Under the pieces are notes generated by a model. That model had not been told where the DNA came from, made no database searches, and saw nothing but the letters and a program-made list of their open reading frames with translations. Shown piece after piece: positions 1-64,000 of a stretch of 64,000 bases of DNA. Made by a program: the position numbers and the translations under genes. Source of the stretch: Desulfobacterales bacterium (GTDB taxonomy: Bacteria; Desulfobacterota; Desulfobacteria; Desulfobacterales; Desulfobacteraceae); assembly GCA_023143455.1 (NCBI GenBank), contig JAGLHT010000008.1, positions 1-64,000 on the forward strand. Direction: 5' to 3'. How positions within the stretch are numbered: the stretch's first letter is position 1; the number at the start of each line of letters is the position of its first letter.

Positions 1-747
1 CAAGTGTCAACCATATCAGTTTTTATGCAAAGAAGAATAAATGAGTTAGTATCAATCTTTAAAAGAAAAAAAGTATTATTCAGCCTTTTTTTAACAATGC
101 TTATTCTTGGTTCAAACTGGTTTGTTTTTATATGGGCTGTGAATAATGATCAAATCCTTCAAACAAGCCTTGGCTATTATATAAATCCTTTGTTTTTTGT
201 TTTTCTTGGTATGATTTTTTTAAAAGAACGTTTAAGGAAACTTCAAATTATTGCACTTATCATAGCAAGTATAGGTGTTCTATATTTTTCAATATCTATT
301 GGTACATTCCCATGGATTGCTCTTTGGCTTGCAATATCTTTTGGTATATACGGGCTAGTACATAAGCGTATTGCTGTGGAAGCTTTACCAGGTTTATGTG
401 TTGAAACCATGCTGCTTTCTGTTCCGGCCTTTTGTTATCTTTTGTGGCTGAACATAAGCGGGCGTGGAGCTTTTTTAAATATAGATTTTACAACAGATTT
501 TCTTCTTGTGGGAACATGTGTATTTACAGCTTTTCCATTACTTTTTTTTACAGCTGGTGCAAGGAGAACAACGTTTGCAACTGTTGGATTCATGCAGTAT
601 ATTGCTCCTTCTTGTTCATTTCTATTGGCAATCTTTGTTTATAATGAGTCGTTTTCCTTTGAAAAGCTTTTTACTTTTATAATGATATGGATTGCCCTTG
701 TGTTTTATACCATTGATTCAGTGAGATATCATAAAAACAATCATTAA
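1..747 (+). CDS. rarD: RarD-type EamA permease, 5' end cut by window edge
   Basis: Inner-membrane transporter of the drug/metabolite (EamA/RarD) superfamily; the substrate is not known from sequence. The frame is open from base 1, so the start lies outside the window and about 248 residues remain. These are mostly hydrophobic helices, with the family-like segment GSNWFVFIWAVN near residues 37-48 followed by LGYYINPLFFVFLG. Full-length RarD proteins are about 290-300 residues, so roughly one or two N-terminal helices are missing. The gene converges on an MFS gene, with an inverted-repeat element between the two stop codons. The family call is fairly firm; the transported compound cannot be inferred. 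Confidence 0.8.
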   Translation, partial: QVSTISVFMQRRINELVSIFKRKKVLFSLFLTMLILGSNWFVFIWAVNNDQILQTSLGYYINPLFFVFLGMIFLKERLRKLQIIALIIASIGVLYFSISIGTFPWIALWLAISFGIYGLVHKRIAVEALPGLCVETMLLSVPAFCYLLWLNISGRGAFLNIDFTTDFLLVGTCVFTAFPLLFFTAGARRTTFATVGFMQYIAPSCSFLLAIFVYNESFSFEKLFTFIMIWIALVFYTIDSVRYHKNNH

Positions 748-907
748 GGATCGAGAACATAATAAATTGGACAAAAATTGCGAAGGATTTTGATTCATCT
801 GCAAGGCGCATTAAAGGCTTAATACTATACGTATTCGGCCTTTGGTGCAAAGCAGCAGATGGGCCAAAAGACAAGTAATTTCGTTCAATTTATTTGCTTT
901 TCGATCC
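748..907. repeat. 160-bp imperfect inverted-repeat element between convergent genes
   Basis: The two arms, 748-825 and 830-907, face each other across the 4-base centre TATA. Reading the right arm as its reverse complement, the arms share GGATCGA at their ends, then TAAATTG, TTTTG, CATCTGC, AAAGGC and AATAC blocks in the same order, with small gaps and mismatches between. The element fills the whole gap between the stop of rarD and the stop of the MFS gene. It could fold into one long hairpin and end transcription from both sides. Its size and GGATCGA ends also suit a small non-autonomous mobile or REP-like element. No second copy was seen in the window. Confidence 0.7.
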
Positions 908-2055
908 TAAGATTTGTTTTCAAGATTAGGAAATTTTGCAATAAAAACAAGAGTTATAAGGGGGATAAAAGCTGTCCAGAAGAGAACAATTTCAAGACCA
1001 TAGATATCAGCAAGTTTTCCAATTAATGGGGATACAGCTCCTCCTAAACCATAGGCAAACCCCATCATTAAGCTTGAAACCATTGAACGGCTTTTGGGTG
1101 CGAGCTTCTGAGCCATGGCAACACCTAAAGGCAGAGATGCTAAAACTGAAAACCCTGCAAGAAAAGCACCTAAATAAACAAAATGTCCTGGAAGATAAAG
1201 ATAGAGTAAGAGTGTTGGCATCATAAGTGCGTGGGATGTAAAGAATATCTTTTTAAAACCAATTTTGTCTGAGAAGAAACCCCCGATGAGTCCACTTAAA
1301 GTTCCGGCAAGAATAAACATGGCAACGATAAAACCAATGGAAATAAGTCCATGTCCGGTGTTTGAAAGATGTATGGGCATAAATGTTATAAAGGTCTGTC
1401 CTGTAATAGCTCTTAGAAACATAACAACCCAGATAAGAAAAATGGGTTTCATGACACCACCAAGAGTTTCTTTTATTGAGCCAATAAAACCAGAGCTTTT
1501 AAGTTTTTCACTGATGGGAGCAGGTATTGTTTTTAATAAGAATAAAAATAACACAAATCCAAAGATCATTGTATAGGGCATTTTTGAAAGCCCAAATTTT
1601 GTAACATACCAGGCAATAAATATTGGACCTACTCCAAATGCCAGAGTACCACCAGTGTTAAATATAGAAAGGCTGAAACTTGATTTTTGCCCACTGTAAA
1701 GTGGTATCATGCCTGTTGTTGATGGATGAAACATTGAAGAACCAATGGAGCCAAGTGAAAGAACAATAATTAAAGAAATAAAGTTTGGTGCAATTCCAGA
1801 AAGTGGAATAAAGAAAAATACAAAAAAGAGTCCGCAAAGAATGAAGAATCTTGTTTCGTATCTGTCTGCCCAATATCCGATACAAGGTTGAACAACAAAA
1901 GCCAATAGTCGAACTATTCCAGTCATTAGTCCTACTTGGACCAATGAAAGAGAGAACTTATCAACAAATTCCGGGATTAATGGTGTGATAAAAGACGAGT
2001 ACAAGTCACCTGTGAAGTGAACAAGTGTTAAGGCAAAAATAATTTTGTAATTCAT
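907..2055 (-). CDS. MFS transporter, fosmidomycin-resistance (Fsr)-like
   Basis: A 382-residue major facilitator with about 12 hydrophobic segments, placed in the inner membrane. The N-terminus (LTLVHFTGDLYSSFITPLIP) and the loop GYWADRYETR after helix 2 resemble the Fsr group, and GGFFSDKIG is the matching loop in the second half. Members export drugs or small metabolites; the substrate here is unknown. It is the last gene of the minus-strand run that begins with ribF, starting 9 bases after the rpe stop, so it is probably co-transcribed. The assignment to MFS is firm; the Fsr subgroup is less so. Confidence 0.8.
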   Translation of the reverse strand: MNYKIIFALTLVHFTGDLYSSFITPLIPEFVDKFSLSLVQVGLMTGIVRLLAFVVQPCIGYWADRYETRFFILCGLFFVFFFIPLSGIAPNFISLIIVLSLGSIGSSMFHPSTTGMIPLYSGQKSSFSLSIFNTGGTLAFGVGPIFIAWYVTKFGLSKMPYTMIFGFVLFLFLLKTIPAPISEKLKSSGFIGSIKETLGGVMKPIFLIWVVMFLRAITGQTFITFMPIHLSNTGHGLISIGFIVAMFILAGTLSGLIGGFFSDKIGFKKIFFTSHALMMPTLLLYLYLPGHFVYLGAFLAGFSVLASLPLGVAMAQKLAPKSRSMVSSLMMGFAYGLGGAVSPLIGKLADIYGLEIVLFWTAFIPLITLVFIAKFPNLENKS

Positions 2056-2064
2056 AAGTTTGAG

Positions 2065-2718
2065 CTATTTTGCTAACTCTTTGAGCAGTGATATTTGTTT
2101 TTTATAATCAGGAGCATTAAAAATATATGAACCTGCTACAAAAGAAGTTGCACCGGCATTAAAGATATCCTGAACTGTTTTTTCATTGACTCCGCCATCA
2201 ACCTGAATAATAAGGTCAGGGTTTTTCTTTTCTTTCATTGCTGCAAGTTTTTCAATTTTTTTAATGCTTGATTTTATAAATTTTTGTCCGCCAAAACCAG
2301 GGTTAACACTCATTACAAGAATAAAATCAATTTCATCCATGATCCATTCTACAGCTTCAGTCGGTGTTGCAGGGTTTAACGCGACTCCTGCTTTAACATT
2401 GGCATTTTTAATCATCTGGATTGTTCTGTGAAGATGGGTACATGCTTCTGCATGAACAGAAATAAAATCTGCTCCGGCTTTGATAAAATCAGGAATGATT
2501 AGTTCAGGTGTTTTAATCATTAAATGTACATCAAGTGGTAAGTTAGTAGCCTTTTTTGATGCTTTAACAATTATTGGGCCATAGGTTATATTTGGTACAA
2601 ATTGTCCATCCATTACGTCAATATGGATCCAGTCAGCTCCTCCATTTTCCACAGCATTTATTTCTTGACCAAGAATCGTGAAGTCAGCAGAAAGGATTGA
2701 TGGTGCTATTATTGTCAT
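2065..2718 (-). CDS. rpe: Ribulose-phosphate 3-epimerase
   Basis: Interconverts ribulose 5-phosphate and xylulose 5-phosphate in the pentose phosphate pathway, in the cytoplasm. The 217 residues match the family length. Visible motifs are APSILSADF at the N-terminus, the metal-binding IDVMDGQFVPNIT, DVHLMI, the VMSVNPGFGGQKF loop and QVDGGVN with the second catalytic aspartate. Its start overlaps the end of the upstream PASTA gene by 4 bases, which points to translational coupling within the ribF-MFS operon. The pairing of rpe with rsmB and a PASTA protein is a familiar bacterial arrangement. Confidence 0.96.
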   Translation of the reverse strand: MTIIAPSILSADFTILGQEINAVENGGADWIHIDVMDGQFVPNITYGPIIVKASKKATNLPLDVHLMIKTPELIIPDFIKAGADFISVHAEACTHLHRTIQMIKNANVKAGVALNPATPTEAVEWIMDEIDFILVMSVNPGFGGQKFIKSSIKKIEKLAAMKEKKNPDLIIQVDGGVNEKTVQDIFNAGATSFVAGSYIFNAPDYKKQISLLKELAK

Positions 2719-3710
2719 TCTGTTTCTCCTGCGTTTGTGCCTGTTTTCCAGGGATTTATTATTTGTGTTTTAACAAGTTCCTCATCAACATATATTTTTA
2801 TTTCGGTTTTAATGCCTCCGGGAACAAGAGCATATATGTTTTCAGCGCCTGCGACATATTTGTCTACAAGGTTTAATTCAAACCCAAAAAGGTTTGCAGT
2901 TATCAAGACATGTTTTTTAAGAAACCCTGGTTCAAGAGAATGTGTTATCACAACTACACTTTCCATAGCATCAGGATCTAAAAATTGCCTTTGGGTTTTT
3001 CTGTTTACAATGAGTGATATTTTAGTTTCTTTTGTTACAATGCTTCCCGGTGCAGGCGTCTGTTTGATAATCACATTCTGAGGTAAGGTTATTAAATTAC
3101 CTGATTCAATGGATGCAATATTAAGGTTTTTATTATTAATTATGTTTTTTGCATCTTTCAGATAAATAGAATAAAGGTCAGGCATGGCATATTGTTCTAA
3201 TTTTTCCCCTTTACTTATGAGAAGATTAATTTTTGAATCAAGCTCTTGGCTTGTATATGCACATGGATATTGAGAAATTATTTTGTCCTTAGCAATGTTG
3301 TCTGAATATGCTTTAGATATAAAACCTGTTTTAAATTCATTTTTTTCAATAAGAATTTTTGCATCATTTATAAACAAGTATCTTAAGTCCGGCATATTGA
3401 TATGCTTTTTTCCTTTTGAGATATAAAGAACAACATCTCTGCCTTTCTTAATAACCATGCCAGGTTCGGGATCTTGGGATAGAACATGATATCTGGGGCA
3501 TGTTTTATTATATTCAGTACCGTATAGTTTTGGATTTAAATCTAGTGCTGTAAGTGTTTCTAAAACAAAAATAATATTTTTCCCTTTTAAATCGGGCAGA
3601 ACAACTTCTTTTGAATCTGAAGTAACAAGAGTAATAGCAATATATGTTCCTGCTGCAGTCGCTGCAAGGGCAGAAAGAAAAATAAGAAAATATTTAATAA
3701 AAGACTTCAT
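2715..3710 (-). CDS. PASTA-domain membrane protein
   Basis: A 331-residue protein with one N-terminal membrane anchor (about residues 7-29) followed by extracytoplasmic PASTA repeats: VVLPDLKGKNIIFVLETL near residue 36, INMPDLRYLFINDA near 109 and YAMPDLYSIYLKDA near 174, each ending in a PxPG or YISKGK-like element. PASTA domains bind peptidoglycan fragments or beta-lactams in other proteins. Here there is no kinase or transpeptidase domain, so it is a stand-alone anchored PASTA protein. It lies between rsmB and rpe, where PASTA or Ser/Thr kinase genes also occur in Gram-positive operons. Its role is not established. Confidence 0.8.
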   Translation of the reverse strand: MKSFIKYFLIFLSALAATAAGTYIAITLVTSDSKEVVLPDLKGKNIIFVLETLTALDLNPKLYGTEYNKTCPRYHVLSQDPEPGMVIKKGRDVVLYISKGKKHINMPDLRYLFINDAKILIEKNEFKTGFISKAYSDNIAKDKIISQYPCAYTSQELDSKINLLISKGEKLEQYAMPDLYSIYLKDAKNIINNKNLNIASIESGNLITLPQNVIIKQTPAPGSIVTKETKISLIVNRKTQRQFLDPDAMESVVVITHSLEPGFLKKHVLITANLFGFELNLVDKYVAGAENIYALVPGGIKTEIKIYVDEELVKTQIINPWKTGTNAGETE

Positions 3711-3720
3711 ACTTTTGTTC

Positions 3721-5094
3721 TTATTTCTTTTTTATTAAACGCGCCACAAAAAAACCATCCATGAAAAGAGCATGGGGAAAGCTTTTAAAAAATCCTTGAT
3801 CAGTGAAAAAAGAGCTATCCAGCAAGGATGTTTGGTTTTTTAAGTTTTTATCAATTTTAAATTCATTGTTTAGTTTGAGAAAATCTTGAATTACATATTC
3901 ATTTTCCTCAAGTTCGGATGAACATACTGAAAATAGAAGTATTCCTCCGGGTTTTACAAATTGGGCAGCGCTGCTAAGCAGTCTTTTTTGCTTTGCTGCA
4001 AGCCTTTTGATGTCTTTAGGAGTTTTATTCCATTTACCATCTGGATTTCTTTTTAAAACTCCAAGGCCTGTGCATGGAGCATCAACAAGCACTTTATCAA
4101 AGCCTTTATCTAAATCCTGACCAAAGGATTTATTATCAAGTTTTAAAATATTTATCTGTTTAGTCTCAACTATTGTTAAAGAGAGACGTTTTATTTCTTT
4201 TTCAAGGTTTGCTATTCTTTTACCGCTGGTGTCTGTGGCAACTATTCTGCCTTTATTTAACATTAGCTGGGCTGTATGGGCTGTTTTGCCACCATTTCCA
4301 GCACATGCGTCAAGTATGGTATCAAAGGGTTTAGGGTCAAGCAGTATGGTTGTGATTTGCGCAGCTTCGTCCTGGACTTGAAACAAGCCTTTTTTAAAAC
4401 TTATGCTTTCGTGTATTGGTTGAGAAGGATTTGTAAATGATATTCCATCTTTAGCATATTTAGTAAAACAGGCATTTTTTACATCATTCTCAATTTCTTT
4501 AAAAAGGCTTTCTCTATCAGTTTTTAGAGTGTTGGTTCTGATTGTAATTAATGGAACACTGTTAATTGCATCTCCTATTTTTAAACATTCCTCGAAACCG
4601 TATTGTTTAATCCATTTTTTTGCAAGCCATAAAGGTAATGATTTATCAACAGATAAGAAAAGGGCAGGGTCCTTTATTTTGTCAGGTAGTTTAACTTTTG
4701 AATATTGTTTTGAAACTTTTCTTAAAACTGCATTAGAAAAGTTTGCAGCACCTTTACCTGCTTCAGCTTTTACAATATTTACTGCTGTGTTAACAGCTGC
4801 TGATACAGGGATTTTATCCATGAACATTATTTGGAAAAGAGCTATTCTTATTGCCCAGATGACAATAGCATCCAATTCTTTTATTTTTTTGTTTGAAAAT
4901 GGTGTAATTATCCAGTCAAGTTTTGCCTTGAATCTTAAAGTTCCAAAAATAATTGAGTTGGCAAGGGCTCTGTCTTTTTTTGAAAGTTTTCCAAGATTTT
5001 GTGAAAATTTTAAAAGGCTTTCATCCAGCACAACTTTATTTGTTTCTGAATAAACCAGAATTGTAAGTGCCATATGGCGAGAGTCAGGAATCAT
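3721..5094 (-). CDS. rsmB: 16S rRNA m5C967 methyltransferase
   Basis: Methylates C967 of 16S rRNA using S-adenosylmethionine. The 457 residues hold an N-terminal NusB-like RNA-binding domain (about 1-140) and a C-terminal Rossmann methyltransferase. Motifs are DACAGNGGKTAH for SAM binding, VDAPCTGLGVLKRNPDGKW with one conserved cysteine, and FSVCSSELEENE with the catalytic cysteine of the m5C family. The start overlaps the fmt stop by 11 bases, as is usual for the def-fmt-rsmB order. Nothing looks damaged. Confidence 0.95.
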   Translation of the reverse strand: MIPDSRHMALTILVYSETNKVVLDESLLKFSQNLGKLSKKDRALANSIIFGTLRFKAKLDWIITPFSNKKIKELDAIVIWAIRIALFQIMFMDKIPVSAAVNTAVNIVKAEAGKGAANFSNAVLRKVSKQYSKVKLPDKIKDPALFLSVDKSLPLWLAKKWIKQYGFEECLKIGDAINSVPLITIRTNTLKTDRESLFKEIENDVKNACFTKYAKDGISFTNPSQPIHESISFKKGLFQVQDEAAQITTILLDPKPFDTILDACAGNGGKTAHTAQLMLNKGRIVATDTSGKRIANLEKEIKRLSLTIVETKQINILKLDNKSFGQDLDKGFDKVLVDAPCTGLGVLKRNPDGKWNKTPKDIKRLAAKQKRLLSSAAQFVKPGGILLFSVCSSELEENEYVIQDFLKLNNEFKIDKNLKNQTSLLDSSFFTDQGFFKSFPHALFMDGFFVARLIKKK

Positions 5095-6067
5095 TATTAA
5101 TTAATTTCATACCCTTTTTTATTTTATTACCTCGTAAAAAATCTTCAGCTTTAAGGCGTTTTCCTGATTTGCCCATAAGTTCAAGAATATTTACCGCACC
5201 ATCTGAAGAAGCAACACGAATTTCATTGTTGTGGCATTCTATTATGGTGCCGGGCATTGTTTTAGGCTCAACTGACTTAAAATTTTCTTCAGCCTTGTTT
5301 AATATAATTGGTTCAGCTTTAAAAATTTTAAGGGTTTTGTTATCAAGATATGTAAATGCTCCCGGCCATGGTGTCATTGCCCTAATTTTGGCACATATTT
5401 TTTCACTTGATTCTTCCCAGTGAATTTCACCGTCACTTTTTTTTAGCATTGGTGCATATGTCGCCAATTTATGATTTTGGGGAGTTGGAGTTAAGGAATT
5501 TGTTAAGATTGCATCAAGAGTTGAACAAATCAGGTCTCCTCCCATGTCAGCCAATTTGTCATGGAGTGTTTCAGCAGTTTCATTTGGAGAGATATCAGTT
5601 TTCAAAGAGAGTAGAATATCTCCTGTGTCAAGACTTTTCCCCATAATCATTGTAGCTATTCCTGTTGTTTTATCTAAATTGAGTATGGCTGCTTGAATTG
5701 GTGAAGAACCTCTGTATTTAGGTAGAAGAGAAGCATGGATGTTAATCGGATAAATTGTTGGAATATTGAGAGTTGCTTCAGAAAGTTTTTGACCAAATGC
5801 TACAACAACAAAAAGATCTGGATTTAAAGATTTAAGTTTTTCTGTAATTTCCGGGTTGTTAATATTTTCAGGTTGAATAACTTCAATACCAGAGTCTATG
5901 GCAATTTTTTTTACAGGGGGTGGTGTTGTTTTCCTGCCTCTGCCCTTAGGTCTGTCAGGTTGAGTTACCACAAGGCTTATTTTATGTTTTGATTTCAATA
6001 ATGCTTTAAATGCTGGAACAGAAAAATCAGGAGTTCCCATGAAAATTATATTAAATTTATTTTTCAC
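5084..6067 (-). CDS. fmt: Methionyl-tRNA formyltransferase
   Basis: Formylates initiator Met-tRNA using 10-formyl-tetrahydrofolate. I place the start at a GTG at 6067-6065, giving 327 residues beginning VKNKFNIIFMGTPDFS. This is the normal family length and starts just after the def stop. The frame stays open upstream to an ATG at 6166, but that stretch lies inside def and reads as a low-complexity lysine-rich shadow. Motifs are FMGTPDFSVPAF, VTQPDRPKGRG, the active-site stretch INIHASLLPKYRGSSPIQ and MDTGDIL-type SLDTGDILL. The gene is part of the ribF-def-fmt-rsmB operon. Confidence 0.93.
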   Translation of the reverse strand: MKNKFNIIFMGTPDFSVPAFKALLKSKHKISLVVTQPDRPKGRGRKTTPPPVKKIAIDSGIEVIQPENINNPEITEKLKSLNPDLFVVVAFGQKLSEATLNIPTIYPINIHASLLPKYRGSSPIQAAILNLDKTTGIATMIMGKSLDTGDILLSLKTDISPNETAETLHDKLADMGGDLICSTLDAILTNSLTPTPQNHKLATYAPMLKKSDGEIHWEESSEKICAKIRAMTPWPGAFTYLDNKTLKIFKAEPIILNKAEENFKSVEPKTMPGTIIECHNNEIRVASSDGAVNILELMGKSGKRLKAEDFLRGNKIKKGMKLINNDS

Positions 6068-6071
6068 TTTC

Positions 6072-6596
6072 TTATTCTTTTTTTGCAATTCTTTTTTTGT
6101 ACATTTTTTTCTTAAGGAGACTGATCCTCTCAAAAAACAAAATTCCATCCAGGTGATCAATTTCATGCTGCATAATTATAGCAAAAATACCTTCAACATT
6201 AAATTCAAGTTTTTCCCCATCAATGTTTAAGGCTTTTATTGTTACTTTCTCATATCTTTTAGCATTTGATGTAAGATCGGGAACACTAAGGCAGGCTTCA
6301 TTTTCTGATACAATGCTACCTGTTTTTTTTATAATCTCAGGGTTTATAAGTGCTTTAAATTCTTTGGCTTTAGTTTTATCTTCAGAATCTTTAGGTATGT
6401 CAGCCCTAGTATCATAAACAATAATCCTTTGATTTACTCCAATCTGTGGAGCTGCAAGTCCCACTCCGGGAGCCGCAAACATTGTTTCTCCCATATCCTT
6501 GGTTAAGGATATAATTTTGTCATCAATGGTTTTTACAGGCTCAGATGGTAGTAATAATGATTTTTCGGGGTATTGAAGAATTTCAAGAATTGCCAT
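6072..6596 (-). CDS. def: Peptide deformylase
   Basis: Removes the formyl group from nascent proteins; an Fe(II) or Zn metalloenzyme. The 174 residues contain all three family motifs: [10 protein letters not shown] (motif 1), EACLSVP (motif 2, with the cysteine ligand) and HEIDHLDG (motif 3, with two histidine ligands and the catalytic glutamate). Motif 2 normally reads EGCLS, so Ala replaces Gly, a substitution that also occurs in some functional homologues. The gene overlaps ribF by 14 bases and is followed at once by fmt, its partner in the formyl-methionine cycle. Confidence 0.95.
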
Positions 6597-7527
6597 TACT
6601 TAAAATTTCCTTTGCCTTTTTAATATCTTTGCTGATCTGATTCGAGAGCTCTTTTATGCTTGAAAATTTTTTTTCATCCCTTAGTCGTTCTATGATATTG
6701 ACACGAATTCTTGTATCATAAATGTCAGAAGAAAAACCATCAAGTATATGAACTTCAATTGTAAATATGTGATCATCAAAAGTTGGGCTATATCCAATAT
6801 TTGCCACGCCTTTAAAAACACCTTTTGTACATTCAACCTCTACGGCATAAACACCAAACTTTGGGCATAACTCATCATGAAGCTTAATATTTGCAGTGGG
6901 GAAACCAAGTTGGCTTCCACCTCGGTTTCTGCCTTTTATGACTTTTCCCCGAATTTGATAAAATCTTCCAAGATATTGTGGTACTTCTCTTACTTTACCT
7001 TCTATCACAAGATTACGTATTTTTGTACTGCTTATTCTTTCAGTACCGGTTTGAGTGTCATTGATCCAATTTGGCACAATTACAGAAAAGTTGGCTTTTT
7101 CACCTTCTTTTTTTAATAAAGATATATTGCCTTCACGATTCTTTCCAAACAGGTAATCCGGACCCACGATAATTGCTTTCATTCCAAGTTTAGAAATAAG
7201 AAAATCGTTTATAAAGTCCATGGGCTCTGTTTGAGCAAATTCTTTTGTAAAGGGAAGGCAGAGTATATAATCAATTTTTGCACGTTTGATCAGTTCAATT
7301 TTTTGGTCTCGCCGTGTAATTAGTGGTGGACCTGCTTTTCCCAAAGCCCTCAAAGGGTGAGGGTCAAATGTTATAACAATAGATATACCATTTATCTCGT
7401 CTGCTTTTTCAATAACCTGATGGAAAAGAGCTTGATGCCCTTTGTGTACACCATCAAAATTACCAATGGTGATAACACTGTTTTTTAAAGGCTTGGTTAT
7501 ATCGTTTATGTTTTCTATTACTTTCAT
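6583..7527 (-). CDS. ribF: Bifunctional riboflavin kinase / FAD synthetase
   Basis: Makes FMN and then FAD from riboflavin and ATP. The 314 residues have an N-terminal nucleotidyltransferase domain ([14 protein letters not shown] near residue 20, [13 protein letters not shown] near 122, ISSTKIR near 164) and a C-terminal flavokinase domain ([16 protein letters not shown] near 200, with the PTAN nucleotide and Mg site). It is the first gene of the minus-strand operon ending in the MFS gene. The gap to ppdK upstream (7528-7643) shows no clear consensus promoter to my eye and no FMN riboswitch. Confidence 0.95.
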
Positions 7528-7643
7528 TATATCCTTAAAATAATCTATAAATTCTTTTGCGCAAGGTACTTTGTGTAAATGGGTGTGACAAAAGTTTAGA
7601 CCTTTTATATATACGTTATTCGCTGTTTGAAATCAATATTATA

Positions 7644-10358
7644 TTAATTTCTACTCCCATACTTAATAGCAGCCTGGGCTGCTGCGAGTCTTGCAATGGG
7701 AACTCTGTATGGTGAACAGCTTACATATGTTAGCCCTTCTTTGTAACAAAATTCAATAGAAGCAGGGTCGCCACCATGTTCTCCACAGATACCAAGTTTT
7801 ATATCAGGTCTTGTTCTTCTTCCAAGTTTAACTGAAGCTTTGATAAGCTCACCAACGGCTTCAATGTCAAGAGTTTCAAAGGGATCTGCATCCAAAATTG
7901 CATTTTCAATATATTCATTCATAAAAGATCCAATGTCATCACGGCTGAATCCAAAGGTCATCTGGGTCAGATCATTGGTGCCGAATGAGAAGAATTCTGC
8001 ATACCGGGCCATTTTATCAGAAATGACTGCGGCCCTAGGTATTTCAATCATAGTGCCGAATTTATAATCAATGGAAGCGATATTAAATTTTTCCACGACC
8101 TCATTGTAGACCCTGTCTGTAATCTTTTTTGTGAACTTAAGTTCTTTTTCATTGCAGGTAACAGGAATCATTATCTCTGGAAGAGGAGTTTGTTTTTGTT
8201 TGATTAATTCAGCGCTTGCTTCAAGAATTGCTCTTATCTGCATCTCAGTAATGTCCGGAAAGGTAATTCCAAGCCTTACTCCTCGGTGGCCAATCATGGG
8301 ATTTGTTTCTTTTAACGCTTCACTTCGCTGGATGATTTCTTCAATATCAACATTAAGTGCTTTTGCCATTTCTTTCTGGTTTTTTTCTGATTGGGGTACA
8401 AATTCATGGAGTGGTGGATCAAGAAGTCGGAATGTTACAGGGTAGTTTCCCATGATTTCAAGGGTTGATTGTATCTCTTTTTTAACAAAAGGGAAAAGTT
8501 CATTTAGAGAATTTTCTCTTTCATGTTTTGATTTGCTTAGAATCATTTTTCGAAGCAGGAAAAGCGGTTTGTCTGAATCTGTTCCGTAAAACATATGCTC
8601 TGTTCTGAATAGACCAATTCCTTCAGCTCCGAATCTAAGGGCAAGAGAAGCATCATCAGGTGTTTCTGCATTTGCTCTGACACCCATTTGGCGATATTTA
8701 TCAGCAATTTCCATAAATTGTTGAAATCTTTTGTTTTCTGTTGGCTTGAGCATGTTAAGCTTGCCTTCCCAGGCAATGCCTTTGGTCCCGTTTAATGTAA
8801 TAAAGTCGCCTTCTTTGTAAATCTTTGTTCCATTTGTTAATTCTTTTTTCTCATAGTTTATTTTTAATGCTCCTGCACCAACGATGCAGCATTTTCCCCA
8901 GCCCCTTGCAACAAGGGCAGCATGGCTTGTCATTCCGCCCCTCGCAGTAAGAAGTCCAGAGGCAGCCCGCATTCCCTCAATATCTTCGGGGTTTGTTTCA
9001 TCTCGAATTAGCACAACTTTTTTAGTTCTTGCCCATTTAACGGCATCTTCAGATGTAAAAACAATTTGTCCATAGGCTCCACCAGGACCCGCAGGAAGAC
9101 CTTCGGCAAGTTTAACAGCATTTTGCTCTGCTTTTGGATCTACTACAGGGTGGAGAATGTCATCTAAATGTTTTGGGTCAAGTCTCTGGACCATGGTTTT
9201 TTCATCAATCATTTTTTCATCAAACATGTCCATTGCCATATTAAGAGCAGCTAGGGCAGTTCTTTTTCCTGACCGGCATTGCAACATGAAAAGTTTTCCA
9301 TCCTGGATTGTAAACTCAATATCCTGCATATCTTTATAATGGGTTTCAAGTATTGTCCTGATATCAAAAAGTTCTTGATAAAGATCAGGCATTGTTTCCT
9401 CCAGGGATGGAAGATGATCATTTTGATTGTTTTTTGTATCATTGTTAAGTGGATTTGGTGTGCGGATTCCAGCCACAACATCTTCTCCCTGAGCATTGAC
9501 AAGCCATTCTCCGTAGAATTTATTATCACCAGTCGCAGGATCTCTTGTAAAAGCAACACCTGTTGCAGAATTGCTGCCCATGTTGCCAAACACCATGCTT
9601 TGGACATTAACAGCTGTTCCCCAATTATCAGGAATATGCTCAATTCTTCTATATGAGACAGCTCTTTTACCGTTCCAGCTTTTAAAAACAGCTCCGATTG
9701 AACCCATGAGTTGATCTTTTGGATTGTCAGGAAATTCGATATTAAAAGTTGCTTTAATCTTTTTTTTGAATTTTTCACATAAGTTTTTCATCTCCTGGGT
9801 TGTAATGTCTGTATCGTTTTCATAACCCTTATCATTTTTAAGATCATTTAAGATTATTTCAAGATTAAGTCTTATACCCATCCCATCGACCGGGTTGATA
9901 TCTTCAGCTTTTTCCATTACAACATCTGAATACATCATTATAAGTCTTCGATATGCATCATAAACAAACCATTCATTATCTGTTTTTTTTATGAGCCCTG
10001 GAATTGTCTCTGAACTTATACCAACATTGAGAACTGTTTCCATCATTCCAGGCATTGACTTTCTGGCACCTGATCTACATGATATTAAAAGCGGGTTTTC
10101 TTTATCACCAAACTTTTTTCCCATTTCTTTTTCCATATTTGCCATGGCAGAATCAATTTGATTATATAGCTCTTTTGGAAAAGTACCATCGGTTTTCAAG
10201 TAGTCGTTGCAACACTCAGTTGTAATTGTGAACCCTGGTGGAACAGGAAGTCCAAGCTTTGCCATCTCTGCAAGGTTGGCTCCTTTACCGCCTAATAGAT
10301 TTTTTTGAGTTGCATCGCCTCCTGTATTTTTTTTATTAAACTCATAAATATATTGCAT
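7644..10358 (-). CDS. ppdK: Pyruvate, phosphate dikinase
   Basis: Interconverts pyruvate, ATP and phosphate with phosphoenolpyruvate, AMP and pyrophosphate. In anaerobes it can serve glycolysis or gluconeogenesis. The 904 residues match the family. The N-terminal ATP-grasp domain begins LLGGKGANLAEM, followed by SCRSGARKSMPGMMET. The swivelling domain has the catalytic His in GLLTARGGMTSHAALVARG, and the C-terminal TIM barrel has GIGLFRTEHMF and a CGEHGGDP segment with the active-site cysteine. It is monocistronic and divergent from the ABC-F gene. The PFK gene at 60.5 kb appears to be of an ATP type, so pyrophosphate linkage of glycolysis would rest on this enzyme. Confidence 0.97.
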   Translation of the reverse strand: MQYIYEFNKKNTGGDATQKNLLGGKGANLAEMAKLGLPVPPGFTITTECCNDYLKTDGTFPKELYNQIDSAMANMEKEMGKKFGDKENPLLISCRSGARKSMPGMMETVLNVGISSETIPGLIKKTDNEWFVYDAYRRLIMMYSDVVMEKAEDINPVDGMGIRLNLEIILNDLKNDKGYENDTDITTQEMKNLCEKFKKKIKATFNIEFPDNPKDQLMGSIGAVFKSWNGKRAVSYRRIEHIPDNWGTAVNVQSMVFGNMGSNSATGVAFTRDPATGDNKFYGEWLVNAQGEDVVAGIRTPNPLNNDTKNNQNDHLPSLEETMPDLYQELFDIRTILETHYKDMQDIEFTIQDGKLFMLQCRSGKRTALAALNMAMDMFDEKMIDEKTMVQRLDPKHLDDILHPVVDPKAEQNAVKLAEGLPAGPGGAYGQIVFTSEDAVKWARTKKVVLIRDETNPEDIEGMRAASGLLTARGGMTSHAALVARGWGKCCIVGAGALKINYEKKELTNGTKIYKEGDFITLNGTKGIAWEGKLNMLKPTENKRFQQFMEIADKYRQMGVRANAETPDDASLALRFGAEGIGLFRTEHMFYGTDSDKPLFLLRKMILSKSKHERENSLNELFPFVKKEIQSTLEIMGNYPVTFRLLDPPLHEFVPQSEKNQKEMAKALNVDIEEIIQRSEALKETNPMIGHRGVRLGITFPDITEMQIRAILEASAELIKQKQTPLPEIMIPVTCNEKELKFTKKITDRVYNEVVEKFNIASIDYKFGTMIEIPRAAVISDKMARYAEFFSFGTNDLTQMTFGFSRDDIGSFMNEYIENAILDADPFETLDIEAVGELIKASVKLGRRTRPDIKLGICGEHGGDPASIEFCYKEGLTYVSCSPYRVPIARLAAAQAAIKYGSRN

Positions 10359-10409
10359 TTTTCCCTCATAATTATTTAGTGATATTATTTAATCTTAATT
10401 TATTTTTAA

Positions 10410-10438
10410 AATTAAGGCATAATAAGAATCCAAGTCAA
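10410..10438 (-). promoter_or_regulatory. Possible ppdK promoter
   Basis: On the minus strand, TTGACT (10438-10433) is followed by 17 bases and TTAATT (10415-10410), about 50 bases ahead of the ppdK ATG. The -35 box is good and the -10 box poor, so this is only a suggestion. Confidence 0.35.
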
Positions 10439-10543
10439 GGACAATTATTATTCTTTATTAATCAGCCTATGAATGGTAATATCATATTTTTTTTGATTTT
10501 GTTTAAACTATTATTAACAATTAACTATTATGATAACTGCTGA

Positions 10544-12409
10544 ATGATAAATATTGAATATATAACAAAGAGCTATGGCGATAATATTCTGTTTGACTCC
10601 ACATCCCTTCAAATCAATCATGGTGAAAAAGTTGGATTTGTGGGAAGAAACGGACATGGTAAAACAACTTTACTAAAAATGATTATTGGTGGTGAAGAGC
10701 CAGATGCCGGGATAATCAAGGCGCCGAATGATTATAAAATCGGTTATCTATCACAAAAGTTAAGGTTCTCTCAAGAGAGCGTATTAGATGAATGCTGCCT
10801 TGGATTATTAAAACATGAGAAAGATCATTATTGGAAAGCTGAAAAAATACTTGCAGGGCTTGGGTTTTCAGAACAAGACATGTACGTTCCTCCTAATGAA
10901 TTTTCAGGTGGATATCAGATAAGGCTCAATCTTGCAAAAGTGCTTGTGTCAGAATCTGATCTTCTTATACTTGATGAACCAACAAATTATCTTGATATCA
11001 CTTCCATCCGATGGCTGATAGCTTTTCTTTCATCCTGGCAAAGAGAACTTTTGCTTGTAACCCATGATAGAAGTTTTATGAATAAAGTTGTAACCCATGT
11101 TGCAGGAGTTCACAGAGCAAAAATAAAAAAGGTAAAAGGTGATACAGAAAAATATTATAATAAACTTATTCAAGATGAAGAAGTTTATGAAAAAACACGG
11201 CTTAATGAAGAAAAAAGAGAAAAAGAGATTCAAACTTTTATTACCAGGTTCCGGGCAAAGGCAAGGCTTGCAAATTTAGTTCAATCAAGAGTAAAGGCGC
11301 TTGACAAATCAAAGACAAGAGAAAAGCTTCAAAAAATTGAATCCTTGGATTTCTCATTTAATTCTATTGGGTTTAAAGGAAAACAGGTTTTAAATGCTCA
11401 GGGGTTCACTTTTGGCTATGAAAAGAATGGCAAGCAACTAATCGATGATTTTTCTATAACAATTACTCCTGGAGACAGAATTGCAATAATTGGTAAAAAC
11501 GGTAAAGGGAAAACAACATTACTTAAACTTCTGGCAGAAAAATTAAAGTTAAGTTCAGGTACTCTCAAATTTAATCCAAATGTTAAGATGGGATATTTTG
11601 AACAGACGAATATTAATTCACTTAATGATAACTTTACTGTTGAACAAGAGATCCAAAACGTATATTCTGATATACCAAGGCATCAGGTTAGAAATATTTG
11701 TGGTGCAATGATGTTTGATGGTGATAAAGCTTTAAAAAAAGTGTCAGTACTTTCCGGCGGCGAAAAAAGCAGAACAATGATTGGAAAGTTACTTGTTACA
11801 CCCTTAAACCTTTTAATGCTTGATGAGCCCGACAACCACCTTGACATGGAAACATCTGATTCTTTTTTAATCGCCCTACATAATTTTGAAGGTGCTGTTG
11901 TTTTAATTACTCATAATGAAATGTTTTTAAATACACTTGCTAATAGACTTATTGTTTTTAATAATGATAAGGTGTATATATTTGAAGGGAGTTATCCAGA
12001 ATTTCTTGAAAAAGAAGGTTGGGGCGAAGAAAAAGATATTGTTGAAATAACAAAGAACAGCCCTGATAAAGTTTCAAAGAAAGAGATGAGACAGAGGCGT
12101 TCACAGATAGTTGCTGAACGCTCAAAAGTAACAAAACCGATATATTTAAAAATTGAAAAACTCGAAAATTTGATAAGTGAATTGGAAACAGATTTGAATA
12201 AGCTAAATAATGAGATTATTCATGCAACAAAAGAGTTAAATGGGCACAAAATAGGAATTTTGTCTGTTGAAATTGCTGAAACCCAAGGCGAAATTGATGT
12301 CTCGTATGAAAATTTAGAAGGACTTTTTGAAGAAATAGAAATAAAAAAAGAACATTTTGGAAAAAAATTAGATCAAATAGATCAGCTTGAAAGGCAACAA
12401 ATTAAATGA
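10544..12409 (+). CDS. ABC-F family ATPase (ribosome-associated type)
   Basis: A 621-residue soluble protein with two ABC ATPase domains and no membrane segments. Members of this family act on ribosomes or stalled translation rather than in transport. The first Walker A is GRNGHGKTT with signature FSGGYQIRLNLA and DEPTNYLD. The second is GKNGKGKTT with LSGGEKSRTMIG and DEPDNHLD. A basic linker rich in Lys/Arg (about 190-270) joins them, and a charged coiled-coil tail (about 520-621) resembles Uup. It overlaps the next gene by 4 bases (ATGA), so the two are translationally coupled. Confidence 0.9.
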   Translation: MINIEYITKSYGDNILFDSTSLQINHGEKVGFVGRNGHGKTTLLKMIIGGEEPDAGIIKAPNDYKIGYLSQKLRFSQESVLDECCLGLLKHEKDHYWKAEKILAGLGFSEQDMYVPPNEFSGGYQIRLNLAKVLVSESDLLILDEPTNYLDITSIRWLIAFLSSWQRELLLVTHDRSFMNKVVTHVAGVHRAKIKKVKGDTEKYYNKLIQDEEVYEKTRLNEEKREKEIQTFITRFRAKARLANLVQSRVKALDKSKTREKLQKIESLDFSFNSIGFKGKQVLNAQGFTFGYEKNGKQLIDDFSITITPGDRIAIIGKNGKGKTTLLKLLAEKLKLSSGTLKFNPNVKMGYFEQTNINSLNDNFTVEQEIQNVYSDIPRHQVRNICGAMMFDGDKALKKVSVLSGGEKSRTMIGKLLVTPLNLLMLDEPDNHLDMETSDSFLIALHNFEGAVVLITHNEMFLNTLANRLIVFNNDKVYIFEGSYPEFLEKEGWGEEKDIVEITKNSPDKVSKKEMRQRRSQIVAERSKVTKPIYLKIEKLENLISELETDLNKLNNEIIHATKELNGHKIGILSVEIAETQGEIDVSYENLEGLFEEIEIKKEHFGKKLDQIDQLERQQIK

Positions 12410-12630
12410 ATAAGAAGCAATTTCAAATTGTTTATGGTATTGTATTAATTGTTGTTGGGATCGGAGTTTTTTTTAAAATTCCCTATGTAATGCCCAAGGT
12501 GGTTGCAATTAATTATTTTGCGCATGCAACTTTAGTTATAGAATTTTCATTTTATTTTTTAGGAGGACTTATTATCCTTGCAGGTGCAAAGAAAATTTTT
12601 AATATTTTGAATAGTACCGGAGATATTTAA
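12406..12630 (+). CDS. Small two-helix membrane protein, unknown function
   Basis: A 74-residue protein with two predicted membrane helices, about residues 8-26 and 45-63, and short charged ends. I do not recognise a family. It is held between the ABC-F gene (4-base overlap) and the GspE-like ATPase (start 3 bases after its stop), so it is certainly co-transcribed with them. The tight packing supports it as a real gene. Confidence 0.75.
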   Translation: MNKKQFQIVYGIVLIVVGIGVFFKIPYVMPKVVAINYFAHATLVIEFSFYFLGGLIILAGAKKIFNILNSTGDI

Positions 12631-12633
12631 CCT

Positions 12634-15393
12634 ATGGTAAGTAAAGAAGATAGAAAAAGCAAGCGTTCTGCTCGCCAACGCCCTTCTAGTAAAACTTCTT
12701 CTAAGTTAGGTGCTACTATTAAAGATCAGAGTGGGCAAGGAAGGATTAGAATTGGCGAGATTCTTTCAAAAGAGGGTCAAATTACAAGCATCCAGCTTGA
12801 TGAATCAAAAAAAATTCACCAGAAAACCCAGGAAAGACTCAGCTCAATTTTACTTTCCAAGGGTTATATAGATCCTGATACAATTACAAGTGTTCTTTCC
12901 AGATTATATAATTATGATGCTTTAAAATATTCTGATCTTAAGCCTAATCCTAAAATTATTGAAACCATTCCCTACGAGATTGCAAAAAAGTACATGGCGT
13001 TTCCTATTGCAACAGAAGGGAAAGGCGATGACCTAACTATTGTTATGACAATGTCTGAACCTACAGACACAGAGGCTGTTGATAACCTTCAGTCAGATGT
13101 AGGGCATAGTCTTAAAGTATGTGTTTCTTCTGAAAATGATATTATTCAGGCATATAGAGATTATTATAAAATAAGCGATGATGATTATAAAGAGCTTATC
13201 CAATTTGAAGAAGAAGAAGAAGAAGAAGTAACAAATATTGAAGATTTTGGCTCCCTTGTATCTGAAGCTGAAGAGAGGGTTGAATTAAGTCAAGAAATTG
13301 ACATGGAAGAAGATGAGCTTGGCGCAGGAGCAGAAACTGCCCCTATTATTAAGCTTGTCAATGGTATCCTTTCAAAAGCCGTGAATGATGGTGTAAGTGA
13401 TATCCATATTGAGCCTTATGAAAAATCTTTTCAGGTAAGATACAGAATAGATGGCAGTCTTTATAAATCAATGAACCTTCCTCCGGCAATTAAAAGTGCT
13501 GTAACCTCAAGGCTGAAAATACTTGCCCGGCTTGATATCGCTGAAAGAAGGGTACCCCAGGATGGCAGGATTAAAATGCGTTTTGGGAAGACAAAAACAG
13601 TTGATTTTAGGGTATCTACTCTTCCTACACTTTATGGTGAAGGAGTTGTACTTCGTATTCTTGATCAGAGCGCCCTTAGTGTTGATTTGTCAAAATTAGG
13701 ATTTGAACAAAATACATTTTCTAGCCTTAAAAGATGTATCAATAGACCATATGGGCTAATTTTGGTCACAGGCCCGACAGGTAGCGGAAAAACAACAACT
13801 CTTTATTCAGTGTTAAACAGGCTCAATAAGGAAGATACAAAAATTTTAACAGCTGAAGACCCAGTGGAGTTTAACTTTAAAGGTATTAACCAGGTACATG
13901 TTAAAGAAGATGTGGGTATGACTTTTGCGAGAGCTTTAAGATCTTTTTTACGGCAGGACCCTGATATTGTCATGGTTGGAGAAATAAGAGACTATGAAAC
14001 TGCTGAGATTTGTTTAAAAGCTGCTATGACAGGACATCTTGTTTTCAGTACATTACATACAAATGATTCCCCTTCAACAATAGGCAGGCTTGTTGATATT
14101 GGAATTCCCTCATATATGCTTTCCGGAACAGTTACAATGGTTCTTTCTCAACGTCTCGGAAGGAGACTTTGCCCCCATTGTAAACAAATAGTTACTGGAT
14201 ATGACCCAAAAGAACTTGAGCACCATGGTTTTACTAGAAAAGAAATTCCTGATTTAGAATTATATGGTCCAAAAGGTTGTAAAAATTGCAATGGAACCGG
14301 ATACAAAGGACGAGTGGGATTTTACGAGCTCATGGAAGTTACCGACGAGGTCTCAAAAGCGATCAATGCAAATGTGCCTGAAGATCAGTTAAGAAAAGTT
14401 GCTATACGAGAAGGAATGAGTACTTTAAGAGAGGCCGCACTTGAAAAGGCAAGACTTGGTGTGACATCGTTTGAAGAAGTTCAGAAAAAAACAGTTGTTA
14501 CTAAAGAAGCTCTACCTGCCTACTTGATTAACCCTGATGTAGAACAATATGAAGATGGGGATTATATAATACGGGAAGGGAATAATGATATTGATTTTTT
14601 TAAATTAGATCAGGGTGCTTTAGATGTTGTAAAAGATGGGAAAAAGATTGCTGAAATAATAGAACCTGGTGTTTATTTTGGTGAGGTGGCAGCCCTCATT
14701 AATGAACCAAGAACAGCATCAATTATTTCTAATGGAAGGTCCAGAGTTACCCGTTATCCAGGCGATAAACTCGCAGAGGTTATTTCAGACTATCCTGATG
14801 TTGCAAAACATTTATTTGAAGTAACTGCAGGAAGATTACATGATACGAATAACAAATTGGCTAATCACATTGGGAAAGAGCTTAAGTTAACTCCGCAAGT
14901 GAATCGGGCATCAGCATCAGTTCCAAAAGCGTCATTAAATATAAAAGCTAATCCAGAGTCTGTAATAAAACCGACTCAGCCACCGACAACGAGTTCAGCA
15001 GTCAGACCAAATGAATCAACCCCAAGACCGGCACAACAGAGTCCAGTATCAAGGTCAGGTCAGCCAGCTCTGCAGAGACCAGCCCCAAGACCAGCTCAGC
15101 CGAATCCAGCAGGAAAACCTGGTCAACCAGCTCCGCCTAGACCAGCTTTGCGACCAGTGCAGCCGAATCCAGCCCCAAGACCAGCTCAGCCGAATCCAGC
15201 AGGAAAACCTGGTCAACCAGCTCCGCCTAGACCAGCTCTGCGACCAGTGCAGCCGAATCCAGCCCCAAGACCAGCTCAGCCGAATCCAGCATCACAACAA
15301 GCACCTCAGCCTAAGCCAATACTGAAACCAGCACCACGTCCAGAGCAGCCAAAGCCTGCAGACCAGACCCAGCAAGTTAAGCACTTGTCCTAA
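12634..15393 (+). CDS. GspE/PilB-type ATPase fused to a cNMP-binding-like domain and Pro/Gln repeat tail
   Basis: A 919-residue assembly ATPase of the type II secretion/type IV pilus class with extra C-terminal parts. In order: a basic N-terminus; an MshEN/GspE-N domain (about 40-170); the ATPase core with Walker A GPTGSGKTT near residue 388, Walker B-like DPDIVMVGEIRD and TLHTND; a zinc site with CPHC and CKNC pairs near 513-552; a cyclic-nucleotide-binding-like domain (about 635-740) with YFGEVAALINEPRTASI; and a Pro/Gln/Ala tail from about 770 that includes a 30-residue repeat. The core looks catalytically intact. No secretin, pseudopilin or inner-membrane platform gene lies nearby. The fusion suggests ligand- or partner-regulated assembly, but this is inference. 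Confidence 0.88.
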   Translation: MVSKEDRKSKRSARQRPSSKTSSKLGATIKDQSGQGRIRIGEILSKEGQITSIQLDESKKIHQKTQERLSSILLSKGYIDPDTITSVLSRLYNYDALKYSDLKPNPKIIETIPYEIAKKYMAFPIATEGKGDDLTIVMTMSEPTDTEAVDNLQSDVGHSLKVCVSSENDIIQAYRDYYKISDDDYKELIQFEEEEEEEVTNIEDFGSLVSEAEERVELSQEIDMEEDELGAGAETAPIIKLVNGILSKAVNDGVSDIHIEPYEKSFQVRYRIDGSLYKSMNLPPAIKSAVTSRLKILARLDIAERRVPQDGRIKMRFGKTKTVDFRVSTLPTLYGEGVVLRILDQSALSVDLSKLGFEQNTFSSLKRCINRPYGLILVTGPTGSGKTTTLYSVLNRLNKEDTKILTAEDPVEFNFKGINQVHVKEDVGMTFARALRSFLRQDPDIVMVGEIRDYETAEICLKAAMTGHLVFSTLHTNDSPSTIGRLVDIGIPSYMLSGTVTMVLSQRLGRRLCPHCKQIVTGYDPKELEHHGFTRKEIPDLELYGPKGCKNCNGTGYKGRVGFYELMEVTDEVSKAINANVPEDQLRKVAIREGMSTLREAALEKARLGVTSFEEVQKKTVVTKEALPAYLINPDVEQYEDGDYIIREGNNDIDFFKLDQGALDVVKDGKKIAEIIEPGVYFGEVAALINEPRTASIISNGRSRVTRYPGDKLAEVISDYPDVAKHLFEVTAGRLHDTNNKLANHIGKELKLTPQVNRASASVPKASLNIKANPESVIKPTQPPTTSSAVRPNESTPRPAQQSPVSRSGQPALQRPAPRPAQPNPAGKPGQPAPPRPALRPVQPNPAPRPAQPNPAGKPGQPAPPRPALRPVQPNPAPRPAQPNPASQQAPQPKPILKPAPRPEQPKPADQTQQVKHLS
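15081..15298 (+). repeat. 90-bp tandem repeat inside the ATPase gene
   Basis: Two full copies, 15081-15170 and 15171-15260, are followed by a partial third copy to about 15298. The copies differ by one base that I can see (CTTTG against CTCTG), so the duplication is recent. Each copy encodes a 30-residue Pro-rich unit containing PRPAQPNPAG and KPGQPAPPRP. The repeat number is likely to vary between strains. Confidence 0.92.
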
Positions 15394-15928
15394 AATTATT
15401 TGTTTTAAAGTACCGTTGTTTTTCGCTGTAGATACAACCACAGTACTGTTGGCGATACATTTTTTCTTTTTTTGATTCCTGTATCCCATGTTTCCAGCCA
15501 TTTCTAAAATCACGATACAAAAAATTAACCCCCTCTTTTTTTCCAATGGCTTTGCCAATTGCGTAAATCAGGTCATGATTTTGAAATTTGCTATACAATA
15601 ACGTGCTAGTAAAAGCATCAAAGTTTCCTTTTTTTGCTACTTTGCAAGCAGCAAGAAGTCGTTTATGGTAGCAAAACCTGCATCTGCCTGATTCTCTGAA
15701 TACAAGTTGCTGAAGAAATTTTTCAAGTTCATATCCTTTTTGATATATGACTTTTAAGTTGATTCTTTCAGCATATTCTTTTAAAGTTTGCTCTCTTTTC
15801 ATGCATTCTGTGTAGGGATGGATATTATGTCTAAAGAAAAAACCCATGATTTCCGCCCCTTCTTTTTTAAGTACCTCGATTGGGAAAATTGAGCATGGAG
15901 CGCAACATATATGAAGCAATACTTTCAT
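15377..15928 (-). CDS. queH: Epoxyqueuosine reductase QueH
   Basis: Catalyses the last step of queuosine tRNA modification, reducing epoxyqueuosine; the non-cobalamin alternative to QueG. The 183 residues carry the family cysteines: HICCAPC at the N-terminus, RCRFCYHKRL in the middle and YRQQYCGC near the C-terminus, suited to binding a 4Fe-4S cluster and a second metal. Its 3' end overlaps the convergent ATPase gene by 17 bases, and its start overlaps the yggS stop by 4 bases. No other queuosine gene is in the window. Confidence 0.92.
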   Translation of the reverse strand: MKVLLHICCAPCSIFPIEVLKKEGAEIMGFFFRHNIHPYTECMKREQTLKEYAERINLKVIYQKGYELEKFLQQLVFRESGRCRFCYHKRLLAACKVAKKGNFDAFTSTLLYSKFQNHDLIYAIGKAIGKKEGVNFLYRDFRNGWKHGIQESKKEKMYRQQYCGCIYSEKQRYFKTNNFRTSA

Positions 15929-16617
15929 TGTCTTTGCCCAAATAATTTTGTTCCTATCCTTACCATTGTGGAACCTTCTTCAATTGCTACTTTATAATCC
16001 TGACTCATTCCCATTGAAAGATGTTTCATTGTAATAGAGGGAATATTTTGTTTGTCAATGTACTCCTTAATTTCCTTAAGATTTTTAAAATATTTCCTTG
16101 AATTTTCAGGGTCATGGGAGAATGGTGGCATGCCCATAATCCCTTTCAAACTAAGGTTCTCAAACGAACTTATATTTCTTGCAAGTAAACAAGCCTCTTC
16201 AGCGTTAATGCCTGATTTAGATTTTTCTTCACTAATATTTATCTGTATTAGAATGGCTTGCTTTTTATTTATTTTTTGTGCTTGTTTATTGATTTCAGCG
16301 GCGAGTTTTAATGTGTCGACACTGTGGATAAGGTCAAAATACTTTACTGCAAACTTTGCTTTGTTTGATTGGAGATGCCCTATGAAATGCCATGATAAAG
16401 TATTATCATTCATGCTGTCTATTTTACTTACAGCCTCATTAACGTAGCTCTCCCCAAAGGTTTTGATACCCGCTTTTATTCCTTTATGAATAGTTTCAAT
16501 GCTGTGTTTTTTACTTACACCGATGATAGTAATATCTTCAAGTTTTCTTTTTGTTTGTTCCGCAGAATTTGAAATTTCGTTATTAATTATTTCAAGGTTT
16601 TCTTTTATTCGATTCAT
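15925..16617 (-). CDS. YggS/PROSC family PLP homeostasis protein
   Basis: Binds pyridoxal 5'-phosphate and helps balance vitamin B6 and amino-acid pools; the family has no confirmed catalytic activity. The 230 residues form a single alanine-racemase-like TIM barrel. The PLP lysine is in IIGVSKKHS near residue 36, and further motifs are FGESYVNEA, WHFIGHLQSNK, LSMGMSQDY and STMVRIGTKLFG. It lies between maf and queH in a compact minus-strand operon. Confidence 0.93.
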   Translation of the reverse strand: MNRIKENLEIINNEISNSAEQTKRKLEDITIIGVSKKHSIETIHKGIKAGIKTFGESYVNEAVSKIDSMNDNTLSWHFIGHLQSNKAKFAVKYFDLIHSVDTLKLAAEINKQAQKINKKQAILIQINISEEKSKSGINAEEACLLARNISSFENLSLKGIMGMPPFSHDPENSRKYFKNLKEIKEYIDKQNIPSITMKHLSMGMSQDYKVAIEEGSTMVRIGTKLFGQRQ

Positions 16618-16634
16618 TAGGTTTTGTCCTGTTT

Positions 16635-17225
16635 TTAAAATTCAACAACATTTTCTGAAATGAGATACTCTATGACTTCACAAAGTGGGAGGCCAACAAC
16701 ATTTGTATATGAACCTTGGATTTTTTTAATAAAAAAAGCACCTTTACCCTGAATAGCATATGCCCCTGCTTTATCAAAATATTCATTAGTGTTCACATAC
16801 CATTCTATCTCTTTATCTGAGAGTTTTTTAAAAAAAACATTTGTTTTTACAATGTCAGTAATAGTCTTATTTTTTTTTCCACAACAAAGAGTGAAACCTG
16901 TATAGACAGTATGTGCTCTGTTGCTGAGTGTTTTAAGCATTTGTACAGCATGGGTTTTTGACTCAGGTTTTTCAAGTATTAATTTATTTAAGCAAACAAT
17001 GGTATCAGCACCAAGAACCCATGCAGCTGAGTGATTTTGTGCAATATCCATTGCTTTAAGGTAAGAGAGAGTTTTGACAAGTTTCTCTGGATCATTCTCT
17101 TTTATGCTGGTTTCATCAACACTTGAAGGTTTAATATCAAAATTGATACAAGCTTGCTCAAGCAGCTCTTTTCTTCTTGGAGATTGTGAAGCAAGAATCA
17201 ATTTTGTTTTATTTATACTTTTCAT
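16635..17225 (-). CDS. maf: Maf-like nucleotide pyrophosphatase
   Basis: Hydrolyses non-canonical or modified nucleoside triphosphates and is linked to septum control in other bacteria. I start it at the ATG at 17225, giving 196 residues beginning MKSINKTKLILASQSPRRKELL. The frame stays open 30 codons further upstream, but that part has no Maf similarity and overlaps the tRNA promoter region. Motifs are ASQSPRRKELL, VLGADTIV with the catalytic aspartate, HTVYTGF and KAGAYAIQGKG. It is probably the first gene of the maf-yggS-queH operon. Confidence 0.92.
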   Translation of the reverse strand: MKSINKTKLILASQSPRRKELLEQACINFDIKPSSVDETSIKENDPEKLVKTLSYLKAMDIAQNHSAAWVLGADTIVCLNKLILEKPESKTHAVQMLKTLSNRAHTVYTGFTLCCGKKNKTITDIVKTNVFFKKLSDKEIEWYVNTNEYFDKAGAYAIQGKGAFFIKKIQGSYTNVVGLPLCEVIEYLISENVVEF

Positions 17226-17295
17226 ATAAGAGTTTTTACCAAAATTTAATGAATATAACAATCTTGTGGAAAAATTTACATTATATATGTTAAAA

Positions 17296-17324
17296 TTGAC
17301 TTGCAAAAAAGGCAAAGATATTAT
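17296..17324 (+). promoter_or_regulatory. Promoter of tRNA-Leu
   Basis: TTGACT (17296-17301), a 17-base spacer and TATTAT (17319-17324) form a near-consensus sigma-70 promoter. Initiation near 17331 would give a leader of about 56 bases before the tRNA. A small hairpin, ACTTGGC-TTAT-GCCAAGT (17352-17369), lies in that leader. Confidence 0.75.
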
Positions 17325-17386
17325 ATTAAAACTATCTTGTAGTTAGCTTATACTTGGCTTATGCCAAGTCTTATGTTTAGTCTTAT

Positions 17387-17474
17387 GCCTGGGTGGCGGA
17401 ACTGGTAGACGCAAGGGACTTAAAATCCCTCGGAGGTAATCTCTGTACGAGTTCAATTCTCGTCCCAGGTACCA
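17387..17474 (+). tRNA. tRNA-Leu (anticodon UAA)
   Basis: A complete cloverleaf with a long variable arm. The acceptor is GCCTGGG paired with CCCAGGT (first pair G-U), then discriminator A and an encoded CCA. The D-arm region has GGTAGACGC, the anticodon stem-loop is AGGGA-CTTAAAA-TCCCT giving anticodon TAA, and the T-arm is ACGAG-TTCAATT-CTCGT. Leucine identity follows from the anticodon and the class II variable arm. Confidence 0.97.
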
Positions 17475-17480
17475 CAGATA

Positions 17481-17519
17481 TTAAAAAGGATTTTAAGTAT
17501 TGTTTAAAATCCTTTTTAA
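17481..17519 (+). terminator. Terminator-like hairpin after tRNA-Leu
   Basis: A perfect 16-bp inverted repeat (17481-17496 with 17504-17519) and a 7-base loop start 6 bases after the tRNA CCA and are followed by ACTTTTTC. The stem is AT-rich with one GG/CC core. It ends 29 bases before the murA ATG, so it may end tRNA transcription or attenuate read-through into murA. Confidence 0.65.
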
Positions 17520-17548
17520 ACTTTTTCATTTTACAGCAAAAGAGTATT

Positions 17549-18808
17549 ATGGATAAAATTGAAATACAAGGTGGAAATAAGCTTGAAGGCGAAGTCTTAA
17601 TAAGCGGTGCTAAAAACGCAGCCCTTCCTTTTATCGCTTCTACTATTTTAGTTGACGGGAAAACTTCTATTACAAATGTTCCCATTCTCATGGATGTTAA
17701 AAGTATCTTACTCCTCCTTCAAAATCTTGGTGCTAAATGCGAGTTAACTAATAACCATGTTATGATTGATGGATCAACTATCAATAACACCCAGGCAGAT
17801 TATGACCTTGTAAGGAAAATGCGAGCGTCCATTCTTGTGTTAGGTCCATTGGTATCAAGATTTGGACATGCAAGAGTTTCTTTACCAGGCGGGTGTGCCA
17901 TCGGAGCAAGACCCGTTGATATGCATCTTAAAGCCTTGAGAGCTCTTGGTGCCACGATAAAGATTGAACATGGTTATATAGAAGCAAAAGCTGAACAATT
18001 GATTGGCAGTGAAATTTATTTTGATACTCCCACAGTGACCGGGACGGAAAATATTATGATGGCTGCTACCCTTGCAGAAGGGAGAACTGTTTTAAGAAAT
18101 GCGGCCAGAGAACCTGAAATTTTAGCTTTGGCTGAAGCACTTAACACCATGGGTGCAGATATTCACGGTGCTGGCACAGCAATTATTCATATTAATGGTG
18201 TAAAATCACTACGTCCTGCAGAAATTTATGTTATTCCTGATAGAATTGAGGCAGGCACTTACATGGTTGCTGCTGCTGCAACTCGTGGTGATGTCGTGAT
18301 CAAAGGATGTAACCCTGAACACATTGGCGGTATTATCAGTAAATTGAGGGAAACAGGTACCATTGTGGATGTCAGTGATAATTCTATACGGGTAAAAGGA
18401 GTTGAAAAGATCAAAAGTGTGGATATTAAGACTCTCCCATATCCTGGTTTCCCTACAGACATGCAGGCGCAGTTTATGGCATTAATGACAATTGCTGATA
18501 ATAGCAGTATGATTCATGAAACAATATTTGAAAATAGATTCTCCCATGCCAATGAACTTTTACGCATGGGTGCGGATATATCAATTTCTGATGGCAATTA
18601 TGCAAGAGTGAGAGGAGTTAAAAAACTTCAGGGCGCACAAGTTATGGCATCTGACTTAAGAGCGAGTGCTTCTTTGATAATTGCAGGTTTAATAGCTCAA
18701 GGGACAACTTCAATAAGTCGGGTTTACCATATGGATAGAGGCTATGATTCTATTGAAAAGAAGTTTTCTCAAATTGGTGCAAATATCAGACGGATACGTG
18801 ATAACTGA
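17549..18808 (+). CDS. murA: UDP-N-acetylglucosamine 1-carboxyvinyltransferase
   Basis: First committed step of peptidoglycan synthesis: transfers enolpyruvate from PEP to UDP-GlcNAc. I start at the ATG at 17549, giving 419 residues (MDKIEIQGG...). The frame is open further upstream only because it runs through the tRNA gene. Motifs are [24 protein letters not shown] and [15 protein letters not shown], which holds the active-site cysteine (the residue fosfomycin attacks). [13 protein letters not shown] follows. Cys rather than Asp at this position predicts fosfomycin sensitivity of the enzyme. It heads a run with comEC and an unknown gene. Confidence 0.96.
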
Positions 18809-18841
18809 AATATGTAATCATCTAAATAATCATAAGGGTTT

Positions 18842-21340
18842 GTGAAAAAACGAGAAATCACACTCAATCCTCCATTAGCTATCCCGACATTATTATTTGC
18901 TTCAGGAATAATAGTTGGGAATATCACCAGTTCATATTTTATTTTTTCATCATTGATTTTCATTTTTGTTTTACTCCTTTATTACAAGAAGAAAATCAAC
19001 CTTAGGTATTCTTTTTTTCTCTTTATTTTTTTTTTAGGTTTTGTTTCCATAATACCACACTTACCTTTGAGCTATGAAGCAAAACAGATCTCGAGATATT
19101 TTGATAAAAAAGATCTTCATATTTTTGGTAGAGTTGATTCAAAACCCACCCTGAAAGATATTAGAACAAAATTTGTCTTAAAAATTTCAAAAATAAAAGG
19201 AAAACAAAATAATAAGGATGAAAATGTTACTGGAAGAATAATATTATACAGCTATCGTGGAACCCCTAAATTAGAATATGGGGATCTGATAAGTTTTAAA
19301 GGGTCCATTAAAAAACCAAGGAATTTTTTAAACCCAGGGGGGTTTGACTATGTTAAACATCTCTCTTTTAGTGATATTGCGGGTGTTTCTTATACAAATG
19401 GTAAAAAGATTAAAACCTATGAAAGAGGAAAAGACCAAAGCTTATCTATAAAGGTTATAAGAGAAATAAACCAGCTAAGGGAAAATTTTTCAGAATTTAT
19501 AAAAAATTCAACTGATAATGACAAAGCTTTCTCAATATTGTGTGCTTTAACAACAGGGGTAAAAGATTATATCCCGGATAAACTAAGAGATGATTTTTCA
19601 AAATCAGGAGCCAGTCATATTTTAGCGATTTCAGGGCTTCACCTTTCAATAGTGACTACAATGTTCTTTTTTGTCTTTAATAATTTTTTTTCATGTGTGA
19701 AATCATTAGTAATAAGAGGACTTTCAGTAAAATTTGCAGCCTTAGCAACTTTAATCCCTTTGATCTCTTATGCGGTTTTGTCAGGTTTTTCTCCATCAAC
19801 CAAAAGAGCTTTCATAATGATAACCATTTACATGCTTTCTTTTGTTATTGAAAGAGAAAAAGATGTCTTGAATTCCCTTGCAGCAGCAGGGATAATTATA
19901 CTTGTTATTAACCCATCTGCTCTTTTTGCTATTTCTTTTCAGTTATCATTTTCAGCAGTTTTTTTTATTATTTTAGGCATATATATAACAAGGGATATAT
20001 CGTTTTTTAAAAACAAGAATTTTATATCTAGGCTTAGTATGTTTATTGTGGTTTCATTCTCGGCTGGTCTTGGAACAATGCCCCTAGTTATGCATTATTT
20101 TAATATTGTTTCGCTTGTACAACTTTTTACAAATCTTGTAATAATCCCACTTATCGGTTTTATTGTTGTTCCTCTTGGTTTGACAGCACTCTTTGTTTTT
20201 TCATTTTCTGAACCAATTGCTTTCCTTTTGATTAAACTATCAATCCCTGTTTTATCCTTTTCAATATCTTTTGTTGAATACCTTTCTTCACTTTCTTATA
20301 CTTGGGCAAGGTGTACAACACCCCACGTCTTTGAAATTATCTGCTATTATGCATTTATGTTTGGGCTTTTTCTTTGTTTATTAAAGAAAAATAAAAAAAG
20401 TGTTTATATTGTGGGTTTTTCAATTTTTCTGTTTGTTTGCTATACAGGGTTTGTATTGGAACAAAGATTTTTCAATGAAAACTTGCAAATTACTATTTTG
20501 GATGTGGGACAAGGAAGCAGCTCTTTAGTTGAAGGACCAAAAGGCACGAATATACTTGTTGATGGTGGAGGGTTTTCATATAGCTCCACATTTGACACAG
20601 GTAGACATATTGTAGCCCCCTTTTTATGGAACAAAAAGATTGCAACACTTGACGCTGTCATTTTAACTCACCCTGAAAAAGATCATATGAATGGTCTTGT
20701 CTATATAATTGAGAACTTTAATGTAAAAAAATTAATAAAAAATTCTGACACAAGAAAAAAAAGAAGTTATGTTGACCTTATAGAAACCTGTTTAGAAAAG
20801 AATGTACCAATTGTTGAGTTTCCAATAGAGCCTTCTCTATCCTTTTCATTAGATGGGAAAAAAGAAATCGAACCAAACATTTACCCCCAAATCAAATTGG
20901 GTAAGTTAATGATCTCTTTTTTACATCCGCTCTCGGATAATAAATTTATAGATAAATTTGGAAAAAATGATTATAATAATAATTCGCTTGTTTTTAAGGT
21001 TAAACATAAAAATTTTATAATTCTTTTTCCTGGCGATATTATGGAAAGAACTGAAAAAAAACTTGCATTGACGCTTGGTGATGAACTAAAAGCTGATATT
21101 TTGATTGCTCCTCATCATGGGAGCTCAACATCAAGTTCATCTTTTTTCCTTGATAAAGTAAAACCTGAGAGTATAATAATATCATGTGGATGGCATAATC
21201 AATATAATTTTCCTAATAATGATGTCATTGCCAGATACAATACAAAAGATATTAATTATTATAGAACAGATTTACATGGTGCTGTTAAAGTTGTTTCAAA
21301 TGGCAAATATTATAATATTGTTACCTTTAAAGGAGACTGA
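18842..21340 (+). CDS. comEC: ComEC/Rec2 DNA-uptake channel protein
   Basis: Inner-membrane channel that carries single-stranded DNA into the cytoplasm during natural transformation. It starts with GTG and has 832 residues. Order: two N-terminal helices and an OB-like extracytoplasmic domain (about 45-215), the competence domain with many helices (about 240-530; HILAISGLHLSI, GFSPSTKRAF), and a C-terminal metallo-beta-lactamase-like domain (about 545-832). The last carries LDVGQGSSSLVEG, LTHPEKDHMNG, FPGDI and APHHGSSTSS. All three parts are complete, so the gene looks functional. No other com gene is nearby. Confidence 0.94.
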   Translation: MKKREITLNPPLAIPTLLFASGIIVGNITSSYFIFSSLIFIFVLLLYYKKKINLRYSFFLFIFFLGFVSIIPHLPLSYEAKQISRYFDKKDLHIFGRVDSKPTLKDIRTKFVLKISKIKGKQNNKDENVTGRIILYSYRGTPKLEYGDLISFKGSIKKPRNFLNPGGFDYVKHLSFSDIAGVSYTNGKKIKTYERGKDQSLSIKVIREINQLRENFSEFIKNSTDNDKAFSILCALTTGVKDYIPDKLRDDFSKSGASHILAISGLHLSIVTTMFFFVFNNFFSCVKSLVIRGLSVKFAALATLIPLISYAVLSGFSPSTKRAFIMITIYMLSFVIEREKDVLNSLAAAGIIILVINPSALFAISFQLSFSAVFFIILGIYITRDISFFKNKNFISRLSMFIVVSFSAGLGTMPLVMHYFNIVSLVQLFTNLVIIPLIGFIVVPLGLTALFVFSFSEPIAFLLIKLSIPVLSFSISFVEYLSSLSYTWARCTTPHVFEIICYYAFMFGLFLCLLKKNKKSVYIVGFSIFLFVCYTGFVLEQRFFNENLQITILDVGQGSSSLVEGPKGTNILVDGGGFSYSSTFDTGRHIVAPFLWNKKIATLDAVILTHPEKDHMNGLVYIIENFNVKKLIKNSDTRKKRSYVDLIETCLEKNVPIVEFPIEPSLSFSLDGKKEIEPNIYPQIKLGKLMISFLHPLSDNKFIDKFGKNDYNNNSLVFKVKHKNFIILFPGDIMERTEKKLALTLGDELKADILIAPHHGSSTSSSSFFLDKVKPESIIISCGWHNQYNFPNNDVIARYNTKDINYYRTDLHGAVKVVSNGKYYNIVTFKGD

Positions 21341-21342
21341 AA

Positions 21343-22188
21343 TTGTTTTTTTTATATTTTCCATACGTTTTTTTGCTCTCTCTTATATTGTTTGTTGAGT
21401 TTACTGAGAAAAAAAAGTCAAAATTGTGGGCTTTGATTGTTTTTTTTGCTCCAGTTACAGCACCCTATTATATTTTCAGAACAAAAAAAGAGGAAGGCCT
21501 TACCTGGATAATGATATTCCTTGCGAGTTTTTCTGTTGTAGTTGCAAGTGAAGTTACATTGTATACTTTTAAAAAAGAAAAAATGAAATATTCTGATCAA
21601 CCACCTGTTATAAGACAGGCACTGAGAATTGCAGATGAACTTCAGGAAACAACAGAAAAATTTGATTATGCAATTATTGAACTTGAAGAAATGAGCAGAA
21701 TACTCTCAGGCCTTGAGAAGATTGATGAGACTGCAGAGTACATCGGAACAGTCAGGCTGGCAGGTGGTGCGAACAAAGCCACGGTATCAAAACTTATAAA
21801 TTATATTGGCAATTACAGAAGCTATTATAATAAAAAAAATGTTCAATGGGTTTTTCTAATTGAAGAATATTATAAAAGCGATGTAATACGTCGGCATCTT
21901 GATAGTTTTGAAGAATATCTTAGTGCATTTGAAGACCTCTTATTGTTTTCCTACAAAAATTTTTATAAAATTTCTGAACTGGAAAACCCAAAAGCCCTTA
22001 GAAATTACGATGCATATTATTTGCAATACCGAAGGGCAGCTGAGAAATTTAGTAAATATAATTTACAAAGGACTGAGTACCAAAATCAATTTGTTCAAGA
22101 ACACCCTAAAATTGAGGCATATTTACCAGGAGTTCGACAGTCAGATGTTTTCAGTATTCATAGACAATCTTTTAGTAAGTTTTTTTGA
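21343..22188 (+). CDS. Membrane-anchored protein of unknown function
   Basis: A 281-residue protein beginning at TTG with a good AGGAG ribosome-binding site 8 bases upstream, directly after the comEC stop. Residues 1-70 contain two or three hydrophobic segments (YFPYVFLLSLILFVEF; LWALIVFFAPVTAPYYIF; IMIFLASFSVVVASEV). The rest is charged, mostly helical and without cysteines, and looks like a soluble domain. I recognise no family. It converges on the giant activase gene and overlaps its 3' end by 31 bases. Confidence 0.7.
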   Translation: MFFLYFPYVFLLSLILFVEFTEKKKSKLWALIVFFAPVTAPYYIFRTKKEEGLTWIMIFLASFSVVVASEVTLYTFKKEKMKYSDQPPVIRQALRIADELQETTEKFDYAIIELEEMSRILSGLEKIDETAEYIGTVRLAGGANKATVSKLINYIGNYRSYYNKKNVQWVFLIEEYYKSDVIRRHLDSFEEYLSAFEDLLLFSYKNFYKISELENPKALRNYDAYYLQYRRAAEKFSKYNLQRTEYQNQFVQEHPKIEAYLPGVRQSDVFSIHRQSFSKFF

Positions 22189-25100
22189 ACAGCTTCTTTT
22201 TTTGAAAATTTTAAAAAAGGTATTATCACGTTATTTTTATTTCCTCCTGAAAGGTCATAAGTAATACTTACAACCGGTACTCCCGTGTTCTTTTCAATTT
22301 TTTCTGTCATAGCTTCTGTAACCATGGAAGGACAGCAAAAAGAAGGGCTGACTTGAACAAAAAGCGCAATATCCGGATGTTCTTTTAAAACATAATGAAT
22401 TTTAAGAATATTATCCATGGATTCTCCTGTATGTTCCATGCGCATATCATATTCCGCAAGAATATTTTCAGGAGAATCAGAATAGTCTATTTCGTTCTCA
22501 TTTAATAATGGGGCAAAATATTTATAGAACTTTTTTTCCATTTGAGTGGTTACAAAAAACAATGTTTTATTTGAGACAAGGTCTACGTATCTTCCTTCTT
22601 TAAACCATTTTTTAAAATATGTAGAGGCTATCATTCTTACAAATCTGGAATATGGAGTTGTGACGACCTCCCCACCATTTTTTTCTATATAATTGATAAG
22701 ATCCTGATTTATTATATTGTTATCTCTCATATATAAGTCACCAAATATTGAAACTTTTGGTCGTTTCTCTTTTTTAATCTGAATTTTCGAGAATGGGGAT
22801 AGGGCTTCCATGAGAGCTTGATCTTTAGATGTATTGTTCCTAAAAGCCTTGGAAATAATTGATGTAGCATTTTTAATGGCTAAATCAGTTTCTCCTTTAT
22901 GTATTTCATATGGTCTGAGCTGGCATCCAACTTTTCTTAGCAATCCTCCAAACATATAGGCAAAATATGCATTAGGCCAGATTTTCATGGAAATGTCTAT
23001 GAAAGAAAGCTCTCCTGTGTAAACTTCAGAACTTTCAAAACCATTCTTCTCTTTTTTTAGTATTTGTTTTATATGATGTGGGTAGAGTTTAATGTTACAG
23101 GAAATTTCAGATTTACCTACCCATAATACGGAATTTGAAGGATCAATATTATATTTTTTAACTGTATGAATAAAACTGCTTGCAACTGCATTGAGGGGAA
23201 TGCACTGTCCTGTGTTGGTTTGAAGGCATTTTTTTAGCGTTTCTTCAGTCTCTTCCATTAAGTAGGCGTTGTATCCTTCAGCCTTTAATATGCTAACTAG
23301 GAATTTACCAGTAATATCATCCCAGTTTGGAAAGAATATATCTTTATTTTTAATATCAGGTGAAAGTTCAGGATTGATATCTTTAAAATCAATTATTTGT
23401 TTATTAAAAGAATATTTTTTGTGGTTGTTAAAGGAAGTGATTGCAGCTTCAATTCTTGTCTCATAACCTACACTGGAATCATGTTCATCAAGTTCTAAGA
23501 TAAGATATGGTTTTTTATAGGCTTCCATGATTTGTTTAAAATAATCTTTACAGAAGGAATCAGGAGAACAATTAAATGAAGTTATGTAGACAGGGTAAAG
23601 GTTGTCAGTGTTTGCTGCAATATATGTTGCCTTTAATATTTCAGCAGCATGGTACCAGTGGATTTCTTTAAGCAGTCCATCAATATCAGAAAAATCGTAA
23701 TTCTCATAGTCGAGCATATCCTGATAAAATGCTTTAACATTAAGATTCGCAAAAATATCAGGGATTTTACCGTTTAAACTTTTTGAAAGTATTGTGTATG
23801 GTCTGCCCACAAGAACTACATTCGGATTTGATGAATCATTCTTATGTTTTGAATAAATTCCTTCAAGGTTCTTTTTATTTTTAGTTTTAAGCTCAAAAGC
23901 TTTGTCCCATGCAGAAGATATATCAAAAAATGATATTTCTTGGGGGATTTTGCTTTTTAAAGATTTGTATAATTCAAGTTTGGTGTAAAAATTTGTATAT
24001 AAATATTTTACCAAGGGGGATATCAACCTGTTTTTATCAATACTTGGAAGGTTGGATATAACAGAGGGAGCAAATTGAGTATAATAGCAGTATTGCCTCC
24101 TTTTTGTTTTTTCCTCTCTTGGCTCTTCAAAATAGAGTGGCAGGAATACAAAATTTGTTTTTCCCATAAGATGAGCAATATGTCCATGGAAAGATAGTAT
24201 TGGGGTGCAGAATTCTGCACTGGCAATATTTTTGCCAATTCTTACTGGGTTTTTCAAATTTTCGCTGGTAATAGTTTTAATCCCCATAGTATTAAAAAAA
24301 TCCTTCCAGAAATTAAGATCCTCTACCATATTAAGTGCTGCGGGGATTCCAATTGAAAAGTCATGATTATTTGTTTTGAGAGTAGTTTTTTCTAAAACTT
24401 TTTCTCTTTGTTTTAATAGATTAAAATCTTGTTCCATTGGGACATAACTATTTGTATTATAATCTCTTCCACATAAAAATCCAAAAGCTTCAATTTGATT
24501 GTTTACTTCAGCAATAGTGATTTTGCAGTGATTAGTACATAATTGGCACGTTTCCTGGCTTATTGGAATCTTTGTTTTATAAAGTTCAAACCCGTTAAAC
24601 GAGTTTGATTTAACGTTTTGTTCAGAGAGTATTAAGCAGATGCCAAGCGCGCCTGTTAAATGGCAGTACTTTGAGACATGTATTTGTTTATTAAGTTTTT
24701 GTTCAAAAGCTGCAACAAGAGCTTTGTTTTTTGCAGTAGCTCCCTGAAAAAGAATAGTATTTCCAATTTCACCTTCAGAAGCTACTTTTGATAAGTAATT
24801 ATCTCTTACAGAGTGTAGTGCAGAAGCAAGCACTTGATCAGTGCTGTAACCAAGAGTTAAAAAGTGGTTCATATCTCTTTCCATAAATACAGTGCATCTG
24901 TCACTGGATAAAGGAGATTTAACTGATTCTGTTCTTTTTGAATAGTCAAGTATTGGGCATCCAAGTTTATTTGCCTGTTCTTCAATAAAACTTCCCGTCC
25001 CTGCTGCACAAATAGCATTCATTGTTGATGATGTAACATTTCCATATTTTAAAGTTGTGAACTTTGCGTCTTGACCGCCAATTTCAATTATTGTATCAAC

Positions 25101-26375
25101 ATCTGGATTGAGCTTGACAGCAGCCTTTGCATGGGCTGTGATTTCGTCAGGGGCAATATCTGCTCCAATAATTTTACTGGCAAGTTTTCTACCTGAGCCT
25201 GTTGTGCCACACCCTTTAATGTTAATATCATAATTATATTTTTTTATAACATAATCCTGGGCTTTTAAGATGGAAAGTATTGCTTCTACAGGTTTTGAAG
25301 CGGTTCTGGTGTAAAAGCCTGCCACAACTTCTTGAGTGGCTGTCATAATAACGCTTTTTGTACTTGTAGAGCCCACATCTATACCTAAATAGCATTCTTT
25401 TGAAGTCAAATCCGAAGGATTGATATAAATGTCTATCTCAACATTCTCGTATATAAAGTTTTCATATGCCTCAAACACAGGATATTCTGACATTGTTAGA
25501 GAAAGGGCTGGGTAGAAAAGTTTGTGTTCCTTTTTATCTGTTTTTAAAAGATCTGAAAAAAGATTAAATATTATTTTGTTATTTTGCAGGTGTTGTCTTT
25601 GAGGAAGTTCATCGATCAAGCATAGTGCTGCACCAAGAGCTCCATATAAATGAGAGTTTTCATCTGTAATAAGTTCATCATTTAAAAGCTCTTCAAGATG
25701 TTTTTTAACACTAAGATTTTTTGAAACTCCTCCACAGAAAACCACTGGATATCGTATGTTTGTCCCTGAAAACAAAGCATTAAAAATATTTTTTGCAAGG
25801 CCTTTACAAAGACCATCACATATTTGTGGTATTGAATAACCTTCCTGTTGGGCATGAATTAGATCAGTTTTGGCAAAAACAGCACATCTTGTGGCAATGT
25901 CTGGAAGTTGAGAGAAATTCGATAATGCTTTTTGACTGAGTTGTTGTGATGATTCAAGGCCAAGCCTGATTGCCTGCTGGTCAAGGAAGCTTCCAGTACC
26001 TGCTGCACAGGAAGTGTTATGTTTTGATCCGGAATAATTTCCAGTTTTATCAAAATAGCTTAAATTGAATTTTTCTCCACCGACATTTAAAATAGAACCG
26101 ATATGACCATGTAAATGATTACAGGCTCTTATAACGGACACAAGCTGATCATATTTTGCCTCGCTTTTAATATATGAAGCGCTTGATGATGTAATAGCAA
26201 TATGATTTGTTTTAGTTAAATCAATATTCTCTAAAGCTTTTTCAAGGCTTGAATCAATATTGCCATGGTGGAAGAGATAGGAAGTAGAAAGGATGTTTTT
26301 ATTGGAATCTATCCTAACAATAGATATAGAAACAGATCCAATGTCAATGCCTAAAATATATGATAGAGGCTTCAT
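22158..26375 (-). CDS. Giant double-ASKHA CoA-dehydratase-activase-like protein
   Basis: A 1405-residue protein of the BadF/BadG/BcrA/BcrD activase group. Two ATPase modules follow each other: GIDIGSVSISIVRI near residue 9 with CAAGTGSFLDQQA near 143, and GIDVGSTSTKSVIM near 328 with CAAGTGSFIEEQA near 460. In archetypal activators the CAAGTGSF loop region supplies the cysteine for a 4Fe-4S cluster between subunits. A cysteine cluster (CQLCTNHC, about 610) and DUF2229-type domains follow, with conserved cysteines in EFCTPIL, NTGQCIPLNA and SPSFCCPSMV. Such proteins may drive ATP-dependent low-potential reductions, but the substrate is unknown. The start overlaps the RHH-like gene stop by 1 base (TAATG), so the two are coupled. 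Confidence 0.85.
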   Translation of the reverse strand: MKPLSYILGIDIGSVSISIVRIDSNKNILSTSYLFHHGNIDSSLEKALENIDLTKTNHIAITSSSASYIKSEAKYDQLVSVIRACNHLHGHIGSILNVGGEKFNLSYFDKTGNYSGSKHNTSCAAGTGSFLDQQAIRLGLESSQQLSQKALSNFSQLPDIATRCAVFAKTDLIHAQQEGYSIPQICDGLCKGLAKNIFNALFSGTNIRYPVVFCGGVSKNLSVKKHLEELLNDELITDENSHLYGALGAALCLIDELPQRQHLQNNKIIFNLFSDLLKTDKKEHKLFYPALSLTMSEYPVFEAYENFIYENVEIDIYINPSDLTSKECYLGIDVGSTSTKSVIMTATQEVVAGFYTRTASKPVEAILSILKAQDYVIKKYNYDINIKGCGTTGSGRKLASKIIGADIAPDEITAHAKAAVKLNPDVDTIIEIGGQDAKFTTLKYGNVTSSTMNAICAAGTGSFIEEQANKLGCPILDYSKRTESVKSPLSSDRCTVFMERDMNHFLTLGYSTDQVLASALHSVRDNYLSKVASEGEIGNTILFQGATAKNKALVAAFEQKLNKQIHVSKYCHLTGALGICLILSEQNVKSNSFNGFELYKTKIPISQETCQLCTNHCKITIAEVNNQIEAFGFLCGRDYNTNSYVPMEQDFNLLKQREKVLEKTTLKTNNHDFSIGIPAALNMVEDLNFWKDFFNTMGIKTITSENLKNPVRIGKNIASAEFCTPILSFHGHIAHLMGKTNFVFLPLYFEEPREEKTKRRQYCYYTQFAPSVISNLPSIDKNRLISPLVKYLYTNFYTKLELYKSLKSKIPQEISFFDISSAWDKAFELKTKNKKNLEGIYSKHKNDSSNPNVVLVGRPYTILSKSLNGKIPDIFANLNVKAFYQDMLDYENYDFSDIDGLLKEIHWYHAAEILKATYIAANTDNLYPVYITSFNCSPDSFCKDYFKQIMEAYKKPYLILELDEHDSSVGYETRIEAAITSFNNHKKYSFNKQIIDFKDINPELSPDIKNKDIFFPNWDDITGKFLVSILKAEGYNAYLMEETEETLKKCLQTNTGQCIPLNAVASSFIHTVKKYNIDPSNSVLWVGKSEISCNIKLYPHHIKQILKKEKNGFESSEVYTGELSFIDISMKIWPNAYFAYMFGGLLRKVGCQLRPYEIHKGETDLAIKNATSIISKAFRNNTSKDQALMEALSPFSKIQIKKEKRPKVSIFGDLYMRDNNIINQDLINYIEKNGGEVVTTPYSRFVRMIASTYFKKWFKEGRYVDLVSNKTLFFVTTQMEKKFYKYFAPLLNENEIDYSDSPENILAEYDMRMEHTGESMDNILKIHYVLKEHPDIALFVQVSPSFCCPSMVTEAMTEKIEKNTGVPVVSITYDLSGGNKNNVIIPFLKFSKKEAVQKNLLKDCL

Positions 26376-26851
26376 TATGATAATTTCTCCACAACTTCAT
26401 TATAAAAGTCAGACACCCCTTTGCACCATCCGTCTAAAAATTTTTTTGCATATTGATTTAGATTTTCTTGGGAAAAATTGATGAGATGATCTGAATTAAA
26501 TATTTCATTAAAATAATAGTTAAACTTATTATCTTTAATGATATTATGTGTTTCTTCAAAGCCAACAGCATAAACAAGGTCCTCATAATGGGCTCTTTTT
26601 GCCCATTCCAGGCCTTTATGCAGCCCCATCTCCAGATAATTTTTTTCAGATTCAAATTTTTCTATTTTAAGTCTTTCAATAATTTCAGACATGTCAAAAT
26701 CCTGCTTAATTCTTTTCTGAAATTCTTCCTTTTTTTGTATAGCTTCAAGGAGTGCATCCTGAAACATTTTAGATAGATTGAAAGATTCACGCCATTTGCT
26801 AAGCTTTTCATAGAGCATATCAGGAATGCTCAAAGTAACTTTCTGTGCCAT
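26375..26851 (-). CDS. Ribbon-helix-helix-like protein, probable regulator
   Basis: A 158-residue protein. The N-terminus (QKVTLSIPDMLYEKLSKW, then NLSKMFQDALLEAI) has the beta-strand plus two-helix pattern of CopG/MetJ-type ribbon-helix-helix DNA-binding domains. The rest is charged and helical with aromatic residues, and I do not recognise it. It sits directly upstream of, and is coupled to, the giant activase gene. Its own 5' region carries tandem 18-bp repeats that would suit cooperative RHH binding. A regulator of the activase gene, of itself, and perhaps of the divergent mla operon is a reasonable inference. Confidence 0.7.
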   Translation of the reverse strand: MAQKVTLSIPDMLYEKLSKWRESFNLSKMFQDALLEAIQKKEEFQKRIKQDFDMSEIIERLKIEKFESEKNYLEMGLHKGLEWAKRAHYEDLVYAVGFEETHNIIKDNKFNYYFNEIFNSDHLINFSQENLNQYAKKFLDGWCKGVSDFYNEVVEKLS

Positions 26852-26859
26852 ATTAAAAC

Positions 26860-26931
26860 CTATGTATTAAGTTAAAATTATGTATAATATTTATGATACG
26901 TATGGATATTCTGTTACGTATAATAAATATG
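26860..26931. promoter_or_regulatory. Tandem 18-bp repeat array (candidate operators)
   Basis: Three clear copies in exact 18-bp register: TTATGTATAATATTTATG (26878-26895), ATACGTATGGATATTCTG (26896-26913) and TTACGTATAATAAATATG (26914-26931). A weaker fourth copy, CTATGTATTAAGTTAAAA, lies at 26860-26877. The core ATGTAT/ACGTAT recurs at the same position in all four. The array fills most of the space between the RHH-like gene and the mlaE side and covers the RHH gene's likely -10 box. Confidence 0.8.
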
Positions 26932-26943
26932 AGACCGTGTCAA
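26917..26943 (-). promoter_or_regulatory. Likely promoter of the RHH-activase operon
   Basis: On the minus strand a perfect TTGACA (26943-26938) is followed after 15 bases by TATACG (26922-26917). The -10 box lies within the third 18-bp repeat, so a protein bound to the array would block this promoter. The spacer is shorter than ideal. Confidence 0.5.
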
Positions 26944-26981
26944 CAGTATTTTTAAAGATAATGCATAGATTGAGGAATAGC

Positions 26982-27010
26982 TTGAATTATTTTGAAAAAC
27001 TGAGTATAAA
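26982..27010 (+). promoter_or_regulatory. Possible promoter just before mlaE
   Basis: TTGAAT (26982-26987), a 17-base spacer and TATAAA (27005-27010) resemble a sigma-70 promoter. It ends only 5 bases before the mlaE ATG, so transcription from it would be leaderless. That makes either the promoter or the chosen start codon doubtful. Confidence 0.3.
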
Positions 27011-27015
27011 AAATC

Positions 27016-27807
27016 ATGGTAAGAGAATATATAGAAAATATTGGATTTTTGTCTATTCACTTTATTGAAAGTGTTGGCAGAATTATTATATTCCTTGTTG
27101 CAGGAATCATTAATATATTCTTATTGCCTTTTCAGTTCAATAAAATACTTGAACATATTTGGTTTATAGGCGCTAAATCAATGCTTGTAATTATCCTTAC
27201 CGGACTTTTTACAGGCATGGTTCTTGGGTTACAGGGATATTATACACTTTCTAAATTTGGTTCAGAAGGAATGCTTGGTTCTGTTGTTGCTTTAAGCCTG
27301 ATTCGTGAACTTGGACCTGTGCTTGCAGGCTTTATGATAACCGCGAGAGCTGGTTCTGCGATTGCTGCAGAGATTGGTGTTATGCGCATATCAGAACAAA
27401 TAGATGCCCTTGAAACGATGGATATCAGCCCGATAAAATATTTATTCAGTCCCAGAATAGTTGCAGCACTTATCAGTTTCCCTTTGCTTACTGCATTATT
27501 TGATGTAATTGGGATTTTTGGCGGATATTTATCTGGAGCATTAATGACAAATTCCAATAAAGGCATTTATGCACAAAAAGTTGTACAGAGTGTGCTCATG
27601 GAAGATGTTACAGCAGGCTTTATTAAATCCTTTGTTTTTGCAATTATTGTAACAACTGTCTGTTGCTTTCAGGGATATTATACACACTTAAATACAGGGG
27701 GCGAACATGGTGCAAGAGGAGTTAGCCTTTCCACCACCAATGCTGTTGTTACATCCTGTGTTCTCATATTAGTTTTTGATTATATTATAACTTATATCCT
27801 TATGTAG
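27016..27807 (+). CDS. mlaE: MlaE-type lipid ABC transporter permease
   Basis: Inner-membrane permease of the Mla system, which moves phospholipids between the inner and outer membranes. The 263 residues show five to six hydrophobic segments and the family stretches TGMVLGLQGYYTL, LIRELGPVLAGFMITAR, GSAIAAEIGVM and EQIDALETM (the coupling helix to the ATPase). It is the first gene of mlaEFDCA; the ATPase gene starts 10 bases after it. The ATG has no strong ribosome-binding site. Confidence 0.93.
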   Translation: MVREYIENIGFLSIHFIESVGRIIIFLVAGIINIFLLPFQFNKILEHIWFIGAKSMLVIILTGLFTGMVLGLQGYYTLSKFGSEGMLGSVVALSLIRELGPVLAGFMITARAGSAIAAEIGVMRISEQIDALETMDISPIKYLFSPRIVAALISFPLLTALFDVIGIFGGYLSGALMTNSNKGIYAQKVVQSVLMEDVTAGFIKSFVFAIIVTTVCCFQGYYTHLNTGGEHGARGVSLSTTNAVVTSCVLILVFDYIITYILM

Positions 27808-27817
27808 AGTTGATTTT

Positions 27818-28561
27818 ATGACTGACCCTTTTATCCAATTTATTGATGTGAAAAAGAGCTTTGATACAAACCATGTAATGCAAGGCGTAAACCTTTCAAT
27901 ATATAGGGGTGAGATTACAGTAGTGATCGGGAAAAGCGGGTGTGGTAAATCTGTTCTTTTGAAACATATTATAGGTCTTATGAATCAGGATTCGGGTGAA
28001 ATATTGATATCAGGGAAAGCTCTTTCAAGTTTAAATAAAATAGAAAAAAAAGTATTTAAAAATAAATTGAGTTATATGTTTCAAAGCAATGCTCTTTTTG
28101 ATTCTTTAAATATTTTTGATAATATTGCATTGCCTCTCATGGAAAAGTCGTCTTTTTCTAAAGAAATAATAAAAGAAAAAGTGAAATTGAGGATGAGTCA
28201 GCTTGAAATTGATGGGACAGATGAAAAATTTCCTTCTGAGCTTTCCGGTGGCATGCAAAAAAGGGTGGCACTTGCAAGAGCATTAGTTGTTGATCCTGAT
28301 GTTGTTCTTTTTGATGAACCTACAACAGGGCTTGATCCTGTGAGAAAGAAAAGTGTTCATTCAATGATAAAAGAATATCAGAAAAAATTTGGATTTACAG
28401 CTATTGTGGTAAGTCATGAAATACCTGAGGTATTTGATATTGCTCAAAGAATTGCCATGCTTGAAAACGGAAAAATTGTTTTTGAAGGAGATCGGGATAT
28501 GATAATGAATTCAACCAACCAAGCTGTAAGATCTTTTATTATAGAAAAAGAAATAATCTAA
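27818..28561 (+). CDS. mlaF: MlaF-type lipid ABC transporter ATPase
   Basis: Energises the MlaE permease by ATP hydrolysis on the cytoplasmic face. The 247 residues contain Walker A GKSGCGKSV, the signature LSGGMQKRVALARAL, Walker B VVLFDEPTTGLDP and the switch histidine in VVSHE. The signature in the form LSGGM-KR is typical of MlaF/Mkl ATPases. It lies second in mlaEFDCA and is intact. Confidence 0.95.
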   Translation: MTDPFIQFIDVKKSFDTNHVMQGVNLSIYRGEITVVIGKSGCGKSVLLKHIIGLMNQDSGEILISGKALSSLNKIEKKVFKNKLSYMFQSNALFDSLNIFDNIALPLMEKSSFSKEIIKEKVKLRMSQLEIDGTDEKFPSELSGGMQKRVALARALVVDPDVVLFDEPTTGLDPVRKKSVHSMIKEYQKKFGFTAIVVSHEIPEVFDIAQRIAMLENGKIVFEGDRDMIMNSTNQAVRSFIIEKEII

Positions 28562-28595
28562 TATTGTGCAAAATAAGACAAAAAGGATAGTATAA

Positions 28596-29051
28596 ATGAA
28601 AAAAGGAACAGCAGAACTTTATGTGGGTATTTTTGTCATCCTTGGTATTATTTGCTCAGGTTATCTTATTGTCACACTTGGTGAATTAAACTTGTTTAAG
28701 AATGACAGATATTCTGTATATGCATATTTTACATCGGTTTCTGGCTTGAACAATGGCTCAGATGTTGAGATGGCAGGGGTTGAAATCGGTCAGGTAGCTT
28801 CAATCTCTTTAGATACTGAGCAATTGATTGCAAAGGTTGAACTTTCTATACTGAAGAATGTTGAATTGTCAGAAGATGTTATTGCATCGGTAAAAACAAC
28901 AGGTATTATTGGAGATAAGTATATTGATTTATCTCCTGGCGGTTCTGAAATTATTCTTAAACCAGGCGAGACTATTTTTAATACTGAATCGTCTGTTGAT
29001 TTAGAATCTTTGGTAAGGAAATATATTTTTAATGCCGATGAAAAACAATAA
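28596..29051 (+). CDS. mlaD: MlaD-type MCE-domain lipid-binding protein
   Basis: Periplasm-facing, membrane-anchored ring subunit that binds lipid on top of MlaEF. The 151 residues consist of one N-terminal anchor (about 8-28: ELYVGIFVILGIICSGYLIV) and one MCE domain (about 38-117: VYAYFTSVSGLNNGSDVEMAGVEIG; IIGDKYIDLSPGG). A single MCE domain and this short length match the E. coli MlaD class rather than the longer PqiB or YebT proteins. Confidence 0.93.
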   Translation: MKKGTAELYVGIFVILGIICSGYLIVTLGELNLFKNDRYSVYAYFTSVSGLNNGSDVEMAGVEIGQVASISLDTEQLIAKVELSILKNVELSEDVIASVKTTGIIGDKYIDLSPGGSEIILKPGETIFNTESSVDLESLVRKYIFNADEKQ

Positions 29052-29072
29052 ACCAAATAAGGGGGAAAAATA

Positions 29073-29684
29073 ATGAAAATCAAGAAAAAATATTTAATAT
29101 CAGCATATTTATTGATATTTGTTTTCATATCAATGATTTGTTTTGCTGAAACATCTCCCATGACTAGTGTACAAGAAAATTTTGATGAAATACTTTCAAT
29201 ACTTAAAAGTTCTTCTTTTAAAAATAAGACTGAAAAAGAACAGCAAAATGAAATTCATGCAAAACTAAGCTCAAGTTTTGATTTTAAAATAGTATCCATG
29301 CTTGCTTTGGGGCACAATTGGAAAAGGTTTTCTTCAAGCCAGAAAGATGAGTTTTCAAAATATTTTTCAAAGCTTGTAACAAATGTCTACTTAAGCAAAA
29401 TTAGAGGTAAGGATTTAAATGGTATCAAAGTAGATTATGTAAAAGCAATTAATTTGAAAACAAAATCAAAACGATCCGATGTATACACTTTGTTGCATAA
29501 TAATGATGTTAAAACGCCTGTGGTTTACAGAATGATGAGCAAAGAATCAAACAACTGGAAAATTTATGACATATTAATAGAGGGAGTGAGCTTGATAGCA
29601 AACTATAGAGATACATATAAACAAAAATCAAAGGTGTCTCCTGAAATAATAATTAGCGAGCTAAAAACCAAGGTAGAAAAATGA
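29073..29684 (+). CDS. mlaC: MlaC-type periplasmic lipid carrier
   Basis: Soluble periplasmic protein that ferries phospholipid between MlaA at the outer membrane and MlaFED at the inner membrane. The 203 residues begin with a signal peptide (to about residue 26, SMICFAET). The mature part shows the Tol-Tol-Ttg2 family pattern: FDFKIVSMLALGHNWKRFS, then FSKYFSKLVTNVYLSKI and VVYRMMSKESNNWKIYDILIEG with the G-V-S-L-I end. It has a strong GGGGGA ribosome-binding site, and its stop overlaps the mlaA start by 4 bases. Confidence 0.92.
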   Translation: MKIKKKYLISAYLLIFVFISMICFAETSPMTSVQENFDEILSILKSSSFKNKTEKEQQNEIHAKLSSSFDFKIVSMLALGHNWKRFSSSQKDEFSKYFSKLVTNVYLSKIRGKDLNGIKVDYVKAINLKTKSKRSDVYTLLHNNDVKTPVVYRMMSKESNNWKIYDILIEGVSLIANYRDTYKQKSKVSPEIIISELKTKVEK

Positions 29685-30433
29685 AAAATCCGAAAATTAT
29701 AGTACCCATTCTTTTTGTAATTATTTTTTGTTGTTTTTCAGCTATAATTTCTCCATCAATTGCATTTTCAGAAGAGCCTGAAGAATTTTCTGAATTAATG
29801 GATGAGTATGAAGAGAAAAATGAACAGACCCAGGTGGCAGATCCTCTGTATTGGTACAACTATGGAGTCTTTAAATTTAATGATAAAATGTATAATTGGT
29901 TTATAGAGCCGGCTGCAAACGGATATAAGTTTGTAGTTCCTGATGAAATTCGTTCTTGTGTGGGTAATTTTTTCACAAATCTTTTTTTCCCAATACGATT
30001 TATTAATAACCTCTTGCAGGGAGATTTTAAAGGTGCTGGAACCGAGGTCGGGATTTTTTTCATTAACACTACGGCGGGGGGATTAGGCCTTGGTCAGGTC
30101 GCTCAGGAGGCCTTAGATCTTCAAATTTCTGATGAAGACTTTGGGCAGACTTTGGGGAAATATCATGTTGGTGAGGGTATTTATATTGTCTGGCCATTTT
30201 TAGGACCATCTACATTAAGGGACACGCTTGGAATGGTAGGTGACTCTCTGCTCTATCCTTTAAATTATGTAGACGCACCTGAAGTAGTAATAGGATCAAA
30301 AGTTTTATATTCAATTAATTCTACATCATACAGGATAGATGATTACAATACTTTAAGAAAAGGTGCAATTGATCCATATACTGCTTTAAAGAATGGATAC
30401 ATTCAGCAGAGGCAGGTGAAAATAAAGGAATAG
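29681..30433 (+). CDS. mlaA: MlaA (VacJ)-type phospholipid removal protein
   Basis: Takes phospholipid from the outer leaflet of the outer membrane. The 250 residues have a signal peptide and the family segments DPLYWYNYGVFKFND, FNDKMYNWFI, INNLLQGDFKGAG, RFINNLLQG and LGKYHVGEGIYIVWPFLGPS. E. coli MlaA is a lipoprotein; here the only N-terminal cysteines (FCCFSA) do not fit a lipobox, so this copy may be a non-lipidated periplasmic protein. That reading is uncertain. It closes the mla operon and is followed after 56 bases by an RND system. Confidence 0.92.
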   Translation: MKNPKIIVPILFVIIFCCFSAIISPSIAFSEEPEEFSELMDEYEEKNEQTQVADPLYWYNYGVFKFNDKMYNWFIEPAANGYKFVVPDEIRSCVGNFFTNLFFPIRFINNLLQGDFKGAGTEVGIFFINTTAGGLGLGQVAQEALDLQISDEDFGQTLGKYHVGEGIYIVWPFLGPSTLRDTLGMVGDSLLYPLNYVDAPEVVIGSKVLYSINSTSYRIDDYNTLRKGAIDPYTALKNGYIQQRQVKIKE

Positions 30434-30489
30434 CGGGTTCCTTTTCTATGGTTTTAATACTTCATTAAAATGCTATTAAAGAGTATGCC

Positions 30490-31602
30490 ATGAAAAAAAT
30501 ACTGATAGTTTTTTTAATATTTCTACCATTCGGTTTCTCTTGCGGCGAGGATAAAATTGCTCCTGGCATAACTGATCAAAGCCTTTCAAGCAGGCAGGAT
30601 TTTCAAAACACTCTGAATATTAAAAAAGAAAAAATTGTTGATACTTATGAGGCTGTTGGAACAGTCCGCCCTTTAACAAAGACAAGTGTAGAGGCTCAGA
30701 TCACTGCACAGATTTTGCGGATAATGGTAACTCCTGGCACAAGGGTTGAAAAAGGTGATATACTGATTCATTTGGATGCCAGAAATGAGCAGACCCAATT
30801 AAAAAAAGCAAAGGAAGGGCTTGCCTTTACAAAAAATAATTTCCAACAGGCTGTGAAATCTGAAGATGGTGCCAGAGCTAGTCTTAATCAGGCAAAAACC
30901 GAATTTAACCGAACAAAAAAATTGTTTGATTCAGGTGTTGTGACCTCCCAACAATTAGAAATAGACAAGGCTGCTTTTTTAAAAGCAAAAGCCATGTTAG
31001 AACATGCCCAGGAAACGATTCTCGCTGCGAAAACAAATATCAGGCAGGCAGAACAGATCATCAAAGAAGCTCAGATTATCCTAGGGTACTCAACTATCAA
31101 AGCTCCGGCAACAGGCGTGATTATAGATCGCAACGCAGACCCAGGGGACATTGCGATTCCTGGAAAACCACTTTTAGTATTGCAGACAAGCGGGTCTCTT
31201 CGGCTGGAAGCCAGTGTAAGAGAAGGGATGATTTTTAAAATCTGGCAGGGAGGAACCTTTGATGTCAGTATTGAAACCATAGGCAAAATAGTTCCGTCTG
31301 TGATAGAAGAAATCGTACCCTATGCAGATCCTAATACTAGAACTTTTTTAGTAAAGGCAACTCTTCCAAAAGTTCCGGGTCTGTATCCAGGCATGTTTGG
31401 TCGACTTCTAATTCCTGTAAATGAGCAGGAAGTTATTCTGATTCCAAAAGAAGCGCTATTGATAGTAGGTCAGCTTGAGTTGGTTTATATCAAAGGAAAA
31501 GATGACCATTGGAAGTCAGTTTATATCAAAATCGGCAAACGATTTGGAAACAAGATTGAAGTACTGTCCGGGCTGACTGGCAATGAAATCATAGGGTACT
31601 AA
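30490..31602 (+). CDS. RND efflux periplasmic adaptor (MFP) lipoprotein
   Basis: Adaptor linking an RND pump to an outer-membrane channel. The 370 residues start with a lipoprotein signal (LPFGFSCGED, cysteine near residue 18). Then come a barrel-sandwich half (VEAQITAQILRIMVTPG, VEKGDILIHLD), a long helical hairpin (about 95-185) and the second half-motif STIKAPATGVIIDRNADPGD, followed by a beta-barrel domain and membrane-proximal end. The RND permease gene begins 5 bases after its stop. No outer-membrane TolC-like gene follows, so the channel must be encoded elsewhere. Confidence 0.92.
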   Translation: MKKILIVFLIFLPFGFSCGEDKIAPGITDQSLSSRQDFQNTLNIKKEKIVDTYEAVGTVRPLTKTSVEAQITAQILRIMVTPGTRVEKGDILIHLDARNEQTQLKKAKEGLAFTKNNFQQAVKSEDGARASLNQAKTEFNRTKKLFDSGVVTSQQLEIDKAAFLKAKAMLEHAQETILAAKTNIRQAEQIIKEAQIILGYSTIKAPATGVIIDRNADPGDIAIPGKPLLVLQTSGSLRLEASVREGMIFKIWQGGTFDVSIETIGKIVPSVIEEIVPYADPNTRTFLVKATLPKVPGLYPGMFGRLLIPVNEQEVILIPKEALLIVGQLELVYIKGKDDHWKSVYIKIGKRFGNKIEVLSGLTGNEIIGY

Positions 31603-31607
31603 AGAGA

Positions 31608-34600
31608 ATGAAGGATCAGGAAGCTGGAATTGTTTCAAGCATTGTCAAGTATTTTTTAACATCCAATTTTTCTATAATGCTCGCATTAATATCTCTGTGT
31701 CTTGGAGTCGCAGCCATATTGGCTACTCCCAAAGAAGAAGAGCCTCAAATTGTAGTGCCAATGGCAGATGTATATGTGAGTGCCCCTGGTGCTATGCCCG
31801 AGGAAATAGAAAAGTTGGTTACAACCTCTCTGGAACAAATTTTATGGGAAATTGATGGTGTGGAATATGTATATTCTATGTCTATGAGGGGAAGGGCTGT
31901 AATAACTGTTCGGTTCTTTGTGGGGGAAGACCGGGAAAATTCCTTAGTGAAACTTCATAATAAAATCCAGATGAATATTGACAGAGTTCCTCCCATTGTA
32001 TCGGAATGGGTGGTCAAGCCTGTGGAAATTGATGATGTATCCATTGTAAATTTAACCCTTTATTCTGACCGCTATAATGATCATGAACTGAGAAGGATAG
32101 GCGAAGAAGTGAGCACAAGACTCTCCCGACTTGAAGATATCTCAAGGTCTTCCATAATTGGTGGTAGAAAACGGGAAGTGAGAGTGGAGCTTGATCCAGA
32201 GCGAATGAAGGGATTCAAGGTCACGGCAATGGATATCACCAAAGCTCTTAAAGGGGCAGATGTATCAGTAAATGCGGGCACCATTGATAAAGGAAACCAG
32301 GAGATTGCGCTGACAAGCTCTTCTTTTTTAATGTCTGTTGATGAGGTGAAATCCCTTGTTGTAGGTGGTGGTCATTTTAGACCAGTATTTTTAGATGATG
32401 TGGCAAATGTAATTGATGGTCCTGAAGAAACAGCTTCCTACACCAGAATTGGTTTTTCCAATCAGGTACTAAAAGATATTCAAATGGATCACCTTCAGGG
32501 AAAACATTTCCCTGCTGTTAGTATTGCATTGTCCAAGAAAAAAGGAACCAATGCAGTTAAGGTATCCAATGCAATTTTAAATGCAATGGAAAAAATGAAG
32601 GACACTTTGATTCCAGACTCTGTATATGTCCATGTAACACGAAATTACGGCAAAACTTCCCAGGACAAAGTTAACGGGCTTTTAGGATCATTAGGATTTG
32701 CAATAGTGTCAGTTGTCATACTCTTAGCCATTGCTTTAGGATGGCGTGAAGCAGTTATTGTAGCCCTGGCTGTACCCGTATCTTTTTCCCTGGCTCTTTT
32801 TGTTAATTATATTTTTGGATACACCATTAACCGAGTTACACTTTTTGCCTTGATTCTTTCTTTAGGGCTTGTGGTAGATGACCCAATAACCAATGTGGAT
32901 AATATCCAGCGCCATATAAGGCAAGGCATATTAGAACCTTTTAATGCCACTCTTTATGCGATAAACGAAGTGCTGCCACCAGTGATCATGTCTACCATTG
33001 CCATTATTGTTTGTTTTACCCCGTTGTTTTTTATTACAGGAATGATGGGACCATATATGGCACCCATGGCAGTGAATGTGCCATTGACTGTTACGTTTTC
33101 GACTTTATGCGCCTTGACCATAGTTCCCTGGATATCATTTAAACTCTTGAAGAAACCGAAAGTCAGAACAAAAAGTCTCAAAAAGTCAAAAGTGTCTTTA
33201 TCAAAGATATATAAATTTGTTCTGGTACCATTTCTTGAAAACCCAAAATATCGTAAGTTTCTTTTCTTTACCATTGGGTTTCTGCTTTTAGGATCATGTT
33301 CTCTGGTGTTATTCAAACTGGTACCATTAAAGCTTTTACCTTTTGATAATAAAAACGAATTTCAGATAGTAATTGATATGCCAGAGGGGACAACTTTGGA
33401 ACATACCAATAGGGTTGTGATGTTGTTTGAGGATTACTTGCAAAAAGTTAGTGAAGTAACAGATGTTACATCCTATACTGGGATTTCTTCTCCCATGGAT
33501 TTTAATGGCATGGTGCGGCATTATTTTATGCGCCAGGGCAGCCATTTGGCTGATATCCGAATTAATCTTGCAGATAAGGCCTTGAGAAAACAACAAAGCC
33601 ATGCCATCTTGCTCAGGCTGCGCAAAGATCTTGAAAAAATAGCTTATGAAAACCAGGCAGATATTCAACTTGTGGAAGTCCCGCCTGGCCCGCCTGTTTT
33701 GTCAACTATTGTGATTGAGATATCAGGATCTGCCGAAAAGACTTATCAAGAACTTTTGGATGGTGCAGAGTATATCAAAGATATTTTGAAAAATGAACCC
33801 TTTGTCACTGATATCAAAATTGTGAATGAAAAGGACAAAGCCCGCATAGATTTTGAGGTAGACAGAGAAAAAGCTGCGCTTCACGGCATTGAAACCGCAC
33901 AAATTCTTTCAACCCTGGATACTGCGGTTAAAGGAGTCACTCCTGCCACTGTTCACCTTGGCACACAAAGAAATCCTTTATGGGTAAAGGTAATCCTGCC
34001 CCGGGAAAAACGTTCAGATATAAGTGCTATCTGTCAGCTCCCTATACGCTCTTCAACAGGTCATATGATTTCTTTGGCAGAGCTTGTGAATTTAAAGGAA
34101 AAACCCTATCGCAAACAGATATATCATAAAAATCTTGAACCTGTGGTTTATGTATTAGGTGAAGTAGCAGGTAGAGCACCAGGTGAGGCTGTATTACATA
34201 TGCAAAAAGTTTTGAAAAACAATCCTTTGCCTTCAGGTATACATGCCCAATGGGCAGGAGAGGGAGAATGGAAAATTACACTCAGAGTGTTCAGAGATAT
34301 GGGAATAGCCTTTGGAGCAGCTTTGATCGGGACATACCTTATCCTGGTAGTTTTTACTAAGTCTTATTTCATGCCTGCCCTGATCATGATGGCCATCCCC
34401 TTGACAATTCTCGGAATCATGCCTGGGTTTTTCATTTTAAATCTTTTTACTCAGGATGTCGGAGGATTCAGTAATCCCGTGTTTTTCACAGCCACCAGTA
34501 TGATTGGTATGATTGCATTGGGCGGGATTGTTATTAGAAATTCTTTGGTGCTCATAGAGTTTATACAGGATTCAGTGAGTCAGGGAGATAAATTAAAAGA

Positions 34601-34808
34601 TGCAATACTTAAAAGCGGGGCTGTCAGAATGCGTCCCATAGTATTAACAGCATTGACAACTGCCATTGGAGCGTTCCCCATTATTTTTGATCCGGTATTT
34701 TCAGGTTTGGCATGGGCATTGATTTTTGGGCTTTTTGCCTCCACTTTGTTCACATTAATTGTAATTCCTCTAGCCTATTATGTAATATACAAGAAAGCTT
34801 ATGAATAA
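31608..34808 (+). CDS. RND-family efflux permease (AcrB/MdtB-like)
   Basis: A proton-driven inner-membrane pump of 1066 residues, normal for the family. It has the twelve-helix layout with two large periplasmic loops. TM4 carries LSLGLVVDDPITNVDNI, in which the adjacent aspartates of the proton relay are kept. ALTTAIGAFP lies near the C-terminus. The usual DDAIVVVEN reads DDPITNVDN here, which marks a divergent subgroup rather than a typical AcrB. The substrate cannot be inferred. It follows its adaptor gene and ends the plus-strand run that starts with mlaE. Confidence 0.92.
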   Translation: MKDQEAGIVSSIVKYFLTSNFSIMLALISLCLGVAAILATPKEEEPQIVVPMADVYVSAPGAMPEEIEKLVTTSLEQILWEIDGVEYVYSMSMRGRAVITVRFFVGEDRENSLVKLHNKIQMNIDRVPPIVSEWVVKPVEIDDVSIVNLTLYSDRYNDHELRRIGEEVSTRLSRLEDISRSSIIGGRKREVRVELDPERMKGFKVTAMDITKALKGADVSVNAGTIDKGNQEIALTSSSFLMSVDEVKSLVVGGGHFRPVFLDDVANVIDGPEETASYTRIGFSNQVLKDIQMDHLQGKHFPAVSIALSKKKGTNAVKVSNAILNAMEKMKDTLIPDSVYVHVTRNYGKTSQDKVNGLLGSLGFAIVSVVILLAIALGWREAVIVALAVPVSFSLALFVNYIFGYTINRVTLFALILSLGLVVDDPITNVDNIQRHIRQGILEPFNATLYAINEVLPPVIMSTIAIIVCFTPLFFITGMMGPYMAPMAVNVPLTVTFSTLCALTIVPWISFKLLKKPKVRTKSLKKSKVSLSKIYKFVLVPFLENPKYRKFLFFTIGFLLLGSCSLVLFKLVPLKLLPFDNKNEFQIVIDMPEGTTLEHTNRVVMLFEDYLQKVSEVTDVTSYTGISSPMDFNGMVRHYFMRQGSHLADIRINLADKALRKQQSHAILLRLRKDLEKIAYENQADIQLVEVPPGPPVLSTIVIEISGSAEKTYQELLDGAEYIKDILKNEPFVTDIKIVNEKDKARIDFEVDREKAALHGIETAQILSTLDTAVKGVTPATVHLGTQRNPLWVKVILPREKRSDISAICQLPIRSSTGHMISLAELVNLKEKPYRKQIYHKNLEPVVYVLGEVAGRAPGEAVLHMQKVLKNNPLPSGIHAQWAGEGEWKITLRVFRDMGIAFGAALIGTYLILVVFTKSYFMPALIMMAIPLTILGIMPGFFILNLFTQDVGGFSNPVFFTATSMIGMIALGGIVIRNSLVLIEFIQDSVSQGDKLKDAILKSGAVRMRPIVLTALTTAIGAFPIIFDPVFSGLAWALIFGLFASTLFTLIVIPLAYYVIYKKAYE

Positions 34809-34839
34809 AAAGAAGGGGGAATAAAGATATTAGATATTA

Positions 34840-35649
34840 TTAATAAAGATCATCTCTTCTGTTAGGTAAGAAATACTTCATTCTGTGGTTACGTATATTT
34901 TTTAGTTTTTCGCCGGATAATTTAGAGATTAGCAGTCCTTCTTTTTTTTCTGTGTATTTTGAAATGATTTTGCCGTCAGGCCCAATAATTACTGCAACTC
35001 CAGGAAATAACAAGCCTGCTCCATTCTCTCCGGTCTGATTACAGGCTGCAATAAAAATTCCATTATCAAATGCTCTTGCTGTTAAATGCCGCATCCAGGA
35101 TTGATATTTTTCTTTGGCTGTTCCCCTTGGTGATGCATGGGGAATAAAGACCAAGTCAGCCCCTTTTACAGCCATGGATGTGGTAAGTTGTGGAAAGTGA
35201 GCATCATAACATAGCTGGATTCCAAAATATAAATCATTTGATTTGTCCTGACATATTTCAATTTTATTGCCCCTTGACAATGTTTTTTTTTCAGGTGGTG
35301 CTGTGTGGGTTTTTTTGTAAATAAAAAAGGAATTGTCAGGCATTATGGCAAAATGGGAGGCATAAATTTTATTATCTGATTCTTTGTGTGCTAAGCCTGC
35401 GACAATTGTGATAGATTTATTTGTAGAAATCTTTCGCAGAGTGCTTATAAGTTCATCAGACAAAGGCTTTGCAATGGGCAGTAGTTTTTTTCCGGATGCA
35501 TAACCAGTAAGGTTCATTTCCGGAAAAAGAATTAATGACGCGCCTTTTTTAGAAGCCATGGCTGTAAGTTTAATACATTTTGAAAGATTTTCTTCATACA
35601 TACCGCAAATGGAATTTTGAACAGCAAGTGCGATTGTAATATCTTTCAT
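34840..35649 (-). CDS. Carbon-nitrogen hydrolase (nitrilase superfamily)
   Basis: Hydrolyses a C-N bond in an amide or nitrile; the exact substrate is unknown. The 269 residues carry the Glu-Lys-Cys catalytic triad: LILFPEMNLTGY (Glu near 42), KKTHTAPPEKK (Lys near 113) and GIQLCYDAHFPQ (Cys near 148). The length and the LFPEMNLTGY motif fit the amidase/omega-amidase-like branches. It starts 4 bases inside the 3' end of the ahb gene, so the two are coupled, although no shared pathway is evident. Confidence 0.9.
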   Translation of the reverse strand: MKDITIALAVQNSICGMYEENLSKCIKLTAMASKKGASLILFPEMNLTGYASGKKLLPIAKPLSDELISTLRKISTNKSITIVAGLAHKESDNKIYASHFAIMPDNSFFIYKKTHTAPPEKKTLSRGNKIEICQDKSNDLYFGIQLCYDAHFPQLTTSMAVKGADLVFIPHASPRGTAKEKYQSWMRHLTARAFDNGIFIAACNQTGENGAGLLFPGVAVIIGPDGKIISKYTEKKEGLLISKLSGEKLKNIRNHRMKYFLPNRRDDLY

Positions 35650-36101
35650 ACTTTGAACTGTGCGCTTATTTTAAAAAGGTCTGTTGCAGGTAGATTAAGG
35701 ATTTTCTTAATTCCGGTTTTTGTTGAGATCTCTTTTAAATTTTTTTCGATTGTTTCGCGGGATTTTGCAATAAATGTAAACCATATATTATAATCATGTT
35801 CTCTTACATAGTTGTGCGTAACACCAGAGTAAGAGTTTACAATCTTTGCAAATGATTCAACATCTTTTTTTGGGACTTTTGCAGCACAAAGAGTGCTTTT
35901 ATATCCAATTTTATCAGGGCTAAAATTTCCGCCAATGCGCCTTATGATATTGTTTTCTTTCATTCTTTCAATTTTTTTGATTACAAGGTCAGAAGGTAGA
36001 TTAAGGTCACTTGCAATCTTGGAAAAAGGTTTTGCATCTGTTGGGAAGTTTGACTGTATCTTGTTTAGTATTTGTTTGTCTGTGTCATCTAATGAATACA
36101 T
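35646..36101 (-). CDS. Siroheme decarboxylase subunit, AhbA/AhbB family
   Basis: Decarboxylates siroheme to 12,18-didecarboxysiroheme on the alternative heme route of sulfate reducers and archaea. I start it at the ATG at 36101, giving 151 residues (MYSLDDTDKQ...). The frame is open 11 codons upstream, but that part adds nothing family-like. An AsnC/Lrp-type winged helix (about 5-60) is followed by an RAM-like fold with THNYVREHDYNIWFTF, whose H-x-Y-x-x-W-F pattern marks AhbA/AhbB/NirDLGH rather than plain Lrp regulators. I cannot separate AhbA from AhbB. The partner subunit is not in this window. A true Lrp regulator is the main alternative. Confidence 0.82.
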   Translation of the reverse strand: MYSLDDTDKQILNKIQSNFPTDAKPFSKIASDLNLPSDLVIKKIERMKENNIIRRIGGNFSPDKIGYKSTLCAAKVPKKDVESFAKIVNSYSGVTHNYVREHDYNIWFTFIAKSRETIEKNLKEISTKTGIKKILNLPATDLFKISAQFKV

Positions 36102-36138
36102 AATTGACCCAAAATTAATATAAATACAACACATAAAA

Positions 36139-36179
36139 AAAGCTCTGTAACTTAAAAAAATATTAGGCTACAGAGCTTT
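36139..36179 (-). terminator. Rho-independent terminator of dsrC
   Basis: An 11-bp perfect stem, AAAGCTCTGTA (36139-36149) with TACAGAGCTTT (36169-36179), lies between dsrC and ahb. On the minus strand it is followed by a run of T residues, so it ends dsrC transcription about 30 bases after the stop codon. The 19-base loop is longer than usual. Confidence 0.8.
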
Positions 36180-36209
36180 AAAAATTCTAATTCCAAAGAA
36201 TGGTATGAA

Positions 36210-36527
36210 TTATACGCATCCGGTTGGTTTTGGAAGACCTGCCATTTTACAAGCACCTTTACCAGGTCCTGATGGGAATAATTCGTAAATATGTTTGAGT
36301 TTGAATTTTGTAAGTTTTGAAAGAACGCGTACCATAGGAGCAATACCATTTTTTTCATAATAGTCTTGAAGCACTTGAATTACTTTTGAATGCTCTTCAT
36401 TTAGTTCGTCAATACCTTCCTGAGTTCTTACATATTCTATCCAGTTTTCATTGAAAGCACTATAATCAAGTAAGAATCCGTCCTCATCGATTTCGAATGA
36501 CGCTCCATTCGTTTCTACTGTTGCCAT
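36210..36527 (-). CDS. dsrC: DsrC, sulfur-carrier of dissimilatory sulfite reduction
   Basis: Small cytoplasmic substrate-binding partner of DsrAB. It carries sulfite-derived sulfur as a trisulfide between its two C-terminal cysteines for reduction by membrane complexes. The 105 residues end GACKMAGLPKPTGCV, with both required cysteines separated by ten residues and the last one penultimate, so this is true DsrC and not a TusE or RspA variant. It is a single-gene unit with its own promoter and terminator, away from dsrAB, as in other sulfate reducers. The nearby tmc operon and the Hdr-Flox operon are proposed users of the DsrC disulfide. Confidence 0.97.
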   Translation of the reverse strand: MATVETNGASFEIDEDGFLLDYSAFNENWIEYVRTQEGIDELNEEHSKVIQVLQDYYEKNGIAPMVRVLSKLTKFKLKHIYELFPSGPGKGACKMAGLPKPTGCV

Positions 36528-36611
36528 TAAAAATACCTCCTGTTTAAAAATAAGTTTTCTATCATTTTTAAGACTGTCTGTCTTATTTATTTCTTTACTA
36601 AATAATTTTTT

Positions 36612-36640
36612 ACCATAAACTAAGCTTAGCTTGTTGTCAA
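36612..36640 (-). promoter_or_regulatory. dsrC promoter
   Basis: On the minus strand, TTGACA (36640-36635), 17 bases and TATGGT (36617-36612) form a good sigma-70 promoter about 85 bases upstream of the dsrC start. A 10-bp palindrome, CTAAGCTTAG (36620-36629), lies in the spacer. Confidence 0.7.
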
Positions 36641-36649
36641 TATAAAGTT

Positions 36650-36680
36650 TAAGTCTTTTAAATAAAATTAAGTCTTTTAA
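36650..36680. promoter_or_regulatory. Paired 12-bp direct repeat upstream of the dsrC promoter
   Basis: TAAGTCTTTTAA occurs at 36650-36661 and again at 36669-36680, a 19-bp period, just upstream of the dsrC -35 box. The position suits an activator site or an A/T-rich UP element. Confidence 0.5.
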
Positions 36681-36766
36681 TTAGAGCTTCCTGAACAATT
36701 CAAGATGCTCTGTAATTTTGAAATTATTTAATATTTTCTTAAGGTTCATCACTAAAAAGATTATAG

Positions 36767-36985
36767 CTATTGCTGTTTCTGATATGCCTTAATTTGATCT
36801 TTCAGATCACATGACTCATTACTTTTTGTAACTGATAAGAAATCTTTACGTGCTCTTTTTCTGTATGTTCGGGGTTTTTTCATTTTCCCTTTATGGGAAG
36901 AATGCAGTACATCAATGATTTGTTCACTTTTTTCCCGTGCCTTATTCAAAAGCTTCAAATCTGTTGAAAAGGTTATATCCGCTTT
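36767..36985 (-). pseudogene. Transposase fragment, IS5/IS1182-like (DUF772 type)
   Basis: About 72 codons are left of a transposase of some 400-500 residues. The readable part runs DITFSTDLKLLNKAREKS and later KKPRTYRKRARKDFLS, which matches the middle of IS5/IS1182-type transposases, where a DIKFPTDLDLLN-like stretch precedes a KPRTYRKKAR-like stretch. The similarity extends upstream of the first ATG (36958) to a stop at 36988-36986. The C-terminal part is lost after about LSVTKS. No terminal inverted repeats or target duplications were seen. It lies between dsrC and the tmc operon as an old insertion scar. Confidence 0.75.
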
Positions 36986-37091
36986 TTAAAGGCTGTGACT
37001 ATATGTGACAAATTCAAATCAATATTCTTGACTTAATATTCAACTTCTATTAGATAAAACAACGGAATTAAATAAAAAAAAGGAAAATAAA

Positions 37092-37745
37092 GTGGACTTT
37101 TATGAACTTGTTCGAGGACCCATGGCAATGATTGCATTTGCTATTTTCATTTTTGGTTCCTGTTTCCGGCTGATAAGCTTTTACCAAAAGGGGACAAATC
37201 CCAAACTACTCTATCCAAGAGAGAATCTGACCAACGGGTTCAAAGCTGTAATCTTTGGGTTAATCCCTTTTGCCACACGTTTTATGAGAGAAAGACCTGT
37301 TTTTACATTGATTACAACCTTATTTCACATCTGTATAATTGTCCTGCCTCTTTTTTTATTGGCACATATTGTTTTATGGTTTGAATCTTACAAGATTAGT
37401 TGGGGTAACATTCCAGATAACATGGCTGATGTCATGGTACTTTTTGTATTGTTTGCCTGTATCTTCTTTTTTCTAAGAAGAGTTTTTGTTCCTGAAGTAA
37501 GAATGGTAACCCAGATCTCAGATTACTTGATTCTTATTGCTGTGTTTGTTTCATTTCTTTTTGGATTTTTAGCCTTCCATCAAATTGGTCCCTATCGCCC
37601 AGTCTTGATCCTACATATCTTGTCCAGCGAAATATTAATTGCAATTATTCCATTTTCAAAGCTTATGCACATGATTGCGTATCCCTTTTCCCGATATTAT
37701 ATGGGAGCTGACTTTGGCAATGTCTTAAAACCTAGTGACTGGTAA
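37092..37745 (+). CDS. tmcC: TmcC-like membrane cytochrome b subunit
   Basis: Integral membrane subunit of a Tmc-type redox complex, related to NarI and DsrM. It starts with GTG and has 217 residues with about five hydrophobic segments and histidines in membrane positions suited to heme b (LFHICI near 75, LAHIVLW near 88, ILHILSSE near 174, KLMHMIAYP near 194). It is followed directly by a tetraheme cytochrome and an HdrD-like protein, the parts that define Tmc in sulfate reducers. The order here (C-A-B) differs from tmcABCD of Desulfovibrio. Subunit names are by analogy. Confidence 0.8.
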   Translation: MDFYELVRGPMAMIAFAIFIFGSCFRLISFYQKGTNPKLLYPRENLTNGFKAVIFGLIPFATRFMRERPVFTLITTLFHICIIVLPLFLLAHIVLWFESYKISWGNIPDNMADVMVLFVLFACIFFFLRRVFVPEVRMVTQISDYLILIAVFVSFLFGFLAFHQIGPYRPVLILHILSSEILIAIIPFSKLMHMIAYPFSRYYMGADFGNVLKPSDW

Positions 37746-37776
37746 CAATATGACAAACAAAATCAAGGAAGTCCAA

Positions 37777-38217
37777 ATGAAATATAAATTGTCATGGGTT
37801 ATTATTATTTTACTTTCACTCTTAATTATATTCTTCTGGCTGCCCAGCACATTTGGCCAGGACAATAATGTAGCCAAATCTGATTTAACTAAACCTGGTT
37901 TTGCTCTTTGTTGTTTTCCCATCCTTGTGACACCCAAAAGAGTTGTTCCTAGTTTTGATCATACCTTGCATGAAGAATCGATAGGTGTTGATAGCTGTGC
38001 CAAATGCCACCATGTTTTAAATACCAAAAAAAACAAGCTTCTCTATTCCGAGGGGGAAGAGGAAGCATGTACTGAATGTCACACTGAGAAAAAACAAGGC
38101 AATACCATGGCGCTCAAAGATGCCAGCCATGAAACCTGCACCGGATGCCACAGACAGATGAAGAAAGTAAAAAAGATAGCCGGTCCGACTACATGTGGTG
38201 AATGTCACAAGAAATAA
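37777..38217 (+). CDS. tmcA: Tetraheme cytochrome c3 (TmcA-like)
   Basis: Periplasmic electron carrier of the cytochrome c3 family, expected to receive electrons from hydrogenases or formate dehydrogenases. I start it at the ATG at 37777, preceded by AAGGAA, giving 146 residues with a clean signal sequence (MKYKLSWVIIILL...). Upstream in-frame starts would add a charged extension. Four heme c sites are visible: CAKCHH, CTECH, CTGCH and CGECH, the last almost at the C-terminus. DHTLHEE before the first site supplies histidines for bis-His ligation. Confidence 0.9.
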   Translation: MKYKLSWVIIILLSLLIIFFWLPSTFGQDNNVAKSDLTKPGFALCCFPILVTPKRVVPSFDHTLHEESIGVDSCAKCHHVLNTKKNKLLYSEGEEEACTECHTEKKQGNTMALKDASHETCTGCHRQMKKVKKIAGPTTCGECHKK

Positions 38218-38238
38218 TTTATTTAAAGGAATTTAAAC

Positions 38239-39594
38239 ATGACTGCTGAATCCATTGAATCTATAACAAATACACCTTCAGCTGATTCTATCAAAGAACC
38301 GAGCGCTTTAGAATATATTGAAAAATTAAGAGATATTTATAACCGATATACCAGTACAAAATTCTTTTCCATGCTAAAGGCATGTGTCAACTGTGGTGCT
38401 TGTGCAAAAGCTTGTCATTATTATTGCTCTGAACAAAACAAAGATTTTGTACCTGCAAACCGCATTAAGCAATTAGACAGTGTTATTTCAGAATATTTTC
38501 ACCCCATAAAATCAAAACTACATTTTGGAAAACCTCGAAACCCTATGACCAATCCAAAGTTTGATACTCTGTTCAAAGCAGCCTTTGAAAATTGCACGCT
38601 ATGTGGGAATTGCGCTCTTGCATGCCCCATGGGAATCAATACCGGCGAAATCATGTATGTTGCAAGGGCATTGCTTTTTGGACTTGGAAAAGTTCCTTCG
38701 GGTCTGATGGGACCTGTTAATACGACACTTTTAACCGGGAATTATCTGGGGTTATCTGATGAAGATTTTATTGATACCATTGAATGGCTGGCTGAAGAAA
38801 TGGAAGAAGATATGGGAGAAGGCTTTTCAATTCCTATAAACAAAGAAAACGCAAAAGTTCTTTATATTCCACATCCCTTGACCTTAAGAGACTTTCCTTT
38901 TTTATTAATGGATGAGCTAAAGATCCTTTCAGCAGCCGGAGAAGATTATACATTATCCACCCATGATTTTGATGTAGTGAATTATGCATTTTACCAGGGA
39001 AGTAAAGAAAATGTCTATAAAGTGGCAAACACAACACTTGAAGCAAGAAAAATACTCAATGCAGAAAGCCTTGTCCTTGCTCCATGTGGCCATGGCTATC
39101 GAGTCTTAAAACATGAGGTGGAAAAAATTATAGGCGAGCGATTTAGTTTTCCTATTTACACTCTTGTTGAGCTAATTGATCAATATGTACAAGAAGGACG
39201 TCTCGAATTTGAAAAAGACCTGTTTGAAGGTCCTGTTACTTATCATGATCCATGTAATATAGGACGTAGGGGCGGTGTGATTGAAGAACCTAGACGCGTT
39301 ATCAAAGCATTAACAAGTAATTTTGTTGAAATGCAACCCCATGGTGTCCATAATTATTGCTGCGGTGGTGGTGGCGGGCTTGCCTCTACCGGAGATTTAG
39401 GTCACATAAGACAAAGAATGGGAAAAATCAAAGCTGAGCAGATTCAGAAAACAGGTGCAAAAACGGTTGTCACAGGCTGTTTTAATTGTAAAAATCAAAT
39501 CCGTGATATTGCAGTTATCCATGATTTAGACTTTGACGTAAAAAGCATTGTTGAAGTTGTTGCAAGCTCAATCAAAGGAATGTCAAAGGAATAG
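38239..39594 (+). CDS. tmcB: TmcB-like iron-sulfur protein (HdrD family)
   Basis: Cytoplasmic subunit resembling the heterodisulfide reductase subunit HdrD. The 451 residues hold two ferredoxin-type 4Fe-4S motifs (CVNCGACAKACHYYC near 51; CTLCGNCALACPMG near 119) and two CCG-type regions. The second is clear: YHDPCN near 335 and NYCCGGGGG near 372, with CFNCKNQ near 414. CCG domains bind the non-cubane clusters that reduce disulfides. In sulfate reducers the Tmc complex is proposed to use the DsrC disulfide or trisulfide. The context with tmcC and tmcA supports this. Confidence 0.87.
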   Translation: MTAESIESITNTPSADSIKEPSALEYIEKLRDIYNRYTSTKFFSMLKACVNCGACAKACHYYCSEQNKDFVPANRIKQLDSVISEYFHPIKSKLHFGKPRNPMTNPKFDTLFKAAFENCTLCGNCALACPMGINTGEIMYVARALLFGLGKVPSGLMGPVNTTLLTGNYLGLSDEDFIDTIEWLAEEMEEDMGEGFSIPINKENAKVLYIPHPLTLRDFPFLLMDELKILSAAGEDYTLSTHDFDVVNYAFYQGSKENVYKVANTTLEARKILNAESLVLAPCGHGYRVLKHEVEKIIGERFSFPIYTLVELIDQYVQEGRLEFEKDLFEGPVTYHDPCNIGRRGGVIEEPRRVIKALTSNFVEMQPHGVHNYCCGGGGGLASTGDLGHIRQRMGKIKAEQIQKTGAKTVVTGCFNCKNQIRDIAVIHDLDFDVKSIVEVVASSIKGMSKE

Positions 39595-39599
39595 CTTAT

Positions 39600-39848
39600 A
39601 TGCAAAAAGACACACATACTTTTATCCAGCAATATAAAGGTCTTGGGGCTTTTGGACTTGATCGGGAAACAGATGAAGAAACAATTATGTTTTATCTTCA
39701 AAAATTTTCCGAAGATTCTTTTCTAAAAGTCCTTATACCAAGACTTTCAGATCAGGAGCTTGAAGAAATCTATCTTTTTGTTAATGACAGATTAAAAAAG
39801 CATATTTCCGAAGATGAATATCATACTCTTTTTTTGAAAGATCGGTAG
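39600..39848 (+). CDS. Small conserved-looking acidic protein after tmcB
   Basis: An 82-residue soluble protein, acidic and probably helical, starting 5 bases after the tmcB stop. It occupies the place of TmcD in the tmc operon, but I cannot show that it is homologous. It has no cysteines, no signal peptide and no membrane segment. Confidence 0.7.
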   Translation: MQKDTHTFIQQYKGLGAFGLDRETDEETIMFYLQKFSEDSFLKVLIPRLSDQELEEIYLFVNDRLKKHISEDEYHTLFLKDR

Positions 39849-39942
39849 GTTTGTTGTAATTATCGGTTAGTATTAGTAAGAATTTTATATATTTTTCTAT
39901 GCCGTTGAATTTACTGTTGACTACCAACTCTTATTGACGTAA

Positions 39943-39972
39943 TTAAACTTTATTTTAATAAATAAAGTTTAA
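39943..39972. promoter_or_regulatory. Perfect 12-bp inverted repeat upstream of tupA
   Basis: TTAAACTTTATT (39943-39954) is mirrored by AATAAAGTTTAA (39961-39972) around a 6-base centre, ending 20 bases before the tupA ATG. TTGACG (39934-39939) and TTGACT (39917-39922) nearby could be -35 boxes, so the repeat may overlap the promoter. A tungstate- or molybdate-responsive operator is plausible. A leader hairpin is the alternative. Confidence 0.6.
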
Positions 39973-39992
39973 CGTTTAAGAGGACTATAGAA

Positions 39993-40820
39993 ATGAACAA
40001 AAAGAGACTTTTTATTGGTATAGCAACAATTTTCCTGATGATCATGGCCATCAGCGTTCAGGCAAAAAGTAAAGAGCTGATGATGGCAACTACCACAAGC
40101 ACAGACAATACTGGACTTTTAGATTATCTTATTCCTCATTTTGAGAAAGAGACTGGTATTTCTTTGAAATGGACTTCCACAGGAACCGGCAAGGCCCTGA
40201 AGCTAGGACAGAATTGTGATGTTGATGTTCTGCTCGTCCATGCACCTCCTGCAGAAAAAATATTTATCGCCAATGGCTATGGTAAAGAGAGAAGAGAAGT
40301 TATGTATAACGATTTCGTTATCATTGGACCTGAAAATGATCCTGCCGATATAAAAGGAAAAAACATATCAGAAGCTCTTAAGATGATTAAAAGCAAAAAA
40401 GTAGTGTTTATAAGCCGTGGGGATGACTCTGGTACCAACAAAAAAGAAAAGCTCCTATGGAAAAATGCCGGCATTTCACAACCAGACAAAGAAAAATGGT
40501 ATGTACAGACAGGGCAGGGAATGCTTGCCAGTATAAGTGTTGCAGAACAAAGAGATGGCTACACCATGACAGATAGAGGTACATATATAAAATATCAATC
40601 CCAGAAGGGTGGCAATGCAACTTTAAAAGTTCTGGTTGAAGGAGACAGCATTCTGTTAAATCAATATAGTGTCTTAACCCTTGATCCGAAAAATTGTCCC
40701 AATGCAAAATACGATCTGGCACTTAAATTCTCAGGCTGGATGGCTTCCCCAAACGCCCAGAATTTGATAAAAGACTTTAGACTTATAGGGAAAAAATTAT
40801 TTATACCAAACGCTAAATAG
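39993..40820 (+). CDS. tupA: Tungstate ABC transporter substrate-binding protein
   Basis: Periplasmic tungstate-binding protein. The 275 residues begin with a signal peptide cut near residue 25 (ISVQAKS). The mature N-terminus has ATTTSTDNTGLLDYLIP, the TTTS ligand-binding motif of TupA. Further family segments are GTGKALKLGQNCDVDVLLVHAP and SRGDDSGTNKKEK. TupA proteins bind tungstate much more tightly than molybdate. It is the first gene of tupABC. Sulfate reducers need tungsten or molybdenum for formate dehydrogenases and aldehyde oxidoreductases. Confidence 0.95.
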   Translation: MNKKRLFIGIATIFLMIMAISVQAKSKELMMATTTSTDNTGLLDYLIPHFEKETGISLKWTSTGTGKALKLGQNCDVDVLLVHAPPAEKIFIANGYGKERREVMYNDFVIIGPENDPADIKGKNISEALKMIKSKKVVFISRGDDSGTNKKEKLLWKNAGISQPDKEKWYVQTGQGMLASISVAEQRDGYTMTDRGTYIKYQSQKGGNATLKVLVEGDSILLNQYSVLTLDPKNCPNAKYDLALKFSGWMASPNAQNLIKDFRLIGKKLFIPNAK

Positions 40821-40832
40821 TAAAAGGGAATT

Positions 40833-41519
40833 ATGGATTTTATTGTTGCAGGCTTTATCAAGGCTATTGAGCTTCTGATAAGCGGCGACTATTCTACCTG
40901 GACAGCAGTCTTAGCGACTTTAAAAGTATCAACTATTTCCATGCTTCTGAGCGTTGGAGCAGGTCTGCCCTGCGGATTTCTTATAGGATATTTTGATTTT
41001 AAAGGGAAAAAACACTTAAGAACAATTCTTGATACTCTCCTTGCCCTTCCTACGGTTTTTATCGGTCTTGCAGTTTATGCATTTATTTCCCGTCAGGGAC
41101 CTTTGGGGGAGCTGGGTCTTCTTTTCACCCTGACAGGGATTGCGATTGGACAGACTATTCTTGCTTTTCCAATAGTAACAGCAATCACTGCCTCCATTGT
41201 CGAAAATATTGATCAGGATCTTAAATTGACTCTTGTTAGCCTTGGTGCAGGCAAACGCAATATTATTGCTACTTGCCTATGGGAAGTCAGATATGGAATC
41301 TTGACAGCAGCAGTCACAGCCTATGGCAGAGTGTTAACTGAAGTAGGTATATCCATGATGGTGGGCGGAAACATTAAATATCATACTAGAACAATTACAA
41401 CAGCCATTGCCCTTGAAACTAACAAAGGTATGTTTGCAGATGGCATTGCTCTGGGAGTTGTCCTTATTACTATTGCATTTATAGTGAACCTCTCTCTTTC
41501 TTTTTTAAGGAAGCAATAA
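40833..41519 (+). CDS. tupB: Tungstate ABC transporter permease
   Basis: Inner-membrane permease of 228 residues with five or so helices. The EAA-type cytoplasmic loop reads TLVSLGAGKRNIIATCLWEVR, which docks the ATPase. It follows tupA by 12 bases and precedes tupC by 4, so the three form one operon. Confidence 0.94.
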   Translation: MDFIVAGFIKAIELLISGDYSTWTAVLATLKVSTISMLLSVGAGLPCGFLIGYFDFKGKKHLRTILDTLLALPTVFIGLAVYAFISRQGPLGELGLLFTLTGIAIGQTILAFPIVTAITASIVENIDQDLKLTLVSLGAGKRNIIATCLWEVRYGILTAAVTAYGRVLTEVGISMMVGGNIKYHTRTITTAIALETNKGMFADGIALGVVLITIAFIVNLSLSFLRKQ

Positions 41520-41523
41520 AAAA

Positions 41524-42555
41524 ATGACAAAAAAAGATCTGATATACTATTTAAAAGAGATTCGTCATTTTTATGGGGATACAAAAGTACTTGAGATTGA
41601 TGATTTAAAAATTGAAAAAGGATCCATTACCGGATTGATCGGTCCAAATGGGTCAGGGAAAACCACACTTTTACGTGTTCTGGCCTTTGCTGAAAAACCA
41701 AAGTTTGGACAAATCTTTTATAAAGGGCGTCCAGAATTTCCATTTTCATCAACTATCCGATCAAAGGTGACTCTTTTAACTCAAAAGCCCTATCTTTTAA
41801 AACGAACTGTTTTTGAAAATATTTCCTATGGTTTAAAAATCAGAAAAGATACAGATAAACTTGAAAAGCGAGTAATAGAAGCTCTTAATAATGTAGGTCT
41901 TGATTTCAAAGATTTTGCTTTAAGAAAATGGCATGAATTGTCAGGAGGAGAGGCGCAAAGAGTTGCAATGGCTGCAAGACTCATATTAAAACCTGAAGTG
42001 TTGCTCCTAGATGAACCAACTGCAAGCGTAGACACAGAAAGCGCCAAACTGATCCGCAAAGCATCTTTAAAAGCGAGAGATGTCTGGGGTACCACCCTTG
42101 TCATTGCAAGTCATGATCTGCAATGGCTTTATTCCATTAGTGACAAGCAGTTTTCTCTTTTTAAAGGGAATATATTTGCAACTGGTATAGAAAATATTAT
42201 ATCAGGACCCTTTGAAAATCTGGATGACAAAGTTGTCAAAAAACTTGATGATGGGCAAATTATCACTCTTGATGTCACTCAAAAAAAAGAATGCATAGCT
42301 GTTATTATCAGGAAAAAAAATATCACTATTGAGCTTTTTGAAAGCACAGACAAAATATTTCACAATCAATTGTCAGGTCATATCGTTTCCATGCTTCTAG
42401 AAGAAAAAAGAGGGGATATTATGGTCACAGTTTTTGTTCATGATCTAACTTTTGTACTCAGAGTAACTCCTGATCAAATCAGTAATCTTGACCTTTATCC
42501 AGGAAAAAAAGTAGTTCTTAAGTTTAGCTCAAGTGATGTGGAATGGATTAAATAA
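41524..42555 (+). CDS. tupC: Tungstate ABC transporter ATPase
   Basis: ATPase of the tungstate importer, 343 residues. The ABC domain (about 1-225) has Walker A GPNGSGKTT, the signature LSGGEAQRVAMAARL, Walker B VLLLDEPTASVD and SHDLQW. The C-terminal part (about 240-343) looks like a TOBE/Mop-type beta domain, ending in KKVVLKFSSSDVEWI. Such domains in molybdate and tungstate importers sense the oxyanion and inhibit uptake when it is plentiful, though this function is inferred here. Confidence 0.93.
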   Translation: MTKKDLIYYLKEIRHFYGDTKVLEIDDLKIEKGSITGLIGPNGSGKTTLLRVLAFAEKPKFGQIFYKGRPEFPFSSTIRSKVTLLTQKPYLLKRTVFENISYGLKIRKDTDKLEKRVIEALNNVGLDFKDFALRKWHELSGGEAQRVAMAARLILKPEVLLLDEPTASVDTESAKLIRKASLKARDVWGTTLVIASHDLQWLYSISDKQFSLFKGNIFATGIENIISGPFENLDDKVVKKLDDGQIITLDVTQKKECIAVIIRKKNITIELFESTDKIFHNQLSGHIVSMLLEEKRGDIMVTVFVHDLTFVLRVTPDQISNLDLYPGKKVVLKFSSSDVEWIK

Positions 42556-42584
42556 ACTAATTATTAATTATATAGGAGGAATGA

Positions 42585-42950
42585 ATGACAACAAAAAATG
42601 AGCTGATTAAAAATATTTCATTTTCAAAAATAATTGATTTAAAAGAAATGGTTGATTACGAGGAGGGCAGGGTAGTCAGCAGAACACTTGCAAGTAAACC
42701 AAGTATTAATATTACGCTTTTTGCCTTTGATGAAAAAGAGGAAATTAGCGCACATACATCACCCGGAGATGCTATGGTGCAGATTTTAGATGGTGAAGCC
42801 ATGATTAATATAGATGGTAAAAAGATTTCTGCAGTTGCAGGTCAGGTTGTTGTTATGCCAGCTAATACTCCTCATTCTGTTTCAGCAGTGACGCAGTTTA
42901 AAATGCTCCTGATAGTTGTAAAACAGCCTGTTGGCATTCAAGGATTATAG
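42585..42950 (+). CDS. Single-domain cupin protein
   Basis: A 121-residue small beta-barrel. The cupin motif region has HTSPGDAMVQILDGEAMINIDG and, further on, MPANTPHSVSA; the usual metal-binding histidines are partly present (H near 62 and H near 103). Preceded by a strong AGGAGG site and starting 29 bases after tupC, it may be part of the tup operon. Stand-alone cupins of this type act in small-molecule binding or oxygen/metal chemistry; the role here is unknown. Confidence 0.85.
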   Translation: MTTKNELIKNISFSKIIDLKEMVDYEEGRVVSRTLASKPSINITLFAFDEKEEISAHTSPGDAMVQILDGEAMINIDGKKISAVAGQVVVMPANTPHSVSAVTQFKMLLIVVKQPVGIQGL

Positions 42951-43524
42951 AAATTTATTCAGCTATATTACAATTAATGCTGTCCAACAAACAGCAATTC
43001 TCAATGAAGTGTAATAAGCATTAAAGCCAAATTATTTTATGAAAATTTTAATATCTGCCAATGTATCTCTTATGAAAGTGACCCTCTATTTTTGTTGATA
43101 TTATGTGAGGTAGGGGTTGTCAATGGAAAAATTGATAATCTGAGGGCTACCCAAACGGTCATAAATGTTTACTTCCGGCTATGTTGTTGTGGATATATAC
43201 TTATGAATAATTATCCATATTCAGAGTTTTCAGGGATTGAAAACCTTAAAGATACCAATACAATCTGAAATACTTTTTTCGATAACCCGGACTGTTTCTT
43301 TGGATAAAAATAAAGGTTATGGTTTATAAAATTTCAATCGTCATTTTGTTACGTATAGAATTTAAAATTATCATATCAAATCTTGGCTGCATTACAAGCA
43401 GCATGGGTTAAACCAATGCATCAAAATTTGTAATATTCTATTCATGCAGTTGCCAAGCAGTCACAAAAGAATCAAAATCGACAAGTAATGAGTGTAGTTC
43501 TTCCAATGGCGGCTGTGATAATGC
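42951..43524. other. 574-base gap with degenerate, possibly IS-derived sequence
   Basis: No intact gene. On the minus strand, 43520-43443 can be read as a short open stretch ending EELHSLLVDFDSFVTAWQ-LHE and a stop, which looks like the C-terminus of a lost protein. Directly beyond that stop is a 37-base segment (43398-43434) that recurs inverted at 55632-55668. Together they suggest the right end of a vanished mobile element. I see nothing definite in 42951-43390. Confidence 0.5.
43398..43434 (-). repeat. 37-base dispersed repeat, copy 1
   Basis: Its reverse complement matches 55632-55668 at 35 of 37 bases, with a shared core containing TTTTGATGCATTGGTTTAAC. Both copies lie outside genes and in opposite orientation. 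Confidence 0.8.
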
Positions 43525-44598
43525 CTAATGGGAATGTGCGTGTCTGGTTTGTTGCCATAAGTTAGTTAATCCGTTATAGATTATAAGTGCTGTCAATAAA
43601 ATAGCTGCAACAAGTCGGATATTATATGGGATCAGTTCTGATGCCATGCCCACAGTAACGTTTGCCTGAATGTCATAGAATTTGTACACCCAATCAACAA
43701 AAAAGCCGATGGTGATTGAGCAGACAGATATCATTGTCAGATATATTACAAGAGTTCTATTGTTAAATACATTTCTTACAATATTAATAGTTGCAGCATT
43801 GGTTGCAGGACCTGCAAGTAGAAAAACCAGTGCTGCGCCAGGGTTTAACCCTTTTAGTATTAATGCTGCTGCAATTGGTGTTGAGGATGTAGCACAGACA
43901 TACATTGGAATACCAACTATTAGCATAACAAGCATTGAGAATAATTGGTGTTCATTAGCCAGTTCTGTAATATTATCAGGGAAAAAAAAGGTGATGATAC
44001 CCGCTATAAAAATCCCTATTACAAATGGTTTGGCAATATCTGTCAGAAGTTCACCATAAGCATATTTAAGGCCGACTATCAGTTTCTTAATTAATTTTTC
44101 TTTGGTTTTCGGTGCAACTGCACCTGAGTTGGTACAGCCTCAGCCTTTTGTTTCTTCTATTGAAGTATTTTTTACAACTGTATTTTCGGTTCCCCAAAAG
44201 TTTTGTGCAATTCCTGTTGAAACTGCTGTAATAAATCCTGCAATCGGGCGAATTATTGTCAAGATCGGGTCAAGCATGGCATAAGACACAGCAATGGAGT
44301 CAACACCTGATTCTGGTGTGGCAATCATAAAAGAGAGTGCTGCTCCACTATTGGCCCCCTGTTTTTTTAACCCTATTGCTACCGGTACAACACCACAGGA
44401 ACATAATGGAATTGGGATTCCAAAAAGGGCAGATAAAATTACAGGTTTTATTCTACCGGATCCTAGATATTCTTTAATTTTGTCTGCTTTAAAAAAAACA
44501 TATAAAATTCCTGCTATAAAAAAACCAAACAGCATGTATATCGCAACATCCAGGTAAATATTCCAGGATTCAATTAAAATTTGATATATTGTAATCAT
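43525..44598 (-). CDS. Metal/organo-arsenical-type permease (DUF318, SO_0444-like), probable selenoprotein
   Basis: A membrane permease of 357 residues if the in-frame TGA at 44142-44140 is read as selenocysteine at residue 153. The two halves are in the same frame and each has four or so helices. The N-half has FGIPIPLCSCGVVPVAIGLK and ATPESGVDS; the C-half has GIPMYVCATSSTP and GPATNAATINI, the two matching signatures of this permease family. The TGA lies in the cytoplasmic linker as K-G-U-G-C-T, a U-x-C redox or metal motif. A SECIS-like hairpin follows at the right distance. An ArsR-type repressor gene lies 34 bases upstream. Copper/zinc or arsenic efflux is the likely role. A nonsense-mutated pseudogene is the alternative but less likely. 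Confidence 0.8.
44111..44139 (-). promoter_or_regulatory. SECIS-like hairpin in the permease gene
   Basis: Reading the minus strand, 15 bases after the TGA comes GGTGC-AGTT-GCACC (44124-44111), a perfect 5-bp stem with a 4-base loop holding G. The distance and loop fit the bacterial SECIS recognised by SelB, and match the two hairpins in hdrA and floxD in this window. Confidence 0.72.
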
Positions 44599-44632
44599 AT
44601 TAGATGCTTCCTTACTTTCAAAGCCTCACCTA

Positions 44633-44977
44633 TTAGTGTCTGACATGGTCAAGACTCATGTTAATCGTTGATATGACATGTTCATCTTCAAGGGAATAGT
44701 AAATCACTTTACCTTCTCTCCGATTTTTCACAATTTTTAATGTCCGCAAAATACGAAGCTGGTGGGATATTGCCGAATCTGTTTGACCACAAATTGTAGC
44801 AATCTCGCAAACACAATGCTCTTGGTTTAAGATAGCAAGAACTATTTTTAGCCTGGAAGGGTCACTTAATGCTTTGAAAATATCTGCCATTTGGTTTATC
44901 TCTTCCTGGGCTGGAATCGTTTTTACAGTTTCCTCAACTTTTTCTTTATTAATACAGTTTTTTGAGCATATTTCCAT
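44633..44977 (-). CDS. ArsR/SmtB-family metal-sensing repressor
   Basis: A 114-residue winged-helix regulator that releases DNA on binding metal. It has ALSDPSRLKIVLAIL, the metal motif CVCEIATICGQ in the alpha3 region (CxC as in ArsR/CadC-type sensors), the recognition helix SAISHQLRILR and YYSLEDEHV at the C-terminus with the DxH pattern of alpha5 sites. Extra cysteines lie at the N-terminus (ICSKNC). It precedes the permease on the same strand and has an inverted-repeat operator at its own promoter, so it probably represses both genes until metal or arsenic appears. Confidence 0.93.
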   Translation of the reverse strand: MEICSKNCINKEKVEETVKTIPAQEEINQMADIFKALSDPSRLKIVLAILNQEHCVCEIATICGQTDSAISHQLRILRTLKIVKNRREGKVIYYSLEDEHVISTINMSLDHVRH

Positions 44978-44990
44978 TTAACACCTCTTC

Positions 44991-45037
44991 ATATGAGCAT
45001 TTGTTCATATATTAACAAGACAATTATTTATTGTCAA
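44991..45037 (-). promoter_or_regulatory. arsR-permease promoter with overlapping operator
   Basis: On the minus strand, TTGACA (45037-45032), 17 bases and TAATAT (45014-45009) form the promoter. Overlapping its -10 end is the inverted repeat ATATGAGCA-TT-TGTTCATAT (44991-45010), one mismatch in nine pairs. The site lies 13 bases before the arsR start and has the form of ArsR/SmtB operators. Confidence 0.8.
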
Positions 45038-45224
45038 CAAAAATCATTATTTTTAGTTGAAAAGGTGGTGAAAAGAGGTTGACCAAAAAAAAAATCCTAG
45101 GTATAATTTCAAACTTTTAAGAAGGTCAGCTATGTTGTATTTTAATAATTGTTATCATGTTGAGCTCTAAAAAGAAGATTTCAGCAATAATGAATTTAAA
45201 TACATGGATGAATCGATAAATTAT

Positions 45225-45240
45225 TGATTTGTATAAATCA
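45225..45240. promoter_or_regulatory. Palindrome upstream of the Hdr-Flox operon
   Basis: TGATTT-GTAT-AAATCA is a perfect 6-4-6 inverted repeat, 45 bases before the first start codon. It is shaped like sites of redox regulators such as Rex or CRP/FNR-family proteins, but does not match either consensus exactly. Confidence 0.5.
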
Positions 45241-45284
45241 TATGAGTTTTTGAATGTGTTTGGCGAACTTAGGAGAATTAGTTT

Positions 45285-47045
45285 ATGGCATTTGATATTT
45301 TTTTAAATTCCTCACTGATAATACTGACTATTGGATTGTTATTTAAGATTGCCCAGTGGTTTTCATTCAAAATAGGAATTAGAGCAGAAAACGCAGGTTT
45401 AATGCAAAGAGCATTTTCAGCGTTTAAGGGCGTTTTAAAAACTATTATCACTCCCAAAATTTTTATTTTAATATATGTATTTATAATTGATGTTCTTTTT
45501 CAATACAAAATTCTTAAACAGGATTTCCTACGCTGGTTTATGCACATGCTTATTTTCTGGGGATTTATGCTATTACTTTTTATGCATGCCCTTGAAACTC
45601 TGATATCAGACCCTTTTTTCCCTAATTATTATTCAACTGTAAATCCTTATATGTTTTTAAGAGATTTCTTTGGTGCCATGGTGTTAGTAGGTTTATCTAT
45701 TGCCATTTTCCGTCGTTTTTTTATGAGAATACCAAGGCTGAAAACTAACAAATCTGATTTATATGCAATAGGTATTGTTGCAGTTATTATTTTTTCAGGA
45801 TTTTTGTTGGAAGGAAGTAAAATTATCTCTTACTCTGAATTCCGTAATATGGAAGAGGAATATTCAGCTCTCGATGACAAAGATGATATTTTTGCATTGG
45901 AAAGTTATTGGGTAAAATATTATAGCCTTGTTTCTCCTAATGACACTTCTGAAGTTCCAGAAGATATAATGGAAGTAGGTGAAGAAATCCATAATGATAG
46001 TTGCGTGGATTGTCATTCTCGACCTCAAGCTGCTTTTGGCGGCTATGCTGTTGCCAAGGTATTTTCACCGGTCGGAAACATATTAGAGTGTATCAGTGCT
46101 GTAAACATTTTTTATTATATACATATTCTTTCATGTTTCCTTGGATTAGCGCTTCTTCCTTTTACTAAAATGCTCCATATTGTTTCAACTCCCATAAGCC
46201 TTATTACTTCTGCTATTATGCAAAGGGATAAAGCCTGCCCTGAAAACATAGCAACACGCCAGGCAATTGAACTTGATGCTTGTGTTCATTGCAGTACCTG
46301 CTCCACTAATTGTTCAGTAGCTCCTGCTTTCGATACTCTAGACAATGCTAATATATTGCCATCAGAAAGAATGATGTCATTAAGAAAATGGGTTATAAAT
46401 AAAACTGTTGATTCAAAAGATTTTGCAGCAATTCAAGAAGGTATCTATCTTTGTTCAAGCTGTGAACGGTGTACTGTTGTTTGTCCCGCCGGCATTAATT
46501 TAAGAGAACTGTGGTATGATGTAAGAGAAGAATTTATCAGAAACGGGTCTATTGTAACACCACTTGTACTTACCCCTTATTCTTATAATCGAACATACAG
46601 TCAGGACGAATTTCAAACTTCTCTTTTAGATTCACCTGCTAGAGAAGTAAAAGCGGTTATTGCTAAAAAATATAATAAAGTAAAGCATTCTGACGATGTC
46701 TTATCTTTAACTTCCGCTGACAATAATGAAAATAACGATATCTCATTAGTTGATAACACATTTTCGTCCTGTTTCTCTTGTGAAAACTGCACTAATGTAT
46801 GTCCTGTTGTCATGAATTATGAAAACCCGGAAGATTATGTTGATCTTCTTCCACACCAAATAATGAGGTCATTAGGGCTTGGATTAAAAGATCTGGCGCT
46901 TGGGTCTGAAATGTTATGGGATTGCTTGACATGTTATCAGTGTCAGGAACATTGCCCTCAAAATGTTAAAGTAACAGATATCTTTTTTGAATTGAAAAAT
47001 CAGATTTCAAAAGATTGTTTTAATAATAATGATAAAGAGCCTTAA
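45285..47045 (+). CDS. hdrC: Membrane cytochrome b/c - ferredoxin - HdrC fusion protein
   Basis: A 586-residue protein that appears to join a membrane module to HdrC. About residues 1-180 and 255-305 are hydrophobic helices with histidines suited to heme b (FMHMLIFW, FMHALE, YYIHILSC, KMLHIVSTP). Between them is an extramembrane loop with one c-type heme site, CVDCH (240-244). Then come two ferredoxin-type motifs, CVHCSTCSTNCS and CSSCERCTVVCP (about 342-412), and two more, CFSCENCTNVCP and CLTCYQCQEHCP (about 502-568), the last pair forming an HdrC-like domain. It is the first gene of the Hdr-Flox operon. QmoC is a simpler HdrC plus HdrE fusion. The extra ferredoxin pair and heme c are unusual. 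Confidence 0.82.
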   Translation: MAFDIFLNSSLIILTIGLLFKIAQWFSFKIGIRAENAGLMQRAFSAFKGVLKTIITPKIFILIYVFIIDVLFQYKILKQDFLRWFMHMLIFWGFMLLLFMHALETLISDPFFPNYYSTVNPYMFLRDFFGAMVLVGLSIAIFRRFFMRIPRLKTNKSDLYAIGIVAVIIFSGFLLEGSKIISYSEFRNMEEEYSALDDKDDIFALESYWVKYYSLVSPNDTSEVPEDIMEVGEEIHNDSCVDCHSRPQAAFGGYAVAKVFSPVGNILECISAVNIFYYIHILSCFLGLALLPFTKMLHIVSTPISLITSAIMQRDKACPENIATRQAIELDACVHCSTCSTNCSVAPAFDTLDNANILPSERMMSLRKWVINKTVDSKDFAAIQEGIYLCSSCERCTVVCPAGINLRELWYDVREEFIRNGSIVTPLVLTPYSYNRTYSQDEFQTSLLDSPAREVKAVIAKKYNKVKHSDDVLSLTSADNNENNDISLVDNTFSSCFSCENCTNVCPVVMNYENPEDYVDLLPHQIMRSLGLGLKDLALGSEMLWDCLTCYQCQEHCPQNVKVTDIFFELKNQISKDCFNNNDKEP

Positions 47046-47089
47046 TTTGAGCTTTAATTTTTGACAACTTTACATATGATAACTATACA

Positions 47090-48085
47090 ATGGAAAAGAA
47101 TATGAAAAAATTTGCTTTATTTATTGGATGTAATATACCGGTAAAAGTTAAACAATACGAACTTTCAGCAAAAGCTGTGCTTAAAAAATTAAATATTGAA
47201 GTAGCAGATATAGATAGCTTTAATTGTTGCGGTTATCCATTGAAAAATATTGACCAGGCTGGATGGCTTCTATCTTCAGCAAGGAATATTGCTATTGCTG
47301 AAAAAAAAAGCTTTGATCTTTTAATTCTTTGTAAGTGTTGTTTTGGAAGCTTGAAAAAAGCCGATGCTATGTTAAAAGAAAATAATGAAGCTAAAATAAA
47401 GGTTAACAAAATTTTGTCAAAAGAAGGTCTTCAGTATCAGGGAACTGCTACTATCAACCACTTATTGTCAATCTTGCATAATGATATTACCATAAAGGTG
47501 ATTGAAGAAAAAATTATTGATAAATACAAAGAACTCAATATAGCAACTCATTATGGGTGTCATGCGCTTCGTCCTTCTGATATTATGGACTTTGATGACC
47601 CTGCTAATCCATCTTTGTTTGATAATCTTGTAAATGTTACAGGTGCTAAAAGTATTGAATGGGAGTCAAAACTTGATTGCTGCGGTGCTCCGGTGCTTGG
47701 GATAAATGATAATCTGTCCTATGACTTAACAGAAAAAAAGATTAGTAATGCTAAAAATGCCGGGGCAGATTTTTTGTGTGTTGCATGTCCTTGGTGTCAG
47801 ATGCAATTTGATAAAATACAGGATCAGATAGCATCAAAACGCGGAAATGTTTACAATCTTCCTTCAATCCTCTATACACAGCTATTAGGACTTCGTTTGG
47901 GTATAAGCAAGGAGGCTCTTGGTATAGAAAATGATCAGAAAGATGAAACTTTAAACCTGGCTTTTCAAAAGCTTTTTGAAACCCAGGAAAAGAAAGTTAA
48001 AAAAGCAAAAAAGGAAAAAAAGGCTGGTGTAAAAGTAAGTGAAAAAAAGGTTGAAACAGAAGCCGAACCAGAAAAAGTTAAATAA
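47090..48085 (+). CDS. hdrB: HdrB-like CCG-domain subunit
   Basis: Cytoplasmic disulfide-reducing subunit. The 331 residues carry two CCG regions: FNCCGYPLK near 45 with LCKCCFGSLKKA near 82, and YGCHALRPS near 157 with LDCCGAPVLG near 203 and CPWCQMQ near 234. These bind the two non-cubane 4Fe-4S clusters of HdrB. The substrate is likely the DsrC disulfide by analogy with Desulfovibrio Flox-Hdr. A Lys/Glu-rich tail (about 300-331) is an add-on not needed for the fold. Start at 47090 or 47102 is uncertain; neither has a strong ribosome-binding site. Confidence 0.9.
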   Translation: MEKNMKKFALFIGCNIPVKVKQYELSAKAVLKKLNIEVADIDSFNCCGYPLKNIDQAGWLLSSARNIAIAEKKSFDLLILCKCCFGSLKKADAMLKENNEAKIKVNKILSKEGLQYQGTATINHLLSILHNDITIKVIEEKIIDKYKELNIATHYGCHALRPSDIMDFDDPANPSLFDNLVNVTGAKSIEWESKLDCCGAPVLGINDNLSYDLTEKKISNAKNAGADFLCVACPWCQMQFDKIQDQIASKRGNVYNLPSILYTQLLGLRLGISKEALGIENDQKDETLNLAFQKLFETQEKKVKKAKKEKKAGVKVSEKKVETEAEPEKVK

Positions 48086-48131
48086 AAAATCATTATAATG
48101 CAAATAATAAAGAGTGGTTTTAGGAGATAAA

Positions 48132-51100
48132 ATGTCCCAAGAAAAAATAGGTTCAATAATGGTTGTTGGTGGAGGTATATCTGGTATGCAGGCTGCGCTT
48201 GATGCTGCTGATTCAGGGTACTATGTTTATCTTGTTGAAGAGTCACCGTCCATTGGCGGTATCATGGCACAACTTGATAAGACCTTTCCAACCAATGATT
48301 GTGCAATGTGAATTATTTCACCTAAACTGGTCGAGGTCGGCCGGCATATAAATATTGAACTTCTAACTCTTACTGAAGTTAAAAATGTTACAGGTGAAGC
48401 AGGCAATTTTAGTGTTGATGTTGTTCAACACCCAAGATATGTTGATATGGATAAATGTATTGCCTGTGGTCTGTGCGCTGAAAAATGTCCAAAAAAAGTG
48501 GATAATGAATATGAGGAAGGACTTGGAAAAAGAAAAGCAATATACGTTAAATATCCTCAGGCAGTTCCTTTAAAATATTCAATTGATGCTAAAAATTGTA
48601 TTTATCTTACACTGGGTAAATGTAAGAAGTGTGAAGAAGTCTGTCCAACAAAAGCTATTAATTATGAAGATAAGGCTAAAGAAGTTACATTAAATGTCGG
48701 CTTAATCATAATTTCATCTGGTTGCAAACCCTATGATCCTGGTGAACATGATATTTACGGCTACAAAAATAATAAAAATATTGTTACAAGCCTTGAGTTT
48801 GAAAGAATGCTTTCCTCTTCAGGTCCTTATGGAGGGCACCTTGTAAGACCTTCAGATAATAAAGAGCCAAAGAAAATAGCATGGTTGCAATGTGTAGGCT
48901 CAAGAGATAATCATTTGGGTGCAAATGGGTATTGTTCATCAGTATGCTGTACCTATGCAGTAAAAGAGGCGATGCTTGCCAAGGAACATAGTCATGATTC
49001 TTTGGACACTGCTATTTTTTATATGGATGTGAGAACCCATGGCAAAGATTATGAGCACTTTTACAATAGAGGAAAAGATGAGTCTGGTATCAGATTTGTT
49101 AAATCAAGAGTGCAGAATATTGTGCCTGATTCTGAAACCGGCACACAGATTATTCAATATATAGATGAAACAGGTAAAAGACAAAAAGAAGAATTTGATA
49201 TTGTAGTATTGTCTGTTGGTTTGTGCATTGGCAATGAATCAATTGAACTTGCTAAAAAAATGAATATTGGTCTTGATCACTATAATTTTGTTACAACAAA
49301 CAGCTTTGAGCCCGTTAAAACTTCCAAGCCAGGTATTTACGTCTGCGGAGCATTTGAAGCGCCTAAAGATATCCCTTCTTCTGTTATTGAGTCCTCTGCT
49401 GCTGCAGGTATGGCTGGTATTAACCTTGCTGAATCCAGGTGGTCTTTAACCAAAACAAAAGAAAAAATTGAAGAAATAAATGTTACAGGTGAAGCCCCAA
49501 GAATTGGTGTTTTTGTCTGTAGGTGTGGTACTAATATTGCCGGTGTTGTAGATGTTCCTGCCGTTGTTGAGATGGCTAAAAAGCTCCCTTATGTTGAGTT
49601 TGCTCAGGAGAATATGTTTTCCTGTTCCCAGGATACCCAGGATGCAATTACAGATGTTATAAAAGAGAAAAAGCTAAACAGAGTTGTTATTGCTGCATGT
49701 ACTCCAAAAACCCATGAAGGTCTTTTCCAGGAAACTTTAACAAATGCAGGCATAAATAAATATCTTTTTGATATGGCAAACATTCGTAATCAGTGCTCCT
49801 GGATTCATGCCGAGGCAAAAGAAGAAGCAACTGAAAAAGCAAAAGACCTTGTTAGAATGACAACTGCTAAAGTGGCATTACATGCACCCCTTGAAGAGCC
49901 AAAGCTTGAGATTGATCAATCAGGTCTGGTTGTTGGAGGCGGAGTTGCCGGTATTACAGCTGCGCAAACTCTTGCCCAGCAGGGATATCATACTCATTTA
50001 ATTGAAAAAGAAAGCAAGCTTGGAGGTCAGGCAAACAATCTTTATAAAACATGGCAGGGTGAAGATATTCAGACAAATCTGTCTGCTTTGATCAAATCTG
50101 TTGAAAAAAATGATCTGATTGAGATTCACTTAAATACTGAAATTACTGGTGTTGACGGTTTTGTTGGCAGTTTTGAAACTCATATTAATAAAAATAGCAA
50201 AGATGAGACTTTAAAACATGGTGTTACCATTATAGCAACAGGTGCATCAGAATTTAAGTCGGATCAATACCAGTACAATGAAGATGAAAGAGTTATAACT
50301 GGTCTTGAATTTGATAAATTGTTAGTAAATGAAAATTTGGATTTAAAAGAAAAAAATACTGCGGTTTTTATCCAATGTGTGGGATCAAGGATTAAAGAAA
50401 GACCATATTGTTCAAAAGTATGCTGTACTCAATCTATCAGAAATGCTTTGCAGCTTAAAAAATTAAACCCGCAAATGAATGTTTACATTCTTTACAGAGA
50501 TATGCGTCCTTTTGGATTAAGAGAGGATTTATATACTGAAGCCAGGAATATTGGGATTCAATTTATTAAGTTTGATTTTAATGAAGATTTTTCAGTTAAT
50601 TCTGAGGAGGATTATCTGCAAATTCTTTTTACAGATACTTCTTTAAGACGCAAGATGGAGATTAAAGCGCAATTGGTTGTCTTAGCTTCTGCTATTATTC
50701 CGGAAAAAAATAACAAACTTGGACCCTTATATAAAGCCACCCAAAATGCGGATGGCTTCTTCATGGAAGCCCATGCAAAACTTAGACCGGTAGATTGTTC
50801 AACAGATGGTGTTTTTATATGTGGACTTACCCATGCACCAAAACCAATAGATGAATCCATTTCCCAGGCCCAGGCAGCCGCAACAAGAGCTGTCACTCTT
50901 CTTGCTAAAAAAACCATGAATATGCAGGGAACCGTTGCTTATGTTGATCAGGGGATATGCAGCTCGTGCGGTGTTTGTGTATCTATCTGTCCTTTTAGTG
51001 CGCCTACATTCACTAAAGAAGGTCGTTTTGAAGGTAAAGCCGAGATAAACCCAGTTCTCTGTAAAGGATGCGGTCTATGCGTTGCTTCTTGTAGATCCGG

Positions 51101-51233
51101 AGCTCTTCATTTAAAAGGTTTTGACACAAATCAAATATTTGCCCAGATCTTTGCTTTGAATGATGAAAGCGATAAAGGAAGTACCAATACCATTCAAGTA
51201 TATAAAAAAGATTCAGCAGAAGCTGCTGTATAA
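48132..51233 (+). CDS. hdrA: HdrA-like flavoprotein, tandem form, selenocysteine-containing
   Basis: Flavin-based electron-bifurcation subunit. The gene is one frame of 1033 residues if the TGA at 48309-48311 is read as selenocysteine at position 60, in NDCAMU; many HdrA proteins have Cys here (NDCAMC) and the Sec form is known. Module 1: FAD fold [10 protein letters not shown] near 11, then ferredoxin motifs [12 protein letters not shown] and [10 protein letters not shown]. Module 2: the HdrA N-terminal-type element [11 protein letters not shown] near 460, a second FAD fold [11 protein letters not shown] near 598, and C-terminal ferredoxins [12 protein letters not shown] and [11 protein letters not shown]. 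So two HdrA-like flavin units appear joined. A SECIS-like hairpin follows the TGA. I start at the ATG at 48132 for its closeness to the FAD fold. Confidence 0.9.
48312..48344 (+). promoter_or_regulatory. SECIS-like hairpin in hdrA
   Basis: Fifteen bases after the TGA, CTGGTC (48327-48332) pairs with GGCCGG (48339-48344), including two G-U pairs, around the loop GAGGTC that contains G. Placement is as expected for SelB-dependent selenocysteine insertion. Confidence 0.7.
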
Positions 51234-51246
51234 GGAGATATAAGGT

Positions 51247-51669
51247 ATGACAGAAAAGAAAATTAAAATTATTAGCTTTTTATGTAATTGGTGCAGCTAT
51301 GGTGCTGCTGATCTTGCAGGTGTATCAAGGATGCAGTATCCGGCAGATATACGTGTAGTCAGAATCCCCTGTACCGGTCGAATGAGTCCTAAATTCATAC
51401 TATCTGCATTTCGTGAGGGTGCTGATGGCGTATGGGTTTCAGGCTGACATCCTGGTGAATGTCATTACCTGGATGGTAATTATTATGCAAGAAGGAAATT
51501 TGCTCTTGCTGGCAATCTTTTAGAACACATGGGAATTGAAAAAGACCGTTTGCATTTCTCTTGGGTATCCAGTGCTGAAGCTAAAAAGTTTGTTGATGTT
51601 GTTAAGGAAGTTACAGAGGCAGTAGAGGCACTTGGTCCAAATAATAAATTTGTTAAATTACAAGCTTAA
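51247..51669 (+). CDS. floxD: FloxD / MvhD-like iron-sulfur protein, selenocysteine-containing
   Basis: Electron-transfer subunit linking the Flox flavoprotein to HdrA; homologue of MvhD with a 2Fe-2S cluster. The frame runs through a TGA at 51445-51447, giving 140 residues with Sec at 67 in [15 protein letters not shown]. MvhD proteins have VSGCHPG with Cys, and the Sec form is known in anaerobes. Other ligands are [15 protein letters not shown] and IPCTGR. A hairpin follows the TGA. It lies between hdrA and floxC in the operon. The selenocysteine reading is well supported by family alignment from memory and by the second hairpin of the same type. Confidence 0.92.
51448..51480 (+). promoter_or_regulatory. 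SECIS-like hairpin in floxD
   Basis: Sixteen bases after the TGA, ATTACC (51464-51469) pairs perfectly with GGTAAT (51475-51480) around the loop TGGAT. This gives a 6-bp stem and a G-containing loop, as in the other two cases. Confidence 0.75.
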
Positions 51670-51681
51670 GAGGTTAGTTAC

Positions 51682-52629
51682 ATGGATAGTTATACAAAAA
51701 AAATCAGGGAACTTGCCTCCAATCTTTTAAAGGATAACAAGGTGGATATGGTTATTGGTTTTAACCAGGGAACAATACCAATGGCCACAAGTCCTCAGGT
51801 TGCAAGAACCCCTGAACAGGCTTTAGAATTTGTATGGAATAGCAATTGTTCAATTAATCTTGCAAATTACCTTTCCAATCAAAAAGGTAAAATAGGTATT
51901 GTTGCAAAAGGTTGTGATTCGAGAAACATTGTAACACATATTATTGAAAATAAAATTTCAAGGGAACAACTTCACATAATCGGAGTCCCCTGTACAGGCA
52001 TGTTAGATAAAGTAAAAATTTCTTCTTCCATTGATGGTGAAATACTTAGCTACTCAGAAGAAGGAGATACCATAACTTTAAAGACCAAATCTTCTGAACA
52101 AAATATTGTAAAAAATGATTTCCTGGCATCCAATTGCGAAACATGTACTCACAGAAATCCTGTTATCTATGATGACTTAGTTGCAGATCTTGTTACTGAG
52201 CAAAAGATAGATGATCCGTTTAAAGATGTTCGTAAAATAGAAGAAATGGATTCCGATGCAAAATGGAATCATTTTGAGAATCTTCTTGAAAATTGCATCA
52301 GGTGTTATGCCTGTAGAAATGCTTGCCCTCTTTGTTATTGCCCAACATGCTTTGTTGATGAATCAGATCCCCAATGGGTTGGCAAAGGACAGAATAATAT
52401 TGATGTAAGAACCTTTCATTTTTTAAGGGCATATCATTGTGCAGGAAGATGCACTGATTGTGGTGCATGTGAACAGGCCTGTCCCATGGATATCAAGGTC
52501 AGGGACTTTACAAGAAAGCTTAATAAAGATGCCTTGGAGATTTATGGTTGGGAAGCAGGACTAACTCTGGAACAAAGACCTCCATTGGATACATTTAACC
52601 CGGAAGATCCTGATGAGTTTATCAAGTAA
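51682..52629 (+). CDS. floxC: FloxC-like iron-sulfur protein
   Basis: A 315-residue subunit of the Flox complex. The N-terminal part (about 1-165) resembles the FrhB-type domain, with GCDSRN, GVPCTGM and CETCTHRNP. The C-terminal part has two ferredoxin-type motifs, CIRCYACRNACPLC near 209 and CTDCGACEQACPM near 262, for 4Fe-4S clusters, plus extra cysteines (CYCPTC). It probably relays electrons between the NAD(H)-binding FloxA/B side and FloxD. The family call is firm; the exact letter follows operon position. Confidence 0.85.
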   Translation: MDSYTKKIRELASNLLKDNKVDMVIGFNQGTIPMATSPQVARTPEQALEFVWNSNCSINLANYLSNQKGKIGIVAKGCDSRNIVTHIIENKISREQLHIIGVPCTGMLDKVKISSSIDGEILSYSEEGDTITLKTKSSEQNIVKNDFLASNCETCTHRNPVIYDDLVADLVTEQKIDDPFKDVRKIEEMDSDAKWNHFENLLENCIRCYACRNACPLCYCPTCFVDESDPQWVGKGQNNIDVRTFHFLRAYHCAGRCTDCGACEQACPMDIKVRDFTRKLNKDALEIYGWEAGLTLEQRPPLDTFNPEDPDEFIK

Positions 52630-52646
52630 AGTAAAAGGGCAGTAAT

Positions 52647-53699
52647 ATGAAAGTCATAAAAATTGATAAAAATAGCTGGACCAAAGGTATTGATAAGTCA
52701 AGGGAAGCATATAAACTTTTTGGTCCTGTAAAAGATAAAACAATAGTTATTTTTAAAGAACTTGAACAAGGAATGTTTCCTGAGATGGAATACACAGATT
52801 CTGTGTTATCAGCTAAATCTGTAATTTTTCCACAAACTGAAAAAATCCTTGGAGGATCTTTAGATGAATCTATAGAAGATCATCACATATTAAAACGACC
52901 TGACACCAACTATTCGCCTCGAGCAGTCCTTGGTATCAGACCATATGATGCAAAAGCCATCCAACTTGTCAAACTTAATTTTGATACTGAGGATTATCGT
53001 GATCCGTATTGGTGTGATGCATATGAAGCTACAACATTTATAGGGCTTGCCATTAATGAACCATCTGCTTTTGATTTTTCAACGCTAACTGACACTGGTC
53101 CATTTGGTGAAGAAGGTCTTGATATTTTGCTGGTTGATTGTAAAGAAGAGTATCTGGCAAAAGTCCTAACAGATAAGGGTGAAACATTCCTTAAAGCATC
53201 TGGATTTGAGGAATCAGCTAATACAAAGCCCTCATTAAAAACAATTAAGGCTCTTCAATCAAAAGCTGAAAAAGCCATCACTTCAAAGATAGATTCAAGT
53301 AAAATAAAAGACAAAACTATTTTGGAACTGTATGAAGCTCCTTTCTGGGATGATCTTGCATTTTCATGCATAAATTGTGGCACATGCACATATGTATGTC
53401 CGACCTGCTGGTGTTTTGATATTCAGGATGAAACCCGCGGTAAGACATGCTCAAGATTTAGAAACTGGGATACCTGTATGGACCCACTTTTTACAATGCA
53501 TGGTTCAGGACATAACCCAAGAGGTGAAAAAACTCAACGGGTAAGGCAAAGGTTTATGCACAAACTGAAATATTTCCTTGATAAATACGATAAGGGGATT
53601 ATGTGTGTTGGTTGTGGAAGATGTGTTAAACATTGCCCTGTTAATATTGATATTCGCGAGGTATGTAACACTATGAACTCTTATGAGAAACAAGAATAG
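52647..53699 (+). CDS. floxB: FloxB-like iron-sulfur protein
   Basis: A 350-residue subunit similar to the iron-sulfur partner of HydG/AsrB-type flavoproteins. The N-terminal half has FPQTEKILG and VLGIRPYDAKAI, shared with AsrA-like proteins. The C-terminal half has two 4Fe-4S motifs, CINCGTCTYVCPTCWC near 242 and CVGCGRCVKHCPVN near 322, and a DWDTCMD-like stretch between them. It lies directly before floxA and is intact. Confidence 0.86.
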   Translation: MKVIKIDKNSWTKGIDKSREAYKLFGPVKDKTIVIFKELEQGMFPEMEYTDSVLSAKSVIFPQTEKILGGSLDESIEDHHILKRPDTNYSPRAVLGIRPYDAKAIQLVKLNFDTEDYRDPYWCDAYEATTFIGLAINEPSAFDFSTLTDTGPFGEEGLDILLVDCKEEYLAKVLTDKGETFLKASGFEESANTKPSLKTIKALQSKAEKAITSKIDSSKIKDKTILELYEAPFWDDLAFSCINCGTCTYVCPTCWCFDIQDETRGKTCSRFRNWDTCMDPLFTMHGSGHNPRGEKTQRVRQRFMHKLKYFLDKYDKGIMCVGCGRCVKHCPVNIDIREVCNTMNSYEKQE

Positions 53700-53718
53700 C
53701 GAACAAAGGAGGAAACAC

Positions 53719-54564
53719 ATGGAAAACCCCTATTTGCCGTATCCGGTTCGCATTGATGATATTCAAATAGCTACAGAGGATAAATCCCTAAAAACATTTA
53801 AATTTGTATTTTTAAATGAAGGTGATGAAGAAAAATTTTCATACCACGCAGGGCAATTTGCTGAACTTTCAATTCCAGGTATAGGTGAAATCCCTATTGG
53901 TATAGCTTCTTCTCCCACTGAAAAAGGATTTGTCAAGTTTACTGTTTTTAAAACCGGAGTTGTAACTTCCTATCTTCATAATATGAAAGTTGGAGATATT
54001 ATGGGAATCAGGGGCCCTCTTGGCAACTGGTATCCCTGGGACCTACTTGAAAATAAAAATGTTGTGATTATTGGTGGTGGATTTGCATTTACAACTTTAA
54101 GATCATCTATCGTATATATGCTGAAAGAAGAAAATCGATCTAAATTTAAAAATATTGATGTTGTCTACGGTGCAAGATCCCCGGGAATGTTGCTTTACAG
54201 AGATGAGCTTTATGAATGGGAAAAGCGTGATGATATTAACATGCATATTACGGTTGACGGCACTGATGACCCGACCTGGAAATATAATACAGGTTTTGTT
54301 CCTACCATTGTTGAAGAAAAAGCACCAAAAGCTGATAAAGATTCATATGCTATTGTTTGCGGACCTCCTATCATGATTAAATTTACACAGCCTTCCCTGG
54401 AAAAATTGGGATATAAACCTGATCAGATTATAATGTCCCTTGAAAATAGAATGAAGTGTGGTATTGGAATGTGTGGGCGGTGTAATATTGGAAAAGAGCT
54501 TGTCTGTAAAGATGGTCCTGTATTTACTCTTGAGGAAATTAATAAGACTCCTAAAGAATACTAA
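53719..54564 (+). CDS. floxA: FloxA, FAD/NAD(H)-binding flavoprotein
   Basis: NADH-oxidising entry subunit, related to ferredoxin-NADP reductases and AsrB/PyrK. I start at the ATG at 53719, which has a good GGAGG site and overlaps nothing of functional value upstream. The frame is open to 53683, but that part overlaps floxB. The 281 residues have an FAD domain (PIGIASSP near 67), a nucleotide-binding domain (VVIIGGGFAFTTLR near 114, VYGAR) and a C-terminal 2Fe-2S site, MKCGIGMCGRCNIG. In Desulfovibrio, Flox takes electrons from NADH and splits them through HdrA to ferredoxin and a disulfide. Confidence 0.9.
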   Translation: MENPYLPYPVRIDDIQIATEDKSLKTFKFVFLNEGDEEKFSYHAGQFAELSIPGIGEIPIGIASSPTEKGFVKFTVFKTGVVTSYLHNMKVGDIMGIRGPLGNWYPWDLLENKNVVIIGGGFAFTTLRSSIVYMLKEENRSKFKNIDVVYGARSPGMLLYRDELYEWEKRDDINMHITVDGTDDPTWKYNTGFVPTIVEEKAPKADKDSYAIVCGPPIMIKFTQPSLEKLGYKPDQIIMSLENRMKCGIGMCGRCNIGKELVCKDGPVFTLEEINKTPKEY

Positions 54565-54583
54565 AATGTTTGAATAGATACGA

Positions 54584-54618
54584 CTCAACGCCATTTTGCA
54601 TTTCAAGGTGGTGTTGAG
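54584..54618 (+). terminator. Hairpin after the Hdr-Flox operon
   Basis: CTCAACGCCA (54584-54593) pairs with TGGTGTTGAG (54609-54618), ten pairs with one G-U. It is followed by AATAAAAAATTTT rather than a pure T-run, so it may be a weak terminator of the operon, 20 bases after the floxA stop. Confidence 0.5.
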
Positions 54619-54684
54619 CAGAATAAAAAATTTTCCAATTTCACTTTTCCCAGCTCCATAATTGCTCGGACTAAATCTAAGAAT

Positions 54685-55623
54685 ATGAAAAAAAAAATAC
54701 TTGTCATATGCGGTCCCACAGGAATAGGTAAGACAGGCTTTGCTATCAAACTTGCAAGCCTATTCTCAGGAGAAATTGTGGGTGCTGATTCCATGCAGAT
54801 CTATAAAAAAATGGATATTGGTACTGCTAAACCTGATATTGATGAACAAAAAATGGCAAGTCATCATTTAATTGATATTGTGGAGCCTGATGAGGATTTT
54901 GATGCAGGAAAATATATTGAATTTGCCGATAAAGCAATATCGGATATTTCTAAAAGAGGCAAATTGCCAATTGTAGCCGGAGGAACAGGGCTTTATATAA
55001 GAGCACTTCTTTATGGTCTTTTTCAATCCAGAAAATCTGATGCAGAGATTATTTTAAAACTTAATAAAGAGTTAGAAGAATTTGGGAACGATTACCTTTA
55101 TAAAAAACTTACAAAATTGGATCCATCCCTTGCAGAAAAACTTCATCCCAATGATTCTTTCAGAGTAATAAATGCCCTTGAAGTCTATGAAAGTACTGGC
55201 ATAGTAAAGTCAGTGCAGGTTAAAAAGCATGACTTTAAAGATGACCGATATTCTTCACTAAAGCTTGCTCTCTATTTGCCTAGAGAAATACTTTATGACA
55301 GAATTAATAAAAGAGTTGACAGAATGATGGAACAAGGGTTCTTAAATGAAGTAAAAGAACTCCTAAATATGGGGTACTCTAATAAATTAAAAGCAATGCA
55401 ATCTATTGGGTATAAGCATATTTGTGATTACTTTAATAATATCACGGATTATGATGAAACCCTTCGTTTTTTAAAACGTGATACAAGGCGATTTGCAAAA
55501 AGACAGTTTACCTGGTTTAAAAAAGAAAAAAATATTATCTGGCTAAAACCAACTGAAATTGAAAAAGCATCTCAATTGGTTGTAAATTTTTTAAAACCGG
55601 ATATCTGCCATAAGAAAATTTAA
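54685..55623 (+). CDS. miaA: tRNA dimethylallyltransferase
   Basis: Adds a dimethylallyl group to A37 of tRNAs that read UNN codons. The 312 residues show the P-loop GPTGIGKTGFA near residue 8, DSMQIYKKMDIGTAKP, HHLIDIVEPDEDFDAG, GGTGLYIRAL and the zinc/tRNA-binding tail TRRFAKRQFTWF. Spaced 120 bases from floxA and ahead of a terminator-like hairpin, it may be a separate unit. Confidence 0.96.
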   Translation: MKKKILVICGPTGIGKTGFAIKLASLFSGEIVGADSMQIYKKMDIGTAKPDIDEQKMASHHLIDIVEPDEDFDAGKYIEFADKAISDISKRGKLPIVAGGTGLYIRALLYGLFQSRKSDAEIILKLNKELEEFGNDYLYKKLTKLDPSLAEKLHPNDSFRVINALEVYESTGIVKSVQVKKHDFKDDRYSSLKLALYLPREILYDRINKRVDRMMEQGFLNEVKELLNMGYSNKLKAMQSIGYKHICDYFNNITDYDETLRFLKRDTRRFAKRQFTWFKKEKNIIWLKPTEIEKASQLVVNFLKPDICHKKI

Positions 55624-55631
55624 CATAAAAT

Positions 55632-55668
55632 ATTATAAATTTTGATGCATTGGTTTAACCCATACTGC
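55632..55668 (+). repeat. 37-base dispersed repeat, copy 2
   Basis: Matches the reverse complement of 43398-43434 with two differences. It starts 8 bases after the miaA stop. No coding sequence is attached to this copy. Confidence 0.8.
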
Positions 55669-55712
55669 ATCTGTCTTGGTACCCTAAACTATTCCAAGCT
55701 CAAAATATAGGG

Positions 55713-55735
55713 GTAGATTTTAATTAAAAATCAAC
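55713..55735. terminator. Possible bidirectional terminator between miaA and the histidine kinase
   Basis: GTAGATTTT (55713-55721) faces AAAATCAAC (55727-55735) around a 5-base loop, eight of nine pairs. It overlaps the kinase stop codon. On the plus strand CTTTTCCCCC follows; the T-run is short. Only tentative. Confidence 0.4.
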
Positions 55736-58367
55736 TTTTCCCCCTATCCAATACTTTTCTGACTATTGTTGCCAGATCGTTTTTGGAGAATGGCTTTTGA
55801 ATTAAGTGACCCCCCTTGTCCAGGACTCCGTGATTTACGATGACATTGGACGTATATCCAGACATGAATATGCACTTGAGCTCAGGGGAAAAGGATTGCA
55901 GTTGCTCTGATAGTTCACGTCCGTTCATTTCGGGCATTATCACGTCTGTGACTAGTAGATGAATTTCACCTGTATGCTCCTTGGCCAGCCTCATAGCCCC
56001 TTTTGGTGTGCCTGCGATCAAAACGATGTAATTCAGTCCTTCGAGGGTTTTCTGAGCAAGTTTCAGGATTGGTAGATCATCCTCCACCAGCAAGATTGTC
56101 TCACCGCGGCCTTGCGGGATTTCTGTCGTGCTTTCCCTCTGGATTTCGACAGCTTTGCCCTCATGCCGTGGCAGATAAATTTTGATGGTCGTTCCTTTAT
56201 CCGGTTCGCTGTAGACATTTATAAATCCCTTGTTCTGTTTGACGATGCCGTAGACTGTGGCCAACCCAAGACCAGTGCCCTTATCTACATCTTTTGTGGT
56301 GAAAAATGGTTCAAAAATGTTCTTCAGTATTTCCTTGTCCATGCCGCAGCCATTGTCACTTACGGTCAGCAGAACAAACTCACCGGGAATAAAACCTGTG
56401 TGGTCGGCACAATAGGCTTCATCCAAGACCATGATGTCCGTTTCGATGGTGACCTTGCCAACTCCTGCGATGGCGTCCCGGGCGTTGACACACAGGTTGG
56501 CCATGATCTGGTCGATCTGGGAGGGGTCTATTTTGACGGACCAAAGGTTTTTTCCTGGAAGCCAGGCAAGATCAATGTCCTCGCCGATAAGGCGCCGAAG
56601 CATTTTAAACATATTTTCCACATTCTTGTTCAGGTCAAGTACCTTGGGAGCGATGGCCTGCTTTCTGGCAAAGGCCAACAGTTGTCGGGTAACATCTGCT
56701 GCACGTCCAGCAGCCTTGAGAACTTCATTGAGGTTGGCATACAATGACCCTGTTGGATCTGCATCAGTCATGATCATTTCCGTGTAACCCATGATCACAC
56801 TGAGCGCATTGTTATGGTCATGAGCCACCCCGCCTGCAAGGCGCCCCACAGATTCCATCTTCTGGGCTTGTCGGAGCTGCTCCTCTATATTCCTTTGGCT
56901 GCTGATGTCACGGGAAACGGCAAGCAGTTGTTTAACTTCTCCATATTCATCGCAGATAGGGGTGATGATAATATCCCACCATTTTTTCATGCCCTTTTCT
57001 GTTGGGTAAAAGCCATGGAAGTGACCTTTACGCCCATCTTTGGCCATTGAAACGGCATCAAGGGCTGCTTTGTGGTCTGGGCCTTTCCAAAAATCAGTCC
57101 AGGATTGGTTCAGGTAAAGCCCGATATCCTCAATTTCCAGCAGTTTCTGTCCGCCCGCGTTCATAAATTCCAGTCGTCCATCAAGGTCCAGTATTTTTAT
57201 GCAATCATTGCTGCTCTCAATAATGCTTTTATTAAATTCTTCACTCTTCAGTAGGTTCTCCTGCATGCGCTGGCGCTCGGTGATGTCCATGCCCTGGGCA
57301 ATTGTGGCAATGACGGTAACGCCGTCCTCAGCATAAATATTAGCTGAGTTCCAGAGTACTGTCCGCACAGCACCACCTTTGCAAAGAATCAAAATTTCCT
57401 CCGACTTCCAGTATTCACCATCCAAAGTACCTGAAATCTTGTGTAGTGATTCGTCTTTGCTTGATTCAGGAAAGAGCATGTGCAGTTCCTGACCGATGAC
57501 TTCATCGGCAGTACGACCAGTGAGGTATTCAAAAGCACAGTTAAATCGAGTAATCCTGGTTGTCGGGTCCCAGACAATAATAGGCGCATTGGCATAGTTG
57601 AAAAGATTGTCCAGGTAGTTGCGTGTATTTATCAATGCCTTCTCCGCTTGCCGGTACTCAGTGATATCACGCCCAAAACTGACGGTGCCAATAATGTTAC
57701 CTGCTTTCGTGATAGGGGCAGTATTGACGGAGAGAACGAGAAGGTCTTCGTCCTTTTTTTTCATCCGTACTTCGTATTGCTGGGGCGTTCCTTTCAAAGT
57801 TTCACGGAAGGCGTTACGCACATTCGGCAAGTCTTCTTCAAGAACGAGCGGAACAAATGATTTGCCCTCCCAATTCTCAAGTCGGATGCCGACTAATTCT
57901 TCAGAACGCTTGTTAAAGAAAGTAAAATTACCACCTGTGTCCAATGTCCAAATCATGTCATTTGACTGTTCAAGCATAATCCGATATTTCTCTTCCGACA
58001 GAATCAGTTCCTTTGTGTTTTTTGCAAGCCTTTCACTTGACAGAGAAATAACAACACCAATAACGATAAATATGACCGCTCGGAAATAATCCACAAGGAT
58101 TGGAGCATGCACTATACTATCGTTAAAGAAAAAAAAATGAGTTAAAAGGAACATGGCTGAAAACACTGGCACAGCTAAGCCTTTTATTCCCCACCAAAAT
58201 GATGCCAAAACAATTGGAATATAATATAGATGAGTAACCATCACGTGGGTGTTAAGTCTTTGATGGAAATAGCAGGTAAGCAGGACGCAACCAACTAAAA
58301 GGAGAGCTATTAGAGCAATTTTACCCTTTTCTTTTTGGCTTTCAAATTTTGATTTTATCATATTCAC
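55731..58367 (-). CDS. Hybrid histidine kinase with PAS domains and receiver
   Basis: A membrane sensor of 878 residues. The N-terminus has about four helices (20-120). Three PAS-type domains follow (about 128-245, 248-370 and 378-500, the last two with PAC-like ends). The HisKA box [18 protein letters not shown] is near 520, with an unusual His in the D-x-N-N place normally occupied by Phe. The HATPase carries [17 protein letters not shown] and [13 protein letters not shown]-terminal receiver has phospho-acceptor [13 protein letters not shown] near 808 and QKPFS. The DNA is visibly richer in G+C than its neighbours (58 percent in the line 56101-56160). No output regulator lies next to it, so the partner is unknown. 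Acquisition by transfer is likely. Confidence 0.93.
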
Positions 58368-58824
58368 CTTCTGTCGTGATTTTTACACAAAATCCTTTAC
58401 CATCAGAATATCTTTATTTAAGAGCTATAGCATAGATTCCCAAACCAAGTTTTTCAGAAGTTTTCATGATCAATAATTTACACAAAACCTGTTTAACCAT
58501 ATACTAATAGACGGTTGTTGTATATAGGGAAACCATGACGCTTTCTGTGGGGGAGAGCTGTACAAAATGGGAGATTTATATAAAAATCAGAATTATTCGT
58601 GGTCACACCATGGCGTATGTCAAACACCACCAGAATTTGTATAACCTATACGCATAATTGTATTGGCTTTATACAATCAATATAAATAATTCAATTTAAT
58701 TGCTGAATATGATTCACCGAGAATTGCTGTTTTTAAAATGATATCTTTGACTTATTTCAATAATTTATATATCCTCTTAATTTTATAAATTACTAATTAC
58801 TTACTTAAAAAGAATTTAATTATT
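58368..58824. other. 457-base intergenic region between divergent genes
   Basis: This is the shared upstream region of the kinase (minus) and the LpoA-like gene (plus). Base composition shifts from mixed near 58500-58650 to very AT-rich near the LpoA-like start. A TTGACT at 58747-58752 with TATCCT at 58770-58775 is a weak promoter candidate for the plus-strand gene. I see no gene, repeat or structured RNA. Confidence 0.5.
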
Positions 58825-60471
58825 ATGAAAAGCAAAGTTTTCCAAAAAAAGAGTTTATTCCTCCTTTTTCTTATAATATTTTCAATTTTTTTATTGTCTT
58901 CCTGTGCAACGAAAAAGCTTGAAAAACCTATTATAGATGGTAAGCCAACGGAAATTCCAATTTCTGAACAAGATATTTTTGATCGAGATGACATAGATTG
59001 GTCTGATCAGGAACAGCAGGCAGTACTTTATAAAATATTAATGCAAGAGGCTGAAAAATTTTTATTTGAAGGAGAAATCAAAAAAACATTTGCTGCTTAT
59101 AATCGAGGTTTAAGTATAGCCACGTTTGCTCAAAGACCCATAATTATAGACAAAATTAATCAGCTTTTCCCCAATGTAAATATTTTATTGCTTGAAGAAT
59201 TATATGAGATGGATAAGTTTACTGCAATTGAACCCTATCTTATGTATCAGATCGGCTTGAATTATATAATGATAAAAAATTTTACTAAAGCAAAACAAAT
59301 TTTTTCATCTTTTGAAAAGAAATATCCATTCCATGAACATTATGTGGAAATATGCGAATTGTTGAAACTTGCAAAAGAGAATATGTTTAACAAAGATATT
59401 ATTGGTTGCCTTCTTCCTTTGTCAGGGAAATACAAAGAATTTGGTCAAAAAGCTTTGAGCGGAATTGAGCTTGCTTTGAAGGATTTCCAGGAAAAATATA
59501 ATAAAAAATTGGTCATTTTAATTCAAGATACTGGCGGGGAAAAGGAAAGAGCTGTTGAGGTAGCACAAGAACTTTGTGACAAAAGAGTTTCTTCAATAAT
59601 AGGACCAATGGTCACTGCTGTATCTGCGGGTAAAATTGCTGAAATAAATGAAACACCCATGATTGCAATGACCCAGAAAAAATTGAACCTTTTAGAAGAA
59701 AAATATCTTTTTTCAAATTTTTTAACCCCCGAACTTCAAACAAAGGCACTAGTATCTTATGCTTTTGCTGATCTTAATGTTAAAAAATTTGCAATTTTAT
59801 ATCCAAAAGATAGGTATGGGGAAAAATATATGAATCTTTTTTGGGATATGGTTGAAGAAGTAGGTGGAGAAATAAGAGCTGTTGAATCATATGATCCCAA
59901 AGATACGGATTTTGCTAAACCTTTAAAGAAAATTTCCGGTGAGTATTATCTTGATAAATCTGATTTAGGAAACAAAGAAAAAGACAAAAAAAAAGAAATT
60001 GATTTTAAGGCAATATTTATTCCAGATTCTTCAACCAACATTGCTCAGATTCTTCCTCAGCTTGTATATAATGATATAAAAGATGTCTATCTGCTTGGCA
60101 CTAAATTATGGCATCACCAGAATCTGATTCAAGATGCTACTGGATATAATAAGGGTTCTGTAATAATGGAAGGATATTTTTCTGAGAGTAAAAATAAGCG
60201 TGTAAAAAAGTTCTCAAAGAATTTTACTGATTTATATGGTTATGAGCCTGCATTTATTGAGGCAATAGCATATGATACAGCTTCAATACTATTTGAAATA
60301 CTTGGTAATGGCGAAGTAAACACAAAAGAAGAGTTAAGAAATCAAATTGCAAGTAATAAAGTGTTTGATGGCGTTACCGGGAAAACCTTTTTTGATGAAA
60401 AAGGAGACCTTCACAAAGATCTATACTATTTAACCATTCAAAACAGAAAATTTGTCGAAATTAAACGTTAG
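58825..60471 (+). CDS. LpoA-like lipoprotein with periplasmic-binding fold
   Basis: A 548-residue lipoprotein: signal segment with lipobox LLSSCATKK (Cys near 27). A helical TPR-like region (about 60-190) is followed by a type I periplasmic-binding fold (about 192-548) of the branched-chain amino-acid-binding/LpoA kind (GCLLPLSGKYKEFGQKALSGIEL; IIGPMVTAVSAG; LYPKDRYGEKYM). LpoA in E. coli activates the peptidoglycan synthase PBP1A from the outer membrane; the same two-part layout supports that role here, though amino-acid sensing cannot be excluded. It converges with pfk, overlapping it by 4 bases. Confidence 0.82.
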   Translation: MKSKVFQKKSLFLLFLIIFSIFLLSSCATKKLEKPIIDGKPTEIPISEQDIFDRDDIDWSDQEQQAVLYKILMQEAEKFLFEGEIKKTFAAYNRGLSIATFAQRPIIIDKINQLFPNVNILLLEELYEMDKFTAIEPYLMYQIGLNYIMIKNFTKAKQIFSSFEKKYPFHEHYVEICELLKLAKENMFNKDIIGCLLPLSGKYKEFGQKALSGIELALKDFQEKYNKKLVILIQDTGGEKERAVEVAQELCDKRVSSIIGPMVTAVSAGKIAEINETPMIAMTQKKLNLLEEKYLFSNFLTPELQTKALVSYAFADLNVKKFAILYPKDRYGEKYMNLFWDMVEEVGGEIRAVESYDPKDTDFAKPLKKISGEYYLDKSDLGNKEKDKKKEIDFKAIFIPDSSTNIAQILPQLVYNDIKDVYLLGTKLWHHQNLIQDATGYNKGSVIMEGYFSESKNKRVKKFSKNFTDLYGYEPAFIEAIAYDTASILFEILGNGEVNTKEELRNQIASNKVFDGVTGKTFFDEKGDLHKDLYYLTIQNRKFVEIKR

Positions 60472-61787
60472 AAAAAGTCTTCCTGACCAGTTGCTTCAAG
60501 AACTGACTGCCATAACCTTCCCTGGGGGTCTATACTTTTTCTTTTTCCTGCTGATGCATCCATTGGTATATGAACATAATGATTATTCCAAAAACTAATC
60601 AGAAGTTTAGTTTTTCCAGCCATGCCAGCATGAACAGCATCTCTGCCAAGAAGACCGCAAAACACACTGTCATTTGCATTGGCAGGAAGGCTTCTTATCA
60701 TATAACTGGGGTCAATATACTTCAGTGATATAGTTGTTTTCTTTTTTTTGAACCATTTCTCTATTTCATCTTTTAAAAATATTCCAATATCATTCAGTTT
60801 TAAATTTCCCGAAGCATCGTATTCTTTTTTTTGATTTTTAAAGAAGCTTTGACCTGCACCTTCGGCAGTGATTATTACAGCATGCTTGCTCGTTTGAATT
60901 CTATTCTCCACGGCCGCAAGAAAGCCGTTTGGTCCATAAAGATCGATATCAATTTCAGGTATAAGTACAAAATTTGCATCTTGTTGTGCAAGTGCGGTGG
61001 TCGCAGCAAGAAAGCCTGAGTGTCTCCCCATGAGTTTAATCAAACCTACACCGTTTGGATAAGCTTCTGCTTCATTATGCGCACCCTTTATTGCATCAGT
61101 TGCAATATCAACTGCAGTGTCAAAGCCAAAGGATCTTGATACTAAATGAATGTCATTATCAATGGTTTTAGGGATTCCTATAATGCTGATTTTAAGTTTT
61201 CGTTTTAATACTTCTTCAGAGATTTTTTTTGCTGCCATAAGTGTGCCATCTCCCCCCACCATAAAAAGAATGCCGATATTCATCCTTTCAAGGCAGTCAA
61301 CAATAAGAGGAATATCTTGAGAACCTCGTGAAGAGCCAAGAATAGTACCGCCTCTATCTTGAATACCAGCTACTGATTTGGGGTTAAGGTCTACTAGTTC
61401 ATGTCCGTATTTTGGTATAAACCCTTCAAGTCCATGTCTTATTCCATAAATATTTTTAGCATTATAATTGTGAAAAAGTTCAAGAACTACAGCGCGAATT
61501 ATGTCATTTAAGCCTGGGCATAGCCCACCACAGGTGGTAATGGCACATTTTACTTTACTTGGATCAAAATAGATTTTTTCTCTAGGACCTGCAAGTTCAA
61601 AGCCCTGCATTTTACCTTCAGGTGTTAGGTCAAAAATCAAATGATCAGTTTTTATATTAACAAGAATTTTATCTTTATCTGAAATAAATCTTTTACTAAA
61701 TTTACTGGTAGTTTTTTTTTTAATAGGAGAGTCAATTTTAGCTGGACCTAAAGTTTGTATTTCAGTGTTTAAATCATTGCGGCTCAT
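60468..61787 (-). CDS. 6-phosphofructokinase, TP0108-like ATP type
   Basis: Phosphorylates fructose 6-phosphate in glycolysis. The 439 residues have GGLCPGLNDIIRA, GGSRGSQ-type ILGSSRGSQD, MVGGDGTLMAAK and GIPKTIDNDIH. Gly in the GGDGT position, instead of Asp, points to ATP rather than pyrophosphate as donor, while the Lys in PKTIDND is shared with pyrophosphate enzymes; this pair is typical of the TP0108 group. The length, longer than the 320-residue E. coli enzyme, fits this group. It is followed upstream by kdsD with a 4-base overlap. Confidence 0.88.
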   Translation of the reverse strand: MSRNDLNTEIQTLGPAKIDSPIKKKTTSKFSKRFISDKDKILVNIKTDHLIFDLTPEGKMQGFELAGPREKIYFDPSKVKCAITTCGGLCPGLNDIIRAVVLELFHNYNAKNIYGIRHGLEGFIPKYGHELVDLNPKSVAGIQDRGGTILGSSRGSQDIPLIVDCLERMNIGILFMVGGDGTLMAAKKISEEVLKRKLKISIIGIPKTIDNDIHLVSRSFGFDTAVDIATDAIKGAHNEAEAYPNGVGLIKLMGRHSGFLAATTALAQQDANFVLIPEIDIDLYGPNGFLAAVENRIQTSKHAVIITAEGAGQSFFKNQKKEYDASGNLKLNDIGIFLKDEIEKWFKKKKTTISLKYIDPSYMIRSLPANANDSVFCGLLGRDAVHAGMAGKTKLLISFWNNHYVHIPMDASAGKRKSIDPQGRLWQSVLEATGQEDFF

Positions 61788-62764
61788 CTTACACCTCCAT
61801 TGAATTTAAAAGCACCTTTCCCAAGAATGTCATGTAAATGAAGGATTCCTTCAAGTTTATTTTTGGAGTCTACAACAGGCAATACAGTTATCAGGAATTT
61901 TTCCATGATGTATAGAGCTTCATGTAAATATGAATCAGCAGATACTGATTGAGGAGATTTTGTCATGATGGAGTCAACTCTTGTATCAGTGTCTATAGCA
62001 TTGGTAGCTATACTATGCCTTATATCACCATCAGTAATAATACCTGCAAGGGTTTGATCATTATTACAAATTAACACAGCACCAAGTTTATATTTTTCTA
62101 TTTCTAAAATTGCTTTGTTCATTGAGGCCCCCTTGCTGACAACGGGGGATTCAGACAAAGGGAACATAATCTCACAGACTCTGGATGCAAGCCTTTGCCC
62201 AAGCGCTCCCCCGGGGTGTGATTTTTCGAAATCTTTTTCCTGAAATTTTTTCTTATTGATAAGAGTAACAGCAAGTGCATCTCCCATTGATAGCTGAGCT
62301 GTAGTGCTTGAAGTTGGAGCAAGACCGAGCGGACATGCTTCCTTTGCAACTCCAGTATCAATTACAATATCACAAAGGGTTGCCATTGTTGAATTTGTAT
62401 TGCCTGTAAAAGCAATAAGTTTACAATTAAGATCTTTTATAGAGGGGATGAATCTGTTTAATTCTTCTGTTTCTCCACTGTTTGATATAACAATGATTAT
62501 GTCATCTTTAGTAACAATTCCTAAATCTCCATGCATTGCTTCTACTGGATGAAGAAATATTGAGTTGGTACCTGTGCTTGTAAGGGTTGCAACAATTTTT
62601 TTTCCAATAAGGCCAGATTTTCCGATACCTGAAATAATTACTCTTCCAGTTGAGGAATAAATAAGTTCAACCATTTTTTCAAAAGAAGAATCGATTTTTT
62701 CAATTAAATCAAGAATACTTTGGGCTTCAATTCTTAAAACATTTATTGCATCTTCTATAATCAT
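61784..62764 (-). CDS. kdsD: Arabinose-5-phosphate isomerase
   Basis: Interconverts ribulose 5-phosphate and arabinose 5-phosphate, the first step towards KDO for lipopolysaccharide. The 326 residues have an N-terminal SIS domain (about 30-190; VIISGIGKSGLIGKK, SIFLHPVEAMHGDLG, VISNSGETEEL) and two C-terminal CBS domains (about 205-320). Presence of this gene fits a Gram-negative envelope with lipopolysaccharide. It overlaps the pfk start by 4 bases. Confidence 0.95.
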   Translation of the reverse strand: MIIEDAINVLRIEAQSILDLIEKIDSSFEKMVELIYSSTGRVIISGIGKSGLIGKKIVATLTSTGTNSIFLHPVEAMHGDLGIVTKDDIIIVISNSGETEELNRFIPSIKDLNCKLIAFTGNTNSTMATLCDIVIDTGVAKEACPLGLAPTSSTTAQLSMGDALAVTLINKKKFQEKDFEKSHPGGALGQRLASRVCEIMFPLSESPVVSKGASMNKAILEIEKYKLGAVLICNNDQTLAGIITDGDIRHSIATNAIDTDTRVDSIMTKSPQSVSADSYLHEALYIMEKFLITVLPVVDSKNKLEGILHLHDILGKGAFKFNGGVR

Positions 62765-62839
62765 AATTTGAATACACTGATAAATAGTTTATGTAAAATA
62801 AAAATTAAGTATATCACTATTAATTGCATTTTTAAAAGC

Positions 62840-63727
62840 TTAACCTCTTGGATGAAATTTTTTGTGCATTTTTTGAAGATAATCCCTTGAAACATGAGTA
62901 TATATTTGAGTAGTTGAAATGTCAGAATGACCCAGCATAGTTTGTACAGAGCGTAAATCTGCACCTCCCTCAAGCATGTGGGTAGCAAATGAATGGCGAA
63001 AAGTATGTGGAGTAATTTTTTTGGATATACCACTGGCTTTTGAATATTTTTTTAATAATTTCCAGAATCCCTGTCTTGTTATTGGCTTGCCTGCACGGGC
63101 AACAAAGAGAAAATAACTTGGGACGTTCTTTAAGAGTAATGGTCGGCCCGAGACCATCCATTCACGTGTTTTTGTACAAGCATATGAACCAATGGGGATA
63201 ATTCTTTCTTTTGATCCTTTTCCAAAAACCCTGATAAAACTTGCCTCAAGGTTTATATTTTCCACTCTCATTGAAACAAGTTCTGAAACCCTAAGGCCTG
63301 CACCATAAAGTATTTCCAGCATTGCTGCATTGCGAATTTCTCTTGGGTTTGTGGTTTTAACAGAATCAAGTAGTATACTCATTTCTTTTGAGCTGATAAC
63401 TTCAGGAAGGACAAGTCCTGTTTTAGGAATATCAATATTTTTTACAGGATCAAAAGAAATAAGTTTTTCTTTTATTAGAAATTTATAAAATCCTCTTATA
63501 GTAATAATATGCCTTGCTCTAGATTTTGCTGAGAGCCCACTTTTTTGTAAGTCTATGATCCAGCTAAGAATCGTTGTGGTATCACTTTGGTTTATATTTT
63601 CGATCTTGTTTTTATAAAGAAAGTCAATATACACGGATAGATCATGAGAATATGACTCTATACTATTATTGGAAAGACCTTTTTCAATTAAAAGGTGGTC
63701 AATGTATTGTTGTGAAAGATTATCCAT
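62840..63727 (-). CDS. XerC/XerD-type tyrosine recombinase
   Basis: Site-specific recombinase probably resolving chromosome dimers at dif. I start at the ATG at 63727, one base after the upstream stop, for 295 residues (MDNLSQQYIDHLL...). An in-frame ATG 7 codons upstream lies inside the M24 gene. It has an N-terminal SAM-like core-binding domain (about 1-90) and a C-terminal catalytic domain: YGAGLRVSEL (Arg), GKGSKER (Lys), HTFRHSFATHML (His-x-x-Arg), LGHSDISTTQIYTHV (His and the nucleophilic Tyr). All catalytic residues are present. Its housekeeping surroundings argue for Xer rather than a phage integrase. I cannot decide between XerC and XerD. Confidence 0.9.
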   Translation of the reverse strand: MDNLSQQYIDHLLIEKGLSNNSIESYSHDLSVYIDFLYKNKIENINQSDTTTILSWIIDLQKSGLSAKSRARHIITIRGFYKFLIKEKLISFDPVKNIDIPKTGLVLPEVISSKEMSILLDSVKTTNPREIRNAAMLEILYGAGLRVSELVSMRVENINLEASFIRVFGKGSKERIIPIGSYACTKTREWMVSGRPLLLKNVPSYFLFVARAGKPITRQGFWKLLKKYSKASGISKKITPHTFRHSFATHMLEGGADLRSVQTMLGHSDISTTQIYTHVSRDYLQKMHKKFHPRG

Positions 63728-63728
63728 A

Positions 63729-64000
63729 TTAAACTTGATAATCCTCATAGTTTAAGGTGTTTAATACATTGGCGCCATTTTCAGTCACCTCAATCATGTT
63801 CTCAAGACGGACTCCACCCCACCCTGGAATATAAATGCCAGGCTCTATAGTCACAATCATGCCTTGCTCAAGACAAGTATCATCAAATTTTGAAAGCCTT
63901 GGTGCTTCATGGATAGCAATGCCAACGCCATGCCCCAGCCCATGGGAGAATTTCCCCTTATAGTCAGTATTCTCTATGTAATCCCTTGCAATTTTATCAA
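63729..64000 (-). CDS. Xaa-Pro peptidase, M24 family, 3' part
   Basis: The last 90 or so codons of a metallopeptidase whose start lies beyond the window. Read on the minus strand from 64000, it includes HGLGHGVGIAIHEAP (metal-binding and catalytic histidines), VTIEPGIYIPGWGG (metal-binding Glu) and RLENMIEVT (second metal-binding Glu), the end of the pita-bread fold. It stops one base before the recombinase start, so the two genes are likely coupled. Confidence 0.9.
   Translation of the reverse strand, partial: DKIARDYIENTDYKGKFSHGLGHGVGIAIHEAPRLSKFDDTCLEQGMIVTIEPGIYIPGWGGVRLENMIEVTENGANVLNTLNYEDYQV

Follow-up and report, generated by a model that had tools for sequence, protein, structure and literature searches.

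How is a gene to be read when its only interruption is a TGA codon, and what might its product do with a selenocysteine (Sec), the uncommon 21st amino acid, at that place? This question is raised by a predicted metal permease of a Desulfobacterales bacterium, a relative of sulfate reducers, encoded on the minus strand of the window (the whole stretch of 64,000 nucleotides analysed here). Its open reading frame starts with an ATG at 44598 and ends with a TAG at 43527-43525, and the sole in-frame stop codon between them is the TGA at 44142-44140. A preliminary description of this DNA had joined two halves of a DUF318/SO_0444-like permease in one frame through this TGA. The coordinates it gave, 43525-44598, are exact, with the gene running from 44598 to 43525, as is the perfect hairpin 15 bases after the UGA (44124-44111), and re-reading of the sequence confirmed the K-G-U-G-C-T context in the central linker. 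As argued below from comparisons of sequences, the UGA at codon 153 almost certainly encodes Sec, and we estimate a probability of about 0.9 that the locus encodes a selenoprotein of the SO_0444 Cu/Zn efflux family that exports soft metals.

In profile searches, the joined permease matched the family NF033936 (SO_0444 Cu/Zn efflux) with 384.6 bits over profile positions 1-349 of 351, the curated cut-off being 300 bits, and it is also a member of PF03773 (ArsP_1). When searched singly, the two halves each matched complementary stretches of both profiles. Past the UGA no in-frame start occurs until an ATG 69 codons on, within conserved domain and membrane sequence, which makes an independent gene in the second half unlikely. 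An identity as SaoE (NF040736), a related permease named together with the Sao selenoproteins, was rejected with a score of 183.9, below the cut-off of 325. A second PF03773 permease of the same genome (contig C53) is a distant paralogue with no UGA. The features of the locus are collected in Table 1.

Table 1. Position of the permease gene, its neighbour and the elements discussed in the text
Feature	Position	Strand	Basis
Predicted SO_0444-family metal efflux permease, 357 residues, Sec at 153	43525..44598	-	NF033936 match and read-through translation
Putative Sec UGA, codon 153 (site B, linker, K-G-U-G-C-T)	44140..44142	-	Column with Cys in 75 and UGA in 42 of 123 homologues
C66-S67-C68 codons, transmembrane CSC motif (site A)	44395..44403	-	Cys here; UGA at first Cys in 18/123 homologues
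SECIS-like hairpin GGTGC-AGTT-GCACC, 15 nt 3' of UGA	44111..44124	-	Perfect 5-bp stem
ArsR/SmtB-family regulator with CadC-like thiolate and CzrA-like D-x-H...H-x-x-H sets	44633..44977	-	Profile match, alignments

Evidence on the meaning of the UGA comes from the family itself. We extracted and aligned 123 distinct homologues, in which the counts are of sequences and not of independent events. At the column of the window's UGA (site B) there is Cys in 75, UGA in 42 and another residue in six, so that 117 of the 123 keep Cys or UGA, as would be expected of a selenoprotein column and as the preliminary description had proposed to look for. A second column behaves alike: at the first Cys of the transmembrane motif P-[IL]-P-L-C-S-C-G (site A), 105 homologues have Cys and 18 have UGA, with no exception. 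Nearly all internal UGAs in the alignment sit on Cys columns. In four further genes a UGA stands where the window has C155 (PGCGUP); this PGCG-U-P linker position belongs to L120, L121, L134 and L135, a separate branch of the permease family. One more gene has its UGA at another linker position, and the sole remaining core UGA falls upstream of the likely start. Nor are relatives split by assorted stop codons: the 32 permease matches with internal stops in 98 related genomes all have TGA, and among 395 genomes of the phylum the internal stop was TGA in 17 matches, TAA in one and TAG in none. The linker-site TGA recurs in independent assemblies, isolate genomes included (Desulfospira joergensenii, L081), and the bias of divergence towards third codon positions persists 3' of the UGA (0.60 versus 0.25 and 0.16).

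The hairpins tell a similar story. Among the genes with UGA at site B (42 of 42) or at site A (18 of 18), each has a hairpin of at least four pairs at the distance typical of a bacterial SECIS element, and the first two bases of its loop include a G; of the 105 Cys forms at site A, 54 satisfy this loop rule. Against randomisation of synonymous codons, the best hairpins of the UGA genes averaged -7.1 kcal/mol at site B (randomised -2.5) and -9.5 kcal/mol at site A (randomised -2.4), whereas for the Cys forms there was almost no gap between observed and randomised values (-2.2 versus -1.5 and -2.6 versus -2.2). All 26 genes with the window-type hairpin preserve its four inner pairs, with compensatory double changes in the inner stem (C-G to U-A, G-C to A-U). 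By itself, the window hairpin could arise by chance given the encoded protein sequence (p = 0.31 in the same randomisation); a single hairpin is therefore no proof, and the case rests on the comparative evidence.

The decoding machinery is present in part in the window's own genome, which carries a tRNA-Sec with anticodon UCA and selA (612 bits); in this 79%-complete assembly, searches found neither selB nor selD. The best selB match, C70:3-671 at a contig edge, turned out on checking to be EF-Tu. Both missing genes are present in a genome of the same genus (G001), selB occurs in 31 of the 33 relatives checked, the same genus included, and selD in 7/7. The gaps are best read as missing contigs. 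Each of these seven selD genes has an internal TGA of its own (G001:C143, G018:C238, G038:C34 and others), and thus SelD of this bacterial family is probably a selenoprotein too. The presence of Sec in this SO_0444/DUF318 permease, as first proposed, is hence strongly supported by the Cys/UGA column, by the restriction of internal stops to TGA bar one TAA, and by selA and tRNA-Sec. Codon 153 would be read as Sec through the hairpin 15 nt downstream, tRNA-Sec and SelB, a route well supported by comparison. A genome-wide recoding of UGA was discarded, since TGA also terminates long open frames in the window, such as 35646-36134.

Two other readings of the TGA have to be weighed. It could be a nonsense mutation or a miscalled base, in a pseudogene or an erroneous assembly: the source is a fragmented metagenome-assembled genome, and its own hairpin is not significant alone. 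The same TGA, however, stands in a third of the distinct homologues (42/123), from independent assemblies and isolates, in the company of SECIS-like hairpins with compensatory changes, and coding constraint carries on past it. On these sequence comparisons such an error is refuted for the permease family at large by repeated occurrence, and for the window gene we regard it as hardly credible. The UGA could also act as a true stop or as a selenium switch, yielding mainly the 152-residue half, with full length only when selenium is plentiful. Readthrough of UGA in selenoprotein genes does vary with selenium supply, and the N-terminal half holds the CSC motif; but the second half has no start codon for 69 codons, the whole protein is made in close relatives whose column has Cys, and constraint on the half 3' of the UGA is as strong as the upstream half would allow, which together make this reading very unlikely.

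Sec in this family is not without precedent. The preliminary description knew of no well-described Sec form of the permease, yet a 2026 review (PMC13188914) lists an SO_0444 family Cu/Zn efflux transporter (NF033936, UxC, WP_014809615.1) as a GenBank-annotated selenoprotein with one Sec. The window gene is therefore a new member of a recorded, barely analysed selenoprotein family: the review does not analyse the position of the Sec, and there are no double-Sec forms in its list. WP_014809615.1 belongs to the same NCBIfam family as the window permease and has one Sec in a U-x-C motif, which fits either the linker U-G-C, as in the window, or the transmembrane U-S-C. Shewanella oneidensis depends on the founding member, SO_0444, to grow under Zn and Cu stress, according to a paper that does not call it a selenoprotein (PMC3219624); in Nitratiruptor, Cd and Cu induce a homologue (PMC10092412). 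The permease is not named as a selenoprotein in the main text on Desulfobacula-related metagenome-assembled genomes with Sec and Pyl (PMC8318568), nor in the deep-Sep main text (PMC12013277).

What is new here is that Sec has two places in the SO_0444 family: besides the linker, it is used at the first Cys of the transmembrane CSC. Five genes have Sec at both: L036, L043, L075, L081 (Desulfospira joergensenii) and L139; a count based on the tree gives four, as the linker UGA of L139 falls outside the columns used there. In our list the permeases with two UGAs appear as L036/L074, L043/L080, L075, L081 and L139. A FastTree tree made without both sites, of modest support, requires at least ten changes between Sec and Cys at each of them. 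The searchable literature, outside of which most subscription journals lie, yielded no account of Sec at two sites or of double-Sec forms.

As to how the protein is built, AlphaFold predicts two halves made of helices (mean pLDDT 74) and, between them, a disordered linker (residues 139-165) that contains U153-G-C155. The column of C66-S-C68, invariably Cys or Sec at its first position among the homologues, sits where a short helix of repeat 1 begins in the model. In carriers of the ion-transporter superfamily, the substrate-binding tips are likewise at the starts of short helices. For this model VIA-align puts ArsB at the top, with 266 residues aligned at Z 14.5, and then come DASS, CNT, YdaH and TRAP carriers; this is a level that helical membrane proteins can attain without being related. 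Foldseek gave no match to the model at E up to 0.001, and solved structures searched by the permease sequence gave none. The model is thus suggestive, although not conclusive, of an ion-transporter (ArsB/DASS-like) arrangement of two membrane repeats, and the CSC motif in it is probably a metal site. The linker would be on the cytosolic side, its lysine-rich flanks being the sole basis for this placement. Other members of the family carry longer Cys clusters in the linker (e.g. CPVDGCCDG...C), followed by a His run. The protein of the window ends in a His-rich tail, RHAHSH (43528-43545, minus strand), with HAHSH and HALSH common in close relatives, and this tail may be a further metal-binding element.

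The choice of metal is hinted at by the neighbouring gene, an ArsR/SmtB-family regulator which adjoins the permease in the same direction and is conserved in 33 of 41 loci; the SO_0444 gene, for its part, adjoins a putative ZntR orthologue. Alignments to SmtB and CadC, and to CzrA over the matched range, place its ligands at C4, C8, C55 and C57, and at D98, H100, H111 and H114, which we take to be the CadC thiolate site and the CzrA zinc site, respectively. The neighbour carries both of the ligand sets seen among the CadC, SmtB and CzrA regulators, the N-terminal plus helix-3 Cys set and the D-x-H...H-x-x-H set, and nearly all of the 33 relatives keep both. Equivalog models, CmtR and BigR among them, scored below their cut-offs. 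From its sequence, this regulator probably controls the permease and points to Zn/Cd-type metals rather than arsenicals, and as a CadC/SmtB-like repressor it would probably switch the operon on when such a metal is in excess.

The arrangement of the model, the Zn/Cu and Cd/Cu data on homologues and the ligand sets of the regulator together suggest an exporter of thiophilic metals, in which metal binding and transport by the window permease would proceed as follows. The cytosolic U153-G-C155 pair would capture thiophilic ions such as Cu(I), Zn or Cd, and the captured ion would be handed from the linker to C66-S-C68 for export. A selenol stays deprotonated and would exchange metal faster than a thiol, which could be of help in a sulfidic cell. 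In the family as a whole, Sec would then occupy two metal-handling points, having been repeatedly gained and lost, and in the members with both the ion would pass from selenol to selenol. We hold the capture by the linker to be an even bet, and give the same weight to this family-wide picture; the hand-over, the sidedness and the advantage of selenium are all proposed in the same conditional sense. A linker ligand is in any case not indispensable, because one homologue with Sec in the membrane motif (L083) shows neither Cys nor Sec in the linker.

The main rival to this scheme accepts the Sec as real and sees in the linker a redox switch, where a selenenylsulfide between U153 and C155 would gate export with no role as metal ligand. 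U-x-C pairs are able to form such a bond, and many Sec proteins are redox proteins. Nevertheless, the Cys at +2 of the linker site is missing in L033 and L063, the longer Cys clusters and the His run elsewhere in the family look metal-binding, and Sec is also found at the transmembrane CSC motif, where the role of a metal ligand is more natural; a redox switch is possible in our opinion, if doubtful. It is unlikely, on the other hand, that the exporter handles arsenicals in the manner of ArsP instead of Zn, Cd or Cu. The name of PF03773 (ArsP_1), the ArsR-family neighbour and the top structural match to ArsB all speak for arsenicals, and they are opposed by an NF033936 match well above its cut-off, by the CadC-like and CzrA-like ligand sets of the regulator, and by the sole genetic data for the family, which concern Zn and Cu (PMC3219624).

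Known selenoproteins are mostly redox enzymes; here Sec is found in a transporter, at positions resembling metal ligands. If the export of thiophilic metals through these sites is true, a selenol acting as a direct ligand in the substrate path of a transporter would be an unusual role for Sec. Closely related bacteria offer, at two sites, natural pairs of Cys and Sec forms, and with them ready-made comparisons for the contribution of selenium to metal handling. There is an annotation problem as well, as an ordinary gene caller splits this gene, and dozens like it, into two broken halves.

Two more genes of the window, hdrA and floxD, had been cited in the preliminary description as apparently decoding UGA as Sec; both UGAs are indeed in the sequence, and both have G-loop hairpins. 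The hdrA-like gene, starting at 48114 on the plus strand, has its TGA at 48309-48311 with the hairpin 3' of it, and likely encodes a Sec-containing HdrA. The floxD/MvhD-like gene, from 51247 on the same strand, has its UGA at 51445-51447 in the context VSG-U-HPGECHY, again with a hairpin 3', and is likely a Sec protein of known type.
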